Positions 1 to 64,000 of a DNA stretch of 64,000 bases are shown piece by piece. How positions within the stretch are numbered: the first letter of the stretch is position 1; every line of letters begins with the position of its first letter. Under the pieces are notes generated by a model. It did no database searches. It was not told the origin of the DNA and was given only the letters and a program-made list of their open reading frames with translations. This stretch comes from Candidatus Tumulicola sp. (GTDB lineage: Bacteria > Vulcanimicrobiota > Vulcanimicrobiia > Vulcanimicrobiales > Vulcanimicrobiaceae): contig DASXDT010000001.1 in NCBI GenBank assembly GCA_036490475.1, positions 62,001-126,000 of the forward strand. Direction: 5' to 3'. The translations under genes were made by a program, and so were the position numbers.

Positions 1-1
1 T

Positions 2-697
2 CTTCTCACGTCGATCGGATTCTTCATGGGACCGCACACGATGAACGCGGTCTATAGCGCTCGCTCCGGAGAGGCGTTGCGACGCAATGCCGCCCTGCTT
101 CCCATCTATCAGTTGCTGTTGCTGCTGGTGTTGTTTGCCGGCTTGACTGCAATCGTGCTGGTGCCGGGTTTAACCGGCGCGCGGGTCGACCAGTCGTTCG
201 TGCTGGTCGTCGCGCACTATTATCCACCGTGGGTGTTGGGATGTGTCGTCGGTGCAGGCGCATTGGCGGCACTGGTTCCGGCCAGCGCCATCTTACTCGG
301 CGCGGCGGGAACGTTCGCCAAAGACGTGCTCGGCGCGTTCGCCATCGCGACGGCCGATGCTGCGCGCGTGCGGGCCACGCGCATCTCGGTCGCGGCGATC
401 GCAGTGGCGGCGCTGATCTTTTGGTTAACCGAGCAACGCACGCTGGTCGAGCTGCTGTTGATCTATTACAACGCGGTGACGCAGCTGATGCCGGGCATGG
501 TGGCCGCATTCGTGTGGCCGCGCGCGACCGCGTGGGGCGTGGCAGCAGGAATAAGCGCCGGACTTATCCTCGCGCTTATTCTCTCGCAGTGCGGCATTGC
601 ACCCTGGGGTATCAATGCCGGATTCCTCGGCCTTCTCCTCAACGTCGCGGTGCTCGTCGCCGTCTCCCTGGCGACGCCGCGGGGGGTTACGGTTTAG
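2..697 (+). CDS. Sodium:solute symporter, C-terminal part (5' end outside window)
   Basis: This is the C-terminal part of a secondary transporter. The frame is open from base 2, so the true start lies upstream. The visible 232 residues contain about five hydrophobic segments. An early GPHTMNAVYSARS stretch, followed by RRNAALLP, resembles the conserved region of the solute:sodium symporter (SSF) family that precedes the last helices. SSF proteins are known to couple sodium or proton entry to uptake of sugars, amino acids or organic acids. The substrate cannot be told from this fragment. The stop overlaps by four bases the stop of the convergent zinc-ribbon gene. Family call fairly sure; function within the family unknown. 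Confidence 0.75.
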   Translation, partial: LLTSIGFFMGPHTMNAVYSARSGEALRRNAALLPIYQLLLLLVLFAGLTAIVLVPGLTGARVDQSFVLVVAHYYPPWVLGCVVGAGALAALVPASAILLGAAGTFAKDVLGAFAIATADAARVRATRISVAAIAVAALIFWLTEQRTLVELLLIYYNAVTQLMPGMVAAFVWPRATAWGVAAGISAGLILALILSQCGIAPWGINAGFLGLLLNVAVLVAVSLATPRGVTV

Positions 698-1017
698 CCG
701 AAGCTCGGTCGCGACGCGAAGCAGTCGCGGCAATACACGGGCTTGTCGCCACGCGGATTGAACGGCACCTCAGCGACGCCGCCACACTGGCTGCATGTCG
801 CAGTAAACATCTCGCGCGGACGTCCGCCGCCGGCACGATCGCCGCCACCGCCCCCACCCGGGCTATTAGAACGCATTGCCTTGCGTGCCTGACGGCAGTC
901 TTGGCAGCGATTGGGCTTGTTTTGAAAACCTTTTTGCTCGTAAAAGCGCTGCTCGCCTGAGGTAAACGCGAACTCTCGCCCGCAGTCCACGCAATTGAGC
1001 ATTTCATCTGTGTACAC
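694..1017 (-). CDS. Zinc-ribbon protein with four CxxC knuckles
   Basis: A 107-residue protein with four CxxC pairs: CVDC and CQDC in the first 42 residues, CSQC and CRDC near the end, joined by a Gly-rich linker. The first half matches the small zinc-ribbon (zf-trcl type) proteins found in many bacteria, where CxxC is followed by GREFAFTSGEQ-like residues. It probably binds two zinc ions; nucleic-acid binding is plausible but unproven. GTG at 1017 is chosen as start because a GGGGAG ribosome binding site lies nine bases upstream (about 1027-1032). An in-frame ATG at 1002 is the alternative. Confidence 0.8.
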   Translation of the reverse strand: MYTDEMLNCVDCGREFAFTSGEQRFYEQKGFQNKPNRCQDCRQARKAMRSNSPGGGGGGDRAGGGRPREMFTATCSQCGGVAEVPFNPRGDKPVYCRDCFASRPSFG

Positions 1018-1107
1018 GAACCGAGTCTCCCCTTTTGCGGTTAATCTGCTGCGAGGTTTGCGACCTTTCCGGCATGAGTCCTTCCGCTCCGGCGCAAAGG
1101 GCGCAGC

Positions 1108-1632
1108 ATGTCCGTTCCCGAGATTCCGGAGGTCGTCAACCCCTCCGGTGCGGCCGACTATCTAGAGGTTATCACGCGTGCGGTTTTCCAGGCGGGCGTG
1201 CGCTGGAAGCAGATCGCAGACAACTGGGACGCGTACCGGCTGGCGTTCGAGTCGTTCGACCTGCGGCGCGTCGCCGCGTATAACGATCTCGACCTCGAAC
1301 GTGTGCTCGGAACCCCCGGTATCCTTCGCATGCGACGAAAAGTAGCGGCGACCGTGGCCAACGCTCGCGCGCTAGCAGAAATCGAGCGCGAATTCGGGGG
1401 AATTCCGGAGTATCTCCACGCGTTTACCGAGTACGACGCTCTGGCGGCCGACATCCGGCGCCGCTTCGCTTTTATGGGCGAAATGAACGTATGGTACTTT
1501 CTGTTTCGCATCGGGGAGCCGGTGCCGCGCTTCGAGAACTGGGTGGACACCATTCGCGGAGATCATCCACGGATGTACGATATGGTTTTACAGGCGCGCG
1601 CCGCTGGGCGTTCGCCGGAACGAGGAGAATAA
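1108..1632 (+). CDS. DNA-3-methyladenine glycosylase I-like protein
   Basis: A 174-residue protein that aligns by eye with Tag (3-methyladenine glycosylase I), a helix-hairpin-helix base-excision repair enzyme. The segment QAGVRWKQI...YRLAFESFD...VAAY...LGTPGILRMRRKV matches the Tag core QAGLSW...Y..F..FD...V......GIIRHRGKI. Two features differ from classical Tag: the N-terminal RCxW and C-terminal zinc ligands are absent, and the glutamate just before QAG that recognises the base is replaced by a hydrophobic residue. It may be a diverged glycosylase or a non-catalytic DNA-binding relative. It is followed after three bases by the next gene, suggesting one transcript. Confidence 0.7.
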   Translation: MSVPEIPEVVNPSGAADYLEVITRAVFQAGVRWKQIADNWDAYRLAFESFDLRRVAAYNDLDLERVLGTPGILRMRRKVAATVANARALAEIEREFGGIPEYLHAFTEYDALAADIRRRFAFMGEMNVWYFLFRIGEPVPRFENWVDTIRGDHPRMYDMVLQARAAGRSPERGE

Positions 1633-1635
1633 CAC

Positions 1636-2409
1636 GTGCGAATGAGCGGCGTACCGTCCGCCATGGTGTTGGCATTTGTCATCGCCGGCCTCACGGCGCA
1701 AACCCCCGCCCCCCCAGACACCGGAAGCGCGGCGCCGGTCACACTTCCCACGAAGCCGCTGCGCTCGCTGGAGTACAATTTTACGGTCGACTATCAACAG
1801 AACGGCGAAGGCCACACCGGTGACATTGGAACCGGCGGCAGCGGCGTCCGTTCGGCGTTGAACGGCATCGGCAGAAACGGCGTACTGAATGCGGATGTCA
1901 TGGGCATGGCCAAAGACGGGGCGTTAGTGATTCGCGTGTCGGAATGGCTGCAAGAACAACCGCGCCCGAGCCAGCCCTATTTATGCGCGGCATATCCGAA
2001 CGGCAGCGTAGTCTGCCCCGAGCAATTGGACGTCACCGACGCGGAGAATGAGTTGATGACGTTCTTGGGCCGGGGCTTTTACGACGCGACCTTGGTGGAC
2101 GCTCAACATCAATGGAAGCGCGCCTATTCCAACAAGAACGTCGCGATCGCATCGACGTTCACGATAATCGGAGCGCCAGACGCCAACCCCCTGACGATTA
2201 CGGAAGATTCGGAAATCACGTCGCAGACCGGCGCCTTTCATAATTGGAAAGACAACGCGCGCCTCACGTACGATCCGGATCTCGAGGTTCCAATCAAGAT
2301 CCACGACATGGCCCTCCAGCAGGGTCGCGGTAACACGTCGGTTCAGACTACAATGGATTTCCAACTTACCAAAGATTCGTTTGCCAAACCGGCTCCTCCG
2401 GCTCACTAA
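1636..2409 (+). CDS. Secreted protein of unknown function
   Basis: A 257-residue protein with an N-terminal signal-like hydrophobic stretch (AMVLAFVIAGLTA) followed by a Pro/Thr/Ala-rich segment, then a beta-rich soluble part with two cysteines near residues 116 and 126. I do not recognise a family. The GTG at 1636 has an AGGAG at 1622-1626; an ATG six bases later is equally possible. It starts three bases after the glycosylase stop, so co-transcription is likely although the functions do not obviously connect. Probably periplasmic or extracellular. Confidence 0.6.
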   Translation: MRMSGVPSAMVLAFVIAGLTAQTPAPPDTGSAAPVTLPTKPLRSLEYNFTVDYQQNGEGHTGDIGTGGSGVRSALNGIGRNGVLNADVMGMAKDGALVIRVSEWLQEQPRPSQPYLCAAYPNGSVVCPEQLDVTDAENELMTFLGRGFYDATLVDAQHQWKRAYSNKNVAIASTFTIIGAPDANPLTITEDSEITSQTGAFHNWKDNARLTYDPDLEVPIKIHDMALQQGRGNTSVQTTMDFQLTKDSFAKPAPPAH

Positions 2410-2462
2410 TCACACTTTGCGAGTAGGCTAAAACCCCTACACCACCGCATTTATTCCCAACA

Positions 2463-2499
2463 GGGCCAACTGGTACAGAATTATAGTACCGGTTGGACC
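2463..2499. other. Strong hairpin in the gap after the secreted-protein gene
   Basis: An inverted repeat with 14-base arms (2463-2476 and 2486-2499; 12 of 14 pairs) around a nine-base AT-rich loop. There is no T tract after it, so it is not a standard intrinsic terminator. It could be an operator or an RNA processing structure in the 199-bp gap between the secreted protein and the lipoprotein gene. A smaller GTAGG/CCTAC hairpin lies just upstream, near 2425-2445. No clear promoter was found. Confidence 0.45.
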
Positions 2500-2608
2500 G
2501 TTGACGTGTTGAGACCAATATTTTCGGGTAAGCCGTGAGTACGTCAATAGACCCTTAGGGGCTACCGACGTTGCTACCTTATTTCTAGGAACATTGGGGA
2601 GAATCAAC

Positions 2609-3037
2609 ATGAATCAACGAGTGAACCCAGTTCGCTTCGTACTCGCGCTAGCGGTTCTCGCATTGTCTGCCGCAGGCTGCTCGGGTGGATCGCCGTCGAG
2701 CGCGCAGTACACGCCCACTTCCACGGGTGCGGCACAGACGCCGGCGGGTGTTACGGTCAGCCCGGATAAGAATAAAGTTCAGATCGTTTCGAGCTGCGGA
2801 ACGCATATCAAGATCGTGGTGCTCGGATTCCAAACGTGCCGGTTCCACGAACCGGGCTACACCGGATCGTTCAACGTCACCGACCACACCAACGGATTAA
2901 TTGGCATCTCGCCCGCGAGCGGCGACAAGAAAACGCTCTTCACCGTCAGCGCGCTTTTGGTGGGCAGCGGTTATTTCTTAGTCGAAGACAGCAACGGCAA
3001 GAAGCTGAGAGTTCACGTCAAAGTAACATTGGTGTAA
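2609..3037 (+). CDS. Small lipoprotein, unknown function
   Basis: A 142-residue predicted lipoprotein: positively charged N-terminus, hydrophobic core, lipobox SAAGC with the cysteine near residue 24, then a Ser/Thr/Pro-rich spacer and a compact domain carrying two cysteines (SSCGTHI, FQTCRF) that may form a disulphide. The repeated valines and the ending VHVKVTLV suggest an immunoglobulin-like or beta-sandwich fold, but no family is recognised. ATG 2609 is preferred to the TTG 15 bases earlier because a GGGGAG site (2596-2601) sits at the right distance only for the ATG. An intrinsic terminator follows at 3062. Confidence 0.65.
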   Translation: MNQRVNPVRFVLALAVLALSAAGCSGGSPSSAQYTPTSTGAAQTPAGVTVSPDKNKVQIVSSCGTHIKIVVLGFQTCRFHEPGYTGSFNVTDHTNGLIGISPASGDKKTLFTVSALLVGSGYFLVEDSNGKKLRVHVKVTLV

Positions 3038-3061
3038 CCGGACACACCCCGGCCCAACCGT

Positions 3062-3093
3062 CGAAGGCCCGCTTAACCGCGGGTCTTCGTTTT
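3062..3093 (+). terminator. Intrinsic terminator after the lipoprotein gene
   Basis: An 11-bp stem (3062-3072 with 3079-3089, one G-T mismatch), six-base loop and four T residues, 25 bases after the lipoprotein stop. It also separates this gene from the convergent gene ending at 3101. Confidence 0.75.
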
Positions 3094-3100
3094 GGATGCG

Positions 3101-3397
3101 CTACGGCTCGATACGGCGGGTCTTGAATCCCACGTTGCGCATCGCCGCCACGAACTGCTGGGGCGATAGATAGCCCTCACGGCCGTCGAGCTGATTGAGC
3201 GTGTCCCAAAAATCGCTTCGCGTTTCGTCGTCGATCAGATCCAGGAATGTTAGGATGCGCGCGCCGGCCTCATGCTGTGCCCGCTCGAAATGGTTCTGCA
3301 CGTCCAGCGTCGGGCCGCTCCAGCCGCACGAACAGATAAACTGGTCTTTCTCATTCGAGCCGTAGACCGGACGATGCTCGACGTCGGAATTTAGCAT
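3101..3397 (-). CDS. Small protein with a CxC...HxxxxxH zinc-finger-like motif
   Basis: A 98-residue acidic protein. Residues 20-45 hold a CSCGW...HFERAQH pattern, two cysteines and two histidines spaced like a small zinc finger. The rest is helical and ends with a Q-F-V-A-A-M segment. I recognise no named family. It stands alone, transcribed away from the TMEM175-type gene on its 5' side (38-bp gap) in the same direction, so it may share that transcript. Function unknown. Confidence 0.55.
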   Translation of the reverse strand: MLNSDVEHRPVYGSNEKDQFICSCGWSGPTLDVQNHFERAQHEAGARILTFLDLIDDETRSDFWDTLNQLDGREGYLSPQQFVAAMRNVGFKTRRIEP

Positions 3398-3434
3398 CGC
3401 CCCGCCTTCTGCTTCTCCACAAGTTGTCCGCTTC

Positions 3435-4016
3435 TCATCGCCGCGATTCGAGATAGCGTGCGATGCGGCGGTCGGGAACGAGCCACATCATCGCGACGAT
3501 CGCATACATCGCATCGGCCAGCCACACGTTGATGAACGCCAAGCAGATGCCCGCGATGTAGAGCACCAGCGCCATCTTACCCTTCGCGTCGTCGCCGATG
3601 GCCTTTCGAAGCTCCGACTCGTCTCCTTGCGATGCGACGACGACGTTCTGCATGAGCACCCACGACATGGCGCACGCCAACAGCGACACGCCGTAGACCG
3701 CGGTCGGGACGGCGTCATGATCGTGATTGCCGAGCCATGCGGTGGTAAATGGTACCAACGAAAGCCAGAACAGCAGGTTGAGATTCGACCACATGATTCC
3801 GCCGTTGACCCGCTGCACCAACTGGAAAAAATGATGATGGTTGGCCCAGTAGATCGCGACGTATACGAAGCTGAGCAGGTAGCACAGCATCTGCGGCACC
3901 AGCGCCGATAAGTCGTGAAACGAGGCGCCCAGGGGTGCCTTTATTTCGAGCACCATGACCGTGATGATTACGGCGATGACGCCGTCGGTGAACGCGGTGA
4001 GCCGTTCGGGTTTCAT
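3435..4016 (-). CDS. TMEM175-family (DUF1211) membrane channel protein
   Basis: A 193-residue protein with five to six hydrophobic helices. The N-terminus RLTAFTDGVIAVIITVMVLEI is the signature of the bacterial TMEM175/DUF1211 family (R-x3-F-[ST]-D-G on helix 1), whose members form tetrameric potassium-permeable channels in the inner membrane. The central HHHFFQLV and NLLFWLSLVPFTTAWL segments also match. Bacterial members carry one six-helix unit, as here. Physiological role in this organism unknown; a kdp potassium system lies at the far end of the window but is not linked to it. Confidence 0.85.
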   Translation of the reverse strand: MKPERLTAFTDGVIAVIITVMVLEIKAPLGASFHDLSALVPQMLCYLLSFVYVAIYWANHHHFFQLVQRVNGGIMWSNLNLLFWLSLVPFTTAWLGNHDHDAVPTAVYGVSLLACAMSWVLMQNVVVASQGDESELRKAIGDDAKGKMALVLYIAGICLAFINVWLADAMYAIVAMMWLVPDRRIARYLESRR

Positions 4017-4055
4017 ACGTTACGCCGTAGGTACGACGCAACGCCGTGCGCGGCC

Positions 4056-7000
4056 TTACTCGGGCGGGGGTGACCCTGCAGGGCGCGGCGGACGCGGCGG
4101 CCGTACGAAGTAGAGGCCGAGTGACGGCGTGTAGTTCATCGCCGGGACGTCCTTGCCGTCGAAGTTTTTGGTCTTGAGTTCGTCGGGGGTAGTCGCAGCG
4201 ACGCGCCCGCACTGCACGATCGCACCGAATACGGTCGGGTCGCTAGGCTGCAACTCGTACCACGTTCCGCCGGCTGCGGTATGCGCGGTGATCGTCCAGG
4301 TCGGCGCTTTGCCGTGCGAGGTAAAGTAGGCGTTCAACTCGTTGAGTGCTTGCGTCGCAAGATTCTTCGCATCGCCGGTACATGAGTCGCTCGCGCGCAC
4401 TTCGAAGGGCGTTTTGGGCGGCGTGGCCGGCAGTTTGTACACGCGGAATGATTCTTGTCCGGCTTGCTGCTGGCGAGCGACGAAGTACAAGCCGACCGCC
4501 GGCATAAAGTCGAGTTGCGGTGCGAAGAACAGCGTCGTTTGCGGCGCGTAGAGTTTGAGCGACGTTACGTCGGCGGCGCGTGCGATGTGCAATGCAAAGC
4601 AGCCGGCCAGCGCGCGCAAGCGCGTCGTACTCTTGGGCACGATCGACAACGCGTAGGTCGAGCCAAGGCCGTGATACGTTACGGATGCGTCGGGTAGGTC
4701 GGGCGCAGATAGCGTCGCGGGATACCCAGCGTTAGTCTTCGCCGCTTCGATGCGCGCAACATACGCTTTCAACTCGCCGGATAGCGCTGTGGCTTTCGAT
4801 CTGTCGTCGGAGCTGCAACGCGTCTGATCGGCGATCAGGCCGAGCGGATCGGCCGGCGGTGAGGTCGGCAACGGTGCGAAGAACGGCCGATTACCGGAAC
4901 CGCCATTGCCGCTCGGCGGACCCGCTCCCGGAGGCGGCCCTCCGCCGGGGGGTCCGCCGCCGGGACCGCCACCAAATCCGCCGCCGCCAAATCCGCCACG
5001 TCCGCCGCCGCGATTGCGTACGGGATTATACGCCGACGATGATTGCGAACTGACCGCGCCCGGCCCGAAGCGCGCGCTATAGGTGAGCGAAATCTGACTC
5101 GGCTGGATCGGCCGCGCCATTGTCGGGACCAGATAACCGGCTAACGTCGTATACGGCACGGCGTTTTTCGGCGTCGAGAAGATGCCGGCATAGGTGTTGG
5201 TAATATTGCTGGCGGCAAACGTCAGCGTTCCGAAGTTGAGCGACGCGGTCACGCCGGCGTCATAGGTTGTGTAGGCCGGCAAGTTGTTGGGATTGTTGCG
5301 GCCGGTGTACTGCGCGTCGGCCAGCCATTCGAAGATCGAGTGCGGCGCTTTGTAATCGAGAACGACGCCCGCGCGTTGCATCGGTTGATTCGGCAGCTGC
5401 AAGCCCGACAACACGATCGAATACGGATTGTTGAGATACGGCGAGTTGGAGAATGCTTGCGACTGAATAAGATTGTAGAACGGCTGCACGACCAAACCGC
5501 CGAAGGTCGCGTAACCGGTAAGTTCGGCGCCCTGATAGATTCGCTTGATTCCCGAGATCGGCGTCGAAAAATACAGTTGCGCGGCCTGCAGCGGCGTGTT
5601 GGATTTTAAATTGCAGCCGGCCGCGGAATCGAACAGTTCCTGGGCTTGTTGCAGATACCCGACCGGTAGTAACCCTTGCTGCGCGAGCACGGTGCCGTTG
5701 ACATCGACCGGCAGCAACACGCCGGCTTGGATTTGCCGGTAGAGTTGCACCGAGACGTTGCCGCCCTTAAACGTTCGCGTGTAGCCGGCGCGATACGAAA
5801 TGGAAGAACTCGGGCCGGGATTGTCGCCCGGCGCCTGTCCGTAGGCGGTGTCTTGAGCCGGCGTGCCCGCGCACGTAAAGCGTAGCGAGGCCGGATCGCT
5901 CAGGATTTGCGAACGGCCCATCGTGGCCGCGACACCACCCAACGAATACGAAGCGTTGTACGTATCGACGGTCGTCGGCCTCCACGTCGCCGCTATGCTG
6001 CCCAACGCGGTGACGCCGCCCGAACCCGTGCCCGTGCTCAATCCGAGGGAATCCGAAAGCGTGAGTTTGTCGCTGGAATGGATCGTGTCGGTAGCGCTGA
6101 GAGCGTCGTAGCTCGTGTTAAACCCGCCGAAATAATACTGCGCAGACTGCTCGATCAACGGCGTGGTGACGTTCTGCGAGGTCGAACCGTAGGCTTGGAT
6201 CGAGATGGTGTGGCGCTGTTGGGCCGGCAGCGTCGCGCTAACCGAAAAGCCTTTGGTACTCATCAGGGTGTCGAACGCGTTCGGCTGATTGTCGGGAATC
6301 GGATACGGTCCGGTCGAGATATCGACGTAGCGTTCGAGTTCGTCGAGCGACATTTTCGAAACGGTCGAATACAGCGTTCCTTGCAGTTCGGTGGCGCCGA
6401 CCAGCGCGTTGTCGGTAAGCGCATACAGCTGCGTGCTGCTATCGCTGCTATTGTTGGGGCCGTAGCCGCACGGCAGTGCGGGCGGCGCACCTTCGCGCAA
6501 ACAGACGATGTTGGTGTCCCGCGTCGAATTGAGGAACGTTCCGGTGATCGACTGCGAATCGCCGAACTCGTAACGCGCTTTGAAGAGATTGCCCGAGACT
6601 TCACTGTCGCCGTCGTGGTTGTATTCGAGCCCGCTGCCGTCGAGATAATACTCCCCGTCGATTAGAGACGGCGTCTCGCGATACACGGTCTGCGCCGCGA
6701 CGCCGAGTTTCCCGACCGAACCGCTCTCTGCGAACGAATAGTTGTATTTACCGTAACTTCCGGCCGAGAAGCTCGCCTGCGACATCCAACTGAGCGTCGG
6801 CTGCAGCGTGCTAAAGTTGACCGAGCCGCCCAGCCCCCCGAGCGTCGCACCTTGGCGGACCGACGCTCCCGAAAACAAGTCGGTCGCGAACGCGCCGAGG
6901 TTGCCGGCAGTGCCGGGCGCATTGAGCGGAATGCCATCGAGCGTGAGCGCGGTTTGACTCGCGTCGTGACCTTCGAGGGAGACGGTCTGCGTTGCGTCAC

Positions 7001-7490
7001 TATCGTCGCTGCTGGTGGTAACGCTGACGCCAGAGAGTTTGTTCAGCGCGCCGGCCAGATCGTCGGAGAGGCGGCGCTGCGCCGAGTTTTGATCGATCGA
7101 CGTCGATGAAATGACGACCGATGCTTTTACCTGGACGGTTCCGATAACTTTGAGATTGCCGGTGTCCCCTTCGAGCGCCATCGTCACGGTGACCACTCGG
7201 CCGTCGAGGACTTCAAACGACTCCGACGTCAGGCTATGGTAGCCGCGTTTGACGATGCGTGCGCGATAGATGCCGTCGGGAACTTCGGTGAAGATGACCT
7301 TGCCGTTGGTGCCGGTCAACTCAGACGTGATGACCGCGCCATCGAGAAGCACGCGCGCCAACCCGACCGGCTGCTTGGTTTGCGCGTCGGTAACGACGAT
7401 CGAAATCTGGCCCGAATCGGACTGTGCGATCGCCGGAAGACCGGCTAAGGCGAGGCATGCGGCAAAGGCCGCGGCGATTATTCGACGCAT
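4056..7490 (-). CDS. TonB-dependent receptor with an extra C-terminal repeat domain
   Basis: A 1144-residue outer-membrane receptor. It has a signal peptide (1-22), a carboxypeptidase-regulatory-like beta-sandwich (about 24-115), a plug domain (about 130-240, with LNKLSGVSV and LDGIPLNAPG motifs) and a beta-barrel to about residue 807, where LTYSARF looks like the usual terminal beta-signal. The protein does not end there: a Gly/Pro-rich linker (about 815-865) leads to about 275 more residues holding two related units (about 883-1010 and 1035-1140), each with paired cysteines and ending in a GLYFV motif. Such receptors import large substrates using TonB energy. Substrate unknown. It stands alone on its strand. 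Confidence 0.85.
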   Translation of the reverse strand: MRRIIAAAFAACLALAGLPAIAQSDSGQISIVVTDAQTKQPVGLARVLLDGAVITSELTGTNGKVIFTEVPDGIYRARIVKRGYHSLTSESFEVLDGRVVTVTMALEGDTGNLKVIGTVQVKASVVISSTSIDQNSAQRRLSDDLAGALNKLSGVSVTTSSDDSDATQTVSLEGHDASQTALTLDGIPLNAPGTAGNLGAFATDLFSGASVRQGATLGGLGGSVNFSTLQPTLSWMSQASFSAGSYGKYNYSFAESGSVGKLGVAAQTVYRETPSLIDGEYYLDGSGLEYNHDGDSEVSGNLFKARYEFGDSQSITGTFLNSTRDTNIVCLREGAPPALPCGYGPNNSSDSSTQLYALTDNALVGATELQGTLYSTVSKMSLDELERYVDISTGPYPIPDNQPNAFDTLMSTKGFSVSATLPAQQRHTISIQAYGSTSQNVTTPLIEQSAQYYFGGFNTSYDALSATDTIHSSDKLTLSDSLGLSTGTGSGGVTALGSIAATWRPTTVDTYNASYSLGGVAATMGRSQILSDPASLRFTCAGTPAQDTAYGQAPGDNPGPSSSISYRAGYTRTFKGGNVSVQLYRQIQAGVLLPVDVNGTVLAQQGLLPVGYLQQAQELFDSAAGCNLKSNTPLQAAQLYFSTPISGIKRIYQGAELTGYATFGGLVVQPFYNLIQSQAFSNSPYLNNPYSIVLSGLQLPNQPMQRAGVVLDYKAPHSIFEWLADAQYTGRNNPNNLPAYTTYDAGVTASLNFGTLTFAASNITNTYAGIFSTPKNAVPYTTLAGYLVPTMARPIQPSQISLTYSARFGPGAVSSQSSSAYNPVRNRGGGRGGFGGGGFGGGPGGGPPGGGPPPGAGPPSGNGGSGNRPFFAPLPTSPPADPLGLIADQTRCSSDDRSKATALSGELKAYVARIEAAKTNAGYPATLSAPDLPDASVTYHGLGSTYALSIVPKSTTRLRALAGCFALHIARAADVTSLKLYAPQTTLFFAPQLDFMPAVGLYFVARQQQAGQESFRVYKLPATPPKTPFEVRASDSCTGDAKNLATQALNELNAYFTSHGKAPTWTITAHTAAGGTWYELQPSDPTVFGAIVQCGRVAATTPDELKTKNFDGKDVPAMNYTPSLGLYFVRPPRPPRPAGSPPPE

Positions 7491-7538
7491 CGTGGCGCGC
7501 CGATTGTAAACGACGCTACCTGAACTCAGCCTGGGAAG

Positions 7539-8084
7539 TCAGCCGCTCGCCGCGCGGCGGCGAGCGTCGCGAACGATCGCCGCGCGGCGGCGAGCGTCGC
7601 GAACGATCGCCGCGCTCGTCATCCATAAAAAGAACGCCGAGCAGGCGCCGACGACGAATTGGCTCGCGGCATCGCTCCATCCGGCGAGTTCGATCGCCGC
7701 CCCCGCCGCGGCGACGCAGACCAACGCGATGCCGGCGAAGTAGTACGGCTTGTACGGCAGATATCGCGCGATCGGCAGAAAGTGCAACCCGACGATTGCC
7801 GCGACGACCGGAGCGGCCCAATGCATCTGCTGCGACGGCGGGATGAGGAAGACAGCGACGATGATGGCCAGCGCTTCGACTCCGGAAGCGATCCCGATGA
7901 CGCGCGCGCGGTGGCGCCGCCCGACGGTCGACGACGCGTCGTATTTCGGGACTCCCAGGAATAGCGAGATCGAGATGAGGACGGCCACCGCGTAGGGCAG
8001 CCAGAGGTGCGAGCCGGTGGCGTGCAGGGCGAATGCGAACCAGAGGGTCGCGAAGACGCAGAGCGTTGCGACGGCAGCACGCAC
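7539..8084 (-). CDS. Small integral membrane protein, unknown
   Basis: A 181-residue protein with about five hydrophobic helices and no recognised family. The GTG at 8084 is the predicted start. Its last 27 residues contain a duplicated decapeptide, AAIVRDARRR, created by a perfect 30-bp tandem repeat in the DNA, so the basic cytoplasmic tail has recently been lengthened by repeat expansion. It is divergent from the small Cys-rich gene at 8130, with 45 bp between the starts. Confidence 0.55.
   Translation of the reverse strand: MRAAVATLCVFATLWFAFALHATGSHLWLPYAVAVLISISLFLGVPKYDASSTVGRRHRARVIGIASGVEALAIIVAVFLIPPSQQMHWAAPVVAAIVGLHFLPIARYLPYKPYYFAGIALVCVAAAGAAIELAGWSDAASQFVVGACSAFFLWMTSAAIVRDARRRAAIVRDARRRAASG
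7548..7607. repeat. Perfect 30-bp tandem duplication
   Basis: Two identical 30-base units (7548-7577 and 7578-7607) followed by a third copy of about the first nine bases. The unit length is a multiple of three, so the reading frame of the membrane protein that contains it is kept and ten residues are duplicated. Slippage or unequal crossover is the likely origin. It is not a CRISPR: there are no spacers. Confidence 0.9.
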
Positions 8085-8129
8085 GGCGTTTACGCCAGGC
8101 CTCGTACGCCGCTCGGCGTACTACGTCGC

Positions 8130-8300
8130 ATGAGTCAATGTCAATGCTCGGCCAACCCCTGCGGGTGGTCGGGTCACGGTGCCGGCGAGCAGTGCGACGT
8201 GGAGGTCACGATCGAGACGGTATGCGTCGATTGTGGCGGCCATAGCCACCTCGGGTTTGCCGAGGGCGTTCAGAACGTCGGGCGGGGCCGCGACCAGTAA
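8130..8300 (+). CDS. 56-residue Cys/His-rich putative metal-binding protein
   Basis: A short frame from ATG 8130 encodes 56 residues with six cysteines and three histidines: CQC near the start, then C11, C22 and a CVDCGGHSH cluster at 32-40. The spacing suggests a single zinc-binding site or small metallothionein-like fold. The opposite strand also holds an open frame of about the same size, but its sequence has no such pattern. No family recognised. It sits between a divergent membrane protein and the convergent histidine-kinase gene. Confidence 0.5.
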   Translation: MSQCQCSANPCGWSGHGAGEQCDVEVTIETVCVDCGGHSHLGFAEGVQNVGRGRDQ

Positions 8301-8315
8301 CCACAATCTCGGCGC

Positions 8316-9779
8316 TTACGCCCCGAGCCGTTTCTGCACGGGCGCTGTCGTTAGCGCGGAATACGTATCCGGCGATGCATCGAGTGTGATCGTCAGCGTG
8401 GTACCGTGGCCCGGCGCGCTGTCGATGGCGATATCGCCGCCGGCGCGTTCCACCGCGCGCTTCGCGATCGCCAATCCGAGACCGGTTCCGGTGATCTCGC
8501 CGCGCTCGTCGCCGCGATAAAAGCGTTCGAAAGCGTGCACGCGCTCGGATTCGGACATACCGGGTCCTTCATCGCGCACGCTAATGATCACGTGACCATC
8601 GTTGCGGCTCGCGCGTAGGTGGATCGGCGCTTCGGGCGCGTATTTGAGCGCGTTCTCGATGATGTTCCAGACGGCTTCGCCCAACTCGCTGGGATCGGCG
8701 TCGATCGTTTCGACGTTGTCGACCGAGTAATCGATCTGGCGGCGCTCGTCGAGCCGGTGCGCGGCCTTGACCTGCCCTTGTAAGAATGCTTTCACATCGA
8801 TGACTTCGACGCGCGGCTCGGTTTCGGAATCGAGACGTGCCAATCGCATCAAGCGATCGATCATGCTCCGCATGTGCTCTTTCTCGAGCGACATGGTAGC
8901 GAGAATTTGACGAGCGATCTTGGGTTCTTCGACGGCGCCTCGGCGCAGCACGTCGATATAGCCGCCGATCACGGTGAGCGGCGTGCGAAGTTCGTGCGAG
9001 GCGTCGGCGGCAAACTGGCGCATGCGACCCTCCGCACGCCGGCGATCGTCCATCGCACTCGCAACGCTAGCGGCGGCATCGTTGTAGGCCTCCGTTAGGG
9101 ATGCCACTTCGTCGCCGCTTTGCAGAACGAAACGTCGTTGGGTGTAATCGCCGTTGGCGAGCTGGTGCAGTGCGGTGCTGACCTCGCTGATCGGTTTGAG
9201 CGCCTGCGATGCAAACACCCGGCCGATGAACCACGAAACGAACATGGCGCCGAGCGCGATCGCCAACACGATGCGCCAATACGGATCGAGCGAAACGATC
9301 AGCAGCCACGGCGACGTCGCGAAGGCCACGTAGCCGCCATGCACCGGTGCCACTTGCATGGGATCGAATCGCGAAGTATCGGCCGGCGGACCGAGCGGCG
9401 GACCGATGAAGTGCGGCGAGTGGACCGGATGGGGAATGAAATGTTCGAAACCGCCCAGCGACAGGATCCGGTCGAGCACCTTGGGACGAAGGGTTTTATC
9501 ACCCGCGAGATAGCTGCCCTTATTATCGTAGACGGTGACTCGCATACCGATGCCTTGCAGGGCGGCAACAACCTCCGGAGCACCTTGCGCGAGCGTCAGG
9601 CCTTCGCGATGATAGCGATCGGCCATGATGCGCGCCTCTTCGTGCTTGGCGATCACGATGTCTTGGGAGAATGCGCCGAGTTCGACGACCAGCGCGATCG
9701 ACGAGGCAACGATGACGAGCAGCACCGTCACGCCCAACAGCGCCGCGTAGAGCGCCGAGAGGCGGGACGCAACCTTCAT
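8316..9779 (-). CDS. Sensor histidine kinase (HAMP, HisKA, HATPase)
   Basis: A 487-residue inner-membrane kinase. Two transmembrane helices (about 8-32 and 165-185) flank a periplasmic sensor region with a Pro/His-rich segment. They are followed by a HAMP linker, a HisKA dimerisation helix with the phospho-acceptor in SHELRTPL (near residue 261), and a HATPase domain with N-box NIIENALKYA, G1 DEGPGM and G2 GTGLGLAI motifs. Its partner is the response regulator just upstream in the same operon (six-base gap). The signal is unknown; the HPHPVHSPH region between residues 115 and 125 could bind metal, which is inference only. Confidence 0.92.
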   Translation of the reverse strand: MKVASRLSALYAALLGVTVLLVIVASSIALVVELGAFSQDIVIAKHEEARIMADRYHREGLTLAQGAPEVVAALQGIGMRVTVYDNKGSYLAGDKTLRPKVLDRILSLGGFEHFIPHPVHSPHFIGPPLGPPADTSRFDPMQVAPVHGGYVAFATSPWLLIVSLDPYWRIVLAIALGAMFVSWFIGRVFASQALKPISEVSTALHQLANGDYTQRRFVLQSGDEVASLTEAYNDAAASVASAMDDRRRAEGRMRQFAADASHELRTPLTVIGGYIDVLRRGAVEEPKIARQILATMSLEKEHMRSMIDRLMRLARLDSETEPRVEVIDVKAFLQGQVKAAHRLDERRQIDYSVDNVETIDADPSELGEAVWNIIENALKYAPEAPIHLRASRNDGHVIISVRDEGPGMSESERVHAFERFYRGDERGEITGTGLGLAIAKRAVERAGGDIAIDSAPGHGTTLTITLDASPDTYSALTTAPVQKRLGA

Positions 9780-9785
9780 GCCGAT

Positions 9786-10472
9786 TTATTGGCTAAGGCC
9801 GTATCCAACCCCGCGAACCGTGCGGATGAACGATCCCTGCTCGCCCGGCCGGTCGATCTTGGCCCGGAGATACGAGATGTAGGTCTCGACGATGTTCGGG
9901 CCGCCTTCAAAATCGTGACCCCAGACGATTTCGAGCAAGTGGTCCTTGCTGAACACTCGGCGCGGCTCGCGTAGAAAAACTTCAAGCAAATCGAACTCGC
10001 GCTGGGTGAACTCGAGCACGTCCTTGCCGCGCCAGGCTTCGCGCGTATCCGGATTGATCGACACGTCGTGCCAACGCAGCACGTTCTCTTCGATCAGTTG
10101 TGGGCGCCGCAGTTTGGCGTGCAAGCGCGCGATCAGTTCTTCGAAAACGAACGGTTTGACGAGATAATCGTCGGCGCCGGACGCGAGCGATCGCACTTTA
10201 TCGTCGGTGCCGCCTTTGGCCGTGAGCATAAGGATCGGCGCCTGCGTAATCTCGCGCAAGCGCGGCAGCAGCGTGATACCGTCGATCTTGGGCATCATGA
10301 TGTCGAGCACGATCACTTCCGGATCGAACGACTTGACCAGTTCCAACGCGCCGAAGCCGTCGGTCGCGGTCCGAACCTCGTAGCCCTCGCGGGAGAGGCC
10401 CAATTCGAGCATTTCACGGACCATGCGATCGTCATCGATGACGGCAACGCGGGAGTTCGGCATAGTTTGCAT
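9786..10472 (-). CDS. OmpR/PhoB-family response regulator
   Basis: A 228-residue regulator with a receiver domain (acidic DDD near residue 14, phospho-acceptor in VLDIMMP, switch lysine in LVKPF) and a C-terminal winged-helix DNA-binding domain ending in IRTVRGVGYGL. First gene of the operon with the kinase. ATG 10472 is used; an internal ATG nine bases later is possible. A GGTAGGGG about 18 bases upstream of the first ATG is a weak ribosome binding site. Target genes unknown. Confidence 0.92.
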   Translation of the reverse strand: MQTMPNSRVAVIDDDRMVREMLELGLSREGYEVRTATDGFGALELVKSFDPEVIVLDIMMPKIDGITLLPRLREITQAPILMLTAKGGTDDKVRSLASGADDYLVKPFVFEELIARLHAKLRRPQLIEENVLRWHDVSINPDTREAWRGKDVLEFTQREFDLLEVFLREPRRVFSKDHLLEIVWGHDFEGGPNIVETYISYLRAKIDRPGEQGSFIRTVRGVGYGLSQ

Positions 10473-10523
10473 GTGTACGGTGCATCGTGGGCCCCTACCC
10501 TTGGAAGGGCCTGAACCTAGACG

Positions 10524-10979
10524 TTAAGCGGCCCGTAACGTCGTAGGCCAATGCGAGAAGCGCTGCCCGGAAATCAAGGCGGCCTGGCGGATCGATTCGA
10601 CCGGATGGCAGACGACCTCGACACCGGCAGCCTGAAGCACGGCGTCCATCGCGGCGTCGGGAAGCCAGCGAGCGAACAAATGCACCCGGCCCGAGCCGGT
10701 GGCCCGAGCCAACTCGACCATAACGTCGGCCGCGGAACACTCGCGACGCGCCAGGAGCGGCCGGACGATCTCGGCTTCGAACCGGGAACCGGACCAGCCG
10801 GCCGCTACGATGACGATGCGCGACAGCTCATCGGGGACGGACGCCTCGAAGTCGATCACCGCCGCGCCGACGTTGGCGGCCAGATGCGGTTCCGTCTGGG
10901 CATGGAGGGCTGCCCGGGTGATGGACGACTCCGGACCGGCTGCGAGAACGGCTCCGGCTCCAATGAGATATTCGCTCAT
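10524..10979 (-). CDS. Hypothetical cytosolic protein
   Basis: A 151-residue protein from ATG 10979. The first residues (MSEYLIGAGAVLAAGP) are followed by an alternating hydrophobic pattern such as RIVIVAAGWSGSRFEAEIV and VHLFARWLPDAAMDAVL, which suggests an alpha/beta fold, but I recognise no family. The frame stays open upstream to 11267, but that extension is Arg/Gly/Pro-rich and looks non-coding. The 235 bp between this start and the LuxR-type gene hold nothing I can name. Confidence 0.5.
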   Translation of the reverse strand: MSEYLIGAGAVLAAGPESSITRAALHAQTEPHLAANVGAAVIDFEASVPDELSRIVIVAAGWSGSRFEAEIVRPLLARRECSAADVMVELARATGSGRVHLFARWLPDAAMDAVLQAAGVEVVCHPVESIRQAALISGQRFSHWPTTLRAA

Positions 10980-11214
10980 GCTCCGAGTATCGCGGGTGAG
11001 AGTGCCAACTGGGTGGCGCACGGCGAAACGGGCGCCGCCGAAACGACGCCCGAGCCGGTTGCCGGAGTGGTTGATGGAAGGGATGAGATGTTCCGGGCCT
11101 GGCTCGGAACCGCCGCGATGAGGAGGCGCTGCGGCTCCGCTCCTGACTCTAACGATAGAGCGGCAGCGTCGAACGGTCCCTAAGCAAATCGGACTACGCG
11201 TTTGCTCGCCGCGT

Positions 11215-13671
11215 TTACGAAATGAGGCGGCGCCGGCGCGCGGCCGCCACCGCCTGCGCCCGGCCATGACATTGTAGCTTGTTGATCGCGTTAGCCAGAT
11301 GGGCGCGGACGGTGTTTACGCTGCGCCCACTCTGCTCGGCAATATCTTTCGTGCTAAATCCTTCGGCCAACAATTGCAACACGTTGACTTCGGCTGCGGT
11401 GAGCACGGCATCTTGGTCCCGGTAGCGTAGGCCCGCGAGCGATTGCAACACCGCCTCGAGCACGCGGCTGACGTCGGAGTATCCGAAACTCGGCAGGTGC
11501 CCGACCGAAGAAAGCATCGCCTCGACATCGAGCCCCGACGGTCCGCGCGCGATGAACTCGCGAGCGATGCGTCCTGCCAAGCCGGTCACCGGGTCCGATC
11601 GCTTGATAAAAATACGGCGAGCAATCCGTGAGGCATACGTGGTTCGTTCGTTGAGCGTTTCGGCGATCACACAAAACAACAATCCGAGCGTTACGCAGCG
11701 GATGCGAAACAACCCGCGCGGCTCGACCGAATCGACGATGGCCAAGACATCGGACACGGCTTCGATGGACGGGCCGCGGCGATCATCGAGGGCCAAGAAC
11801 GCGGCGAATTGACCGCCGACCAAGACCGAATCGAAGTAGTGGTTCAGGTGTTGCCAGCACGGCGCCAATAGACGATGCGCCTGCGCGAACTGTCCCTCCC
11901 AGGCGAGACGCAACGCTTTGAAACTCGAAGCCACAGCTGCACGCCGTGGGTCGGAACGCAGACCGGCGACGAGATCCTCATACCCGGCGCTTTCTTCCGC
12001 GTTACCGCGTCGCATTTCAGCGGCGGCTACCTGCAGCATGGCCGTTTGCAATTCGACCGCGTCGCGCGATTTCGTGGCGGCATCGACCGCGCGCTCGGCG
12101 TACCAAAGTTGGGCCATCACGTCGTCGTATTCGTGACAGACTAGGTTCGACAAGGCTGAAAATGCTCGGCTTGCCACACTATAGTTGTCGAGTTCCAATG
12201 CCAGCTCGGAGGCATGTCCGAGATAATCCTTGGCGAGTGCATAGCGGCCCAAATACATCGACGCAACGCCGATGCGCTGCAGCGCTCGCGCGCGGGACGA
12301 ATCAAATGGAATCTCGGCGAGCGCCGACGTTGCCGCATCGACTTTGGATTGCGCGCTCTCCCGCAATCCCGTAGCCGCCTCCATCGCCCCGAGCAGTGAA
12401 AGCACTTCGGCTTTGATGCTCGGCGAGAATCGCGGCGACTCAACCAGCGGCTCGACGATGCCTTCGATGGCGCCGCCGTGGTTCAACACCAACGCCGCAA
12501 GCTTGAGGCGCGCGCTGGCCTCAAGCTCGGCATCGTCACCCGCTATCGCAACCGCGCGACGTAACGTCGCTTCGGCGCGGATGGGATTGCCGCTCGACGC
12601 GTACAGTAGACCGCGCAGCGTCAAGAGGTTCGCGTCGGATTCGCGCGTGGCGGGTTCGATCGCGTCGATTGCTTGGCGTACGGTCTGCGAGTCTCCGCGG
12701 TCCAGCAACGCGATACCGTGTTTCGCTAATAGCCGCCGAATTTCTGATGCGACGCCGGCCGCGGTGGCCGCGCGCACTGCATCACTTGTGAACTCGAATC
12801 GTTCGAGTGCGATCGCAACACGTGAAAGCAGATCGCGTCGCTCGGCTTCGGCCAACGGCAGCTCTAGCAGCGCTTCGCGAACGAGTGGCACCCATCGATA
12901 CGTACCATGATCGCACTGCACGATCGAGGTTCTAGCGCCGATTCGTTCGAGCAAAACGGAGGCGTTCGCGCATCCGGCCGTTTCCAACACACGCAAGTCG
13001 ACGGCGGGTAACAACGACGCGAGATGTAGACATTCCAACTCGTCCGATTGCATCGCCGCGAACGCTTGCTCGCGCCAGAACGAAGTCGCGTTGCGGCGCA
13101 GGTTCGGCAAAAACGTGACAGCGGCCGGCCATCCGCCGGCGATTTCCTCGATTTGTACCGAGTGGGCATCGCCCGACGCGAGGCCGTCGCCCATGAGGAA
13201 CTCCGTGATCTCTTCGCGCGACAGGCGCAAATCGGTGGCGTCGAGCGGGGCGTCGCAGTGTCCGTACGCTTGCCAACTCGCAACTGGCAGCCCGAATGTG
13301 CCACGCGACGCGATGGTCCAATGTATTTCGGCCGGCGCGGCGTCGATCGTAGCAACGAAGCGTTCCAATGAGGCCGGATCGCGAAAGAGCACGTCTAGCG
13401 AGTCGACAACGATTCGCGCGACGTTATCTGCGACGGCCGTGTCGATATCACGCAGCAGCGATTCGAAGTCGTCGCGATAGTCGCGAACATCGAACGCTCG
13501 CGCCGAAGGGTCGCGCGAGTAGCGCGCCGCCTGCAGCGCGCTCGTCTTGCCCCACCCGGCAGGGGCGACAAGTAGTGCGATCCGTTTCCGTTCCAGCGAA
13601 TCGAGTCGCGCCGACACGCGGACGCGTTCGAACGAAGGCCCGGCGTCCGCTCCAAAAGACGCGCGTTCCAC
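11215..13671 (-). CDS. Large ATP-binding LuxR-family regulator (MalT/LAL type)
   Basis: An 818-residue regulator. The N-terminus carries a P-loop (APAGWGKTSA, about residues 36-46) of the STAND/MalT ATPase type with VDSLDVL as a Walker B-like segment. The middle is a long run of TPR-like helices. The C-terminus is a LuxR helix-turn-helix (LTAAEVNVLQLLAEG...STKDIAEQSGRSVNTVRAHL). Such proteins are activated by a small ligand plus ATP and then switch on transcription. The start is GTG 13671. Its upstream region holds the inverted-repeat element described at 13809, so expression could be affected by it. Confidence 0.88.
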   Translation of the reverse strand: MERASFGADAGPSFERVRVSARLDSLERKRIALLVAPAGWGKTSALQAARYSRDPSARAFDVRDYRDDFESLLRDIDTAVADNVARIVVDSLDVLFRDPASLERFVATIDAAPAEIHWTIASRGTFGLPVASWQAYGHCDAPLDATDLRLSREEITEFLMGDGLASGDAHSVQIEEIAGGWPAAVTFLPNLRRNATSFWREQAFAAMQSDELECLHLASLLPAVDLRVLETAGCANASVLLERIGARTSIVQCDHGTYRWVPLVREALLELPLAEAERRDLLSRVAIALERFEFTSDAVRAATAAGVASEIRRLLAKHGIALLDRGDSQTVRQAIDAIEPATRESDANLLTLRGLLYASSGNPIRAEATLRRAVAIAGDDAELEASARLKLAALVLNHGGAIEGIVEPLVESPRFSPSIKAEVLSLLGAMEAATGLRESAQSKVDAATSALAEIPFDSSRARALQRIGVASMYLGRYALAKDYLGHASELALELDNYSVASRAFSALSNLVCHEYDDVMAQLWYAERAVDAATKSRDAVELQTAMLQVAAAEMRRGNAEESAGYEDLVAGLRSDPRRAAVASSFKALRLAWEGQFAQAHRLLAPCWQHLNHYFDSVLVGGQFAAFLALDDRRGPSIEAVSDVLAIVDSVEPRGLFRIRCVTLGLLFCVIAETLNERTTYASRIARRIFIKRSDPVTGLAGRIAREFIARGPSGLDVEAMLSSVGHLPSFGYSDVSRVLEAVLQSLAGLRYRDQDAVLTAAEVNVLQLLAEGFSTKDIAEQSGRSVNTVRAHLANAINKLQCHGRAQAVAAARRRRLIS

Positions 13672-14137
13672 GCGGAGACACTTGTACGGTGTGTTGCGGC
13701 AACCTTGTGTGTAAGTACTCGCCGCACCTAGTCAGACGATGTTACACAGCACAGCAGAGCGACCGGCCAGGTAGGCAGCGCGTGTGGTGATTATCGGGCA
13801 CCGTAGCAAATTCGGACTAGACTAAGTCCACCCGTTAACAATCGAAATCCACCAAAATTGCTAATTTCGGAAACAACAGTAAAGATTTCACAACCGATCG
13901 GTCACGAGAGGTCAAAATCGCGAAAAACTTGTTGCTGAGATATTTCGAAGGTCCGAAATTTACGATTTCCCTTTTATGAACGAGTGGACTACGTCTAGTC
14001 CGAATTCACGAGAACGGAAAACGCGAAGGCGCCGGCATCGCGGCGCAGACACACTCAGCCAGAGTACGTCCACGCGAGGTGGCTGATGTCGCAGCTAAAC
14101 GGCACGAGCGTTCTGGTCGACTGAAAGATCAATTCTC
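13672..14137. other. 466-bp intergenic stretch, AT-rich in the middle
   Basis: No gene is convincing here. The central part (13800-14010) is much richer in A and T than the surroundings and is occupied by the inverted-repeat element. From 14007 to 14137 the sequence is GC-rich; one frame is open but resembles nothing known. The sequence lies between the start of the LuxR-type gene and the stop of the GH130 gene, so any promoter for the regulator must be in it. Confidence 0.6.
13809..14006. repeat. Inverted-repeat element, copy 1 (198 bp)
   Basis: Two 28-bp arms face each other (13809-13836 and 13979-14006) and match at 25 of 28 positions. Each arm contains its own short dyad: GGACTA...TAGTCC in the right arm, GGACT...AGTCC in the left. 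The interior is AT-rich and has no open frame. A second, more diverged copy is at 42859-43027. The arrangement fits either a MITE-like element or a pair of operators left from a toxin-antitoxin promoter. No target-site duplication was evident. Confidence 0.7.
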
Positions 14138-15208
14138 TTATTGGGGCAGCGCGTCCGGAAGCGTCAAGCGGGCCGCACCGACGTAGCGATCGGCCATTCC
14201 ATAATAAAAGTCGATCGTGCCATTGCCGCGGTCGTCGATGCCGGTCGGAAACACGACGTTATTGACGACGCCTTGCGTTTCGTCGGGTGTCTCAGGAATA
14301 AAAATCGGGGTGTTCGAGCGGTATTTCAAACCGCCGTCGCGGCCGGGTTCAAAAAAAACGACACCCGCCGTGTAGTTCACCATGTTGTGCTCGCCGGGTT
14401 TGGTCGCCAGCGTACCGGAAACGCCGTGATAGATCATCATCATGCCGAGCGGGGTGCGAATCGGCGGCGTGCCGGCCCCGATACGCAAATGTTCCCATTC
14501 GTTTTCGGGGTCGATCCCCAAGCGGTGGCCGTCGACACGCGTAATTGCCTTTAGGTCTTTCATGACTTCGTTCGCGTCGCAATACGAAATCCAAATGCTC
14601 GGCAACGGATTTTTCGTCCCATGCGGCGCGGTTTCGGCGGTGGTGTAGGCCGGACGATGGATCAAGCCGATACAGAGCACGCCATCCGGGCGTTCGAACA
14701 CGTTGGGACCGAACACGCCGTCTTTATTATCGTAGTTGTTAAAATCGACGCCCAGCGCTTCGTCGTAGCCGTAGGTGATCGGCCCGAGGCGATCCCAGTG
14801 CAAACAATCCTTCGAGACGGCCACCGCGATGCGCGGACCGGTCGGCCCCCAGGCGGCGTAGGCCATGACGTAGGTCTTGAGCTTTTCAATGTACGTGACG
14901 CGTGGATCTTCACAGCCGCCGGTGCCTTCCTCGGGGCGCAGCTCGTACGGCTCGGTGGGCTCGAGTGCGAAGCCGAGGCGTTCGACGTCGACCGGATCGC
15001 CGTTGTCGTTGAAGATCACCCGAGCGATACCGACGCGCGAGTGATTGCCTTTTCCTACGATGCGCGGAAATAGATAGAGCTCGCCGTCCGGGCCGCGAGC
15101 GGCTGCCGGATTGAGCACGCCTTCGACTTCTTCCGGGCGATTTGGGTCGGGCCGCATGATAATGCCTAAGCGCTCGACCTTAAAGGGCGATTTCTGCGTT
15201 TCCACCAC
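14138..15208 (-). CDS. GH130-family glycosidase or phosphorylase
   Basis: A 356-residue five-bladed beta-propeller enzyme. The GTGGCEDPRVTYIE segment, followed by a FGPNVF and an IYHGV motif, is typical of glycoside hydrolase family 130, whose members phosphorolyse or hydrolyse beta-mannosides. No signal peptide is seen, so it should act in the cytoplasm on imported oligosaccharides. The start is one of two adjacent GTG codons. It is the only obvious carbohydrate enzyme nearby, so its substrate cannot be inferred from context. Confidence 0.8.
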   Translation of the reverse strand: MVETQKSPFKVERLGIIMRPDPNRPEEVEGVLNPAAARGPDGELYLFPRIVGKGNHSRVGIARVIFNDNGDPVDVERLGFALEPTEPYELRPEEGTGGCEDPRVTYIEKLKTYVMAYAAWGPTGPRIAVAVSKDCLHWDRLGPITYGYDEALGVDFNNYDNKDGVFGPNVFERPDGVLCIGLIHRPAYTTAETAPHGTKNPLPSIWISYCDANEVMKDLKAITRVDGHRLGIDPENEWEHLRIGAGTPPIRTPLGMMMIYHGVSGTLATKPGEHNMVNYTAGVVFFEPGRDGGLKYRSNTPIFIPETPDETQGVVNNVVFPTGIDDRGNGTIDFYYGMADRYVGAARLTLPDALPQ

Positions 15209-15240
15209 TCGGCTCTACGCTACGGAGCGTTCCGAACCTG

Positions 15241-15510
15241 TTAGCGGCGATCGATCTTGATGTTTTTGCCGACCAACCTGCGTTTCTCAAACGTTCTTAG
15301 GTGCATGGTATCGCCGGCCCGCCAATCGTTCATGGTGCGGCTGTGGATCGTCCAAGCGACCGCGAGAGCGCAGCCGATGGTGATTGCAAACCACACGACG
15401 TCGGTCATTCGAATCAGCGCGCGTGTGAAGAGCGCGAGCGGAACAACGAATAGCGCGCTGGCGAGCAAGGCCTTCCAAAATCGCGGTTCGGACTGTTTGC
15501 GATCGAACAC
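15241..15510 (-). CDS. Small two-helix membrane protein
   Basis: An 89-residue protein with two hydrophobic helices (about 12-32 and 40-58) and a basic tail ending in KNIKIDRR. The start is taken as GTG 15510, which overlaps the TAG stop of the upstream TonB-domain gene by one base (TAGTG), a common translational-coupling arrangement. No family recognised; by context it may work with the TonB-domain protein. Confidence 0.55.
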   Translation of the reverse strand: MFDRKQSEPRFWKALLASALFVVPLALFTRALIRMTDVVWFAITIGCALAVAWTIHSRTMNDWRAGDTMHLRTFEKRRLVGKNIKIDRR

Positions 15511-16328
15511 TAATGCTGCACCTCGAACGGAAACTGGTACACGCCATAGGTTGGTGTGCAATGAATGCGCTTGGGTCGATAGATACTATTCTCCACTGCG
15601 GTGATGGCCGCGTCGTCGAGCACCGAGCTTCCGCTACTGCGAAACATCGACGCACGCTTCACCAAACCGTCGGGCCCGAGCAGCACCTCGACGTCTATGT
15701 CGGGCGATGCTCCGGCTCCTAGCGCCTTTTGCGCGTCTGCAGGCGAAACGTCGAGCGGCGCGCGCTTTACGACTACAGCTTCTTCCCCAGCCGTGTTGCA
15801 CGCGCCGGTTGGTACCGCCGCGGGTACGGTCCACGACGCCGGAATACCGGAGACCGACCAGGTTGCGGTTTGCAGAGCGCCGTCATGCGGACCGTAGAAC
15901 GACGCCACCAACACCGATCGATCCGGCAACGAATACGCGAAAGCATGAGGGATCGCGGTGCAGCCGAACTTTGCGGCCCCGTCGGCGAGATTTTCGTACG
16001 ACGACTGTAGATCGAAATCGCCCCCGCACGGTAACTGCAACGAACCGCGTTCGTGTGGAACGCCTTCGAAGCGAACCAGCCACACCACGCCGCGAAAGTC
16101 GCCGTACGCAGTCAACTTTCCGCCGTCGGGACGGTCGGCGTGCAGGATTGAAATCGCACCGACCTTCGTTACATTTGCCAGCGGATACGCAGCGGCAGCT
16201 CTTTCCATCGGTGTACCGAGAACGATGCCGCCTAACGATGGCTGCGCGGCGGGGGTCGCGGCAACCAAGGCGGCCACGCCCGCGGAATATGCCGCAGCCG
16301 CAAGCACTCGAGGAAACGCACTTGTCAT
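15510..16328 (-). CDS. Secreted protein with a TonB C-terminal-like domain
   Basis: A protein of about 272 residues with a signal peptide (VLAAAAYSAGVAALVAA) and, in the last 90 residues, a TonB_C-like fold: VEVLLGPDGLVKRASMFRSSG, then LDDAAITAVENSIYRPK, the usual pattern of TonB energy-transducer C-termini (x-V-x-x-SSG-x-x-LD-x-A). It lacks the N-terminal membrane anchor and proline-rich spacer of true TonB, so it is likely a periplasmic protein that borrowed the domain. ATG 16328 is preferred over 16364 because the latter would overlap the divergent gene start at 16347. Confidence 0.7.
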   Translation of the reverse strand: MTSAFPRVLAAAAYSAGVAALVAATPAAQPSLGGIVLGTPMERAAAAYPLANVTKVGAISILHADRPDGGKLTAYGDFRGVVWLVRFEGVPHERGSLQLPCGGDFDLQSSYENLADGAAKFGCTAIPHAFAYSLPDRSVLVASFYGPHDGALQTATWSVSGIPASWTVPAAVPTGACNTAGEEAVVVKRAPLDVSPADAQKALGAGASPDIDVEVLLGPDGLVKRASMFRSSGSSVLDDAAITAVENSIYRPKRIHCTPTYGVYQFPFEVQH

Positions 16329-16346
16329 TGGGAATGTCGTTCGACC

Positions 16347-17333
16347 ATGACCAATGGTGCCCATCTTATTCGACTCTTCGTGCGGCGTGCGATATTGTGC
16401 GTCGGTCTCGCCATTGCCGCGACGTCCTTCGTGCCCGTGCTCGCCGCAACTCCGGCGCCGGTAGCAACCGCCGCACCCGCGGACTTGGCCAGCATCGCGT
16501 TAGCGACGTCGATGCTGCACACGGTTGGCGATTCGATTTGGCCGAACTGGACGTCGGCGCCGTTTCGCATCGATCTCCTCACCGCAAACGGACCGGTCGA
16601 GAGCAATTTCGCGTCGCCACAGCCGGCACCGTCGTTTCCACCCAACCTAGAGGCGACGTTCCCTTGGGCCGACGGCGTGCCAACGATCGTCATCGGCGAG
16701 CCGCAGTTCGTGCAGGCGCACGAACCGATGCGTTAGATTATCACGCTGCTGCACGAACATTTCCACCAATGGAAAGATGCGTGGCCGCCATATTTTTCGA
16801 GCGTCGCCGCGCTAAAGCTCGCGCCCAACGGCAACAGCGGGATGTGGATGCTTAATTATCCGTTCCCGTATTCCGATGCTAAAGTCGATGCCGCCTTTGC
16901 GGCGTTATCCCATCAGCTGGCCAAAGCGCTTGCAACCTCGGACTCGGCGGCCGAAGCCACGACGTTCGTTACGATGCTGCGTTCGTTCTCCGCGTCTCTC
17001 CCCGAGGGCGATCGGAAGTATTTCGCGTTTCAATGCTGGCAAGAGGGCGTCGCGCGCTACACAGAGTTCGCAATTGCGAAGGCCGCAGCGCAAGCGCACG
17101 CCTCGAACGAGACCTTCTTAACGGACGCGCAGGCCTCGCTGCTAGCCGCCGACTCCGATCGAACGTATGCACACGTGATCGCCGATCTGAACGACGCTCC
17201 GGCAGTTGCGCGCGACAAGCGCGTTGCGTTCTATGCGTTCGGCGCCGGCGAGGCGATGCTCCGCGATCGCGTTCGGCAAGGTTGGCACGCTAACTACCTG
17301 GACCCGCGACTCGACCTTTCGGTCTTCTTCTAA
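16347..17333 (+). pseudogene. Putative secreted metalloprotease gene interrupted by an in-frame TAG
   Basis: A single frame of 329 codons runs from ATG 16347 to the TAA at 17331, with one amber codon at 16734-16736. Before it: a signal peptide and about 95 residues. After it: a helical domain whose first residues are ITLLHEHFHQW, containing an HExxH pattern (HEHFH) typical of zinc metalloproteases. The stop lies only a few codons before that motif, so the upstream product would lack the presumed active site. A downstream ATG at 16842 could start the rest, but without HExxH. It is most simply a recent pseudogene; sequencing error or recoding cannot be excluded. The end overlaps the multicopper-oxidase stop by four bases. 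Confidence 0.65.
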
Positions 17334-19249
17334 CGCCGCACGTCGATCTGCTGCGTTCCAACGAGCATGCTGCCGTTGTCTAGATCGTACACCTTCAACT
17401 CCAGCAGGCCCGTGCCATACGGGGTAAAGCGAAAGTCGCGCGTTTCGCCGATGGTGAGCGCCTGCGTTGCGACGCGCTCTTGTCGAAGCGCAGACGGCAA
17501 ATCGCGTCCATCCTTGGCAATGGGCGTCCATTGCAAAACGCGCGATCCGTCGGAGAGCGACGCGACGAGGTTTTCGCCGCTGAGCGTCATCACCGCGATG
17601 CGCAAGCGTTGCGGTACGCCGGCGGCAACCGTCAGCGCCGGGGGCTTTAACAGTCCGTTGAACGCAACGTAGGGACTGCCGGCACGTTCGTATGACTCCG
17701 AGATCATAACGACGTGATCGGTGGCCGGATCGAACGTCTGATGCGGCGGCAGCACAATCAGCGTCCCATAAATGCCGCTTGCGAGTTGCCAGCCGTCGTC
17801 CATGTGCGCGTGATACATGAACGTTCCGGCGTCGGGCGGCGTGAACCGCGCGACGAACGTCTGCTTCGTTCCGATCGCCGGGGACATCGCATTTTGACCC
17901 ATCGGCATCGCCATCCCAGAGCCGCCATCGAAGTAGCTGTTTTGCAAGGCAATACCATGCCAATGAATGCTGGTCGACTCGCGCGTGTTGTTTGTAATGG
18001 CGATCGCAACCGGTTGTCCGCGCGTGAGAACGATGGGAGGACCGGCGTTCCCGCTGGACTGCTCGTGATACGCGCCGTCGTCTAAAGTCAGCGTATCCTT
18101 CGTGAGCCCGGGGTACGGTGGCGCGCTTTCATCGCGCGCGTCGACCGCTAACGTCATTCGCCGCGGCGCCGTCGCATCCGATGGGGCGCGATCGCCGGGA
18201 CGCGGGCGCACCTGGATGGCGACGACCATGCCGCCCATCGGCATGTCCGCGCGATGAAACCGATTGGCGACCGCCACTTCGGGGTCTTTGGCAAGCGCGA
18301 ACTCCGGACTGGCTTTGGCGGCCCGCATGTCGGCGATCGGCGCGTGTCCGACGATATGATCGCTTATGTGGCAGTGGAACATCCAGGTTCCGGCGCGGTC
18401 GGCGACCCAAGAGATCTCCTCTGCATCGCCGGGATGAAACGCATGCGTGACCTCATCGTACGCTTGCGGCCGGTCGACGCGAAAGTAAAACCCGTGCAGA
18501 TGCATCGGATGCGTCATACCGCTAACGTTGGCGATGCCCCAGCGCACGTGCTGTCCGCGTTCGTACGACAAGCGTTCGGTCGCAGGGTACGAGCGCCCGT
18601 TGATTGTTTCGAGCGCGTAGAGAAAGTTGGGCCCGACGGTCGGCTCGATCACCGGCGCGTAGATACTCAACAGGAAGACGCGATCGATGGGCGGCGCGTG
18701 CGGACGGTCGACGACGATGGCTCCCGACAACTCGGCGTCGCTGGCAAATCGCGATGCGAGACCTTCACCAAAATCGGATCCGTAGTAATAAAACATTCCG
18801 GCGCGATCGAGCGTGAACGCAACGTGACGCGTTGCACCGCGCGGCACCGTTATAATAACCTGCGACGCCGCGGAGCCGTTCGCGAGCCCGCGGATGGTGA
18901 GATCGTGTGCAAGTTCGTTATGAATCGAAGCAACGACACGCGTGCCAAGCGGAACGTGGACGAGCGGCCCCGGGATCTGCAGCGAGCGACCGGCCTCGCC
19001 GAAAGCTTCGATCGGCAAACCCATCGTGCGCGGCCCGTCAGGGTACCACATTCCCCAACGCGCGACGAGTGCGATATGCAGCGTGTGCCCGCTACGCGAT
19101 CCGCCGGAAGCCATGCCGTCGCTAGACGCGATGTCGTCAAGCCGGCCGAACGTGCCATTTCCGGTCAGCGGTGACGCGGCGTGCGCCGTAGCGCCGAATG
19201 CTAACGTACAGAACGTCATTGCTGCGAGGAGCGACAGAACGTGTTTCAT
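17330..19249 (-). CDS. Multicopper oxidase with cupredoxin domains in unusual order
   Basis: A 639-residue secreted protein (signal peptide about 1-25; start at ATG 19249). Three cupredoxin-like regions follow. The first lacks copper ligands. The second carries HPMHLHGF and HCHISDH (trinuclear and type-1 ligands that end a classical laccase). The third carries IHWHG and MYHAH (ligands that begin a classical laccase). The full set of ligand motifs is therefore present but in permuted order. Multicopper oxidases couple oxidation of phenols or metals to oxygen reduction; periplasmic copper or metal oxidation is possible. It is alone on its strand. Confidence 0.82.
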   Translation of the reverse strand: MKHVLSLLAAMTFCTLAFGATAHAASPLTGNGTFGRLDDIASSDGMASGGSRSGHTLHIALVARWGMWYPDGPRTMGLPIEAFGEAGRSLQIPGPLVHVPLGTRVVASIHNELAHDLTIRGLANGSAASQVIITVPRGATRHVAFTLDRAGMFYYYGSDFGEGLASRFASDAELSGAIVVDRPHAPPIDRVFLLSIYAPVIEPTVGPNFLYALETINGRSYPATERLSYERGQHVRWGIANVSGMTHPMHLHGFYFRVDRPQAYDEVTHAFHPGDAEEISWVADRAGTWMFHCHISDHIVGHAPIADMRAAKASPEFALAKDPEVAVANRFHRADMPMGGMVVAIQVRPRPGDRAPSDATAPRRMTLAVDARDESAPPYPGLTKDTLTLDDGAYHEQSSGNAGPPIVLTRGQPVAIAITNNTRESTSIHWHGIALQNSYFDGGSGMAMPMGQNAMSPAIGTKQTFVARFTPPDAGTFMYHAHMDDGWQLASGIYGTLIVLPPHQTFDPATDHVVMISESYERAGSPYVAFNGLLKPPALTVAAGVPQRLRIAVMTLSGENLVASLSDGSRVLQWTPIAKDGRDLPSALRQERVATQALTIGETRDFRFTPYGTGLLELKVYDLDNGSMLVGTQQIDVRR

Positions 19250-19397
19250 GCATGCATTGTCGCCGCACGGCGTGCCGAGAGCGTGCGAGTCGGGACGGCA
19301 CGCGAGCGGCACGGAGCGCCGCTATGGTTGGTGAGCGAGCCGAGTCACGGTCCGGTTCGCCCCCACGACGCTCCCTCTCAATGAAAGGATCCCTACC

Positions 19398-19796
19398 ATG
19401 AACGGCACCCTCGAAAAAGTGGCGCTCAATACCCAGCCGATTCCGCCCGGCGTTGCGTTTTATTCGGATGTGGCCAAGGCGGCCATCGCACGCGCCTGGA
19501 CGTTGTACGACGTGCAAACCGGGCTCGCAAAGGGCGCCGATAACGACGGCGACTGGCTTCCCGTGAATTTCATCCACAGTCTGGGCGACAATATCTCGCT
19601 GGAGGTGGTCTACCGATTCATTCATCCGCTGCATCCGAATTGGTTCGGTCAGGAAATGCGCGCGATCGACTATCTCACCGTTAGTGCCGAACTGGAAACG
19701 GCAGCGGCGGTTACCAGCGTTCCGTCGATGCGGGCTGCTTTCAGACAGGCGGCCAACCGACTCCAGCAACGCGCCATCCAGCGCGGCGCAGAGTAG
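19398..19796 (+). CDS. Hypothetical protein
   Basis: A 132-residue soluble protein with no signal peptide and no recognised family. The middle is rich in aromatic residues (DWLPVNFIHSL, YRFIHPLHPNWF) and the C-terminus is helical and basic. AAAGGA 11 bases upstream of ATG 19398 is a fair ribosome binding site. It precedes the SARP-type regulator by 91 bp. Confidence 0.6.
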   Translation: MNGTLEKVALNTQPIPPGVAFYSDVAKAAIARAWTLYDVQTGLAKGADNDGDWLPVNFIHSLGDNISLEVVYRFIHPLHPNWFGQEMRAIDYLTVSAELETAAAVTSVPSMRAAFRQAANRLQQRAIQRGAE

Positions 19797-19887
19797 AGGC
19801 GCAGCGATAACCACCGGCTGTTTGCAACGACGGGCCGAAGCCGCTTCCGGCGACGGAAGATTCGACTTCGGCTCGAACGTGGCGATC

Positions 19888-22800
19888 ATGCTCGACGTGC
19901 GCCTGTTCGGGCAACCCGAGGTTCGCTACGCGGGCCAGCCTGTTAAATTTGCAAAGCGCTCGACGACGCTAGCGATGCTGGCCGTGCTGCTGCTCAAACG
20001 CGGCCACGTCGTATCGCGCGAATCGCTCGCTTTCACGCTGTTCCCCGAAACCGACGAAACTGCCGCCTTGGGTGAACTGCGGCGCTATCTGTATCTTGCG
20101 AACAAAGCGCTCCCGGAATGCGATACCGGTCCGTGGATCGTAACGGACGCGGACACCGTACGTTGGAACGACGCGGCCGGCGCCTCCATCGACTTCATCG
20201 AGTTCGAACGGTTGAGCGGCGACGCCGCCACCTACGAGCGAGCCGTGGATTTGTATACCGGCGATTTACTCGAAAGCGTCTATGACGACTGGGCGTTGCC
20301 CGAGCGCGAGCGGTTGCGTTCGCGGTATTTGAACGTACTCGACCGGCTGGTGGATCGATGCCGTACCGAGCGCGACTACGGTTCGGCTATTGCGTATGCG
20401 AAGCGCATCCTCGCAACCGACCCCTGGCGCGAAGATACGCTGCGCATTCTGGTTTCGCTGCGCTACGAATCGGGCGACACCGCCGGAGCGCTAGCCGAAT
20501 ACGATCGCTTCGCCAACCAACTGCGCGACGAGCTGGCAATATCGCCGATGCCCGAGACCGTGGCCGTGCGCCGTTCGATTCTTCGCAGCGAAGCCGTACC
20601 CGGAGTTCCGTCGCCCGCATCCGTTGCCGCCGCGGATTCGTCGCCCGCGCGCGTTGCAACCGTGCTGCCATTCGTTGGGCGAACGCGCGAGATGGCCAGT
20701 CTGACGGCTGCGTGGGGTCGCGCGGCGCGCGGTAGCGGCGGCATGGTTCTTTTGGGCGGCGAAGCCGGCGCCGGCAAGTCGCGACTGGCGGCAGAACTGG
20801 CGCGCATCGCGCAAGGCGAGGGTGGTCGCGCGTTCGCAGGCAGCACCTCGGCTCCCGAATCGTCACCCTATCAGTCGATCGTCGGAGCGTTGCGTTCGGG
20901 ACTACCACTGCTGCAGGCAAGGCCGCTGAGTGGCGAGCGTCGCGCCGTTTTAATGCCGCTCTTGCCGGAACTGGCCGACGACGCGCCGGCAAAAGTATCG
21001 TTTTATGAAACGTCGCCCGACCGCGCGACCACGCGCGTCCAAGAAGCGCTCTCACACGCCGTCGCGACGCTCGCGACGCCGCGTCCACTCTTGTTAATTC
21101 TCGAGGACCTACACTGGGCGGGTCCGGCGACGGTCGAAGCCCTCGGCTCGATTTTTCGCGACATCGCGCGCCGCCCGGTGCTGATCGTCGCGACCTATCG
21201 CGTTGAAGAAACACCGCCGCAACATCCGCTACGAATGCTCCGCCGGTCGCTCGAGTCGCATCCGAACCTTACCGAAATCGAGCTCGATCCGCTCGACGAG
21301 ACCAACGTAGGCGAGTTAATCGAGCGAGTCGAGGGACTGCGCGAACGCGACGCCGGCCTGACGCGGCAGCTATTCATGCAAAGCGAAGGCAACGCACTCT
21401 TCTTGGACGAGGCGATTCGCGCCATTGCCGAATCGCGCGATCCACTCGACGTATCGACGAGCGTTTCGGACGTCATCGCATCGCGGGTCGAACGGCTCGG
21501 GCAAGACGGGCGGACCGTCGCGGAGATTGCAGCGGTGGCCGGCTCTGGCTGCACGCTTTCGCTGATTCGCGAAGTATCGAACCTTTCGACGACGTCGATC
21601 GCGCGCGGTCTGGACGAACTATTGGACCGGCGCATTCTTCGTGAAGCCGGCGCGCGGTCGGGTTCGGACTACGTTTTTAGCCATCATTTGATTGCGGACG
21701 CGGTGTATTCGGAGATCGATCCGGCATTTCGCGCGCAACGGCACTTGCGGATTGCCCATTGCCTGGAAGCCGCGCAGGGCTCGCGCGGTTCGGCCTCCCC
21801 GCAAGAGATCGCCCGGCATTACGAACGATGCGGTGAGCGCTCGACGGCCGCGCAATGGTATCTGACGGCCGCGCAATCCGCGCGCGACGTCCACGCACAC
21901 GGCGACGTGATCACCCTGGCGAGCCGTTCGCTAGAAAATGCCGAAACGCCGGAACAGCGCCGCTCGGCGCTCTATGCGCGGGAAAGCGCGCACGGCCGGC
22001 GCGGCGACCGTGAGGGACAGCGCGCGGACATCGAGCTGCTCGAAACCATTGAAGGCAACGAACGCCCGGACGCGGCATTCGAGGTAACGCTACGACGCAT
22101 TCTTCTAGCGCGCTCGCTCGGCGATTCGGATGAAGAAACGGCATACCTCGAACGCCTGCGTGCGCTGGCGGAGGAGCTCGATGACGACGCCCGAGCGCAA
22201 GCGTCGACGCAGGCCGCCACGCATGCATCAAACGCCAGCAATGCAGCGGACGCGAAGCGGTTCGCGCTCGACGCGCTCGCCAAATACGAGCGCTCCGGAA
22301 ATGTTCGAGGCCAACTGGAATGCCTGCATCTTCTGGTCGAGTCGACGTCGAACACCGGGGACCTCGAGTCATCGGAACGCTATCTTGCGCTGATTCAACA
22401 GCGCGCAGGTGCGGTCGAGGATCTCGCCTTCGAAGCGCATTCCCTCGCCGTCGCCGCGGTGGCGGCGCTCTTACGGCAGCAGTACCGAGGGTGTTTTTCG
22501 CTGACGCAACGATCGCTCGAACTGTACGTGCGGGCAAACGATCGCGAAGGCCAGGCCACCGCGCGAGGACGCCTCGCCGTCACGGCGGCGTGGCTGGGCG
22601 ACTACACCTTCGCGCTGCACGAATTCGATGCGACGCTTGCAATGTATGAGGCATTGGGCCACAAACGCGGGATCGCGCTAACCCATACGAATCGCGTGCT
22701 GCTTCTGCTGCGCATCGGTTCGTTCGCCGAGGCACTGCGGTCCATCGACCGCTCCAACGAGCTGTTCGAAGCCGTTCGGGAAAAGCGGACGTTGGTCGCG

Positions 22801-23340
22801 AATCGCGTGAACGCGAGTTTCGTGCACGGGCAACTCGGACATTTGGATGTAGCCAAAGAACTTGCGATATCGGCGCTAACGCTTTCGCGCGAACTTGGTT
22901 ATCCGGTCTTCGAGGCCGCCGCGTTGTCGACGCTCGGCAACGCCGAGCGGCGGCTCGGCGACTTCGACGCCGCGATCGAGCATCTCGAAGCCGGCCTCGC
23001 GATTCGGCGACCGGTACAAGAGCCACACGATTTCGTCGACGATCTGACGGATCTCGCGTTGGCCTATGTCGAGGCAGAACGACCGGAGCGCGCGCTGGAG
23101 GTGGCACGCGAACTAGCGCGCATCGGGGCCGTCTCGTTTGACGGGGCGCTGTGGCCGCATTACTCATGGTGGGCGGCCGCGCAAGGGTTCAGAGTCGCCG
23201 GCGCGGCTCGCGACGCGGACGCAGCGTCGGCCCGGGCGCGATCGTCGCTTACCAGTTTCGCGGCCCGAATTGAGGACGAATCACTGCGAACCGCGTTTCT
23301 CGAATTACCAGCAAATCGAGCGATTGCCGACGATGCCTGA
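19888..23340 (+). CDS. SARP-type regulator: BTAD, AAA ATPase, TPR
   Basis: A protein of about 1150 residues. Residues 1-100 form an OmpR-like winged helix (RLFGQPEVRYAGQPV, RGHVVSRESLAFTLFP), and 100-245 a bacterial transcriptional activation domain (LYTGDLLESVYDDWALPERERLRSRYL). Around residue 290 is a P-loop (GGEAGAGKSRLA), with LLLILEDLHWAGP as Walker B near 405; this is followed by some 600 residues of TPR helices. This is the architecture of large SARP regulators that activate secondary-metabolism or stress genes in response to an unknown ligand. ATG 19888 is chosen because the BTAD homology starts there. It overlaps the next gene by eight bases. Confidence 0.85.
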   Translation: MLDVRLFGQPEVRYAGQPVKFAKRSTTLAMLAVLLLKRGHVVSRESLAFTLFPETDETAALGELRRYLYLANKALPECDTGPWIVTDADTVRWNDAAGASIDFIEFERLSGDAATYERAVDLYTGDLLESVYDDWALPERERLRSRYLNVLDRLVDRCRTERDYGSAIAYAKRILATDPWREDTLRILVSLRYESGDTAGALAEYDRFANQLRDELAISPMPETVAVRRSILRSEAVPGVPSPASVAAADSSPARVATVLPFVGRTREMASLTAAWGRAARGSGGMVLLGGEAGAGKSRLAAELARIAQGEGGRAFAGSTSAPESSPYQSIVGALRSGLPLLQARPLSGERRAVLMPLLPELADDAPAKVSFYETSPDRATTRVQEALSHAVATLATPRPLLLILEDLHWAGPATVEALGSIFRDIARRPVLIVATYRVEETPPQHPLRMLRRSLESHPNLTEIELDPLDETNVGELIERVEGLRERDAGLTRQLFMQSEGNALFLDEAIRAIAESRDPLDVSTSVSDVIASRVERLGQDGRTVAEIAAVAGSGCTLSLIREVSNLSTTSIARGLDELLDRRILREAGARSGSDYVFSHHLIADAVYSEIDPAFRAQRHLRIAHCLEAAQGSRGSASPQEIARHYERCGERSTAAQWYLTAAQSARDVHAHGDVITLASRSLENAETPEQRRSALYARESAHGRRGDREGQRADIELLETIEGNERPDAAFEVTLRRILLARSLGDSDEETAYLERLRALAEELDDDARAQASTQAATHASNASNAADAKRFALDALAKYERSGNVRGQLECLHLLVESTSNTGDLESSERYLALIQQRAGAVEDLAFEAHSLAVAAVAALLRQQYRGCFSLTQRSLELYVRANDREGQATARGRLAVTAAWLGDYTFALHEFDATLAMYEALGHKRGIALTHTNRVLLLLRIGSFAEALRSIDRSNELFEAVREKRTLVANRVNASFVHGQLGHLDVAKELAISALTLSRELGYPVFEAAALSTLGNAERRLGDFDAAIEHLEAGLAIRRPVQEPHDFVDDLTDLALAYVEAERPERALEVARELARIGAVSFDGALWPHYSWWAAAQGFRVAGAARDADAASARARSSLTSFAARIEDESLRTAFLELPANRAIADDA

Positions 23341-23578
23341 AGCCGCGCACGATGGCCGCATGCCGGACTGCTACGATGGGACGGTGGAGAAACGATCTCG
23401 CCCGGAACTCGTTTTTGTCGTGCGGATGTGGTTACAGGGCGAATCCGGCTCCGAAGACGGCAGCTGGCGCGGTTCGATTCAGGATGTGAACTCCGGAAAG
23501 CGCTTTTACGTCGTCGGGACGCACGACGTCAGCGATTTTATCGAGGCACGGCTGAACGAGGCAATCGAGCGGACCTAG
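23333..23578 (+). CDS. Small hypothetical protein coupled to the SARP gene
   Basis: An 81-residue protein from ATG 23333, which overlaps the stop of the SARP gene (ATGCCTGA). It contains an FVVRMWLQGE and a GSWRGSIQDV segment and looks like a small beta-rich fold; an ATG at 23360 is a possible later start. The R-G-x-I-x-D-V pattern is seen in small hypothetical proteins of actinobacteria and related phyla, but I cannot name a family. Translational coupling suggests a link to the regulator. Confidence 0.55.
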   Translation: MPEAAHDGRMPDCYDGTVEKRSRPELVFVVRMWLQGESGSEDGSWRGSIQDVNSGKRFYVVGTHDVSDFIEARLNEAIERT

Positions 23579-23598
23579 CGGATTTGCGCCACGGGGGC

Positions 23599-23615
23599 GC
23601 TCTGTGTTACAAAGT
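23599..23615. promoter_or_regulatory. Palindromic operator, site 1
   Basis: GCTCTGTGTTACAAAGT, matching site 2 (24615) at 14 of 17 positions. It ends five bases before the ATG at 23621. Its right half includes TACAAA at about -13 to -8 from that ATG, which could be the -10 element of a nearly leaderless transcript. A regulator bound here would block the promoter. Confidence 0.6.
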
Positions 23616-23620
23616 ATGGG

Positions 23621-24223
23621 ATGGAGTTAAACCGCGCCCTCTCCGATCTCGAGGAAGTTCGCGAGCGTCTCGCGCGCGTTCAGCGTTTTGAGGGCTATTC
23701 TGCACCCGCGGCGGCCGCCAGCGGATTGTGCGCGATCCTGGCCGGTCTGACCCAAGCTTGGGTCGCACCCTTGGCGGCCACCCACGGCCAGCTGCAGACC
23801 TATCTAACGATCTGGTTCTCGTGCGCCGCCGCCGCACTAGCGATTAACTATGGCGCCGCGGCGATCTGGTTGTTCAGCCACCGCAGCGCGCACGACCGCA
23901 GCCAGTTCCGGTCGGCGGCGATTTCCATCGCGCCGAGCGTCATTTTGGGCGCGGCCATCACCGTCGCGCTGTGCCACGCCGGTGCGTATACGCTCTTGCC
24001 CGGAACGTGGTTCGCGCTGTATGCGATCGGATTGTTTGCATCGCGCTCGCAGATCCCCGACGGTGCGCTATGGGTGACGATCGGGTTCGCCGCGTTGGCA
24101 GTTGGGTTTTTAGCCACGCCGTTATCCGATATCGCACTCTCGTGGTGGGTGGTGCCGCTGGGATTCGGCACCGGCCAGCTCGCGATCGGAGCATTGCTAT
24201 GGGAGTCGCGTTCGCATGCCTGA
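23621..24223 (+). CDS. Membrane protein partner of the winged-helix regulator
   Basis: A 200-residue protein with an N-terminal amphipathic helix (DLEEVRERLARVQRFEGYSAP) and about five transmembrane helices. No named domain. Its ATG lies five bases after operator site 1, with no room for a normal ribosome binding site, so the message is probably leaderless. The last four codons overlap the start of the regulator gene (ATG at 24216), indicating coupled translation. Paired membrane protein plus winged-helix regulator genes are common in several phyla; the membrane partner's job is not known. Confidence 0.7.
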   Translation: MELNRALSDLEEVRERLARVQRFEGYSAPAAAASGLCAILAGLTQAWVAPLAATHGQLQTYLTIWFSCAAAALAINYGAAAIWLFSHRSAHDRSQFRSAAISIAPSVILGAAITVALCHAGAYTLLPGTWFALYAIGLFASRSQIPDGALWVTIGFAALAVGFLATPLSDIALSWWVVPLGFGTGQLAIGALLWESRSHA

Positions 24224-24578
24224 CGAACAAGAGGCGCCCTTCTCCTATCCCGGCTTGGAGCGGATCTTTCACGAGCGCGGGCGCTTGTCGATTTGTACGT
24301 GCTTGATCGCGCATCCCGAGGGCCTGACGTTTACCGACTTACAAGACGCCTGCGACCTAACCGACGGCAACCTAAACCGGCACTTACACGCGTTGGCCGA
24401 AGTCGAGATTTTGAAGGTCGAAAAGAAACGTGGCAACGGGCGGCCGACGACGGTCTATCACATTACGCCGCGCGGCCGCAAACGCTTTCTGGCATACATC
24501 GACGAACTCGAATCGGTCGTTCGCGATGTGCAAGAGCGCACGCCGCAGCGCGCTGGCCGCAACCTCGCCACGACGTAG
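24216..24578 (+). CDS. Winged-helix transcriptional regulator
   Basis: A 120-residue regulator of the small winged-helix type (MarR/ArsR-like, HTH_34). The segment GLTFTDLQDACDLTDGNLNRHLHALAEVEIL is the helix-turn-helix, and KKRGNGRPTTVYHITPRGR the beta wing. It is in an operon with the membrane protein at 23621 and overlaps it by eight bases. Three near-identical 17-bp palindromes lie in front of the operon, in front of uppS, and in the start of the next membrane-protein gene. The simplest reading is that this protein binds them and represses itself and its neighbours. Confidence 0.82.
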   Translation: MPDEQEAPFSYPGLERIFHERGRLSICTCLIAHPEGLTFTDLQDACDLTDGNLNRHLHALAEVEILKVEKKRGNGRPTTVYHITPRGRKRFLAYIDELESVVRDVQERTPQRAGRNLATT

Positions 24579-24614
24579 CATAAAACTTTCGCGCGAGGGT
24601 TGCGCGTATTCGTA

Positions 24615-24631
24615 ACTTTGTGATACAAAGT
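24615..24631. promoter_or_regulatory. Palindromic operator, site 2 (in front of uppS)
   Basis: ACTTTGTGATACAAAGT: perfect seven-base arms around GAT. It ends four bases before the ATG of the prenyl-transferase gene. TACAAA at -12 to -7 from that ATG could be the -10 box of a leaderless transcript, so the operator and the promoter overlap. Confidence 0.7.
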
Positions 24632-24635
24632 AAAC

Positions 24636-25340
24636 ATGGACCGCAGCGTTACCCCACGTCACATCGCCATCGTCATGGACGGAAACCGCCGCTGGGCACG
24701 CGAGCGTGGACTGCCGATCGCATACGGTTATTACCGCGGAGTGGTTGCACTGAAGCGAGTAGTACGCGCCGCAAAACGCAAGGGCGTGGAAGTGGTTACC
24801 GTCTTCGCGTTTTCCGACGAGAACTGGCAGCGACCACGGAACGAAGTCGACTGCTTGATGCAGTTGTGCGCGCGTGCCGCCCGCGGCCAACTGCGGGCGC
24901 TCGGCAAGGACGGCATCCGGGTGCGGCTATGCGGACGCGTGGACCGGCTTCCGGCCGGAACGCGCGACGCGCTACAAGGGCTGGTCGATGAAACGTCCGC
25001 GAATCGCAGGTTGACCCTCAACGTCGCGCTGGATTACGGGGGACGGCGCGAGATTAGCGACGCGGTACGCGCGTTGGTTCGCGAGGTTGGCGCCGGGCTG
25101 CGCGACGTCGAATCGATCGACGAACGTGCCGTCGGCAGCCGCCTGTACACCGCCGGCCTGCCGGATCCGGATCTGATCGTGCGCACGGGCGGCGAGCAGC
25201 GCCTCTCCAACTTCTTATTATTTCAAGCTGCGTACGCCGAGTTTTGGGCGACGCAAACCTACTGGCCCGACTTCGACGAAGCACATCTGCACGCCGCGCT
25301 CGACGATTTCGCGTTACGCCAGCGGCGTTACGGCACCTAA
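24636..25340 (+). CDS. uppS: Undecaprenyl diphosphate synthase (cis-prenyltransferase)
   Basis: A 234-residue enzyme that condenses isopentenyl diphosphate units into the C55 lipid carrier of cell-wall synthesis. Diagnostic motifs are all in order: HIAIVMDGNRRWAR (catalytic Asp near residue 15), FAFSDENWQRP, LNVALDYGGRREI, and PDPDLIVRTGGEQRLSNFLLFQ followed by WPDF. One oddity: the conserved histidine of the FGHKAG-like segment is tyrosine here (AYGYYRG). The gene has no usual uppS neighbours (cdsA, dxr) and stands behind a dedicated operator, so it may be an accessory, regulated copy. Confidence 0.9.
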   Translation: MDRSVTPRHIAIVMDGNRRWARERGLPIAYGYYRGVVALKRVVRAAKRKGVEVVTVFAFSDENWQRPRNEVDCLMQLCARAARGQLRALGKDGIRVRLCGRVDRLPAGTRDALQGLVDETSANRRLTLNVALDYGGRREISDAVRALVREVGAGLRDVESIDERAVGSRLYTAGLPDPDLIVRTGGEQRLSNFLLFQAAYAEFWATQTYWPDFDEAHLHAALDDFALRQRRYGT

Positions 25341-25354
25341 CTTCCTCAAAGCCG

Positions 25355-26440
25355 ATGATCGTTCGACAAAACACGCCGTATTTGCGGACATATACTTTGC
25401 CATACAAAGTTTTATCAATCGTTGCGTGGACGTGCTTTGGCGGCACCTGCCTGGCGGCGCTACTTTTTCAGCCGCTTTTTTTATACGCCGAGTTTTCGAC
25501 CGCGTTGCTACTCGGCTTCTTCCTCGATCTCATTGCAATCACGGCGTTTATCGTTCTCGCAAAGGTCGCGCGGGAGATCGAACTGCCGTTGTCCACTCGA
25601 GCGCTCCTGACGGCTACCGTTTTAGGTTCGCTCCTGAATCCGCATCTTTGGGACGGAAGACTCTCTGATCTCGATGCGATCGGCTCGTTTCTGTTCGGTA
25701 TCATGCCGTACGGCTTCCCCTTTTTTACCATTAGCATGTGGGCGGCGGTCGAAGCCGTCGGTGCGACCAAGCGGCGAGCGCGGGCTGCGTTTGCGTACGC
25801 CGCCGTTCCCATTTCAATCGCCCTTTGCTATCTGATTGGCGGCCAACTGGCAGACCGGCTGGTGACGACGTCGCTTTCCCTCATGGCCGTTTCGGCTCGC
25901 GGCATTCCACATGATGCTCCACAGCTTAGTGCGTATCAGTTAGATCCAGGTAGTTTGCTCTGCGACTGTCGGAGGTTTATCGTCCACGATGGAAGCAACG
26001 TCGGCGAATCCCAAGCGTTGCTTCTGCTGCGCCGCGACGGCGGTTACGGCTGTTCCGTCCGACTCAATCGAATCGTATCGGCCGATGATTACGACGTCTC
26101 GAGAACCTGCGGAGAAACCGATCACGCCTACGACGCACTCGACGCGGAATTGCTGCGGCCGAAGATGCAGACGGCGATAAAACATCCGGCTACCAGCAGC
26201 GGGTATCCGAGAGACGGCACCAAGGCGTTCTTACTGCCGCCCAAACGTCCGGATATCGCCGTGCACGTCGTCTGGACCGGTACACCGATCTGTAGTTGCT
26301 GGAACTTCGTGGTCGACGATTGGAAGCACGTTGGCCCAGGGCGAATCGCTGAGATCGTACGGGACGGTCAGAAAGACTGTATGATCAGCGTAACGCGTTT
26401 CGCCCGGACCTACTATTTTGTCTCGCAGCTCTGCGAGTAG
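25355..26440 (+). CDS. Membrane protein with two copies of a four-Cys domain
   Basis: A protein of about 361 residues from ATG 25355. The first half has five or six transmembrane helices, including an MPYGFPFF motif shared with the next gene. The second half is soluble and repeats one pattern twice: LLCDCRRFIV...GYGC...RTC, then PICSCWNFVV...KDC...QLC. The four cysteines per unit suggest disulphides or metal binding outside the cytoplasm. No family recognised. Operator site 3 lies inside the first codons, so a start downstream of it cannot be excluded, although no good start codon follows in frame. Confidence 0.65.
   Translation: MIVRQNTPYLRTYTLPYKVLSIVAWTCFGGTCLAALLFQPLFLYAEFSTALLLGFFLDLIAITAFIVLAKVAREIELPLSTRALLTATVLGSLLNPHLWDGRLSDLDAIGSFLFGIMPYGFPFFTISMWAAVEAVGATKRRARAAFAYAAVPISIALCYLIGGQLADRLVTTSLSLMAVSARGIPHDAPQLSAYQLDPGSLLCDCRRFIVHDGSNVGESQALLLLRRDGGYGCSVRLNRIVSADDYDVSRTCGETDHAYDALDAELLRPKMQTAIKHPATSSGYPRDGTKAFLLPPKRPDIAVHVVWTGTPICSCWNFVVDDWKHVGPGRIAEIVRDGQKDCMISVTRFARTYYFVSQLCE
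25394..25410. promoter_or_regulatory. Palindromic operator, site 3
   Basis: ACTTTGCCATACAAAGT: six-base arms (ACTTTG/CAAAGT), 15 of 17 identical to site 2. It lies 39 bases inside the predicted start of the membrane-protein gene at 25355, so it would act as a roadblock, or it marks a promoter for a shorter form. Confidence 0.6.
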
Positions 26441-26453
26441 AGGATCGATACGC

Positions 26454-27176
26454 GTGAAGAAACTCGAGATTATCTTCTTCGTTGCGACGTGCGCGGTTGC
26501 GTTCGTCTTTCATCCGATTTTTGCGTACTCGGTCGGATGGTCGGTGTTCTTGTTGGGCGCGCTGCTTTGGCTCGTGCTCTTCGGGTTTCTGGCGTTCTTC
26601 TTCATTTTTGCGAAAAGCATTCCGGTGCCTCTCCCCTATTGGGCGATTGTCGTTTCAGTATTGGCGGGCGGCGATTTGCTGTGTCCGTATTTCCGGTCGC
26701 AAGGAATTTTTGCTACGCCATTTTGTCTCATCCCATACGGCTTTCCGTTCGCCTTCGCAGGCGCGTGGTCGGTCGCTGCAGCCCGCAAGGCATGGATTCG
26801 TACGGACGCGCGGCTTGTTGCCGTTCATGCAGCCGTGCCGTTCGCATTGTACGCCGCACTGTGGGGCGGTTCGGCCATAGCCAACGCGCACGAATTATCG
26901 CAGTTGCAGCGCGAGTTCTCGGCTCAGATGCGCGCCGGCACGCCGGCCGCCCATTTGCTAATGGACGCCGACATCATATGCCCTTGTTGGACTGCGATCG
27001 CCTACTACCCGCGCCGTCTCGGCTCACGTGGTGTTGTCGACTACGTTCGCGACGTCTATGCGGGCAGCGACTGCGAAGGCACTGCCGAAAATATTATCAA
27101 CGCCGACTTCTACTGGGTGCATGTCGATTGTTTCAACCTTCCAACGACTACTCCCGGTCCACCGGCGCATACGTAA
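26454..27176 (+). CDS. Membrane protein with one four-Cys domain, paralogue of the previous gene
   Basis: A protein of about 240 residues with four or five transmembrane helices, including IPYGFPFAFAGAW, which parallels the IMPYGFPFFTISMW segment of the preceding protein. The C-terminal domain has the same cysteine pattern: IICPCW...GSDC...HVDC. GTG 26454 is taken as start because AGAGGA at 26439-26444 is at a proper distance. It follows the paralogue by 13 bp and is likely in the same transcript. The last 29 bases overlap the convergent phosphoesterase gene. Function unknown. Confidence 0.65.
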   Translation: MKKLEIIFFVATCAVAFVFHPIFAYSVGWSVFLLGALLWLVLFGFLAFFFIFAKSIPVPLPYWAIVVSVLAGGDLLCPYFRSQGIFATPFCLIPYGFPFAFAGAWSVAAARKAWIRTDARLVAVHAAVPFALYAALWGGSAIANAHELSQLQREFSAQMRAGTPAAHLLMDADIICPCWTAIAYYPRRLGSRGVVDYVRDVYAGSDCEGTAENIINADFYWVHVDCFNLPTTTPGPPAHT

Positions 27177-28605
27177 CCGGTTCGTGCAAGAAATGTGCCT
27201 CGTTGAGGCTCGACGGAATCTCGACGAACGTACGCGGACGAATCGTGAACTTGAACATATCGGCGATCGAGGTGACGCTGGCGTCGCGATCGGGATTGCT
27301 CGGCGTTCCCATTTGGCCCAACGCGAAGTTGTCTTCGACGAATCGGAGGATGCTGGCGAACTCGTACTGGGTATGCGATAGCGTGCCCTTTTTGACATAG
27401 GGTGAAATCACGAGCATCGGCACGCGGAAGCCGAGGCCGCCTTGGTTATCGAAGTGTGCCGGCTCGACCGGATCGAAAAAGCCGCCCCAGTCGTCCCAGG
27501 TAACGATAATCGCGGTCGAATCCCAGTAGCTGCTCTTGCCCACGGCGTTGACGACCGACGCGATCCACTCCGGTCCGTCGTATTGCGCTTTCGGTCCGTG
27601 GGGATGATCGGAGTCCGCTTCGGTCGGGATCACCCAGCTCATCGACGGCAGCGTTCCGCCGGCGATGTCTTTGAGAATATTGCTTTGCGGGATCGAAACG
27701 TCGCTCTTCCAGTCGGGTCCGTTATAGATCGGCGACAGCGTTGCCATCGCGTTCCACAGCGCACCGTTGGTATGGTTCTTGTATGGCGGCGTGTAGTATT
27801 TCCAGCTGACGCCGGCGGCATCGAGCAGATCGGGCATCGTTTTGTTGGGATAGGTTAAGCACGGGAACGGGCCCGCATTAACGAGGTACTTGCCCTCAAA
27901 TGTTAACAGTTGCGTGGTGGTCGCAGGCGGTGCGGCGCATCCCCAGTTCTCCCCGTCGGTCGGAAAGTCGATCAACGTACAGTTCGGTCCGGTTCCGCCG
28001 CACGCCGTGTTGGGATAGACCGTGTCGCCGTGCACGAAGTCTTGATGAGCGGTGAAACTGCCGCTGCCTTGCGTTTGGAACAGCATGTCGGCCAAACCGT
28101 AGGTCTTGGCCATCGTCCAATAGGGCGCAATCGACGCCGGACTCGCATATTGATAGGGTGCCAATCCGGCCGGATTGTTGCCGAGGATACCTTCGAGGTT
28201 GAAGCCATCCATGTCGCACGACGTCTTCGGATACACGTATTCTCTGCCGTCGCACGCCACGTTGTATGCGTGAGAATCGTGATTGATGTCGGGCGCGGGC
28301 AGCCCACCTTCGGTGAGCGCCACCGCGGTCTTTACATATTTGTTGCCCGTCTTCTTTAAGTAATAGCCGCTCGTCGCACCCGTAGCGCCGGGAAACGTTG
28401 CGAAGAAATCGTTAAACGAACGATTCTCTTGAATCATGAGAATGACGTGCTTAATTTTTCCGCCGCTCGCGCTTTGACCGGGACCGACCGTGCGCGTCGA
28501 CAGTTGCGCCGCGGACGGAACAGTCGACGTCGCAGCGCCGTTGCATGCCGACAACATGCCGAGCGTCGCGACCGCGGAAAGCAGCCGAATTCTCAAAGAC
28601 GTCAT
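27148..28605 (-). CDS. Phosphoesterase-family (phospholipase C/acid phosphatase type) lipoprotein
   Basis: A protein of about 485 residues. The N-terminus carries a lipobox (MLSAC), then a KHVILMIQENRSFNDFF segment characteristic of the PF04185 phosphoesterase family, which includes phospholipase C and acid phosphatases. Further matches are the D-G-E/D-T rich centre, TWDDWGGFFDPV and RVPMLVISPYVKKG. It probably hydrolyses phosphate esters in the periplasm or outside the cell. ATG 28605 is chosen because a -10-like TATAGT (28646-28651) lies between it and the other candidate at 28656. Confidence 0.85.
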   Translation of the reverse strand: MTSLRIRLLSAVATLGMLSACNGAATSTVPSAAQLSTRTVGPGQSASGGKIKHVILMIQENRSFNDFFATFPGATGATSGYYLKKTGNKYVKTAVALTEGGLPAPDINHDSHAYNVACDGREYVYPKTSCDMDGFNLEGILGNNPAGLAPYQYASPASIAPYWTMAKTYGLADMLFQTQGSGSFTAHQDFVHGDTVYPNTACGGTGPNCTLIDFPTDGENWGCAAPPATTTQLLTFEGKYLVNAGPFPCLTYPNKTMPDLLDAAGVSWKYYTPPYKNHTNGALWNAMATLSPIYNGPDWKSDVSIPQSNILKDIAGGTLPSMSWVIPTEADSDHPHGPKAQYDGPEWIASVVNAVGKSSYWDSTAIIVTWDDWGGFFDPVEPAHFDNQGGLGFRVPMLVISPYVKKGTLSHTQYEFASILRFVEDNFALGQMGTPSNPDRDASVTSIADMFKFTIRPRTFVEIPSSLNEAHFLHEPVTYAPVDRE

Positions 28606-28645
28606 GCGTTTGTAGATTCTCGTTACGCGCGAGCGCGCCTTCGCT

Positions 28646-28651
28646 ACTATA
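28646..28651 (-). promoter_or_regulatory. -10 promoter element of the phosphoesterase gene
   Basis: TATAGT on the minus strand, 40 bases before the ATG at 28605. No good -35 box was found at the usual distance, so the call rests on the -10 alone. Confidence 0.4.
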
Positions 28652-28729
28652 TTCATGACCTACGTCACAAAGACATCGCCCGGCTAACGAGAACGATCGA
28701 TTCACTAAGCTTGCTTGAGGAGGGCGTCG

Positions 28730-29908
28730 ATGCGTGCGATAACTGTTGCGATGCTGCTAGCGCTAGCGGGAAGCGCAGTTCCGGCAATGCCCGCGAACGC
28801 CGCGCTAACTGGTACGCCATCGCCTGCGGACGCCGCCGTGCGGCGCCGAATCGATGCCGTCGTACAGAGCGTGCGTGCGACCTACGGCGGGAAAACGCCG
28901 GTACCAGGCGTGCTGATCGGCGTGTGGGACGGGAATGGTGCGTCGTATCAACGCGGCTACGGATACGCAGACGTTACGACTAAACGCCCGATGTCGATAG
29001 CGGACCACTTCCGGATCGGCAGTAACACGAAGACGTTCGTCGTCGCCATCATTCTGCAACTCGTGGACCAGGGCAAGCTCGGCCTCGACGACACCGTGTC
29101 GCACTTCGATCTGGGTCTCAACGTTCCGAACGGCGACAAGATCACGGTTCGTCAGTTATGCGACATGCGCAGCGGCTTGGTGGAAGCGTACGACGACCCG
29201 CGACTCCAGCAAGGGTCGCTCGAACGGGGCGCGACATTTTCGCCGCGTCAAACAATTGCGTGGGCGTTGCGCCAGAAACCGTACTTTGCGCCCGGCGCCG
29301 GCTATCACTACAGCAATACCAATTATTTACTGCTCGGGATTATTATAGAAAAGCTGACCCACGACACGGTCGGCGACCAGATCCGCACGCGCCTTCTCGA
29401 GCCATACGGCCTCGCCAATACGTCGTATCCGGATACCGAAGGCATGCCCGAACCCTGGGCGCACGGGTACGGATTGACGAAAAGCCGCACGTGGAAAGAC
29501 ATCAGCGGAACGATTCCAGTCGAGCTGATGGGTGCGGCCGGGCGGATGATTTCAAACATGGCCGATATGAGACGTTGGATTCAGATGTACGCGACGGGTA
29601 AAATCAGCAAGGCGGCAACGTACAAGGCGCTCAAGTCGTGCGTCTACACCGGCGATGGTAATCTGTATTTCGGGTTGGCGTTGGTCTGCAGCGCGGGCTG
29701 GTATGGTTACACCGGCGGCCTTCCGGGATATAACACGGCCGAATATTACTTTCCAGCGAAAGGCGTGACGATCGTTGCGTGGGTCGGCGCGCAAGCTGAT
29801 ACGCCGCCGCCGGGCGTCGCCAGCGCGTTAGTCAGGGGCATAGCCAAAATCATGACGCCAGATAACATCCCGTTCGTTATGGGCGGCAGCGGCCGTTCCG
29901 GTCTATAG
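28730..29908 (+). CDS. Serine hydrolase (class C beta-lactamase/DD-peptidase fold)
   Basis: A 392-residue secreted protein with signal peptide (1-25). The three active-site boxes of the class C beta-lactamase/penicillin-binding fold are visible: SNTK (SxxK, near residue 98), YSN (YxN, near 193) and a YTGG that takes the place of the KTG box near residue 325. Such enzymes act as esterases, D-aminopeptidases or DD-carboxypeptidases; true beta-lactamase activity cannot be assumed. GAGGAGGG at 28713-28720 supports ATG 28730. The next gene begins nine bases after the stop. Confidence 0.85.
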   Translation: MRAITVAMLLALAGSAVPAMPANAALTGTPSPADAAVRRRIDAVVQSVRATYGGKTPVPGVLIGVWDGNGASYQRGYGYADVTTKRPMSIADHFRIGSNTKTFVVAIILQLVDQGKLGLDDTVSHFDLGLNVPNGDKITVRQLCDMRSGLVEAYDDPRLQQGSLERGATFSPRQTIAWALRQKPYFAPGAGYHYSNTNYLLLGIIIEKLTHDTVGDQIRTRLLEPYGLANTSYPDTEGMPEPWAHGYGLTKSRTWKDISGTIPVELMGAAGRMISNMADMRRWIQMYATGKISKAATYKALKSCVYTGDGNLYFGLALVCSAGWYGYTGGLPGYNTAEYYFPAKGVTIVAWVGAQADTPPPGVASALVRGIAKIMTPDNIPFVMGGSGRSGL

Positions 29909-29917
29909 CGCGTTACG

Positions 29918-30853
29918 ATGTGGCGATTCGTTATTCTCTGGTGTTCCGGCGCGATGCTGCTAAGCGCTTGCGCGGGCTTTCACTCGCCGCCAGGTGCCCA
30001 ATTGCCGGCCGTTCGCCCGAACGCGCTTTCGGATGCAAAACAACAGGATTTGGTTTATGCATCCGACGAGCAAGGCATAACGGTGTACGTATTTTCCTAC
30101 GCCACTGGCCAACTGCTTGGAGAACTCAATAACTTTCGATATCCAACGGGCGAGTGCGTCGACCCGGCGGGCAATGTTTTCATCACGAATCAGATTCCGC
30201 CGGAGATCCTCGAGTACGCGCACGGTGGAGCTGTGCCGATCCAGACATTAAGCGATCCGTACCTACCGAACGGTTGCGCGGTCGATCCCAGAACGGGCAA
30301 CCTCGCAGTGGCGAACTTCAACGGGAACGTTGCTCTCTATGCTCGGGCGAAAGGCTCGCCACTGATCTACGCAGATTCAGATTTTACATCTTTTCATTTC
30401 TGCGCGTACGATTCGAGCGGCAACCTGTTCGTTACCGACGGCGGTTCTGCGCGATTAGCAGAGCTCGAAGCTAGCGCTAGATCGCTTCGGACGATTCCGA
30501 TCGATGGGACGCTGGCTGCCGACAGCATTGCGTGGGACGGCCGGCGTTTTGTCATCGCGAACAAAGAGTACGACCAGAAGCCAACACATCTCGCCATTGT
30601 GAAAATTGTTGCTAAAAATGCGAAGATCGTCGGCTCGGTTGCGCTTCGCAACTACGTGCTCGGACCGTTCTTCGGGCAGTTCTTTCTCGACGGCAAGTTC
30701 GTCATTGGACCGACAGCCGGACCCCAGGGGAACGCACAAAACCTCCGATCGTGGGCCTTCCCGCGTGGCGGCAATCCTATCAAAGCATTTCGGACCGGCG
30801 GCGACATCTATGTGACACTCTACGGCGTTGTAGTAAGCAAAGCGCACCCGTAG
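29918..30853 (+). CDS. Beta-propeller (NHL/SMP-30-like) lipoprotein
   Basis: A 311-residue lipoprotein (lipobox LLSAC, cysteine near residue 18) followed by a beta-propeller. Repeated blade motifs include YPTGECVDPAGNVFITN, PNGCAVDPRTGNLAV and YDSSGNLFVTD. It is a clear paralogue of the lipoprotein at 36810, which has near-identical TGECVD and NGCAVDP blades. NHL-type propellers bind proteins, sugars or lactones; the ligand here is unknown. It is probably co-transcribed with the serine hydrolase upstream. Confidence 0.75.
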   Translation: MWRFVILWCSGAMLLSACAGFHSPPGAQLPAVRPNALSDAKQQDLVYASDEQGITVYVFSYATGQLLGELNNFRYPTGECVDPAGNVFITNQIPPEILEYAHGGAVPIQTLSDPYLPNGCAVDPRTGNLAVANFNGNVALYARAKGSPLIYADSDFTSFHFCAYDSSGNLFVTDGGSARLAELEASARSLRTIPIDGTLAADSIAWDGRRFVIANKEYDQKPTHLAIVKIVAKNAKIVGSVALRNYVLGPFFGQFFLDGKFVIGPTAGPQGNAQNLRSWAFPRGGNPIKAFRTGGDIYVTLYGVVVSKAHP

Positions 30854-30880
30854 AGCCCCGTCTTCGTCGGCGGAGAAGGA

Positions 30881-30904
30881 TAGTAGTTGTTCGAACCACT
30901 ACTA
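30881..30904. promoter_or_regulatory. Palindromic operator in front of the TrmB-type gene
   Basis: TAGTAGTTG-TTCGAA-CCACTACTA: nine-base arms with one mismatch around a TTCGAA core, ending six bases before the ATG at 30911. A symmetric site so close to the start suggests autoregulation by the gene's own product. Confidence 0.55.
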
Positions 30905-30910
30905 CCGACC

Positions 30911-31642
30911 ATGGATCATTCCGAACAGGCACTGATTGGACTAGGCTTTTCAGCGTACGAGGCACGGGCATACGTCGCACTGCTGGGAGCGGGCACGGCG
31001 AACGGCTACGAGATCGCTAAGCGCTCGGGGGTGCCGCGTGGCAATATCTACGACGTGCTCGATCGTCTGATCGATCGCAAGGCGGTTACGCGCCGACCCG
31101 GTCCCGGCCGCGGACTTTTCGTCGCCGTTTCGCCGGGCCACTTGGGCGACGTTTTGCAGGCCGACCTGAGCGCGGCGATATCGCATGCGACAAGCCTTCT
31201 TACCACGATCGCCGAGCCCGTCGTTGCAGAGCCGATTTGGGAAATCGACGGCTACGACCAACTACTGGCGGCAACGCGAGACGCGGTATCGACGGCGCAA
31301 TCGAGCATCGCCATCGCGCTCTATCCTAACGAAGCCGCTGCGGTAGGCGAACAAGCCGAGATCGCGTTTCGGCGCGGGACGAGCGTGGTGAGCGTTTGCA
31401 TGGCGTCGTGCGAACGGCCATGTGGCGGGTGCATGGGCACCATCTACCGGCGAAACGCGGCCGCTGCCGGCGACGACACGCAACGATCGCTAGTCGTTCT
31501 CAGCGACGACCGATGGGCGATCGCCGGCCGCATCCAGGGAGAACACGCATCTGCAGTTCGTACGGCACAGCCGGCGATCGTCGACCTCGCACGCTATTTC
31601 ATTTCCGCAAGCATCGCAACTTCAAAGGAGATACAATCGTAA
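30911..31642 (+). CDS. TrmB-family transcriptional regulator
   Basis: A 243-residue regulator with an N-terminal winged helix typical of TrmB (ALIGLGFSAYEARAYVALLGAGTANGYEIAKRSGVPRGNIYDVLDRL) and a C-terminal phospholipase D-like effector domain, in which archaeal and bacterial members bind sugars. Residues 170-185 hold a CMASCERPCGGCMG cluster, four cysteines within 12 residues, unusual for the family and suggestive of a metal or redox sensor. A palindromic operator precedes the gene. The stop overlaps the next start (TAATG). Confidence 0.8.
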   Translation: MDHSEQALIGLGFSAYEARAYVALLGAGTANGYEIAKRSGVPRGNIYDVLDRLIDRKAVTRRPGPGRGLFVAVSPGHLGDVLQADLSAAISHATSLLTTIAEPVVAEPIWEIDGYDQLLAATRDAVSTAQSSIAIALYPNEAAAVGEQAEIAFRRGTSVVSVCMASCERPCGGCMGTIYRRNAAAAGDDTQRSLVVLSDDRWAIAGRIQGEHASAVRTAQPAIVDLARYFISASIATSKEIQS

Positions 31643-32274
31643 TGAAACTTGCTACATTGACCTCATTCGCTGCCGCGTTCGCACTTCTCAGCTCGGCACC
31701 GGCCGGCGCGGCCGGAACTTGGCTGCCGAACGTCACCGATGCGCCGTCGCGCTTTTCCGGCCCCGGCGTGTACACCGGACCGCCCGCGTTACCCGTGACG
31801 CTGTCGATGATCATCGCCGGCGGTGGTCCGTCGAACTTTAAGACCATTACGTTGGTCAAAGTGTTGGCTGGCGACAAAACCCAAGCCGAGGTCGCTTCGC
31901 TCACGAAGAAATTCGGAGCCGACAAAGTAACGAACTTCGTAACGATCTTTCCGTTCGTCGTCAGCGATGCACTTAAGATCGCCAAAGCGAAAGGCGTGGC
32001 GCTTCCGTCGACGCCGAATCCCAGCCCGTCAAACGGCAAGGCGCTGGCCGGCGCTCTATGGGCGGCGGGCCAGACTGGTAACGGTTTTAGCGTGGAAGTG
32101 ATGTTGGATCGCGCCGTTTCGCACGGTATCCACGAACAAGTCATGACCGACATCGACGCCAAGTACGGAATCGCGCAAGACGCCGACTATCACGCCGTGC
32201 TCAATCAAGCGATGCACGACTTAGCCGCCGTCTATAACTTCGACGCCGAGGGCCACTCGAAGAGCAGCATGTAA
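31642..32274 (+). CDS. Secreted protein of unknown function
   Basis: A 210-residue protein with a signal peptide (FAAAFALLSSAPAGAA) and a soluble domain rich in Thr and Lys, with repeated VTNFVTIFPFVVSDAL and FSVEVMLDRAVSHGIHEQV segments. No family recognised. AAAGGAGA at 31623-31630 is a strong ribosome binding site, and the ATG overlaps the TrmB stop, so the protein is co-translated with the regulator and is likely its partner or target. Confidence 0.65.
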   Translation: MKLATLTSFAAAFALLSSAPAGAAGTWLPNVTDAPSRFSGPGVYTGPPALPVTLSMIIAGGGPSNFKTITLVKVLAGDKTQAEVASLTKKFGADKVTNFVTIFPFVVSDALKIAKAKGVALPSTPNPSPSNGKALAGALWAAGQTGNGFSVEVMLDRAVSHGIHEQVMTDIDAKYGIAQDADYHAVLNQAMHDLAAVYNFDAEGHSKSSM

Positions 32275-32361
32275 TGCCGAATCTCGCGCTCGAATCGAAG
32301 GATCCGAGCGCCAGCCCGTTCCGCGCGGAAACATTCAGCCGGGCAAACCCGTATCGGTGGG

Positions 32362-33201
32362 GTGACCTGGATGTTGCCGCAACTGTTAGCGCGCGGGGGC
32401 GCGCTTCTGCTCACGTTCGCGGTTTGCATCGCGCCAAGGCCGAGCGTCTCCGCGGAGAATCCCCCGACCGCGCGCGTCATGATCGTTGGGGTGGCCCACT
32501 TTGTGGCGAAAAACGACGTGCACAACTCGACGTTTACCGACAGCCCGCTCTCGGCCGGAAGGCAGGCGCAGATTCGCGAAGTGGTCGACCGTCTCGCGCG
32601 TTTCAAGCCGAATAAAGTGCTGGTCGAGGAAACCTACGGCGATCCCGTTTGGAATCAGCGGTACCTAGAGTACCGAGCTGGTACGTTCACGCTTCCGGCG
32701 AACGAGGTGTATCAATTTGGGTTCCGCCTAGCGGAGGCATGCGCGAATACGACCATTTATCCCATCGACACATTCGGCCCCACGCTGATCGACGATAGCA
32801 GCGCCGACGGGAAGCGCATCGACGCATATCTCGAGGCCAACTTCAAGAACGTTCCAAGTGTGCCGTTCGACGCGTTGCTCGCGCGCCAGGCGGACCTAGA
32901 GCAACACGGCACCTACCTCGAATTGCTGCGCTTCCTCAATACCGATGAAGCAATCACGGCAAACGCGTCATGGTATGCGGTAATGGCGGGTAACGGCAGA
33001 TCGGCTGCCGATGCCGGAGCAGCGTATACTGCGCAGTGGTACACGCGCAACACATATATCTACTCGAATATCTTGAGCGTCGTAGAGCCCGGCGATCGCG
33101 TCGCAGTCATCATGGGCCAGGGGCACAAGTTTCTTCTGCGCCAGTTCGTGCAGCTCAACCCGCATCTCACGTACGTCGACGTGGAAGATTATCTGCGCTG
33201 A
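32362..33201 (+). CDS. DUF5694-like secreted protein (TraB/GumN relative)
   Basis: A protein of about 279 residues with a signal peptide and a domain starting ARVMIVGVAHFV. It has VDRLARFKPNKVLVEETYGDP and a closing GDRVAVIMGQGHKFLLRQFV, matching DUF5694 proteins and distantly the TraB/GumN hydrolase fold, where the N-terminal GxxH and later ExxG residues are candidate catalytic sites. GTG 32362 is the first in-frame start; ATG 32371 is an alternative. It follows the preceding gene by 87 bp on the same strand. Confidence 0.7.
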   Translation: MTWMLPQLLARGGALLLTFAVCIAPRPSVSAENPPTARVMIVGVAHFVAKNDVHNSTFTDSPLSAGRQAQIREVVDRLARFKPNKVLVEETYGDPVWNQRYLEYRAGTFTLPANEVYQFGFRLAEACANTTIYPIDTFGPTLIDDSSADGKRIDAYLEANFKNVPSVPFDALLARQADLEQHGTYLELLRFLNTDEAITANASWYAVMAGNGRSAADAGAAYTAQWYTRNTYIYSNILSVVEPGDRVAVIMGQGHKFLLRQFVQLNPHLTYVDVEDYLR

Positions 33202-33205
33202 GCGT

Positions 33206-33805
33206 TTAGCTCCAAAACGTTTCGCCGACCCATGTTGATTCGAGTTGATTTACGCGATCCTCTGTAAGCCGAGTCTCGCACGTGCCGCCGGCCAGCGCGC
33301 ACCATGCATCTCGATACCCCAACCAGGCGCGCTGCGACGCGGCCAGCTGGGCTCGTTGCGGCGGATTCAGCCGCTCGTTATACAAGCGAACCATCCGGCT
33401 CAAACGCACCTCAGCGACCTGCGATACCGGCTGCTCGCTCACATGCGCCGTCCTTTTGGTAAATGCCGATAGTTCCGCCGCGCGCGTGCGACTGGCCGTA
33501 TCGTTGCACTCGATGAATAACTGTGGGGCGATCGATCCGCCGCTATATAATTGATATTGAAACGAACACGTCTTGGCACGCACCGCCAGCCACGCGGCTT
33601 GGGAAGCTTCGAGCTCGCTTGTTTGACGGGGTGATGATTTGAGGTAGGCGATAGCCTCCGAGTAGGTCGTCTTCAATTCGGCCGACGCCGCTGCATTTCG
33701 CTTCGACCAGCACACTTGCATATCGATCGTCGTGCCGTTGCTGCACGGGCTCGCCGCGCCGACGGCGGCCATGAGTATCGCCGCCAGCGCGAGCGGTTTG
33801 ATCAC
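33206..33805 (-). CDS. LprI/DUF1311-type secreted protein with two domains
   Basis: A 199-residue secreted protein (signal peptide 1-20) with two copies of the lysozyme-inhibitor LprI-like pattern: QVCWSKRNAAASAELKTTYSEAI...LEASQAAWLAVRAKTC and a second RLYNERLNPPQRAQLAASQRAWLGYRDAWCALAGGT. The family's conserved Q/AxxAWxxYRxxxC is seen in both. Some DUF1311 proteins inhibit lysozyme; that role is possible, not shown. The GTG start overlaps the TGA of the upstream propeller gene (GTGA), so the two are translationally coupled. Confidence 0.75.
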   Translation of the reverse strand: MIKPLALAAILMAAVGAASPCSNGTTIDMQVCWSKRNAAASAELKTTYSEAIAYLKSSPRQTSELEASQAAWLAVRAKTCSFQYQLYSGGSIAPQLFIECNDTASRTRAAELSAFTKRTAHVSEQPVSQVAEVRLSRMVRLYNERLNPPQRAQLAASQRAWLGYRDAWCALAGGTCETRLTEDRVNQLESTWVGETFWS

Positions 33806-34863
33806 TTCCCGACTACGAGATCGATCGGATACGCTCTGGAACTGTAAGACATTGTCTGGATGAGGTTCGTGCTGTTGGCGGCATAGACCGTGACGTCACC
33901 GGTATACTGATTGATACTCATATTGCCGACGTACAGCTTTCCGGCGCTATCGAGTGCTAGGCTGCGCGGATTGCCCACTCCGTCCGTGATCGTCCGAAGT
34001 AGGTTCAAACTGCCTGGAGAATAGACCGTCACACTGCCGGCGTACGTTCCAGCCATGTAGTTCGCGACATATAGATTACCGCCGCTATCGAACGCAAACG
34101 CGATCGGATTGCATATTCCGTCAGCGGGAGTTATCGTCTGAATCGGCGTCGAGCCATTCGGGGCGTAGACCGATACAGAGCCCCCATTGGAACTCTTACC
34201 GCACGTGCCAGTGGTAAAGACGTTTGCCACGTACAAGTTTCCAGCGCTATCGAAGGTAAGAGCTACCGGGGAATCGACGCCTTGCGATATCGTTCGAAAT
34301 GGTGTCGTCGAGCCCTCGGCATATACGCTGATGGGATGCTCGTTTGACGCAACGTACAGATTGTTTTGCGGATCTAACGCAATAGCTTGGACAAACTTTA
34401 CTCGGATGCGCTTAATTCGGCGTTCCTTGCCTCCTAGGAAAATTGCCACGCCGTTCTTATCCGCCACGTACAGATTCCCGTCGGCGTCGAAAGCCACGAG
34501 TTGGGGCGAGTGTAGTTTTTTCGAGATCGTCTCAACTAATTTCTTTCCGCCGTTGGCGTAAACAAGCACGCTCGAGATTCCCGCAATATAAAGCCGCCCG
34601 GCTGCATCGAAGGCCATCCCGGTGGACTGCTCGCCTATAGCGCGCACGAGCTTACGTGGCGAGCCTCTATATACGGCAACCACCGCGGGCCCGCTTTCCT
34701 CTGAAACGTACAGCGAGTCGCCCTTGGGAGCCTTCGGTCCGAGCTTCGAGGAAGGGCCGCTTTGAGCGATCGCAGCCGGCTGGACGGAGTTTGACGAGCC
34801 GGAACATCCGGCAAACAATAGCGCAAAAGATGCGACTGCTGTCGCGGCATATGGTCGAGGCAA
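33802..34863 (-). CDS. NHL-type propeller lipoprotein
   Basis: A 353-residue predicted lipoprotein (lipobox LFAGC) carrying a six-bladed NHL-like propeller; repeats such as PVALTFDSAGNLYVAN, PIAFAFDSGGNLYVAN and PRSLALDSAGKLYVGN recur about every 45 residues, each flanked by a SVSVY or DVTVY strand. The start is TTG 34863, because AAAAGGGGAC lies just upstream; the longer frame would run into the neighbouring gene. It is downstream of the nuclease-fusion gene by 17 bp and may be read from the same transcript, though a functional link is doubtful. Confidence 0.75.
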   Translation of the reverse strand: MPRPYAATAVASFALLFAGCSGSSNSVQPAAIAQSGPSSKLGPKAPKGDSLYVSEESGPAVVAVYRGSPRKLVRAIGEQSTGMAFDAAGRLYIAGISSVLVYANGGKKLVETISKKLHSPQLVAFDADGNLYVADKNGVAIFLGGKERRIKRIRVKFVQAIALDPQNNLYVASNEHPISVYAEGSTTPFRTISQGVDSPVALTFDSAGNLYVANVFTTGTCGKSSNGGSVSVYAPNGSTPIQTITPADGICNPIAFAFDSGGNLYVANYMAGTYAGSVTVYSPGSLNLLRTITDGVGNPRSLALDSAGKLYVGNMSINQYTGDVTVYAANSTNLIQTMSYSSRAYPIDLVVGK

Positions 34864-34880
34864 TTCGAGTCCCCTTTTCT

Positions 34881-36695
34881 TTATTCTGGGCGGACGATGA
34901 CGATCGACGAGCACTCTTCGTCGGCCCACACGGCGCGCCCGTCGGTCGCGCTGGTCAGCACTTCGAACGCGCGCACGATGTCGGCACGCATACAGGCTAA
35001 CATGCTGCCGTCGTCGTCGAGCGCGAGGTCGACCATGTCGTGTGCGGCGTCGAGCGTCAGCCGCTCACCCAAATTGGTATGTTTTGCGGCGACAACTTGC
35101 GTCTTCCAGCCCGTTTGCACGATCAGGTGCGCGATGGTCGAGATGCGCTTGGCGGCTCCATGACGCCGTTGCCACAGCACGTCGGCGATGCGATCGCTAC
35201 AGTAACCGGGCGAGAGCAGCGATTCTATCTCGAGCGCCGTTGCATCGAGTTCTAGCAGCGTTTGCAGATCGGCCACGGCGAACGCCGTGACGCGGTGGTT
35301 TTGCAACTCATCGAGTAGTTCGAGCTCGGACGAAAACTCCGGTCCGGCCAATACGCTGTATTGCGCCGCATATTCGTCACGAAACTTAGCGGCTTCTTCG
35401 GGCGCTTGCGTTTGGTTCACGGGATGCTTAGATGTCTTACATTCGATGATTATGCGATACCCGAGCGAGCCGAGGATCGCGTCAGCAATGCCATCGGGCG
35501 CGCCACCTCCGCCGCAGTGTTTCGTTAAGAAGCCTAGCTGCGCGAACGCGTCGCATACGGCGATTTCGAAAGCCAACGGGTCGTCCCCCGATCCCGTCTT
35601 CTCGAGCCGGTCCATCAACGCACGCACTTGGGCTTCGTCGCGCGGCACCGGTTCGATATCGGGCCAATCGTCGGCCGGTTCGTTGATGCGGAATCGCCGC
35701 TGTTCGTCCTGCAGAAACGGCGCCCGCCGCTGGTGCGCCACCTGGCGCGCGATATATTCGGTGAGCGCCGTATAGACGTATTTGCGCTTGGTGTCGGCGG
35801 TCAGCAACGCGAGTTGCAAGGCTTCGTGCAGAATCTCGCCGGCCGTACGGGCTTTCCCATCGGAAAGAATCTCGATCGCGGCCTTGATCACGTGGCCGTG
35901 CGGGGCCGGTGTATTGCTCATCGTTATGGGCGCACTGTCGAGCCGCTGGTTGGGCATCTGCTCGACCTGCGTCGCAAACACATCGCCGACGTCGTGCAGC
36001 CGGGCGGGCATGTCGCGATCGGTAAATGCGCCGGCGGATGCCAGCGACTCGAGTTCGTTCCAGCGCACGGGCGTGCAGACGGTGAGGTCGGGCGGACGCA
36101 AACTATAGGGTGCAGCACTGTAGCGGCGCGCGGCGTTGCTGGAGACGTGGACGTGCACTCGGCCGTCGGCGTGCGTGTTGGCCTCGCCCGAAATCAACTC
36201 CGGATGGCGGGCGATGGCTTCTCCGCACAGTTCGTGCAGGCGCGCCCGCAGCGGCGCGGCATGGGGTGCATCCGCGAGCGGGATCCACAAGGCGATGCCG
36301 TTGCCGCCGTCGATCAACGGCACGCACTTCCACCCGGCTTTCTCGAGCAGCACGTCGCGCACGACGGCTGCGGCACGTTTGACCCGATCGAACCCGGTGC
36401 CGGCTCCCTCGAGCAGCACCCGGCCGAAGCGCAAGCGTTCGTCGTCTTCTGGGAGCGGAGCCCAGGTAAAGAACGACATCGCGTATTTAGCGTGGATGAG
36501 CCACAACAATTTGGTGTGTGTCAGCGGTACCTGCGTGACGTGATAGACCGCCGGCTTATCCAGTCCGTCGGGGTAGTTGGAATACACGATCGGCGAGTTC
36601 GCTAAACTCGCTTCCATGAGTGGGCCGACGAGCCCGTAATGCGCCAATACTCGCGGTTGAAGCGACGTATCGCTTCTCGCGGGCGAGGTCTTCAT
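34881..36695 (-). CDS. Catalytically dead LigD-polymerase-like domain fused to HARE-HTH and PD-(D/E)xK nuclease
   Basis: A 604-residue fusion. Residues 30-245 follow the LigD primase-polymerase (AEP) domain: YPDGLDKP (41-48), LLWLIHAKY, GFDRVKRAAAVVRDVL, APYSLR (195-200), TPVRWNELESL and PARLHDVGDVFA. The catalytic residues are gone: the DLDPG aspartates are V93 and L95, the SGGKGLH motif is DGGNGIA (129-135) and the third acidic site is H183. Residues 265-338 resemble a HARE-HTH helical module. Residues 370-485 look like a restriction-endonuclease fold with APDGIAD (D401) and IIIECK (E418, K420), active site apparently intact. The last 100 residues are unassigned. No ligase or Ku gene is nearby. 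Confidence 0.75.
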   Translation of the reverse strand: MKTSPARSDTSLQPRVLAHYGLVGPLMEASLANSPIVYSNYPDGLDKPAVYHVTQVPLTHTKLLWLIHAKYAMSFFTWAPLPEDDERLRFGRVLLEGAGTGFDRVKRAAAVVRDVLLEKAGWKCVPLIDGGNGIALWIPLADAPHAAPLRARLHELCGEAIARHPELISGEANTHADGRVHVHVSSNAARRYSAAPYSLRPPDLTVCTPVRWNELESLASAGAFTDRDMPARLHDVGDVFATQVEQMPNQRLDSAPITMSNTPAPHGHVIKAAIEILSDGKARTAGEILHEALQLALLTADTKRKYVYTALTEYIARQVAHQRRAPFLQDEQRRFRINEPADDWPDIEPVPRDEAQVRALMDRLEKTGSGDDPLAFEIAVCDAFAQLGFLTKHCGGGGAPDGIADAILGSLGYRIIIECKTSKHPVNQTQAPEEAAKFRDEYAAQYSVLAGPEFSSELELLDELQNHRVTAFAVADLQTLLELDATALEIESLLSPGYCSDRIADVLWQRRHGAAKRISTIAHLIVQTGWKTQVVAAKHTNLGERLTLDAAHDMVDLALDDDGSMLACMRADIVRAFEVLTSATDGRAVWADEECSSIVIVRPE

Positions 36696-36809
36696 GTTCT
36701 AGCCCTTCGAGTTCACCTCAGGGGCTTTCCTTGCGCTTACCAAACGTGAGCCAGACAGCATCGACCCCGCCGCCGGACGGAGCCGATGTTTCCTGACCTC
36801 GATTACTTT

Positions 36810-37754
36810 TTAGATCCGGCTAACGACGGCCGCGAAGGGTTGGCTCGCGTGTCCGATCGCGTCGGTTTGCGCTCCACCCTCCGGATAGGCAAATATCTTG
36901 ACCGATTTGTTAACGTAGTCGGGAGCGACAACCGTGTTGCCGTCGATGTACGATTGAAACACGACGCCGGTTCCCTGCAGCACCGTCGACCCGATGACTT
37001 TCGAACCCTTCGTCTGATAGATCGTCGCGGGAGCGAGATCGCCGCCTTCATCGGCGACGGTCATATTCTTGCCGTCCCATTGTACCGAACCACCGCTGTT
37101 GATCGGCGCGTCGAGCGTGATGTCTTTGAACGTCGTCTTTCCGCGTTGCAATTCGGCGTAACGGAACTGGCCGCTGGGATTGCCGCCATCAACAAAGAGA
37201 TTGCCCTTGTTGTCATAGCCGGCACACAGCATGAAGTGAATATTCGAGTCGGAGTACACCGTGGGATCGCCCTCCGCTTTGGCGTACACAGAAACGCTGC
37301 CCGGTCCGAAGGATGTGGAGTCGTAGTTGGTGACCGCAAGATTTCCGGACTTGGGGTCGACCGCACAACCGTTCGGAGTTTGACCGGCATCTTGTAACGT
37401 GACGACGGGCGTCTTGCCGCCGTGTTCGTATTCACTGATCTGCGAGGCGCCGCCATCGACGATCCAGACGTCGCCCTTTGCGTCGACGCACTCGCCGGTC
37501 GGACTGGTAAAGCCCGTGAGACGATCGATCAATTTGCCTTTGGGATAGGAGTACACGAACACCGAAGCCGCGGCGTTGTTGGAAACGTAGAGCAAGTCGC
37601 CTTTTCGTAGGTCGGGATTGGCGGCCGCGGATCCGGCTGCCGGTGCGGCAGCAGGCATCATCGTGGACGACCCGGAGGACGAACAGGACGCCAGCAGACT
37701 TCCTAGAGTTGTGAGGCTCGCGAGCCAGGCGGTCGAGCGAATCTGTGGTAGCAA
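36810..37754 (-). CDS. Beta-propeller lipoprotein, paralogue of the one at 29918
   Basis: A 314-residue lipoprotein (lipobox LLASC, then a Ser/Ala/Pro spacer) with propeller blades SPTGECVDAKGDVWIVD, PNGCAVDPKSGNLAVTN and YDNKGNLFVDGG; the same blade sequence and order are in the lipoprotein at 29918. The start is TTG 37754 with GGAGAT seven bases upstream. A perfect TTAGGC-AA-GCCTAA palindrome lies 51 bp before it, between it and the divergent reductase gene, so both may respond to iron or manganese. Confidence 0.72.
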   Translation of the reverse strand: MLPQIRSTAWLASLTTLGSLLASCSSSGSSTMMPAAAPAAGSAAANPDLRKGDLLYVSNNAAASVFVYSYPKGKLIDRLTGFTSPTGECVDAKGDVWIVDGGASQISEYEHGGKTPVVTLQDAGQTPNGCAVDPKSGNLAVTNYDSTSFGPGSVSVYAKAEGDPTVYSDSNIHFMLCAGYDNKGNLFVDGGNPSGQFRYAELQRGKTTFKDITLDAPINSGGSVQWDGKNMTVADEGGDLAPATIYQTKGSKVIGSTVLQGTGVVFQSYIDGNTVVAPDYVNKSVKIFAYPEGGAQTDAIGHASQPFAAVVSRI

Positions 37755-37804
37755 GCAAGATCTCCGTTCAAAGCAGCACGTTATCGCAAAACGATTGGTA
37801 CAAT

Positions 37805-37818
37805 TTAGGCAAGCCTAA
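37805..37818. promoter_or_regulatory. DtxR-like metal box (TTAGGC-AA-GCCTAA)
   Basis: A perfect 14-bp palindrome in the divergent promoter region between the propeller lipoprotein (start 37754) and the reductase (start 37863). It matches the TTAGG...CCTAA core of DtxR/IdeR and MntR boxes, which these repressors bind with iron or manganese. No DtxR gene is in the window, though a Fur-family gene is just downstream; Fur boxes have a different sequence. Confidence 0.6.
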
Positions 37819-37862
37819 TTAATTGAAATGAAAGAAGTCTGAAGATTGCGAACGTTCATACT

Positions 37863-38870
37863 ATGAACACGGTCCTCGTTACCGGCGGTACCGGATTTGT
37901 GGGCGGCCATGCGATTCTGCACTTGCTTCGCAACGGCTACGCGGTTCGAACCACCGTGCGCGACGTCACACGCGCTGCCCCGGTACGCGAGATGGTCGCC
38001 GCCGAAGGCGTCGCCGCGGGCGAGCATTTATCGTTCGTCGTTGCCGATCTGGAAAGCGACGACGGCTGGCAGGAAGCGGTCGAAGGATGCGAGTTCGTCC
38101 TGCACGTCGCGTCGCCGTTTCCGCTCCAGCACACCGGCCACGAAGACGACCTGATCCGGCCGGCACGCGACGGCACGTTGCGTGTACTGCGTGCGGCGCA
38201 CGCTGCCGGCGTCAAGCGTGTGGTCTATGTATCGTCGTTCGGTGCGATCGGCTACGGGCACGCCGGCGACGGACCATTTTTGGAAGAGTGCTGGACGAAC
38301 GTCGATGCAGCCGACGTGCAGCCGTACGTTAAATCGAAAACGTTGGCCGAACGCGCGGCCTGGGGGTTCGTCGAAGGCGAAGGCCGCGGACTCGAATTAG
38401 TATCGGTCAACCCGGCCGGGATTTTCGGGCCCGCACTACGCACCGGCACGTCGAGCTCCATCGGTATCATTAAATCGATGCTCGACGGCTATATGCCGGT
38501 CGCCCCGCCGATCTATTTCGGCGTGGTCGACGTGCGCGACGTCGCAGATCTATTGCTGCGTGCTGCGACGACGCCGCAAGCGGCCGGCGAGCGATTCATA
38601 GCGGTGGCGGGCGAACCACTGTCGCTTCTGGATGTCGCCAAAGCGCTGCATCACGGCTTAGGCGAGCGCGCCGTGAAAGCACCGCACACCGAGTTGACCG
38701 AAGCCGATGCGCGGCACATCGCTACCGAGAATCCGCAGGCAGCAGGATGGTTGCCGCAACTGGGCATCGTCCGGCGGACGAATTCAGAAAAAGCGCGCAC
38801 CGTACTCGGTTGGAATCCGCGACCAGCCGACGACGCGATCGTCGCGAGCGGCGAAAGTCTGCTGCGCTAA
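37863..38870 (+). CDS. NAD(P)-dependent epimerase/reductase (dihydroflavonol-reductase type SDR)
   Basis: A 335-residue extended short-chain dehydrogenase. The N-terminal TGGTGFVGGH is the NAD(P)-binding Gly motif (TGxxGxxG), RxTVRD follows the second strand and suggests NADP, and the active-site tyrosine and lysine lie in PYVKSK (YxxxK, residues about 154-158). YVSSFGAIGY carries the catalytic serine. Members reduce ketones, aldehydes or flavonoid-like substrates; the substrate here is unknown. Its promoter region holds the DtxR-like box. Confidence 0.85.
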   Translation: MNTVLVTGGTGFVGGHAILHLLRNGYAVRTTVRDVTRAAPVREMVAAEGVAAGEHLSFVVADLESDDGWQEAVEGCEFVLHVASPFPLQHTGHEDDLIRPARDGTLRVLRAAHAAGVKRVVYVSSFGAIGYGHAGDGPFLEECWTNVDAADVQPYVKSKTLAERAAWGFVEGEGRGLELVSVNPAGIFGPALRTGTSSSIGIIKSMLDGYMPVAPPIYFGVVDVRDVADLLLRAATTPQAAGERFIAVAGEPLSLLDVAKALHHGLGERAVKAPHTELTEADARHIATENPQAAGWLPQLGIVRRTNSEKARTVLGWNPRPADDAIVASGESLLR

Positions 38871-39298
38871 GAAGCGGTGGCGGGCGTTGCGGCGACTGCC
38901 CGACAGCCGGCGCACAGACCGTGCAGGCTCAATAGCGTTTCGCGGACTTCGATCCCGTATTTTCCGGCAAGTTCGCGCACGCTCTGTTCGGGCGGCAAAT
39001 ACTCGATGTCGTCGACGCGCCCGCAGACGTCGCAGCGGAAATGCGCGTGCGCCGGAGCGACCGCTTCGTAAAACGCCCGGTCGGCGCCCGGGAGTATGAT
39101 TTCGGACACCAGCCCGAGATCGCGCAACTTGGTGAGCGCGCGATACACCGTGGTGAATCCAAGGCCGGGTTTGCGTTGTGCGGCCAAATCGTGAATCTGT
39201 GCCATGGTGAGGTGTACGCCGGGGCCCTGACCGTGCACGATCTCGTGCACGAGCCGGTAGTTTTTCGCCATATGCGGGGTGTTGCTAAGCGCCTCCAC
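38867..39298 (-). CDS. Fur-family metalloregulator
   Basis: A protein of 143 residues if started at GTG 39298, or 134 from ATG 39271. The winged helix (LTMAQIHDLAAQRKPGLGFTTVYRALTKLRDLGLV) is typical of Fur. The dimerisation domain has the regulatory-site residues HAHFRCDVCGRVDD (histidines plus CxxC for structural zinc) and a second CAGC near the end. Fur, Zur and PerR cannot be told apart from these residues alone. An extended -10 box (TGCTACAAT, 39308-39316) ends nine bases before the GTG, so the message would be nearly leaderless. The 3' end overlaps the reductase stop by four bases. Confidence 0.85.
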   Translation of the reverse strand: MEALSNTPHMAKNYRLVHEIVHGQGPGVHLTMAQIHDLAAQRKPGLGFTTVYRALTKLRDLGLVSEIILPGADRAFYEAVAPAHAHFRCDVCGRVDDIEYLPPEQSVRELAGKYGIEVRETLLSLHGLCAGCRAVAATPATAS

Positions 39299-39307
39299 GG
39301 TGCCCCG

Positions 39308-39316
39308 ATTGTAGCA
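39308..39316 (-). promoter_or_regulatory. Extended -10 element of the Fur-family gene
   Basis: TGCTACAAT on the minus strand (TACAAT with a TGn extension), nine bases before the GTG at 39298. The spacing puts transcription start at or next to the start codon. Confidence 0.5.
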
Positions 39317-39341
39317 CAGGGCGCCCTTGCCGAAAAGCGCG

Positions 39342-40691
39342 CTAGCGGGTGCGACGTAAGACGACGATGTCGTCGTGGTCCGAGACAACCGCATACAAGC
39401 CTTGCTGCCGGGCGCGCCGGACGACCGGCAAGTGAACTCCGTCCCACGCTGCCGACGCATAGTGCTGGTCATAGACGATGTACTCGGGCATGCTGCGCAC
39501 GCCGATGCGCGCATTGGGATCGAATCCCAAGTGCGAAAACAGTTCGTCGTAGGTGCCGATGGTCGCGGTTGGCGGAAGGCTTTGCAGCATCGCAGTGGTT
39601 TCGGCATCGCGTGCGTTTGGCACGCGCACGAAATGACCGATGTGTAATGGGCTGAACGCGATCGACACGACGGTACAGAGTGCGGCGGCTGTCCAGGTCC
39701 AACGGCGACCGCCAGGTTGCGAGCGTTCGAACAGTCGCGCCCCGGCGATGACGAACGCCACCAGCACGTACGGCACCCAGACTGCGGCGTAATGCTGGCC
39801 CATGGTGTAGGTGAGCGGCTCGCGCGAAGCCAGCACTTCGGCAAAGCCGGGTAACGCAAGCACTAGCGTGCGCGAGCGCAACGGTACGAAGGCCAGCGGC
39901 ACGAACGCTTCGAGCAAATACGTGATGCGGCCGAAGATCTGCGTTTGCCACGGCAACGCTTTCGCATAGCCGGCCCATTCGTAGAAGTGTTGCGGTACCC
40001 AACCCCCCGGTGCGCCCGCCAACGCTCGAATGGCGGTGAAGTACGTCGCAAACACGACGATCGACGCCGCGAACAGCGCGATGCTGAAAACGGTGGCGCT
40101 GCGTTCTTTGCGTTGTGCGAAATACACGGCACCGACGAGGCCGACGAACGCGAGGGCGGTGGACTGATCTTCTTTCGATGCGAGCGCGACGGCCGCGAAC
40201 AGGGCGGCCCAACCGAAACGGCGTGCATCGATGGCCCACAGTAGAGCTGCGATGGCCGCCGGCACGAACGCTACTTCGTGAAAATCGGTGAAGGTGACGC
40301 CCTGGAGCGGCGGATAGAGCAGCGCGACGCAGGCGAGCGCAGCAGCGCTCCAGTCGCTGGTTCTGCGACGCGCGATCGCGAACAACGGAGGTGCGACGAG
40401 GGCGGTCGCGATCGCTTGCGCGGCGACGAGCACGAGCGGCGAGTGAGCAAGCCACAACGGTGGCGCCAGCACGTACAGAATCGGTGAGAAATGGTAGGCG
40501 AAATGCGACGTGCCTTCGACCGTGTTGTGAAAGCCGTGGAACGCGGTCGCGATCGTTTGCACGAACAATCCGAGATCGGCACCCGAGTGAAACGTCGCGT
40601 AACGAGCTGCTCCCAGCACGAAAAAGACGATCGCGTAGGCGAGCGTTGCGGCAGCGACGGCGCGCCGCGGGGTGAGCCCGTGCATCGCCAC
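39342..40691 (-). CDS. DUF2079 polytopic membrane protein
   Basis: A 449-residue membrane protein with about eleven helices. The early segment RYATFHSGADLGLFVQTIAT and the HFSPILYVLAP and FTDFHEVAFVP motifs are typical of DUF2079, thought to be related to GT-C-type glycosyltransferases with a periplasmic catalytic loop. The C-terminal 110 residues form a soluble periplasmic domain that includes MPEYIVYDQHY. GTG 40691 or ATG 40685 starts it. No sugar or lipid genes adjoin it, so the role is unknown. It precedes the Fur gene in the same direction with a separate promoter between. Confidence 0.8.
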   Translation of the reverse strand: MAMHGLTPRRAVAAATLAYAIVFFVLGAARYATFHSGADLGLFVQTIATAFHGFHNTVEGTSHFAYHFSPILYVLAPPLWLAHSPLVLVAAQAIATALVAPPLFAIARRRTSDWSAAALACVALLYPPLQGVTFTDFHEVAFVPAAIAALLWAIDARRFGWAALFAAVALASKEDQSTALAFVGLVGAVYFAQRKERSATVFSIALFAASIVVFATYFTAIRALAGAPGGWVPQHFYEWAGYAKALPWQTQIFGRITYLLEAFVPLAFVPLRSRTLVLALPGFAEVLASREPLTYTMGQHYAAVWVPYVLVAFVIAGARLFERSQPGGRRWTWTAAALCTVVSIAFSPLHIGHFVRVPNARDAETTAMLQSLPPTATIGTYDELFSHLGFDPNARIGVRSMPEYIVYDQHYASAAWDGVHLPVVRRARQQGLYAVVSDHDDIVVLRRTR

Positions 40692-40769
40692 TTCTTCTGC
40701 GCCGGCTTCGGGGAACGCTTCGCCGCTTTTTGTAGCAGGCGCGTTCGACCGGCGTGAGAACGCTCCGCC

Positions 40770-42830
40770 ATGCGCGTTCTTCTTCTCTCATTGGGGCTGG
40801 CGCTGGTTTTGACGGCCGGTAGCGCGGCATCCGCACGAACGTTACAGATTTCGGACGCCGCTCGGATCTTGAATTTGGAAGAACCGGCGATATCGCCTGA
40901 CGGGCAGACCGTCGCGATGCTGATCTACCATCAGGATTTGGTGCGAGCCGAAGACGTTCCATCGCTGGTGTTGGTCGATGTGGCGTCGGGCCATATGCGA
41001 ACGATCGTTCGCGGGCGCGACGTCGCGGTGCCGCGCTGGTCCTCGGATGGTGCCCGTTTGGCGTACCTGGCTGCGGACGCAAACGGCGTGGTGCAAGTCT
41101 ATCAGCGCTCGCTCGACGGCGTGGTACGCGTCACCCAGAGTCCGACGGATATCATCGACTTCGAATACAGGCCAGACGGACGCGAGATCGCGTATGTCGC
41201 GGCGGACCTGCCCGCGAATCGCGTCGCATTGGCAAAGCATCACGACTATTTCTTTGCGGGCAATAACGAGTACACCGCGACGGCACTCACCCCGCCCGAT
41301 CACTTGTGGGTGATCTCACCCGACGGCGGCCGTGCGCGCCGCCTAACCAGCGGGTCGTGGACGATTGCACCGACGGATCCGGGCGGCATCTTCACCTCGC
41401 AGTTCGCGTGGTCGCCGGATGGACGGCGCATTGCGTTTACGCGTGTCGCTACACCGTTCGCCGGCGACGACGAGCTATCGACGATTTGGGAGGTCGACTC
41501 GCGCGGCGGCACACCTACGAAATTAACTGCTTTGCCTCAGTTTGAGTTGAGTCCGTCGTACGGCGCAAAAGACTCACTTTTGTTCTGGTATCCGGCCGGA
41601 GGCAACTTCTTGGCGGAAAATACGCTGATGCTGTCTCACGGCGCATTGGGTCATGGCATTAGCGCATTACTGCCGCAGTTCGATCGCAACGTCGCTGGGA
41701 CGTTGTGGTTTCCAGACGGGCAGCGAATGCTCGTCTGCGCGAGCGAAGGCACCCAAGTAAAAGCATGGGAAGCGGACTTGCCGCATCATGGGCCACCGCC
41801 GGGCTTCGAAGTGCAAAACGGTATTGTGCCCTTCGATCTTGGGTCAAGAAATATTATCTGCGATCCGTATTCGAGCAGCACCTTCGATGCGGGCATAGCG
41901 GCGTCGTTTGCGCGTAACGGCGGCTTAGCTTTTCTAGCGAACGACGCACGACACGCGCGCGAATTGTTCTTTCTGGCTGCCGGCGCGCACACGCCGCGAC
42001 AGGTAACGCACCTTAATTCGTTCCTCGATTCGTTGACGATCGGCGATATGCGCCGGATCGAATACAATGGGCCGAACGGGTTTGCGGAAGACGGAGTCGT
42101 GACGGTGCCGCCGCAATACGATCCGAAGAACCCGAAACGCTTTCCGATCGTTCTATTGATTCACGGTGGCCCCGGACTGTCGAATAACCTCGAGTTCGCC
42201 TGGGAAGACTGGCCGCTCGCACAGTTGATCGCTTCACGTGGGTATGTGGTGATGCAGCCGAACTATCGCGGGAGCGACAATCTGGGCAACGCGTATATGC
42301 TCGCGATTCAAAACGATACTGCCGCGGGGCCGGGCACCGACGTGATGGCCGGTTTGGCCGCGGTTGAGCGCGAGCCATATGCGGATTCGACGCGGGTTGC
42401 AGTCTCCGGCTGGTCGTATGGCGGGTTGCTCACGACGTGGTTGATCGGCCATAGCCACATCTGGCGCTCGGCGGTTTCGGGCGCGGCAGTGAACGACGAG
42501 ACTAACGAATATGACACGTCGATTTCTAACGTTCAAAACACGTATTATCTGGGCTCGTCGCCGTATGTTGGCGATGGCCTGCACATTTATGCCGAACAGT
42601 CGCCGATCACGTACTACAAAGACATCACGACGCCGACGCTGATTTGGTCGACCGTCGGCGATCCGGTGGTGCCGATCTCACAGTCGTACGCGCTGTATCA
42701 CGCGTTGACGGACAACCACGTCGAGAACAAGTTCCTTGTGTTTCCAGCCACGACCCATGGTCCGAGCAATCCGGTGCAGCGCGCCGACCTGACACGTTTC
42801 TGGATCGATTGGATTGAAAGGCACCCCTGA
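40770..42830 (+). CDS. S9-family prolyl oligopeptidase-type peptidase
   Basis: A 686-residue secreted peptidase (signal peptide 1-22). The first 420 residues are a beta-propeller with TolB-like WSPDGRRIAF blades; the last 250 are an alpha/beta-hydrolase. The catalytic triad is visible: nucleophile in GWSYGG (near residue 548), aspartate in GDPVVP (near 629) and histidine in THGPSNP (near 663). HGGPG at about 464 forms the oxyanion region. It likely cleaves short peptides in the periplasm. It is followed by the intergenic stretch with the second inverted-repeat element. Confidence 0.9.
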   Translation: MRVLLLSLGLALVLTAGSAASARTLQISDAARILNLEEPAISPDGQTVAMLIYHQDLVRAEDVPSLVLVDVASGHMRTIVRGRDVAVPRWSSDGARLAYLAADANGVVQVYQRSLDGVVRVTQSPTDIIDFEYRPDGREIAYVAADLPANRVALAKHHDYFFAGNNEYTATALTPPDHLWVISPDGGRARRLTSGSWTIAPTDPGGIFTSQFAWSPDGRRIAFTRVATPFAGDDELSTIWEVDSRGGTPTKLTALPQFELSPSYGAKDSLLFWYPAGGNFLAENTLMLSHGALGHGISALLPQFDRNVAGTLWFPDGQRMLVCASEGTQVKAWEADLPHHGPPPGFEVQNGIVPFDLGSRNIICDPYSSSTFDAGIAASFARNGGLAFLANDARHARELFFLAAGAHTPRQVTHLNSFLDSLTIGDMRRIEYNGPNGFAEDGVVTVPPQYDPKNPKRFPIVLLIHGGPGLSNNLEFAWEDWPLAQLIASRGYVVMQPNYRGSDNLGNAYMLAIQNDTAAGPGTDVMAGLAAVEREPYADSTRVAVSGWSYGGLLTTWLIGHSHIWRSAVSGAAVNDETNEYDTSISNVQNTYYLGSSPYVGDGLHIYAEQSPITYYKDITTPTLIWSTVGDPVVPISQSYALYHALTDNHVENKFLVFPATTHGPSNPVQRADLTRFWIDWIERHP

Positions 42831-42858
42831 CGCCTGGCCTCATTTTTCGACCCTAGGG

Positions 42859-43027
42859 TTTTCGGACTAGACTCAGCTAAGCAGTTCACAATTTTTTGAG
42901 CGCGGATCCGTTCCGATCTCCCGACTCGAGCTACAGGGTACCAAAATCGGACGCCGACACCTTGGAAAAATCCAGTACTCGCTTGTGGAAAACTCCGAAA
43001 CGAGTGGACTAAGTCTAGTTCAGATTC
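42859..43027. repeat. Inverted-repeat element, copy 2 (about 169 bp)
   Basis: A right arm (42999-43027) that matches the right arm of copy 1 at 25 of 29 positions, and a left arm (about 42859-42887) that shares TTCGGACTAGACT with copy 1 and then diverges. Within this copy the two arms agree at only 17 of 29 positions. The interior is AT-rich and differs from copy 1 except for short words. The right arm abuts a ParD-like antitoxin remnant. Confidence 0.65.
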
Positions 43028-43031
43028 GCTA

Positions 43032-43250
43032 GTGGCGGCGTGCCAGAAGCCGGCGGGGTACGAGACGGCTTCGGCCAGCGAGGTGGTGTGAGACGGCCTC
43101 ATTTTGTTACAAAAGAATGAACAGCGACTATCCGACCTTCGTGAAGCCATGCGGATCGGCATTGAATCGGTCGAGCCGCCCGAGTTAGTAACCGCCCGAA
43201 CCCTTCACGGCGCTCGCGACATCTCGCGCATCATGCACGCACCGCAATAG
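43032..43250 (+). pseudogene. Decayed ParD-like antitoxin
   Basis: In one frame the sequence reads YETASASEVV, then a TGA stop (43089-43091), then DGLILLQKNEQRLSDLREAM and GIES, ending at TAG 43250. ParD antitoxins carry GRYxxASEVVRDGLRLLEE...LxxLRxAIxxGxxSG at this place; the TGA sits exactly where ParD has arginine (CGA to TGA is one change). The N-terminal ribbon-helix half is degenerate and merges into the inverted-repeat arm. No ParE toxin follows. It is a pseudogene. Confidence 0.6.
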
Positions 43251-43251
43251 C

Positions 43252-43285
43252 AAAGGCGCCGGCTGGACAACAGCCGACGCCCTTT
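43252..43285. terminator. Bidirectional hairpin terminator
   Basis: A 14- to 15-bp stem with one bulge and a five-base loop, rich in GC and flanked by AAA and TTT, between the antitoxin remnant and the stop of the Asn-rich gene. It can end transcription from both sides; it serves the minus-strand operon at 43307 and probably the plus-strand side. Confidence 0.65.
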
Positions 43286-43306
43286 CTAGTTGATGAGAAG
43301 CTGACT

Positions 43307-44209
43307 CTATTGCGATTGCAGCGTGAGGTTGTTCTCGTTGACGGCGTAGTTGCCGGCTGCAACTTGACCGTTCGGGTTGGCGCAGATCACGCCGTTATTC
43401 GGGCCGTAGATGACCACGAGGTTGGGCGATCCGCACTGCACTTGCTGCAATCCGTAGTTGGATAACAGCGTGGCACCAGGACTGCTCTGCTGCACTTGGT
43501 AGGACGTGTACGTCTGATTCGAGTTGACGACGGCGCCCATGACGGCTGCAGTCGTCGCTCCGACGGCGAATGCCCCCCAGAATCCGCCACCCCAGTAGCT
43601 GGGATACGGCGTCCAGACGGCCCCGTGATTCCAGCCCCAGGCCGGTCCGCGGTACACCGGGTTCACGACGACCGTTCCGTGGTAGCCGTAGCCGTTGTAG
43701 CCGTTGTAGTTGCGGTTAACGTTCACGTTGTTGTTGTTGACGGTCTTGTTTCCGCTGTTGATGTTGTTGTTGTTTCCGTTGCCGTTGTTGCGGTTACCGT
43801 TGTTATTTCCGCTATTATTGCCGTTACCGTTACCGTTACCGTTACCGGGCTTATTGTTGTTGTTGCCATTGCCGTTGCCAGGCTTGTTGTTGTTGTTGTT
43901 GCCATTACCCGGCTTGCTGTTGCCGTTACTTGCGGTATTGCTGGGACGGTTCGGCTGTTGTTGCGGCCGTTGCTGCTGCTGCGGCGGCTTGTAGCCCGGG
44001 CGCGACGACGGGACGTCGTTGCCCATGTTGAACCCGCGGCCGGGATTAGACGGGGCCGGGCGCGAGGCAGTTTGGCGAGACGGTGCGGAACGGCCGCCTC
44101 CGCCGCCGCCGCGGCCACCACCGCCGCCACCGCCGCCAGGACGTGCTTGCAAACCGGCGGTCGACGAAGCGAAGAACGCGATCGCGATGACCAATGCTAT
44201 CTTTTTCAT
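43307..44209 (-). CDS. Secreted Gly- and Asn-rich low-complexity protein
   Basis: A 300-residue protein with a signal peptide (1-22), a Gly/Arg-rich part (24-45), a Gln/Pro-rich part (70-90) and a long Asn/Gly run (95-170) built of GNGN and NNNNK units. It ends with a folded domain (about 180-300) having WGWNHGAVW, YWGGGFWGAFAVGATTAAVM and a two-cysteine end. It is coded by trinucleotide repeats on the DNA. Such proteins are found as surface or matrix components; no enzymatic motif is seen. It is third in the aquaporin operon, and the ATG overlaps the upstream stop (TAATG). Confidence 0.7.
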   Translation of the reverse strand: MKKIALVIAIAFFASSTAGLQARPGGGGGGGGRGGGGGGRSAPSRQTASRPAPSNPGRGFNMGNDVPSSRPGYKPPQQQQRPQQQPNRPSNTASNGNSKPGNGNNNNNKPGNGNGNNNNKPGNGNGNGNGNNSGNNNGNRNNGNGNNNNINSGNKTVNNNNVNVNRNYNGYNGYGYHGTVVVNPVYRGPAWGWNHGAVWTPYPSYWGGGFWGAFAVGATTAAVMGAVVNSNQTYTSYQVQQSSPGATLLSNYGLQQVQCGSPNLVVIYGPNNGVICANPNGQVAAGNYAVNENNLTLQSQ

Positions 44210-44649
44210 TATGGCGTTTTCCCGTCGATCGTGCCACTGCCGGTGATATACGTGCCTTTGTTGGTCTTAGCAGAGAATATGACCGAGTTCGGCGCGATTT
44301 TAATGGTCGATAACGGCAGCATCACGTCAGCGTCCGTCAGGTTGAAGTAGAACGTCGCATTCACGAACGGAATAACGTGCGGCGTACCGTCTTCGTCCAT
44401 CGACAGTTGCTTAGCGTTGCACCGCTTGAGCCCGTTGTCTTCGACACACGAGCCTCCGCTAATGATAACGGTCGACCACTTGTCGGCCGACGTCAGCATC
44501 AACGTTTTACCGACGATCTTTATGCCCACGTCGGTATACGTGCTGATCGAATTGTTGTTCTGTTGAATTTTCAGCGTGCCCGTCGCCCAGGCTGGAGCGG
44601 TCATCGCCACAGCCAAAGCGGCAATGCTGACAAAATATCGCATTCCCAT
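44209..44649 (-). CDS. Secreted beta-rich protein of unknown function
   Basis: A 146-residue protein with a signal peptide (MRYFVSIAALAVAMTAPAWA) and a beta-rich mature part with two cysteines (SCVEDNGLKRC) likely joined by a disulphide. No family recognised. ATG 44649 is used because AGGAG stands upstream; the longer frame would overlap the aquaporin stop. It lies between the aquaporin and the Asn-rich protein, with a one-base gap before it and a one-base overlap after it, so the three form one operon. Confidence 0.65.
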   Translation of the reverse strand: MGMRYFVSIAALAVAMTAPAWATGTLKIQQNNNSISTYTDVGIKIVGKTLMLTSADKWSTVIISGGSCVEDNGLKRCNAKQLSMDEDGTPHVIPFVNATFYFNLTDADVMLPLSTIKIAPNSVIFSAKTNKGTYITGSGTIDGKTP

Positions 44650-44650
44650 G

Positions 44651-45394
44651 TTATCGCGCTCCTGGAAGGTCGCCGATGACCGGTTCGACGCTGGTTTCTT
44701 CACCGAACAGGATGGGATATAACAGGCCGGCGAGACCGCCCCCGATCAATGGCGCGACCCAGAACAACCATAGTTGCGATAGTTCCGCACCGCCTCCCAT
44801 GGCCGCGAAGATGGCCGGACCGGTGCTTCGTGCCGGATTAACCGATGTATTGTCGATTGGGATGCTGATCAGATGGATGAGCACGAGCGCGAGACCGATG
44901 GCCAAGCCGGCGAACCCGACGGGGGCGCGCTTATCGGTCGAGCCGAGAATCACCATCAAGAAAAAGAATGTCAGGACGATTTCGGCAATGAGCGCCGAGG
45001 CCATATTGTAGCCGCCCGGCGAGAGTGCGTCGAAACCATTCGATGCGAACTGCCCGACCGTGAATCCCGGCTTGCCGGATGCAATCGCGTACAGTACGGC
45101 CGCGGCGGCGATAGCGCCGATGACCTGAACGACGATGTACGGGATGACGTCACGAGCGGGGAAGCGTTTGGCCAACCAGAGCCCGACGGTTACCGCCGGA
45201 TTGATGTGGCAGCCGGAAATCGGGCCGATCGTGTAGGCCATCGTTAACAGCGTTAGTCCGAACGCAAACGCAACGCCGACAAAACCGATGCCGAGCGATG
45301 GAAAGCCCGCCGCGATGACGGCGCTTCCGCAGCCGCCGAAAACGAGCCAGAACGTACCGATAAACTCTGCCGCTAGTTGCCGAGATTTCGCCAT
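44651..45394 (-). CDS. aqpZ: Aquaporin Z-like water channel
   Basis: A 247-residue major-intrinsic-protein channel with six helices and both NPA boxes (HINPAVTVG near 65 and [11 protein letters not shown] near 190). The arginine after the second NPA (NPAR) and histidine, small-residue pattern fit a water-selective aquaporin rather than a glycerol facilitator. ATG 45394 has a perfect AGGAGG six bases upstream. It is the first gene of an operon with two secreted proteins, an unusual combination. Confidence 0.9.
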
Positions 45395-45400
45395 GCTGAT

Positions 45401-45421
45401 CCTCCTATTCATCCTAGTATA
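45401..45421 (-). promoter_or_regulatory. aqpZ: -10 box and perfect Shine-Dalgarno of the aquaporin operon
   Basis: TATACT (45416-45421, minus strand) followed ten bases later by AGGAGG (45401-45406), which is six bases from the ATG at 45394. No convincing -35 was found. Confidence 0.55.
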
Positions 45422-45459
45422 ACAGAACCGCGATAGTTACCAGCCGGATACTTCCGCGC

Positions 45460-45804
45460 TCAAGATTTCCCCCACGATTGCGACTCGCGAAGGTCACGAG
45501 CTAATGAGGCATTGAGGAACGTACGGATGATGGCGATTCCCGCAAGCTGTCCGATCGACGTCCATGACGGGTGAATCGCGGTGCGGACGATATCCGCGGC
45601 AAGCGTAAACTCGAGTGCGAGTACTAGCCAAAGCGCAAAACGCGTCCAAATCTGCCGGCGCCCGCGCGTCTTGTCGGTCCGGGCAAAGAATCCGGCGCCG
45701 ATCCCGTAGACAGCTTCCAACGCTGCGCCCAAGACGATGAGGGCCGCCAGCGCCTCTACGAATTCGGCAACGACCGAGGAAAACATGGTCAACAGCTCTT
45801 CCAT
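45460..45804 (-). CDS. DUF1622 membrane protein
   Basis: A 114-residue protein with three transmembrane helices (about 8-32, 55-75, 80-100). The sequence VEALAALIVLGAALEAV, then RFALWLVLALEFTLAADIVRTAI and IRTFLNASLARDL, matches the DUF1622 family of small inner-membrane proteins. Function is unknown. It is divergent from the DUF202 gene at 45903. Confidence 0.75.
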   Translation of the reverse strand: MEELLTMFSSVVAEFVEALAALIVLGAALEAVYGIGAGFFARTDKTRGRRQIWTRFALWLVLALEFTLAADIVRTAIHPSWTSIGQLAGIAIIRTFLNASLARDLRESQSWGKS

Positions 45805-45902
45805 CGCCTCTCAGGGTATCGGAAGCGGTCTGTCGGTTTGGAGGGGCCGTCTTGGACAGCCCGGCGCGGGAAGCCCCGGCGGGTGCGTATCGTGGGTTTG
45901 TT

Positions 45903-46364
45903 ATGCCTTCCGAACCGATCACGTCCGAATCGGCGTCCGACAAGATCAACACGGAGCTATCGTCGCGCCGGACGGGGATGTCGTTTCAGCGCACCCGGAT
46001 GAGCGCCGATCGAACCCTGATGTCGGTGGTGCGGACGTCGCTGTCGCTGATCGGCTTCGGGTTTACGATCTACCAGGTTTTTCAGAAGCTGCACGATTCG
46101 AAAGCGATCGGCAGCGACGCGTCGGCTCGGCATTTCGGTCTCGCGCTCGTGTTTCTCGGCGTTTTGATGCTGGTGCTTGGGATTATTTACCAGCTTCGAT
46201 TCATGGTCGAGCTACGAGCCCAACGCGTGGCGATGGCCAGCCAAGGATTGATCCACGCGGAAAGTAATTTCCCTCCCTCCATGACCCTGGCCACCGCAAT
46301 CATCTTGCTGGGAATTGGGATCGCGGCGATCGCCAGCATGATCTTCAACGTGACGTTGTTTTAG
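45903..46364 (+). CDS. DUF202 (YidH-like) membrane protein
   Basis: A 153-residue protein with three helices in its second half, preceded by a charged N-terminal part carrying RTRMSADRTLMSVVRTSLSLIGFGFTIYQ. The LAxERTxLAWxRTxLxLI-like motif is the DUF202/YidH signature. ATG 45903 fits the family start. The last 153 bases are overlapped on the other strand by the MerR-type gene, an extensive convergent overlap. Confidence 0.8.
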   Translation: MPSEPITSESASDKINTELSSRRTGMSFQRTRMSADRTLMSVVRTSLSLIGFGFTIYQVFQKLHDSKAIGSDASARHFGLALVFLGVLMLVLGIIYQLRFMVELRAQRVAMASQGLIHAESNFPPSMTLATAIILLGIGIAAIASMIFNVTLF

Positions 46365-47210
46365 GACGCGCAACGCATCCGATAGCTCATGCATCGAACG
46401 GATTGGACTCTGCACGCCATCGAACGCAGCACCTGCGCCGATCGCGAAGACCGGCACTCCCCCGAGACGACAACGAACATCCGCAAGCATCCGAGTGAAA
46501 TCGACGTTTGCGGCGCCGATATGAAGCCCCACGGCTGCCGAACCGGACGCCGCCGCGATGCTGTGCAGTTCGGGCGGAGCTAACTGTCCGAGGAAGACGC
46601 TACGATATCCGATTTCGGCGGCGACGACGGCGGCAAGCAGCGCGGCCGCCGAGTCGGGTTCGCCAGGGAACGTCGCCATAATACATGACGGAGCCGCTGC
46701 ATCCGGAGCATAGCGTTCGAAGAACTGGGCCGACACCGAATGAATCCCCTCGGCCAACATCGTTCGTTTGGTCGCGCGAACGTGCGGATCGTCGGCGGAG
46801 TACTCTATTTCTTCCATCAGCGGGCCGACGATGCCGTCGCAAAATTCGACGGCGGAGTGCATCGCGCCGATCGTAACCAAACTGGAACGCAGCCGAACGA
46901 AATCGTACGCGGCAATGAGGCGCAGCAGGTGTTCGATTGGAGAGTCGAGGTCGTCGCCGACCTGACGCTCGAAGCGAACCAGTTTGCGCAAGGCGCCTAA
47001 GGGCAGATGCGCGATGTGCGAAATCGACTCACCGGCGCCGACTGCCTCTCGTAACAGCGTCAGGCGCCTGACATCCTCGTCGGAAAACAGCCGTTGCCCG
47101 CCGCGGCCGCGGGCAGGACGTACGGCAGAATAACGCTTTTCCCAAGCGCGGATGGTGTCGGCCGTCAGATGCGTTAAACGCGAGACAGCCAAAATGGACA
47201 AACCGCTCAC
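46212..47210 (-). CDS. MerR-type regulator with a B12-binding-like domain that lacks the cobalamin motif
   Basis: A protein of about 332 residues. The N-terminal helix-turn-helix (LTADTIRAWEKRYSAVRPAR, GGQRLFSDEDVRRL) is that of the CarH/LitR branch of MerR. The next domain is helical, followed by a B12-binding-like Rossmann half. The base-off cobalamin motif ExDxHxxG is absent; the corresponding place reads FPGEPDSAAALLA. It may act without B12. GGGGG six bases upstream supports GTG 47210; GTG 47225 is the alternative. The C-terminal 50 residues are encoded antisense to the DUF202 gene and look non-conserved, so the original stop may have been lost. Confidence 0.75.
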   Translation of the reverse strand: MSGLSILAVSRLTHLTADTIRAWEKRYSAVRPARGRGGQRLFSDEDVRRLTLLREAVGAGESISHIAHLPLGALRKLVRFERQVGDDLDSPIEHLLRLIAAYDFVRLRSSLVTIGAMHSAVEFCDGIVGPLMEEIEYSADDPHVRATKRTMLAEGIHSVSAQFFERYAPDAAAPSCIMATFPGEPDSAAALLAAVVAAEIGYRSVFLGQLAPPELHSIAAASGSAAVGLHIGAANVDFTRMLADVRCRLGGVPVFAIGAGAAFDGVQSPIRSMHELSDALRVLKQRHVEDHAGDRRDPNSQQDDCGGQGHGGREITFRVDQSLAGHRHALGS

Positions 47211-47340
47211 GCTAATCCCCCACACCTCCGAGGACGGTCACCGGTCCCCAAACCATACCAGGTAGCGGTTGCGAAAACCTTGGCCGCCCTGTCCAAGACG
47301 GGGCGGCGAACGCGGGCGTCAAAACGATTACGTTCGTAAG

Positions 47341-48522
47341 ATGCCGGTTGGCGCAGTCGACGCCTGTGTGTGGGGATATCCGCTCGTGCTGTTCGATGCA
47401 GCCGCGCGCCGAAACGCGCAGAGCGACGATGCGGCTTTAGCCGGCGTCAGCATGCCGAACGACGACCTCGCCGTTCGGACGGCTTGGATCGATTTGCACC
47501 ACAGGCCGGTGGCCCTTAGGGCCGACGAAACGACTCGCTACTATTCGCTTTCGCTGTTCGATGCGTGGGGTCGCAGCTTCGCATCGCTGGGCACGCGCAC
47601 GACCGGAAATCAACGGCAAACGTACGCAATCGTTACGCCCTCGTGGGGCGGCACCGCACCGAACGGCGTGCGCACCATCGAAGCGCCCACCAATCGGGTC
47701 GCGGTAGTGGCGCAGACCGTGAGGGCCGATGGCGACATTGCGGACTTGCAGGTTTCGATTGCCCCGATCGGCCCGCGTGATAACGACCGCGCAACAGCGA
47801 TCGCCGATGCATCGGGAAGTCCGAGTGGATCGGTCGCCGATGCGATCGCACATGCCGGCGGTCTTGCGTTTTTCGAGCGCTTGCGCGGGCTGTTGGACGA
47901 TTCGGGACGATATTCGAGCGCGATCGGGTGGCGCGACGCGATCGACGAAGTACTACGAAGCGATTCGCGCGCGCTCGCGGCGGGCTTTACCGAGGCCCTT
48001 GGCTACATCGAATCGGGCTTGCCGGTGACCGCTACGGTCGACGGATGGGAAGCGCAGCAACGGTTCGACGCACGCAGTACCGCCTATCTCGAACGCGCTC
48101 GCTCGTGCCGTTTTCATTTTTTGGCCGGCGACGAGCAAGACGTGTTGTACCGCTTCGCGCGCACCGACGATGCCGGACAGCCGCTGCATGGCGCGCGGGC
48201 GTACCGCCTCCATTTCGAAGGATGGAACCGGCCGCCGGCGCGTGCATTTTGGTCGCTGACCGCGTGCGACAAACAGTTGCGGCGGCTGCCTGCAGACGTC
48301 CGACATTCGAGCATTCGATCGCGCGACAATCTGGTAAGAAACGCCGACGACTCGCTGGATATTACGATTCAGCGCGCCCCCCCGGACGAATCGAGCGTCA
48401 ACTGGTTGGCTCTCCCCGACCAAGCATTCGGGTTGATTTTCCGGCTGTATTGGCCGCGGCCGGCAGCGCTGAGCGGCGTATGGTCGCCGCCCGCGCTTCA
48501 CGCGGTGCGAGTTACAGCATGA
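47341..48522 (+). CDS. DUF1254/DUF1214-type protein
   Basis: A 393-residue protein with the two-part layout of DUF1254 (ACVWGYPLVLFD, NDDLAVRTAWIDL) and DUF1214 (WNRPPARAFWSLTACD, SSVNWLALPDQAFGLIFRLYWP). Members are often exported; this one lacks a clear signal peptide from ATG 47341. Activity is unknown. It is divergent from the MerR-type gene, a common arrangement for regulator and target. Confidence 0.75.
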   Translation: MPVGAVDACVWGYPLVLFDAAARRNAQSDDAALAGVSMPNDDLAVRTAWIDLHHRPVALRADETTRYYSLSLFDAWGRSFASLGTRTTGNQRQTYAIVTPSWGGTAPNGVRTIEAPTNRVAVVAQTVRADGDIADLQVSIAPIGPRDNDRATAIADASGSPSGSVADAIAHAGGLAFFERLRGLLDDSGRYSSAIGWRDAIDEVLRSDSRALAAGFTEALGYIESGLPVTATVDGWEAQQRFDARSTAYLERARSCRFHFLAGDEQDVLYRFARTDDAGQPLHGARAYRLHFEGWNRPPARAFWSLTACDKQLRRLPADVRHSSIRSRDNLVRNADDSLDITIQRAPPDESSVNWLALPDQAFGLIFRLYWPRPAALSGVWSPPALHAVRVTA

Positions 48523-48534
48523 GTCGAACTATCA

Positions 48535-49212
48535 CTACGCTTTGGGCGACGCAAATACCGCGGGCGACACGGTAACATTCGGCTTGTAGTTGCTGAATGA
48601 AAGAGTGCCATCGACGCTGTAGCCCGGAAAGCGCGCGGAGATATCGGACTTCATAGGTAGCTGGAACGTCCCTACCTCCGCGTAATAGTCAGTTAGCTGC
48701 AGCGTCCCACCGTTAGTATAGTTCCACTGCACGTGTTGGATGAGCGCCGACGCGTCGCCGACCGTAACACCGATACTCTTAACGCGGCTACCGGTGTTTT
48801 TTGGAACGAGCGAATAGGTCGAAATCGTACCGGTGTCGCCGAGTGCGGTTACGGTGTAATCGTTGTTCAGCTTGCTAAAGCTCGGCGTGGACGTAGCGAG
48901 ATCCTTGAACCGGGCCAGCTGTCCCGTAACGTTTTGAAATTCGATCTTTCGGTTCGGCTTGAGATAATAGACCGTACCATCGAACGTACGGTGCATCGGC
49001 AACAGCACGTGCAGGGTCGCGGAAAGTTGGGCAGAGGCCGTATACGATTTTAGACCCGGATTCGGGTCGGCGGCCCGGCGAAGCAAATCCAGCGAGGCCG
49101 TACTTGCGGATCGCGCGTCGAGCGGCACGATAGCGATCAGTGCGATGAGAAGCGCCAAGCGTCTTGCTTTCCGGTACGTCGTGCCCGTTGGGCTTACTAA
49201 TGGTCTAGCCAT
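48535..49212 (-). CDS. LolA-like periplasmic protein
   Basis: A 225-residue secreted protein (signal peptide about 15-36). The mature part begins DLLRRAADPNPGLKSYTASAQLSATLHV and continues FDGTVYYLKPNRKIEFQNVTG, resembling the unclosed beta-barrel of LolA/LolB and DUF4292-type lipoprotein carriers. GGAGG six bases before ATG 49212 is a good ribosome site. It is third in the cytochrome c and hydrolase operon (15-bp gap). Confidence 0.65.
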   Translation of the reverse strand: MARPLVSPTGTTYRKARRLALLIALIAIVPLDARSASTASLDLLRRAADPNPGLKSYTASAQLSATLHVLLPMHRTFDGTVYYLKPNRKIEFQNVTGQLARFKDLATSTPSFSKLNNDYTVTALGDTGTISTYSLVPKNTGSRVKSIGVTVGDASALIQHVQWNYTNGGTLQLTDYYAEVGTFQLPMKSDISARFPGYSVDGTLSFSNYKPNVTVSPAVFASPKA

Positions 49213-49227
49213 GCGTAACCTCCGGAT

Positions 49228-50379
49228 TCAGATTGTGTCGTCGAGCCAGTCGAAAACTGCGCCGTTGAGCAGCGAACGATTGCCCATTTCGCAGTGGCCG
49301 CCGGCGCCGTCCTCGGCTGCAAAATGCAACAGCGTCTTCGGGCAGGTTAGGCTGTCGTACAGTTGCGGGGCGCCGGCGGCAAGTGGATCGTTCTCTGCCA
49401 TCGTTAGCAGCGTCGGACACTGAATTTGCTTGGCAGAATCGCCCAAGTCGTAGCGCTGCATCTCCGTTAAAAACTCCGACAGCGTGGCTTTTCCTTGCAC
49501 CCAGAAGCCGCGCTGCACGAACCGCCAATGTAGGCCCGGGTCGTTGTCAATCTTCCGTTGCAGTTGGTCGGCGCTCGCGCCGCCCGTAGCACGCCCAAAG
49601 ACGGACATCGCGCCCGACAGTCCCGGATCGGCGACGCACGCCGCTAAACGAGATTCGTGCACTGCCGCGCGCAGCGCCAAATATCCGCCGAAACTCCATC
49701 CCAACAGCACCAACGGGCGTTCGGAATATTCGGGGATTGCTTTGACACAATCGATGACGGGCGTCACCACGTTCTCCCAATCGGGTCGCATCGCAATACC
49801 GTCGCGGATCAGCGGGGCGCCTTGCCCTGGACCATCGTACACGAAGCAGTCGTAACCGCGCCTCGTCGCTGCAACGATGGACGCAAAATACTCATCTGTG
49901 ACCGTCGTGTCGTAACCGCTGGTGAAAATCAGTAGCGGGTCACGGTGATCGACACCATCCTGGGCAGCAAATGCGTAGGCCGGCAATGTCGTAGATTCGT
50001 ATGGGACGTGCAGCGACGCGGCGGGCGAATCTAACATTGCGACCGCTTTACCGAAGGTATCCATTTGCTTGTCGAAGGCGGCGGTTAACCGAGGATCCAC
50101 GGGTGTGCCAAATAGCGGGCGATACGAGATTCCGTAAAAGCAGGCCGCTTTGAAGAGCAGCGCGCGTGCCGACTCACCATGGCCGGCGCTTTCAGCTTGT
50201 TGGGCTTGCTGCGCGCGTCGATCGGCCGCGGAACTCCAGGCGTTAAAGAATGCAGACGCATCGCCGGTTCCGACGGCGGACGCGATGGCGACAGCTTCAC
50301 CAAAATCGATGCCGCCGTACGGAATGTACGCGAGCGCCAGCGACGCGAGATCATCAAACAAGGCGTTTTGATACAGCAT
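49228..50379 (-). CDS. Alpha/beta hydrolase
   Basis: A 383-residue cytoplasmic hydrolase with a long helical N-terminal part and an alpha/beta-hydrolase core. Nucleophile elbow GWSFGG (near residue 225), acid in AENDPLA and histidine in GGHCEMG form the triad. The layout resembles the 2,6-dihydroxypseudooxynicotine hydrolase/FrsA-like group. Substrate unknown. It overlaps the cytochrome c stop by one base (TAATG), so translation is coupled. Confidence 0.82.
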   Translation of the reverse strand: MLYQNALFDDLASLALAYIPYGGIDFGEAVAIASAVGTGDASAFFNAWSSAADRRAQQAQQAESAGHGESARALLFKAACFYGISYRPLFGTPVDPRLTAAFDKQMDTFGKAVAMLDSPAASLHVPYESTTLPAYAFAAQDGVDHRDPLLIFTSGYDTTVTDEYFASIVAATRRGYDCFVYDGPGQGAPLIRDGIAMRPDWENVVTPVIDCVKAIPEYSERPLVLLGWSFGGYLALRAAVHESRLAACVADPGLSGAMSVFGRATGGASADQLQRKIDNDPGLHWRFVQRGFWVQGKATLSEFLTEMQRYDLGDSAKQIQCPTLLTMAENDPLAAGAPQLYDSLTCPKTLLHFAAEDGAGGHCEMGNRSLLNGAVFDWLDDTI

Positions 50380-50906
50380 TATTTGTCGACCGATACTTGC
50401 GACCAGGCGCGTTGGGCCGTGGGGCTGAGGCTATCCATATGTTTGAGAAATAGCGCCACTTGCCAGATCTGCGTATCGCTGAGCGAACCGCCAAACGACG
50501 GCATCCCGGTCCAACGGATTCCGTGGGTGACCTTCCAATAGGTATAGCCGTCGGCGTCATCCTCGACTCCGTGGTGAGCGAACTGCGGAGCGTGCTGGTA
50601 CAGCCCTTTGGCAACATTGCTCGGGTTGCCACTCGAATCTCCGTGGCATAGGGCGCAGTTCTGCGCGTAGAGCTTGACGCCGGCGAGCACGTTAGCATCG
50701 TTGAGCGGCAGCGGATTGTTGACGTTCGGAGCTTCGCGATGCATCGTCGCGCGCAACGAGGCACGCGCAGCCCACTCCTCAAGGCCATTCGGGCGAGCAT
50801 CGGCGTTGGCCGGAACCATGCCCGTCCTTAACGCCACGAGTCCGCCGATAGCGATAACCACTATCGTGAGGACGACGCCAACGACGATTCCCTTTAACAA
50901 ACGCAT
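50379..50906 (-). CDS. Membrane-anchored cytochrome c
   Basis: A 175-residue protein with one N-terminal transmembrane anchor (residues 4-26) and a class I cytochrome c domain. The haem motif is CALCHG near residue 84, and the axial methionine lies in TGMPSFGG near residue 135. It should face the periplasm and carry electrons. It is the first gene of the operon with the hydrolase and the LolA-like protein. The electron partner is not visible. Confidence 0.87.
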   Translation of the reverse strand: MRLLKGIVVGVVLTIVVIAIGGLVALRTGMVPANADARPNGLEEWAARASLRATMHREAPNVNNPLPLNDANVLAGVKLYAQNCALCHGDSSGNPSNVAKGLYQHAPQFAHHGVEDDADGYTYWKVTHGIRWTGMPSFGGSLSDTQIWQVALFLKHMDSLSPTAQRAWSQVSVDK

Positions 50907-50945
50907 TCTCCGAAAGCGACTAGCAACGCCCCTTTAGGAGTTTCC

Positions 50946-51593
50946 TTAAATGTACCCTTTGCGGAGTGCCGTGACCGCGGCTTGGGTTCTGTCCGCGGCC
51001 GAGAGTTTCTCGAGAATATCGCGGATGTGGCCTTTGACCGTGCCATACCCGATGTAGAGTTGCTCGGCGATTTCGTTGTTGCCGCGGCCTTCGGCGATCA
51101 AACGCAGAACATCGGTTTCGCGTGGCGTGAGCGGCGAGGCCGCACCGCTTTGCAATTCGTTAGCGCGTTCGCGGCCCGCGACGTGGGCGAGCACGATCTG
51201 GGCGATTTGCGGATCGAAATAGGCGCCCCCCTCGGCAGCGAGGCGCACCGCGCTGACGATGCGCTCGGGCTCGGATGTTTTCACGCAATAGGCGTCGGCA
51301 CCGGCGGCCAGCGCTGCAACCACTTCGCCGGGAGCATCCACCATCGTGACGATCACCACGCGAGTAGTGACGTCGCTTTCGCGAAGCCGGCGGGTGAGTT
51401 CGATCCCGTCGAAACCGGGCAACCCAATATCGACCACAGCGACGTCGGGCCGTTCGCGAAGAATCGCTTCCAAGCCGAGGGGCCCATCGGCGGCTTCTGC
51501 CACGACATCGCTGGTTGTCTCGAGTGCAACGCGCAAGCCGGCGCGCGTCAATGCGTGGTCCTCGACGATGACGACCTTCGGTCTAGCGTTCAT
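50946..51593 (-). CDS. NarL/FixJ-family response regulator
   Basis: A 215-residue response regulator with receiver domain (VEDH near residue 10, phospho-acceptor in VVDIGLPG, lysine in CVKTSEP) and a C-terminal LuxR helix-turn-helix (LTPRETDVLRLIAEGRGNNEIAEQLYIGYGTVKGHI). ATG 51593 overlaps the kinase stop (ATGA), so it is coupled with the kinase at 51590 and is its partner. Confidence 0.9.
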   Translation of the reverse strand: MNARPKVVIVEDHALTRAGLRVALETTSDVVAEAADGPLGLEAILRERPDVAVVDIGLPGFDGIELTRRLRESDVTTRVVIVTMVDAPGEVVAALAAGADAYCVKTSEPERIVSAVRLAAEGGAYFDPQIAQIVLAHVAGRERANELQSGAASPLTPRETDVLRLIAEGRGNNEIAEQLYIGYGTVKGHIRDILEKLSAADRTQAAVTALRKGYI

Positions 51594-53146
51594 TCTTGGG
51601 CTTTCGGCAAGCGGAGCGTAAACACGCTGCCTTGTGGATCTCGCGGGCCGTAGGTGACGCTGCCGCCGTGCTTTTCGGCGATGCGGCGAACGATATATAA
51701 GCCTAGGCCGCTGGATACCGCGCCTCGGGTTCCGCCGAATCGCTGGAACAGCCATTCGCGCCGGTCGGGCTGAACGCCGTAGCCGTCGTCGGTCACTTGC
51801 AATATCACGTCGCCGGCGTCCGCGAATCCGTTCACCACGACGTTCCCGTTTCGCGGCGTGGCGGCAATCGCATTGGCGACCAAATTGAGAAGCGCACGAC
51901 GAATTTCGTGCGGGTCGCCGGTGATGGCGAGCGGAGCGTCGCGCACTTCGCTTCGCAACGTTATGGCGTTCGAGCGCGCGAGCGGATCCAGTTCTTCGAC
52001 GGCGGTATCGAGCAGCGGGCCGGCATCGACGCGCTCGCTAACGCGCGATTCTTCACCGGTTTCGTAACGCGCGACCAGTAGCAGCGTTTCGACGATGCGC
52101 CGCGCTTCCTCGTTGGACGCTTGCGACGCGCGCAAGACGTCGCTGTAGCGATCCGGCAACACCCCGAACGCGCCGTCGAGCGCCTGTTTCGTGGTGACTC
52201 CCGCGGCCACCAACGGCGTGCGCAGATCGTGCGCGAGGGTGTAGATCATGTCGCGAATTACGTCGGTGGTGCGTGCGGTTTCGTTGCGGCTGGCCGCGAT
52301 CTCGTCGTTGCGACGCCCGAGCTCGGTGAAGACGTAGGCTTGTTCGAGCGCGACCGAGGCTTGCTCGAGAAAGGCTTTCATGGCGGCGGCCGTGCCCGCA
52401 TCGAAGGACGTGCCGGGTGCGGCGATTGCAAACAGCACGTGCGCGCCACCGGCGTACTGCTCGGGAATCTCACCAACGAGTGCCTCGGCTGCGCCGTCGA
52501 GCGCAGCGAGCCGCAGCCTTCCAACGGCGTCGTCAGCCGTGACGTGCACGATGGCACCGTCCTCGCGCGTTTTAGCGACGAGCGACGCAATATCGGGTGA
52601 GAGTGCGTCGCGCGTATACGATGGTTCGCCGCCATCGTCGAGCCGAATCACCAGCGGCGGTTCGGCCGGAAGATCGTAGACGATCAGACGCGTCGATGCG
52701 GCGTGCAACAGTGCGATCGTTTCGCTGAGAATCGAACGCCGCACCAAATCGAGGTTGAGCGTTTCGCGGACGCGGCCGGTGGCGGCGCGTAGGGTTCGTT
52801 CGATTGCGACTTGGCGTGCGCGGCCGTTGGATTCACCAGCTTCGCGCGCCAGGCGTTGCGCCACGATGGTGAGATAGGCGACCAACGCGAACGAGGCGGC
52901 CGCAAGCAACCGATCGCCAATGGCGATGGCATCCCAAATGTGTCCGGCGCGCGCGCCGTCGGTGTAGCCGGCGATGACGTTGAGCACTTGCGCCGTTATA
53001 CAGAGCTGCAACGTTAGGCGCGGCTTGAGCGCCAAACCGCTCAGCGCGATCGGCCCGTCGAACAGAATCGCCGTGACGAACAACTGCGGCGTGAACAGGT
53101 CCACGATCCAAGCGGCGATTAGCAGCGCGTAGCAGAGCAAGCCCAC
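51590..53146 (-). CDS. Sensor histidine kinase with membrane, GAF-like and kinase domains (KdpD C-half layout)
   Basis: A protein of about 518 residues. Three or four transmembrane helices at the N-terminus are followed by a linker with a GAF-like domain, then HisKA (YTLAHDLRTPL, phospho-acceptor near residue 304) and HATPase (NLVANAIAATP, TDDGYGV, GLGLYIV). This is the layout of the second half of KdpD. The gene is divergent from 53204, which holds two KdpD sensor domains without a kinase. GTG 53146 is preferred over TTG 53230, which would overlap the divergent start; the choice is uncertain. It feeds the NarL-type regulator next to it. Confidence 0.82.
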   Translation of the reverse strand: MGLLCYALLIAAWIVDLFTPQLFVTAILFDGPIALSGLALKPRLTLQLCITAQVLNVIAGYTDGARAGHIWDAIAIGDRLLAAASFALVAYLTIVAQRLAREAGESNGRARQVAIERTLRAATGRVRETLNLDLVRRSILSETIALLHAASTRLIVYDLPAEPPLVIRLDDGGEPSYTRDALSPDIASLVAKTREDGAIVHVTADDAVGRLRLAALDGAAEALVGEIPEQYAGGAHVLFAIAAPGTSFDAGTAAAMKAFLEQASVALEQAYVFTELGRRNDEIAASRNETARTTDVIRDMIYTLAHDLRTPLVAAGVTTKQALDGAFGVLPDRYSDVLRASQASNEEARRIVETLLLVARYETGEESRVSERVDAGPLLDTAVEELDPLARSNAITLRSEVRDAPLAITGDPHEIRRALLNLVANAIAATPRNGNVVVNGFADAGDVILQVTDDGYGVQPDRREWLFQRFGGTRGAVSSGLGLYIVRRIAEKHGGSVTYGPRDPQGSVFTLRLPKAQE

Positions 53147-53203
53147 ACCGGTGGGTTCTCGGCCCTTGCGGGGGCGCCATGCCGCGCGCAGAACACGGCG
53201 GAC

Positions 53204-55294
53204 GTGGATCGCAGCCTCAAGGCCGAACAACTGCTCGCCGAGATCGGCGGGCGACCGCGTTTGGTGGTGTACGTCGCGGCCGCGCCGGGCGCCGGAAAGA
53301 CGCGGCGGTTACTGAACGAGGGCGTGCGGTTGCAGGCCGGCGGCAAACGCGTCTTTATCGGTTGGATCGAAACCAAGGGCAGGCTCGATTTAGAAGAGCT
53401 GGCTTCCGGGTTGCCGCGGCTTCCCGGCCGGCGCGCCATAGTAAACGGTGCGGAGTTTTCGGATTTCGACTTCGAAGCGGCGCTACGCGAACGGCCCGAC
53501 GTGGTGCTGCTCGACGAGCTTGCGCACGAGAATCTGCCGGGCGGCGCGCACGTGAAGCGATGGCAAGACGCCGAGGCGTTGCGCACTGCGGGAATCGGCA
53601 CGATCGGCGCGCTCAACGTGGCGCATTTGGAATCGGTTGCGCCGACGGTCGAATCGCTGGTCGGCTATCCGGTGCGCGAAATCGTGCCGCTGTCGTTTCT
53701 AAAATCGGCCGACGAAGTGGTGGCGCTCGACGTGTCGCCGCGGCTATTACGCGGGCGTGTGAAGGCCGGCAAGGTGACCGACGAGCGCGATGTGGAGCGT
53801 GCGCTCAACGGCATCTTCGAGGATCGCACGCTTGCGAGTTTGCGCGAGTTGTTGTTGCGAACGGTAGACCGTTTGACGTTGCCGACGCTCAAAGCCAGCG
53901 GCAACGCCTTCGCGACGGCCTTGGTGTATCCCGATCACGATCCGGCGGCGTTCTTAAAGCGCACTTCGGCAATCTCGCACGCGTTGGATTTGGAACTGGA
54001 AATCGTACCGACCGGCGGGGCCGACCGCAACGCGCTCGAGGCGACTGCGCGCGAAGTGGACGGCGAGGTATTGCGCGAGATGCCAACGCCGGCGTTCGAT
54101 AACTTGAAAGCCGCGCTGGTGGCGTTGCCGTCGGGACGCGACGCCGCGCGATTGGCGAACTTGCCGTTGTCGTACGATTTGTTTATCGGGGCGCTGGACC
54201 AGGCGCATTTGGGCCGTAACGCGGCGTTTTCGCCGTATTCGAATTCGGCGGCGGACCGGATGCGCGTTGGATACGGGCGTTTGAGCGTGTATTTAGGACC
54301 GGCCGCCGGTTCGGGCAAGACGTTTGCCATGCTCGACCGCGCGCATCAATTGCAAGACGATGGCGTCGATGTGGTCGCAGCCTTTGTGGAGACGCACGGC
54401 CGATCCGAAACCAGCGCGTTACTCGACGGGCTCGAAGTGCTACCACCGCGAGCGATCGTCGCCGAGGGCATCACGTATACCGAATTAGATCGCGACGCGC
54501 TTTTGGCACGCAAACCGCAAGTCGCGCTGATCGACGAGTTGGCGCATACCAACGCGCCCGGCTCGGTAGCGCCCAAGCGTTTTTTCGATGTGCTCTCGGT
54601 GTTGCGGGCCGGCATCGACGTCATTACCACGCTCAACGTGCAACATCTGGAAGGCTTGGCCGACTCGGTTCGGCGGCGTACCGGCGCCACGGTGCGCGAA
54701 ACGCTGCCCGACGGTATTCTCTCGCTGGCTGATGAGATCGTCTTGATCGACATCACGCCCGAAGCGCTGCGTCAGCGTTTGCGTGAAGGAAAGATCTATC
54801 CGACCGAGCGCATCGATAGTGCCTTAGAGAACTTCTTCCGCACCGAGCATCTCGAGGAGTTGCGCGAGTTGGCATTGCGCGAGGCGTTGCACGGTCGTTA
54901 TCGCGATTCGGTGCCGACGCCGTTCGATCGCATTTTGTTGACGTTGGGGCCGAACTCGCTGGAGTTGCCGCTAGTGGCACGCGCCGGCCGCATGGCGGCG
55001 CGCCTGTCGATCGAGTTTACGATCGTGCACGTGACCGATCCGAAAGAACCGGCAGATGCGGCGGCGGTGGCGGCGGTGCGCGAGCACACCAGCAAGACCA
55101 ACGTCGAGTGGATTGAGGAAGCGCACGCCGACGCGCCACGCCGCGTCATCGAAATCGCCCGAGCCATCCCCGAAACGGTCGTGGTCGTTCCGGGTACTCG
55201 ACGCAAGCCCCGGCTGCTGGCGCGTAAATCGTTCGCACGGCAACTGTTGGATGCCGGCGCACTCGAGTTGCTGGTGTTGGCGCGCTCCTCGTGA
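53204..55294 (+). CDS. Protein with two tandem KdpD sensor domains and no kinase
   Basis: A 696-residue cytosolic protein with two copies of the KdpD N-terminal sensor (PF02702). Copy 1 (about 1-230): AAAPGAGKT Walker A, LLDELAHEN Walker B. Copy 2 (about 360-570): GPAAGSGKT, LIDELAHTN and ITTLNVQHLEGL. Between them and at the end lie Usp-like nucleotide-binding domains. The transmembrane, GAF and kinase parts of KdpD are all missing. In KdpD this region senses potassium or cyclic-di-AMP and controls the kinase in cis; here it would act in trans, perhaps on the divergent kinase. GTG 53204 is the start; the stop overlaps the next gene (GTGA). Confidence 0.85.
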   Translation: MDRSLKAEQLLAEIGGRPRLVVYVAAAPGAGKTRRLLNEGVRLQAGGKRVFIGWIETKGRLDLEELASGLPRLPGRRAIVNGAEFSDFDFEAALRERPDVVLLDELAHENLPGGAHVKRWQDAEALRTAGIGTIGALNVAHLESVAPTVESLVGYPVREIVPLSFLKSADEVVALDVSPRLLRGRVKAGKVTDERDVERALNGIFEDRTLASLRELLLRTVDRLTLPTLKASGNAFATALVYPDHDPAAFLKRTSAISHALDLELEIVPTGGADRNALEATAREVDGEVLREMPTPAFDNLKAALVALPSGRDAARLANLPLSYDLFIGALDQAHLGRNAAFSPYSNSAADRMRVGYGRLSVYLGPAAGSGKTFAMLDRAHQLQDDGVDVVAAFVETHGRSETSALLDGLEVLPPRAIVAEGITYTELDRDALLARKPQVALIDELAHTNAPGSVAPKRFFDVLSVLRAGIDVITTLNVQHLEGLADSVRRRTGATVRETLPDGILSLADEIVLIDITPEALRQRLREGKIYPTERIDSALENFFRTEHLEELRELALREALHGRYRDSVPTPFDRILLTLGPNSLELPLVARAGRMAARLSIEFTIVHVTDPKEPADAAAVAAVREHTSKTNVEWIEEAHADAPRRVIEIARAIPETVVVVPGTRRKPRLLARKSFARQLLDAGALELLVLARSS

Positions 55295-55737
55295 AGGCGC
55301 TTGTCGGGTCTATCGCCGCAGCGTCGATTCTGGTTGCGATCGCCGGTTGTGGCGCGCGAACGCCCTACCAGATGTCGGATCAAGATAAGCAGCGCTTCGT
55401 CGATGTCGCACGGGTCGCTCGCGGTGGCGGAAACGCTCCGCTGATCTTCGGAATCTCCGACTGCACCGTCTATAAGGCCGTTACGAAGGACCAACAGATC
55501 GTCGACTGGCGCGTGATTCTACGATCGGATTGGGGTCAGCAGTCGTATCCAAAATTTATGACGGCGTGTGTCGACGAGCATCTGAAATATTCAGCCCCGT
55601 ACGTGCTCGTCGATATGTGTGCCCGCGCGATCGGCGCCGGCGGCGGCTGCAACGGCGGCGGCACGTACCGCAGCCGCGATGGCGAACGCTGGCAAATTCA
55701 AGGCAACAGCCTACGTTGGTATCCGCTCCCGAAATAG
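55291..55737 (+). CDS. Small lipoprotein coupled to the KdpD-like sensor
   Basis: A 148-residue lipoprotein (GTG start; lipobox AIAGC) with five further cysteines, including SDCTVYKAV, TACVDEH and DMCARAIG...GGCNGG, probably forming disulphides. No family recognised. Its GTG overlaps the sensor's TGA by four bases, so it is translated with it and may belong to the same system. Confidence 0.6.
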   Translation: MKALVGSIAAASILVAIAGCGARTPYQMSDQDKQRFVDVARVARGGGNAPLIFGISDCTVYKAVTKDQQIVDWRVILRSDWGQQSYPKFMTACVDEHLKYSAPYVLVDMCARAIGAGGGCNGGGTYRSRDGERWQIQGNSLRWYPLPK

Positions 55738-55738
55738 G

Positions 55739-57334
55739 CTAAAAGTGCCACCGTGCGACAGACGCGTACGGGCCGCTCTTCGCGGATGGTTCGTACCCGC
55801 GCAAGGCGTTGGGGATAACGTCGATTTCACTGGGTTGCCACAAGAATACGTACGGAACATCCGCAGCCAGTTTGCGTTGGATGAGGCTGTAATATGGTTT
55901 GCGCTCGCTGCGTTCGTAGGTTGCCAGCGCCCGATGCAGCGCGAGGTCGACATCGGGATCGCAATAGCGCGCGAAGTTAAAGCCGTTCGGGGGAACCTGA
56001 CCGCACGCTACGTAGGAGGATGGATCGGGATCGAGACCGGTTTGCATCCCGAGTAGCGCGATTTGGAACGTTCCGCGTTCGAGCGGTCCGCCCGGCGCGT
56101 ACAGCTGATTGATATCGTATGGCTTGGCTTTGACGTCGAAGCCCGCGACTCTCGCCTCCTCGACGATCAGCGGGACGATGGTGCCGGCTGCAAACGACCG
56201 GCCGTAGAAAACGAATTGCAATTGCAGCCGGCGGCCATTCTTGGTTCGAACGCCATCGGGGGCGGTGTGCCAACCGGCCTTTTCTAGTAGCTCTCGCGCT
56301 CGCTCCGAATCGTAGGTTTGGGCGTCGGCCTTCGGATCGTACGCCCACCCGAACAGGCCACGCGTCCCGGTCGCCGCATCGTACATTCCGTACGTGGCTT
56401 TTTTCGCGATCGCCGACCGGTCGATAGCGGCAGCGAAGGCGCGTCGCACGGCTACATCGTGAAACATCACATCGCCGAGATTCAGAACGATCACGCCGAA
56501 GCTTGGCCGGTCGCGCGTGACGACGACGGTGTGTTCCGGCAGTGCGCGTAACGACCGGATCTCGGCGGGACTGGCCAGGAACGTGGCGTCGACATCGCCG
56601 GTTCGCAATTCGTTGAGGATCGTCGCGTGATTCGAAACGAAACGGATGCTGATGCGCGCGATCTTCGGCGTTCCGGCATAGTAGTGGTCGTTGGCCACCA
56701 GATCGAGACGGTCGCCGCGGAGCCATCGTTCCAGCCGATACGGTCCCGAACCGATCGGCGAAAGATTAAACCGCGCGGCGACCAACGTTTTGTATTTTTC
56801 GAGCACGTGCGACGGGAGAATCGGCCGTCCGTCACCTCCGAAGAACGTCGCGACGATCGGAGCGAACGGACGCTTTAGTAGTACGTCCACTTCATACGGG
56901 TTGGGTGCCGAAACGCTCTCGATCGAGTCGTAATCGGACTGCGCCGGAATAGCGTTAACTCGGTCGACGCTCGCACGGTAGGTGAAAACGACGTCGCGAG
57001 CGGTGAGCGGGATCCCGTCTTGCCATCGCACGCCGTGGCGCAAGCGGTACACGATATGGCGACCGTCCGCAGAAATGCCTCCGTTAGCGACCGTCGGCAC
57101 GACGGCTGCAACGTCGGGCGCGATCTGGTTACGCTCGTCGTAGCGGGTTAGCGACGAGAACAATAAGGCAGAAACGTCGCTCACATCCGGTCCTTGCAGA
57201 TAGAGCGGATTGAGCGAACTTGGCTCCGACAAGCGCGCCACGACCAACTGCGACGCGCCGCGCGACGCCGCGCTGCGATGATCGCACGCTGCGACCGAGA
57301 GCAGCACTAAAATGGCAAACAAGCGAGGCGACAT
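55739..57334 (-). CDS. Peptide-binding lipoprotein (SBP_bac_5, DppA/OppA-like)
   Basis: A 531-residue lipoprotein (lipobox SVAAC) with the family-5 solute-binding fold: SEPSSLNPLYLQGPDVSD, IVYRLRHGVRWQDGIPLTARDVVFTY and IGSGPYRLERW. Such proteins deliver peptides or other small molecules to ABC permeases or act alone as scavengers. No permease genes are next to it. It follows the large S41-type gene by 18 bp in the same direction, so a peptide-cleaving and peptide-binding pair is plausible. Confidence 0.87.
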   Translation of the reverse strand: MSPRLFAILVLLSVAACDHRSAASRGASQLVVARLSEPSSLNPLYLQGPDVSDVSALLFSSLTRYDERNQIAPDVAAVVPTVANGGISADGRHIVYRLRHGVRWQDGIPLTARDVVFTYRASVDRVNAIPAQSDYDSIESVSAPNPYEVDVLLKRPFAPIVATFFGGDGRPILPSHVLEKYKTLVAARFNLSPIGSGPYRLERWLRGDRLDLVANDHYYAGTPKIARISIRFVSNHATILNELRTGDVDATFLASPAEIRSLRALPEHTVVVTRDRPSFGVIVLNLGDVMFHDVAVRRAFAAAIDRSAIAKKATYGMYDAATGTRGLFGWAYDPKADAQTYDSERARELLEKAGWHTAPDGVRTKNGRRLQLQFVFYGRSFAAGTIVPLIVEEARVAGFDVKAKPYDINQLYAPGGPLERGTFQIALLGMQTGLDPDPSSYVACGQVPPNGFNFARYCDPDVDLALHRALATYERSERKPYYSLIQRKLAADVPYVFLWQPSEIDVIPNALRGYEPSAKSGPYASVARWHF

Positions 57335-57352
57335 GTCCGGCCGGCCTTCAGG

Positions 57353-60169
57353 CTATATTTCGGTGGTCGGCGTCGAGTCGGGAACGATATCGACGTGGAT
57401 ATCCGACGCTCGGATTTTGCCGGTGCCGACCATTAAGATGCCGCCCACTGCTTGGGTTGCGTCGGGCGGCACGTGGAGAACGATCGTGAAGGGAGTCCAG
57501 TTTGTCGTCCCGTGCAGCCATCGGTCTTGCATGTTGTCGAGCTGCATCGACGGGCCGTCGATCCGCAGCCAGAAACCAGCGCCGCCGACAACGTTGTCGG
57601 TCGAAAGATATCCGCGCACGCGAATCGTCTTCCCGAGATACGGCGTAACATCGAAATGGCCACCGTACGAACCGAACGGCTTGGTCTGCGGATCGACGCC
57701 GTCCACGCTGTGCATCGAATGGGTCGGGCCACCCGAATACCCACCGGCGTCGGTCGGCTCCGCCGCAAACGTATCACCACGAAGTGTCCACGTAAACTGT
57801 AACGGACGGTCGTCCGTTCCGCGAACGCTCGACGCCGTTGTTGCGCTGCCGTAGCGCGTGAGGACGAGTTCTCTGGTCCGTTCGGCCACGGCGGCCGCTC
57901 GTCGGGTCGCCGCCGGCGATCCGCTCAGCAATAACGCTTCGTCGAGACCCGCTTGCAACACGACGTCGCTGTACTTGGCGACATCGAAGGCCGACGGTTC
58001 GACCCAACGGTCCGGCTGGATGCCGACGCGCTGAAGCTGCGTGCCGTTGGGCCAGCGTACGCCTTCGCCGCTGAAATATAGCGTTATATTACCGGGTACG
58101 ACCATGCTGGTGACGTCGCCGTCGGCGCCGGCAGTTGGCGTTCCCACGAAGCGCGTTCCCGCCGCCGCGCGAAAGAGCAGCGCACTGTGCTCGGATTGAC
58201 TGATCGCTCGCGCGTCGATCAGCATGACGGTCGGCTTGCGATATTTTGCCGCGTCGGATGCGGTGAGACGCTGCATAAACTGCCGATAAGCCGGCAACCA
58301 AGCAATATCGTCTTCCGCGCTGTCGATCGGGTTGCTCACGACGGGTGTTGAAAATAATGCAAACGGAACATTCGACCGCGATGTCAAGCGCGCGGCGACC
58401 GGCCACTCTGCCAATCGGGGGTATCCGCGATTGTCGAAGACGATCGCTTTCGTATTCCAAAGCGCGATAAACATACTGCCGACTTGCGAGGGCAATAAAC
58501 GATCCAAATCGACATAGCCCACATTGCCGGGCAAAATCGCGTAGATCGGTTCCGCGCTCTTTTCGATCGAGCCGCCGGCGGAACGCTTCACGGTCGCGGA
58601 CACGCTGCGTTTGCTGCCCGGAGCGTGATAGCGAAGCGTAACGGTCGAACCGACCGGACCGGCGATCAACGAGCCGGCGCCGTAATTCCGAAGCGCATCG
58701 AGATCGGCCGACTGCGGCGTCGAGGCGTTTATCAGCTCTTCTGCTCGTAGCATCGCCATATGGGTTGGAACACCGTCGATCGCATCGATGACGTCGCCCA
58801 CGCGCATACTGGCAGGTAGCCTTCCCGAACGAGCGATTGCCGTGATGACCGCTTGATGCCGCAGGTATCGGACCGTTATCGGTACGCCGGCACCATAGTA
58901 TTGTGAAACTAGGTCGCCCATGAAGGCGCCGTGCGAATCGTGCAGGTGCGCGTAGAAGCGCATGAGCCCGATCAGGTAGTCGTGCGGGTTGCGGGCCACG
59001 ATCTCGTCGGAAATTGCGCGTTCGGCCGCCTTATCCCAATCGTCGTGCGAGAGCGATGTATAGGGTGAAAAGTATCGGATGACGTTATAGATACGCGCAA
59101 CCGCCAGGATGCGCAGCCCCTCATCCGGGAACGACATCCCGCTGCCGTACGAATCGTCTTTCTTCTCGATAGGAAGATCTTTGCGGTCGATCTGCAGCCG
59201 CGTCGCGGGTTGGCCCATCCGGCCGATGGCGTCGGCCACGCTCTGCACCGGCGTCGCAACCGTATCGCCGCGATCGATGCCGTCGATATCACCGAGCCGG
59301 TAGGTTGCCGTGAGGCCATACTCTAGGGCAATCGACGCAGTCCTCGTTGGCTCGAACACCGGTTGGCCGCCGATACTGTAGATCGAAGCTTTTCCTGACA
59401 TCGCGAGGCCGAGGATCGTCGGTGAGATCATCGTGGTAGGGCCGACCAGAAATCCGATTCTGCGGTCGCTCGACGAAGTGCCGTGGAGTATTTGTGGATC
59501 GGCAATGTCGAACCGCGAAGTATAACCGTCAAAGCTAGAACTGTGTGGCGGATACCCGATATACGAGTGCGTGCGCGTTCGCGGGAGTTCTACGTCGCCA
59601 CGTACGAGCAACGATAGTTGCGAGTCGGGCGAAAACATTTCGTCGAGCGACGACATCGCCGACGCATTTGTATACTCGATACCGCGAAGGTCGAACAGGA
59701 TGGCGTCGCTTTTCGCTACGAGCGCGAACGGCCGGGTGGACGTTCCGGAGTCCGCAGAAGAGTCGATGTCCTTGCCGCGATCCGCCTCTAGAGCATTCGA
59801 AATCGTAACGACCGAGAGAGGGCCGCTCGGTGAAACCGTAACCTTGAGCCGAAACTGACTCGCGCGATCGAGGTGTATCGCCGGATCGTTTACTACGGAC
59901 AACCAACCTTCTATCGCTGCCAAGTAGCTCGCACGATCCGTCGCTACCCGAATCTTCGGCTCGGCCGACATGAACGTCATGTCCAATCTCTGTTGCGAAC
60001 TTGGCGTCTGCGGGTCGAGATAACGTATATCTCCCCACAGTTTTATCGCCGATAGCAGCGCCGATTCGGGGCTAGCTGATTGCGCGTTTATCGGCAACGG
60101 CGTGGCGCCCAGCAAACTCAACGCAGCTGCAAGCGCAAAGCCGGCTACGGCTCTAGAGCATATCCGCAT
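57353..60169 (-). CDS. Large secreted S41-family peptidase-like protein with a C-terminal beta-sandwich
   Basis: A 938-residue secreted protein (signal peptide 1-29). The first 300 residues are a domain with no clear match. Residues 340-770 follow the S41 (C-terminal processing peptidase) plan, with a PDZ-like segment (RVGDVIDAIDGV) and a catalytic domain containing VMLIDARAISQSEHSALLF, where S41 peptidases have their nucleophile (S-A-A-E/S-E-x). The last 180 residues form a beta-sandwich that may bind sugars or proteins. The active-site motif is somewhat altered, so activity is uncertain. Confidence 0.75.
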   Translation of the reverse strand: MRICSRAVAGFALAAALSLLGATPLPINAQSASPESALLSAIKLWGDIRYLDPQTPSSQQRLDMTFMSAEPKIRVATDRASYLAAIEGWLSVVNDPAIHLDRASQFRLKVTVSPSGPLSVVTISNALEADRGKDIDSSADSGTSTRPFALVAKSDAILFDLRGIEYTNASAMSSLDEMFSPDSQLSLLVRGDVELPRTRTHSYIGYPPHSSSFDGYTSRFDIADPQILHGTSSSDRRIGFLVGPTTMISPTILGLAMSGKASIYSIGGQPVFEPTRTASIALEYGLTATYRLGDIDGIDRGDTVATPVQSVADAIGRMGQPATRLQIDRKDLPIEKKDDSYGSGMSFPDEGLRILAVARIYNVIRYFSPYTSLSHDDWDKAAERAISDEIVARNPHDYLIGLMRFYAHLHDSHGAFMGDLVSQYYGAGVPITVRYLRHQAVITAIARSGRLPASMRVGDVIDAIDGVPTHMAMLRAEELINASTPQSADLDALRNYGAGSLIAGPVGSTVTLRYHAPGSKRSVSATVKRSAGGSIEKSAEPIYAILPGNVGYVDLDRLLPSQVGSMFIALWNTKAIVFDNRGYPRLAEWPVAARLTSRSNVPFALFSTPVVSNPIDSAEDDIAWLPAYRQFMQRLTASDAAKYRKPTVMLIDARAISQSEHSALLFRAAAGTRFVGTPTAGADGDVTSMVVPGNITLYFSGEGVRWPNGTQLQRVGIQPDRWVEPSAFDVAKYSDVVLQAGLDEALLLSGSPAATRRAAAVAERTRELVLTRYGSATTASSVRGTDDRPLQFTWTLRGDTFAAEPTDAGGYSGGPTHSMHSVDGVDPQTKPFGSYGGHFDVTPYLGKTIRVRGYLSTDNVVGGAGFWLRIDGPSMQLDNMQDRWLHGTTNWTPFTIVLHVPPDATQAVGGILMVGTGKIRASDIHVDIVPDSTPTTEI

Positions 60170-60231
60170 CTAGCGTACATAGGCTATGGCTAGGCCGGAC
60201 CCTGCAGGATCGGCCGGGAGACGAGGCCGGT

Positions 60232-60618
60232 TTATCGCACGACGAAGATCGAGAGCAGGACACCCGCAAAGAACAGCGCGACGGCCGTGTAAAGGCGCGC
60301 GGGCGGTATGCGTTTGGTTCCGGCGATCGCCACGGCGATAATCTGCATCTGTATCCACCCTAGCAGCACGATTGTCAGCAGGTCGGCGTACAACAATCGC
60401 GGTCCGGCGGTCTGCGAGACACTGCGGTACACAAGCATAATAAACAGTTGAACGACGACGAGTAACCATATCGTGGCGCGCGGACCGTACCCATCGGCCC
60501 ATCCTGCGATTCCAAAATGCAGCGGCACGCGATCCGGTAATTCGCGATACCGGAGCGCCGTATAGGCGATCGTTCCGGCAATCGCGGCAGCACAGAGAGC
60601 CATCGCTATGTTGACCAC
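60232..60618 (-). CDS. DUF1648-type membrane protein
   Basis: A 128-residue protein with four transmembrane helices. The early segment YRELPDRVPLHFGIAGWADGYG is the DUF1648 signature (LPxxxPxHFxxxGxxDxxG). Such proteins sit in SdpI-like immunity or stress modules, but the function is not known. It is followed in the same direction by the S41-type gene after 62 bp. Confidence 0.8.
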   Translation of the reverse strand: MVNIAMALCAAAIAGTIAYTALRYRELPDRVPLHFGIAGWADGYGPRATIWLLVVVQLFIMLVYRSVSQTAGPRLLYADLLTIVLLGWIQMQIIAVAIAGTKRIPPARLYTAVALFFAGVLLSIFVVR

Positions 60619-60737
60619 GTCGCTGGTTGTTACTCGGGGCGCCGAGGCAAGTTACGCCGAAGCCACTTTCAGAAAGTCTTCATCCCGGCCCAATAGGCTG
60701 AGGACACGTCGCGCAACCACCCGGAGGAACAATCGTC

Positions 60738-61931
60738 ATGCGTTTGAGGCCATTACCCTTTAGGCTCCTCGCCGCGGCGTTCTCTTGCGGTGCGGTGGCG
60801 TTGACGTGCGCGTGCGCCGGCGTCGGGGGGGCTACGCCGGCGGCACCAGCGGGTGCCACATCCGGCCTGGCATCGGCGCACTCCGCGACCAAACCCGGGC
60901 TCGGGGCCGTGCTCACGAGTAAAGGCGGCCAGATCTTCGGATTTGACATCAACTCGACCGGCAACGACGGAATTCTATCAACCGCGACGTCGATCGAATC
61001 GTTCGACCAAGACTCGGGCGCCGTCACCGGCTCGTTTCCGAAGAAGGCTCCCGCCGGCACCACATACAGTATCGTCGGAATCACCACCGGCGACGTCGCT
61101 TTAGCGATTCGCTACATTCCGATAAAAAGCTCGATTTACTCGCGCCGCGCGTATAATACGATCGCGCCGCCGACGCAGCAGAAGTTTACCGGTAAGTGGA
61201 CGCCGCCGCTCAAAGACATTCAAGTCGAGCAGGTTGCTCCAAATCAAACGGCCGCCTCCACCGCGCTGTATTCCATAGAGCTCAAGAAGAACGACATTCC
61301 GGATCTGATCGTATCGAACGTGGCCAAGAATACGTTCTCGAAGGTCGTGCATTTGGATCCGAACTTCTTTTCGCTGGGCAACGGACCGCAGTTAGCCCAG
61401 GATACGAAAACCAATCAAGCCGTGTTCGCGCTCTCGCCGGATTACGGACGAGTCGGTGGCGATCCGCCGCTCAACGTGCTGTTCGACATGAAGACCGGTA
61501 AGAAAACGCAATTCAACGGCCTGAACAACGGCTATTATCACGCCGGTTCGGTGAATGGAGCGGCGGTCGACTCGAACACCGGCATCTTCGCCACCGACAC
61601 GGAGCTGAACGCACAAGTCGAATTTTACAATCTCGCGAGCAAAACCGCCACGTTCGCGCAGTTACCCTGCACGAGCGATACGTCGCAGCTGAATAGCGGG
61701 TCGGGCATCGCCAACGACTCGACCAACGGGCTGTTTATCGTGACCGAACAGTACAACGCCTGTGGAAGCGGCAGTGCGATCGTGGTCTACGACGAGCAAG
61801 GTAATATAATGGAAACGATCACCGGCTTCACCTTCTACGCGGGCGAACCGGCGCCGGTGATCAATCCTAGCAAACGAATGGGTTGGGCCTTCGGACCGTC
61901 GTTTAGTCAACTCCAGCAGTTCTTCTACTGA
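60738..61931 (+). CDS. Secreted lipoprotein, probably beta-propeller
   Basis: A 397-residue predicted lipoprotein with a lipobox (LTCAC) and a long Ala/Gly/Pro spacer. The mature part has repeating beta segments (GQIFGFDINSTGNDG, NAVDSNTGIFATDTELNAQVEFY) consistent with a propeller but without clear NHL blades. Two cysteines near the end. No family recognised. The stop lies on the boundary of the decayed RES gene, whose 3' end overlaps it by seven bases. Confidence 0.65.
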   Translation: MRLRPLPFRLLAAAFSCGAVALTCACAGVGGATPAAPAGATSGLASAHSATKPGLGAVLTSKGGQIFGFDINSTGNDGILSTATSIESFDQDSGAVTGSFPKKAPAGTTYSIVGITTGDVALAIRYIPIKSSIYSRRAYNTIAPPTQQKFTGKWTPPLKDIQVEQVAPNQTAASTALYSIELKKNDIPDLIVSNVAKNTFSKVVHLDPNFFSLGNGPQLAQDTKTNQAVFALSPDYGRVGGDPPLNVLFDMKTGKKTQFNGLNNGYYHAGSVNGAAVDSNTGIFATDTELNAQVEFYNLASKTATFAQLPCTSDTSQLNSGSGIANDSTNGLFIVTEQYNACGSGSAIVVYDEQGNIMETITGFTFYAGEPAPVINPSKRMGWAFGPSFSQLQQFFY

Positions 61932-62206
61932 AGCTTCTTCGCGTCGAGCGAGTGCGCTCTCGCCACGCCGAAAGGCTCGAGCATTTCGATATCGTCGAAT
62001 CGAATAACATCTGCGAGCGAAACGCTCAGCTCGTACAGCGTTGCTCTAAACTTCGATGGGAATACGGGCTCCTGACCTAGCCAAAAATAAATTTCGGCGA
62101 TCGCCCCATCCGCAGAAAAGGATGCGTACAAAGCGCCACCCGATCCAGAGTCCAATCGGCCGCCAATGCACGAAGTCTGCAAAGGGTCACGAGCCGGGCG
62201 GTCCAC
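61925..62206 (-). pseudogene. Truncated RES-domain toxin
   Basis: A 93-residue frame with the RES NAD-phosphorylase pattern: SCIGGRLDSGSGGALYASFS, then GAIAEIYFWLG (the conserved Glu) and TLYELSVSLADVIRF. The family Arg in GGR and the Glu are present, but the C-terminal half with the conserved serine is missing and the N-terminal strand with the first arginine is degenerate. It ends at the neighbouring gene's stop. RES toxins deplete NAD+; this copy is almost certainly inactive. It follows its antitoxin by 13 bp. Confidence 0.65.
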
Positions 62207-62219
62207 GTGAGTTCGATGT

Positions 62220-62572
62220 TTATAGGTAAACGCCGGAATCGAGCTGTTCGATCAGAGCGAGGACCGGCTCGGGATCGCCGTTTCGTATCAGATCGATAGG
62301 CCGTTGATTTTCGAGAAGCGGGTGGCGCGCATTCAACCACAACCGGGTTTTTGCGGGTTCATAAAAGTCAGCCAAGCGCCGAGCGATGTAGGCCAGATTG
62401 GCAATAACCGTCTGCCTGTGAATGTCCGGGGTTGCCTTGCGCCGGCCCAGCGCGATACGGTGGCCGGGGAAACGTCCACAATGTTGGCGACGTCTTTCCC
62501 CTGAAGGCCACCCTCTGTCCGGAGGTCTTCCAGAATCCGGGAAACGGCCGTCGGCATCGTTTGGGTTACCAT
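62220..62572 (-). pseudogene. Frameshifted Xre/MbcA/ParS-type antitoxin of the RES pair
   Basis: Two frames together make one antitoxin. From ATG 62572: an HTH (GKDVANIVDVSPATVSRWAG). Near 62455-62465 the reading moves by one base into KATPDIHRQTVIANLAYIARRLADFYEP, LWLNARHPLLENQRPIDLI and LIEQLDSGVYL, the MbcA/ParS-type toxin-binding domain, ending at 62220. One base is missing near the GGGCCGGCGC stretch. The pair order antitoxin-toxin is as in known RES-Xre modules. Both genes are damaged. Confidence 0.7.
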
Positions 62573-62605
62573 ATGCTTTCATATTGTAACCCCGTGTGAA
62601 AGCAT
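62573..62605. promoter_or_regulatory. Inverted-repeat operator and -10 of the antitoxin
   Basis: Perfect nine-base arms ATGCTTTCA (62573-62581) and TGAAAGCAT (62597-62605), 15 bases apart, directly in front of the antitoxin ATG at 62572. Between them the minus strand has TACAAT, a likely -10. This fits autorepression by the antitoxin. Confidence 0.65.
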
Positions 62606-62612
62606 TATGTAA

Positions 62613-63191
62613 CTATCTGGCCATGGAATCTTCTTGCAAGTCGAGATTTAGCGCCAGCACGTTGACGTGCGGTTCGCCGAGGAAGCCCAGTTGCCGACCC
62701 GCGATGTGTGTTGCGACGAGCGCCCGCACCGAATCGACGGACACATGGCGGGCGGCGGCGATCCGCGGCACTTGCCAGTAGGCCGCTTCCGGCGAGATAT
62801 CGGGATCGATGCCGCTGGCGCTGCTCGTCACGAGATCGATCGGCGGCGCTCCGAGGGCGTCTGGATTGTCGTGCTTGAGTTGCGCGATGCGTTTTTGCGT
62901 CGCAGTCATGAGCTTGGCCGAGGTCGGCCCGAGATTCGTGCCGCCGGTGGACGTCGGATCGTAGCCTTTGCCGGCGGCCGATGGGCGCCCCTGAAAGTAC
63001 TGCGGCTGCGTCCAGAGTTGGCCTACGAGCGTCGAGCCCACCACGCGCCCGTCGACCTTCACCAGCGAACCGGCGGCTTGCCACGGGAACGCGACGCGCG
63101 CGAACCCGGTCATAGCCAGCGGATACAGCAGTCCGAGAAGTACGACCGTTACGACGGTCATACGGAACGACGTGCCTAGTTGTGCGATCAC
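62613..63191 (-). CDS. kdpC: Potassium-transporting ATPase subunit KdpC
   Basis: A 192-residue inner-membrane protein: one N-terminal helix (MTVVTVVLLGLLYPLAMTG) and a periplasmic domain with YFQGRPSAAG, SGGTNLGPTS and DPDISPEAAYWQVPRIAAAR, all signature KdpC segments. It stabilises the KdpB pump and its potassium-binding site. It follows kdpB by 16 bp. Length is normal. GTG 63191 is the start. Confidence 0.93.
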   Translation of the reverse strand: MIAQLGTSFRMTVVTVVLLGLLYPLAMTGFARVAFPWQAAGSLVKVDGRVVGSTLVGQLWTQPQYFQGRPSAAGKGYDPTSTGGTNLGPTSAKLMTATQKRIAQLKHDNPDALGAPPIDLVTSSASGIDPDISPEAAYWQVPRIAAARHVSVDSVRALVATHIAGRQLGFLGEPHVNVLALNLDLQEDSMAR

Positions 63192-63207
63192 GGCTGTTTG
63201 GAATTCC

Positions 63208-64000
63208 TTATGTCAGATGTAACGCGGTGAGAAGGACGTCGATGACTTTGATCCCGACGAACGGTACGATCACGCCGCCGACGCCGTAGATCAGCGTATT
63301 GCGGAGCAGCACGACGTCGGCGCCTCGCGGCTCGTATTTGACGCCGCGCAACGCGATCGGAATGAGCGCGACGATGATCAACGCGTTGAAGATCACGGCC
63401 GACAGGATGGCGCTTTGCGGCGTGCTGAGGTGCATGACGTTGAGCGTCGCCATCGGCGCGTAGGCGGCCGCGAACATCGCGGGCAGAATCGCAAAGTATT
63501 TGGCAACGTCATTGGCGATGGAGAAGGTGGTGAGCGCTCCGCGCGTCATCAGCAACTGCTTGCCGATTTCGACGACGTCGATCAGCTTGGTCGGATCCGA
63601 ATCGAGATCGACCATATTGGCAGCCTCTTTGGCGGCCTGGGTGCCCGAGTTCATCGCGACGCCGACGTCGGCTTGCGCCAGTGCCGGTGCGTCGTTGGTG
63701 CCGTCGCCGGTCATCGCGACCAAACGTCCCGACTGTTGCTCGCGCTTGATGAGGTCCATCTTGGTTTCGGGCGTGGCCTCGGCGAGAAAGTCGTCGACGC
63801 CGGCTTCTCTGGCGATAGCGGCTGCGGTGAGCGGGTTATCTCCGGTGATCATCACCGTACGAATTCCCATGGCGCGCATGCGTTCGAATCGCACACGAAT
63901 GTTCGGTTTGAGCACGTCTTTGAGATGGATCGCTCCGACGACCTGCGCACCGCGCGCGACCAGTAACGGCGTGCCGCCGCTGCGCGCGATGCGCTCGACC
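63208..64000 (-). CDS. kdpB: Potassium-transporting ATPase subunit KdpB, C-terminal part (5' end outside window)
   Basis: The frame is open to the window edge, so only the last 263 residues or so are seen. They hold the P-type ATPase hinge and phosphorylation-domain end: [41 protein letters not shown] and [45 protein letters not shown], then four transmembrane helices including [11 protein letters not shown]. This is KdpB, the ATP-driven subunit of the high-affinity potassium uptake system. kdpC follows; kdpA is expected upstream, outside the window. Confidence 0.95.

Follow-up and report, generated by a model that had tools for sequence, protein, structure and literature searches.

The type IIS restriction enzyme FokI, in which winged helices precede a PD-(D/E)xK cleavage domain, and the winged-helix fusion endonucleases of type IV restriction, in which a stand-alone winged helix is joined to a PD-(D/E)xK nuclease, usually with no methyltransferase neighbour (PMC11037411), are the described systems closest to the nuclease part of the locus studied here. 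Stand-alone occurrence is taken as a sign of modification-directed winged-helix nucleases, and the hallmark of HARE-HTH is an extra helix inserted within the HTH of the winged helix (PMC11037411). For the other part, the closest relative is the polymerase domain (PolDom) of LigD in NHEJ, which grips the 5'-phosphate end by Asn13, Lys16 and Lys26 and carries Arg53 and Phe64 as the wedge at the ss/ds junction (PMC3898472); the end-binding residues are also described in PMC8656161. Inactive, fast-evolving yet retained domains in defence proteins are regarded as invader sensors (PMC12839542).

In the window, i.e. the whole stretch of 64,000 nucleotides that was analysed, an open reading frame at 34881-36695 (minus strand) was verified as located previously, with a product of 604 amino acids, and the order of its domains was a dead PolDom, a winged helix, a FokI-type nuclease and a second winged helix. 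We describe the product as a predicted stand-alone restriction-type endonuclease with a putatively novel recognition module. An earlier note had listed a catalytically dead LigD-polymerase domain, a HARE-HTH-like module and a PD-(D/E)xK nuclease; the fusion of a dead polymerase domain with an intact nuclease was borne out by Pfam, fold matches and site residues, and the PolDom, middle winged helix and nuclease of that list all stand, but the winged helix after the nuclease had been overlooked. The AlphaFold2 model, for which 46 family sequences were used as input, gave a mean pLDDT of 90.6 and a pTM of 0.63, so that packing between domains is uncertain, and a separate model of the C-half gave a pLDDT of 91.4. 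Both an AEP fold and a restriction-endonuclease fold were recovered in the prediction, and the loss of either, which the note had named as contradicting it, was not seen. The same fusion was not found in the literature searched, in agreement with the note, which knew of no described system with this domain order. The order of dead PolDom and nuclease recurs in many species at 35–57% identity and both modules are under purifying selection, indicating that the architecture is no chance fusion. GC content of the gene was ordinary (62.7% versus 61.0% for the window), and a foreign base composition was rejected.

The N-terminal domain (residues 9-250; 35946-36671, minus strand) has a LigD-type primase-polymerase fold. 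PF21686 (LigD_Prim-Pol) matched residues 98-240 with an E-value of 2.1e-23 and 83.7 bits (cut-off 27.4), phmmer found the Rv0938 PolDom at 8.5e-8, and residues 4-255 of the model matched the solved NHEJ polymerases 5dmu, 2fao and 4mky with Z of 27.7, 27.5 and 26.4, respectively. The assignment of residues 30-245 to the LigD polymerase or AEP fold was thus confirmed. The fold is common to the PolDoms of M. tuberculosis (Rv0938), P. aeruginosa LigD and Methanocella NHEJ Pol (residues 4-255, Z 26–28), and the PYSLR and asparagine motifs are retained, whereas the metal site, the 5'-phosphate pocket and the ss/ds wedge residues are lost, and the domain is fused to a nuclease without ligase or Ku linkage. 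Where genuine PolDoms carry D-L-D, the protein has L94-L95-E96 (36408-36416, minus strand), i.e. the first and second Asp are replaced by L94 and E96; the third metal-binding Asp is replaced by H183 (36147-36149, minus strand), and SGxKGxH reads DGGNGIA (K to N, H to A). These are the replacements that had been claimed for the metal aspartates, the third acidic residue and the Lys and His of SGGKGLH. We then compared 38 N domains of the family with 19 genuine PolDoms of the same phylum (M. tuberculosis numbering): Asp137, Asp139 and Asp227 were all kept in 19/19 genuine domains, but in 0/38, 0/38 and 7/38 family domains, and the His of SGxKGxH was replaced in every family domain. Homologues keeping the first two polymerase aspartates, which would have spoken against the note, were therefore not seen, and, judged by the residues, none of the 38 domains has a functional polymerase site. 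In a tree, the family N domains formed one clade with no genuine PolDom within it (support 0.68).

The nuclease domain (residues 353-508; 35172-35639, minus strand) matched the PD-(D/E)xK fold of the FokI/HindIII type. HindIII aligned with residues 353-508 (Z 14, rmsd 2.5), and FokI, the best solved match of the C-half, with residues 260-503 (Foldseek E 2e-7, Z 17.4, rmsd 13), where the high rmsd probably arose because two domains were aligned together; BspD6I nicking/restriction enzymes also matched the C-half model (Z about 12). The restriction-endonuclease fold claimed for residues 370-485 thus held, as did the site D401, E418 and K420. D401 (35493-35495, minus strand) and E418 of the ExK motif E418-C419-K420 (35436-35444, minus strand) were kept in 34/34 aligned C halves, together with E377, E434 and E463, and K420 in 32/34 (exceptions: Ser in L039 and Glu in L061); by these residues the nuclease active site is intact. 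The Pfam FokI_cleav_dom (PF09254) matched 5/46 members, with a best E-value of 0.082 and no clear match in any of the 46. Mrr-type restriction endonucleases (PF04471) matched at E<=1 in 28/46 members, the best at 3e-7, and the window protein itself stayed below the curated cut-off (Mrr_cat, residues 372-429, 16.6 bits versus 21).

The middle winged helix (residues 266-340; 35676-35900, minus strand), which was located by the model and a fold match, lies ahead of the nuclease; its limits are also given as residues 264-338. In the models it is built of a wing and three helices, helices 2 and 3 being joined by a 9-residue loop, and no extra helix is seen. Of the HARE-HTH-like module that had been claimed, the winged helix stands; a HARE-HTH identity is without sequence support, as none of 46 members matched PF05066 at E<=1 and a genome search with HARE-HTH gave nothing above cut-off. 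The C-terminal winged helix (residues 514-604; 34884-35156, minus strand) is cullin-WHB-like, the match (Z 9.5) covering model residues equal to about 503-602. Compared with FokI, the family shares a winged helix followed by the cleavage domain, but the dead polymerase fold replaces the other winged helices of FokI as predicted recognition half, a C-terminal winged helix is added, the FokI_cleav_dom is matched at E 0.08 only, and a methyltransferase is not a constant partner.

The family occurs as fused genes, as N and C genes side by side with either one first, as lone N and as lone C genes, most copies being fused, and these forms suggest that N and C are parts of a single machine. For the fused copies, the tree of N and that of C are in broad agreement. 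Among the split arrangements, the order of N and C genes was reversed in L063 (7600-9632) and their orientation was opposite in L057 (1465-4162), L117 (5452-8434) and L126 (3821-5879), and in L054 (7587-10713) a single N gene was followed by two tandem C genes. N and C had dN/dS values of 0.20 and 0.09, respectively, between L041 and L042, and of 0.17–0.20 and 0.10–0.18 in the split pairs L064/L065 and L059/L060. Thus, both modules are under purifying selection, indicating that the dead domain is maintained for a function, and N changes faster than C in most comparisons, as would be expected of a recognition part. For the N-only gene of genus g18, comparisons of five species with shared surroundings gave a dN/dS of 0.22–0.36. 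This dead-polymerase gene (L067 5997-6791, L129 2963-3763, L130 4912-5691, L131 2580-3329, L072 4009-4833) mostly has no nuclease nearby, is under purifying selection and, unlike most of the family, keeps the third Asp.

No neighbour family recurred across the loci, including any constant methyltransferase or operon partner. The window copy sits among ordinary genes outside any defence island, adjoining a gene for an NHL-repeat protein, and no cognate methyltransferase is adjacent to it; elsewhere, methyltransferases were found beside single copies only, for instance a type III methyltransferase near L056. When 134 neighbours were compared with PADLOC, 295 models were matched, including AbiEii, Fic, type I and III methyltransferases and Cas genes, versus 55 when randomly drawn genes from these genomes were used (of the matches listed there, most were to generic models for helicases and reverse transcriptases). 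The difference is modest, counts models and not proteins, and hints at a defence role without proving it. L050 adjoins a type I-C CRISPR-Cas operon, the L134 fragment adjoins type I RM genes, and the fused copy L042 adjoins a 1,233-residue protein (4727-8428) matching part of Cas9 models. PADLOC itself contained no relative of the family (a single weak restriction-enzyme match, E 0.049), nor did PHROGs, and no relatives were found in phages, plasmids or viral contigs; two plasmid matches were genuine ligD genes and were rejected as family members. From mobility, patchiness and some of the neighbours, a defence role is plausible.

From folds and active sites, selection, distribution, sharing between genera and neighbours, we consider the chances about even that the family is a stand-alone FokI-like restriction-type endonuclease acting on incoming DNA, with the dead polymerase domain as its recognition half. 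The ordinary surroundings of the window copy, the modest size of the PADLOC difference and the lack of relatives in PADLOC and in phage, plasmid and viral-contig collections count against it. The N-terminal half, i.e. the dead LigD-type fold and the winged helix, would find the target as in FokI and position or release the FokI-type nuclease, which, probably after dimerisation, would cut both strands of the incoming DNA. Differing from type IIS restriction-modification, the family has no regularly encoded nearby methyltransferase; the target is therefore probably absent from host DNA rather than a methylation-protected sequence, and it would be the kind of target that spares the host's own DNA, an argument also made for stand-alone winged-helix nucleases in PMC11037411. 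Such a target may be something foreign to host DNA, either invader DNA that is modified or of unusual structure or a phage molecule which the dead domain would sense, and by analogy the N module fits the invader-sensor reading of PMC12839542. The family is like the winged-helix fusions of type IV restriction (PMC11037411) in standing alone, but the dead polymerase domain is added and a reading of modified bases is without support.

The ancestry of the N domain also raises a role as a DNA-repair nuclease or NHEJ regulator, in which the dead PolDom would compete with or recruit Ku/LigD and the nuclease would trim ends; LigD ancestry and the presence of Ku and genuine PolDoms in the same genome speak for it. 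A genuine PolDom adjoins Ku at G000:C6:980401-981916 (L180, L198) and a second one lies at G000:C5:604714-605532 (L005), indicating that the genome carries a normal NHEJ system separate from the fused gene. The fused gene lies on contig C1, outside the NHEJ operon on C6 and with no operon link to Ku or ligase, so that it is distinct from host NHEJ as the earlier note had proposed. The claim of the same note that the dead domain recognises DNA ends fared worse. Asn13, Lys16, Lys26, Arg53 and Phe64 were present in 18–19 of 19 genuine PolDoms, but in 1, 0, 1, 0 and 0 of 38 dead domains, respectively, and the window protein has a gap, T and Q at the first three positions; end recognition in the known way is thus disfavoured. 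Since the dead family is also patchy and horizontally moved (at least about 37 of 149 genomes of the phylum, probably Vulcanimicrobiota, for the C-half among the matches listed, every one of them from a single class and from three families within it), whereas genuine PolDoms are nearly universal, being found in most genomes of that class, we regard the repair role as quite improbable.

The same mobility would be shown by a selfish gene which, like a homing endonuclease, cuts chromosomes and spreads by break repair with no gain for the host. The copies of G027 and G020, from different genera, had 98.3% identity along 1,897 bp that begin 67 bp ahead of the start and end at the stop codon, while their flanks were unrelated, i.e. 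a bare gene of 1.9 kb with its edges at the ORF; matches per genome reached about ten (10 in G017, 9 in G065 and 8 in G084), and several copies were broken. Homing requires a matching site, but the flanks are unrelated; terminal inverted repeats were absent across 22 loci, where own ends matched no better than mismatched ends; and the N-only gene is vertically kept in one genus. We therefore find a selfish gene unlikely. Multiple copies, patchy distribution, N and C as separate neighbouring genes and N alone could also be features of a cell-killing nuclease of the abortive-infection or toxin-like type, in which the N module restrains the nuclease, infection frees it and lone N genes are inhibitors. 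Most copies are one fused protein, though, and lone C genes persist without a nearby N gene, making a cell-killing nuclease a slightly more doubtful proposition still.

Returning to the stand-alone restriction-type endonuclease, we propose only tentatively its wider form: a LigD-type fold, having lost catalysis and the known end-binding residues, may now serve a FokI-like nuclease as the half that recognises or senses, and one or two genes would then make up an immune system based on a new principle of sensing, so far known from one bacterial class. If true, a repair-polymerase fold would have been turned into the target finder of a restriction-type nuclease. The defined family with its fused, split and N-only members is material for finding what the dead domain binds, and new recognition modules joined to FokI-type cleavage domains are also of interest as DNA tools.

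When 84,980 species genomes were scanned with the window protein, at a depth limited to close relatives, three loci were obtained, equal to contigs of G011, G020 and G027. In the other genome of the genus only more distant genes match, so that the window copy has no definable empty site. Transposon ends were rejected as well: an inverted-repeat pair of 84% in L041/L043 was discarded after the family-wide test failed. In L041, a 530-bp stretch (10405-10934), separated by 12 bp from where the common gene ends, is identical at G027:C10:66780-67309. Around the window gene, three predicted lipoproteins are encoded (29918-30853, 33802-34929 and 36810-37754), of which 33802-34929 has NHL/beta-propeller repeats and the other two look similar by eye.
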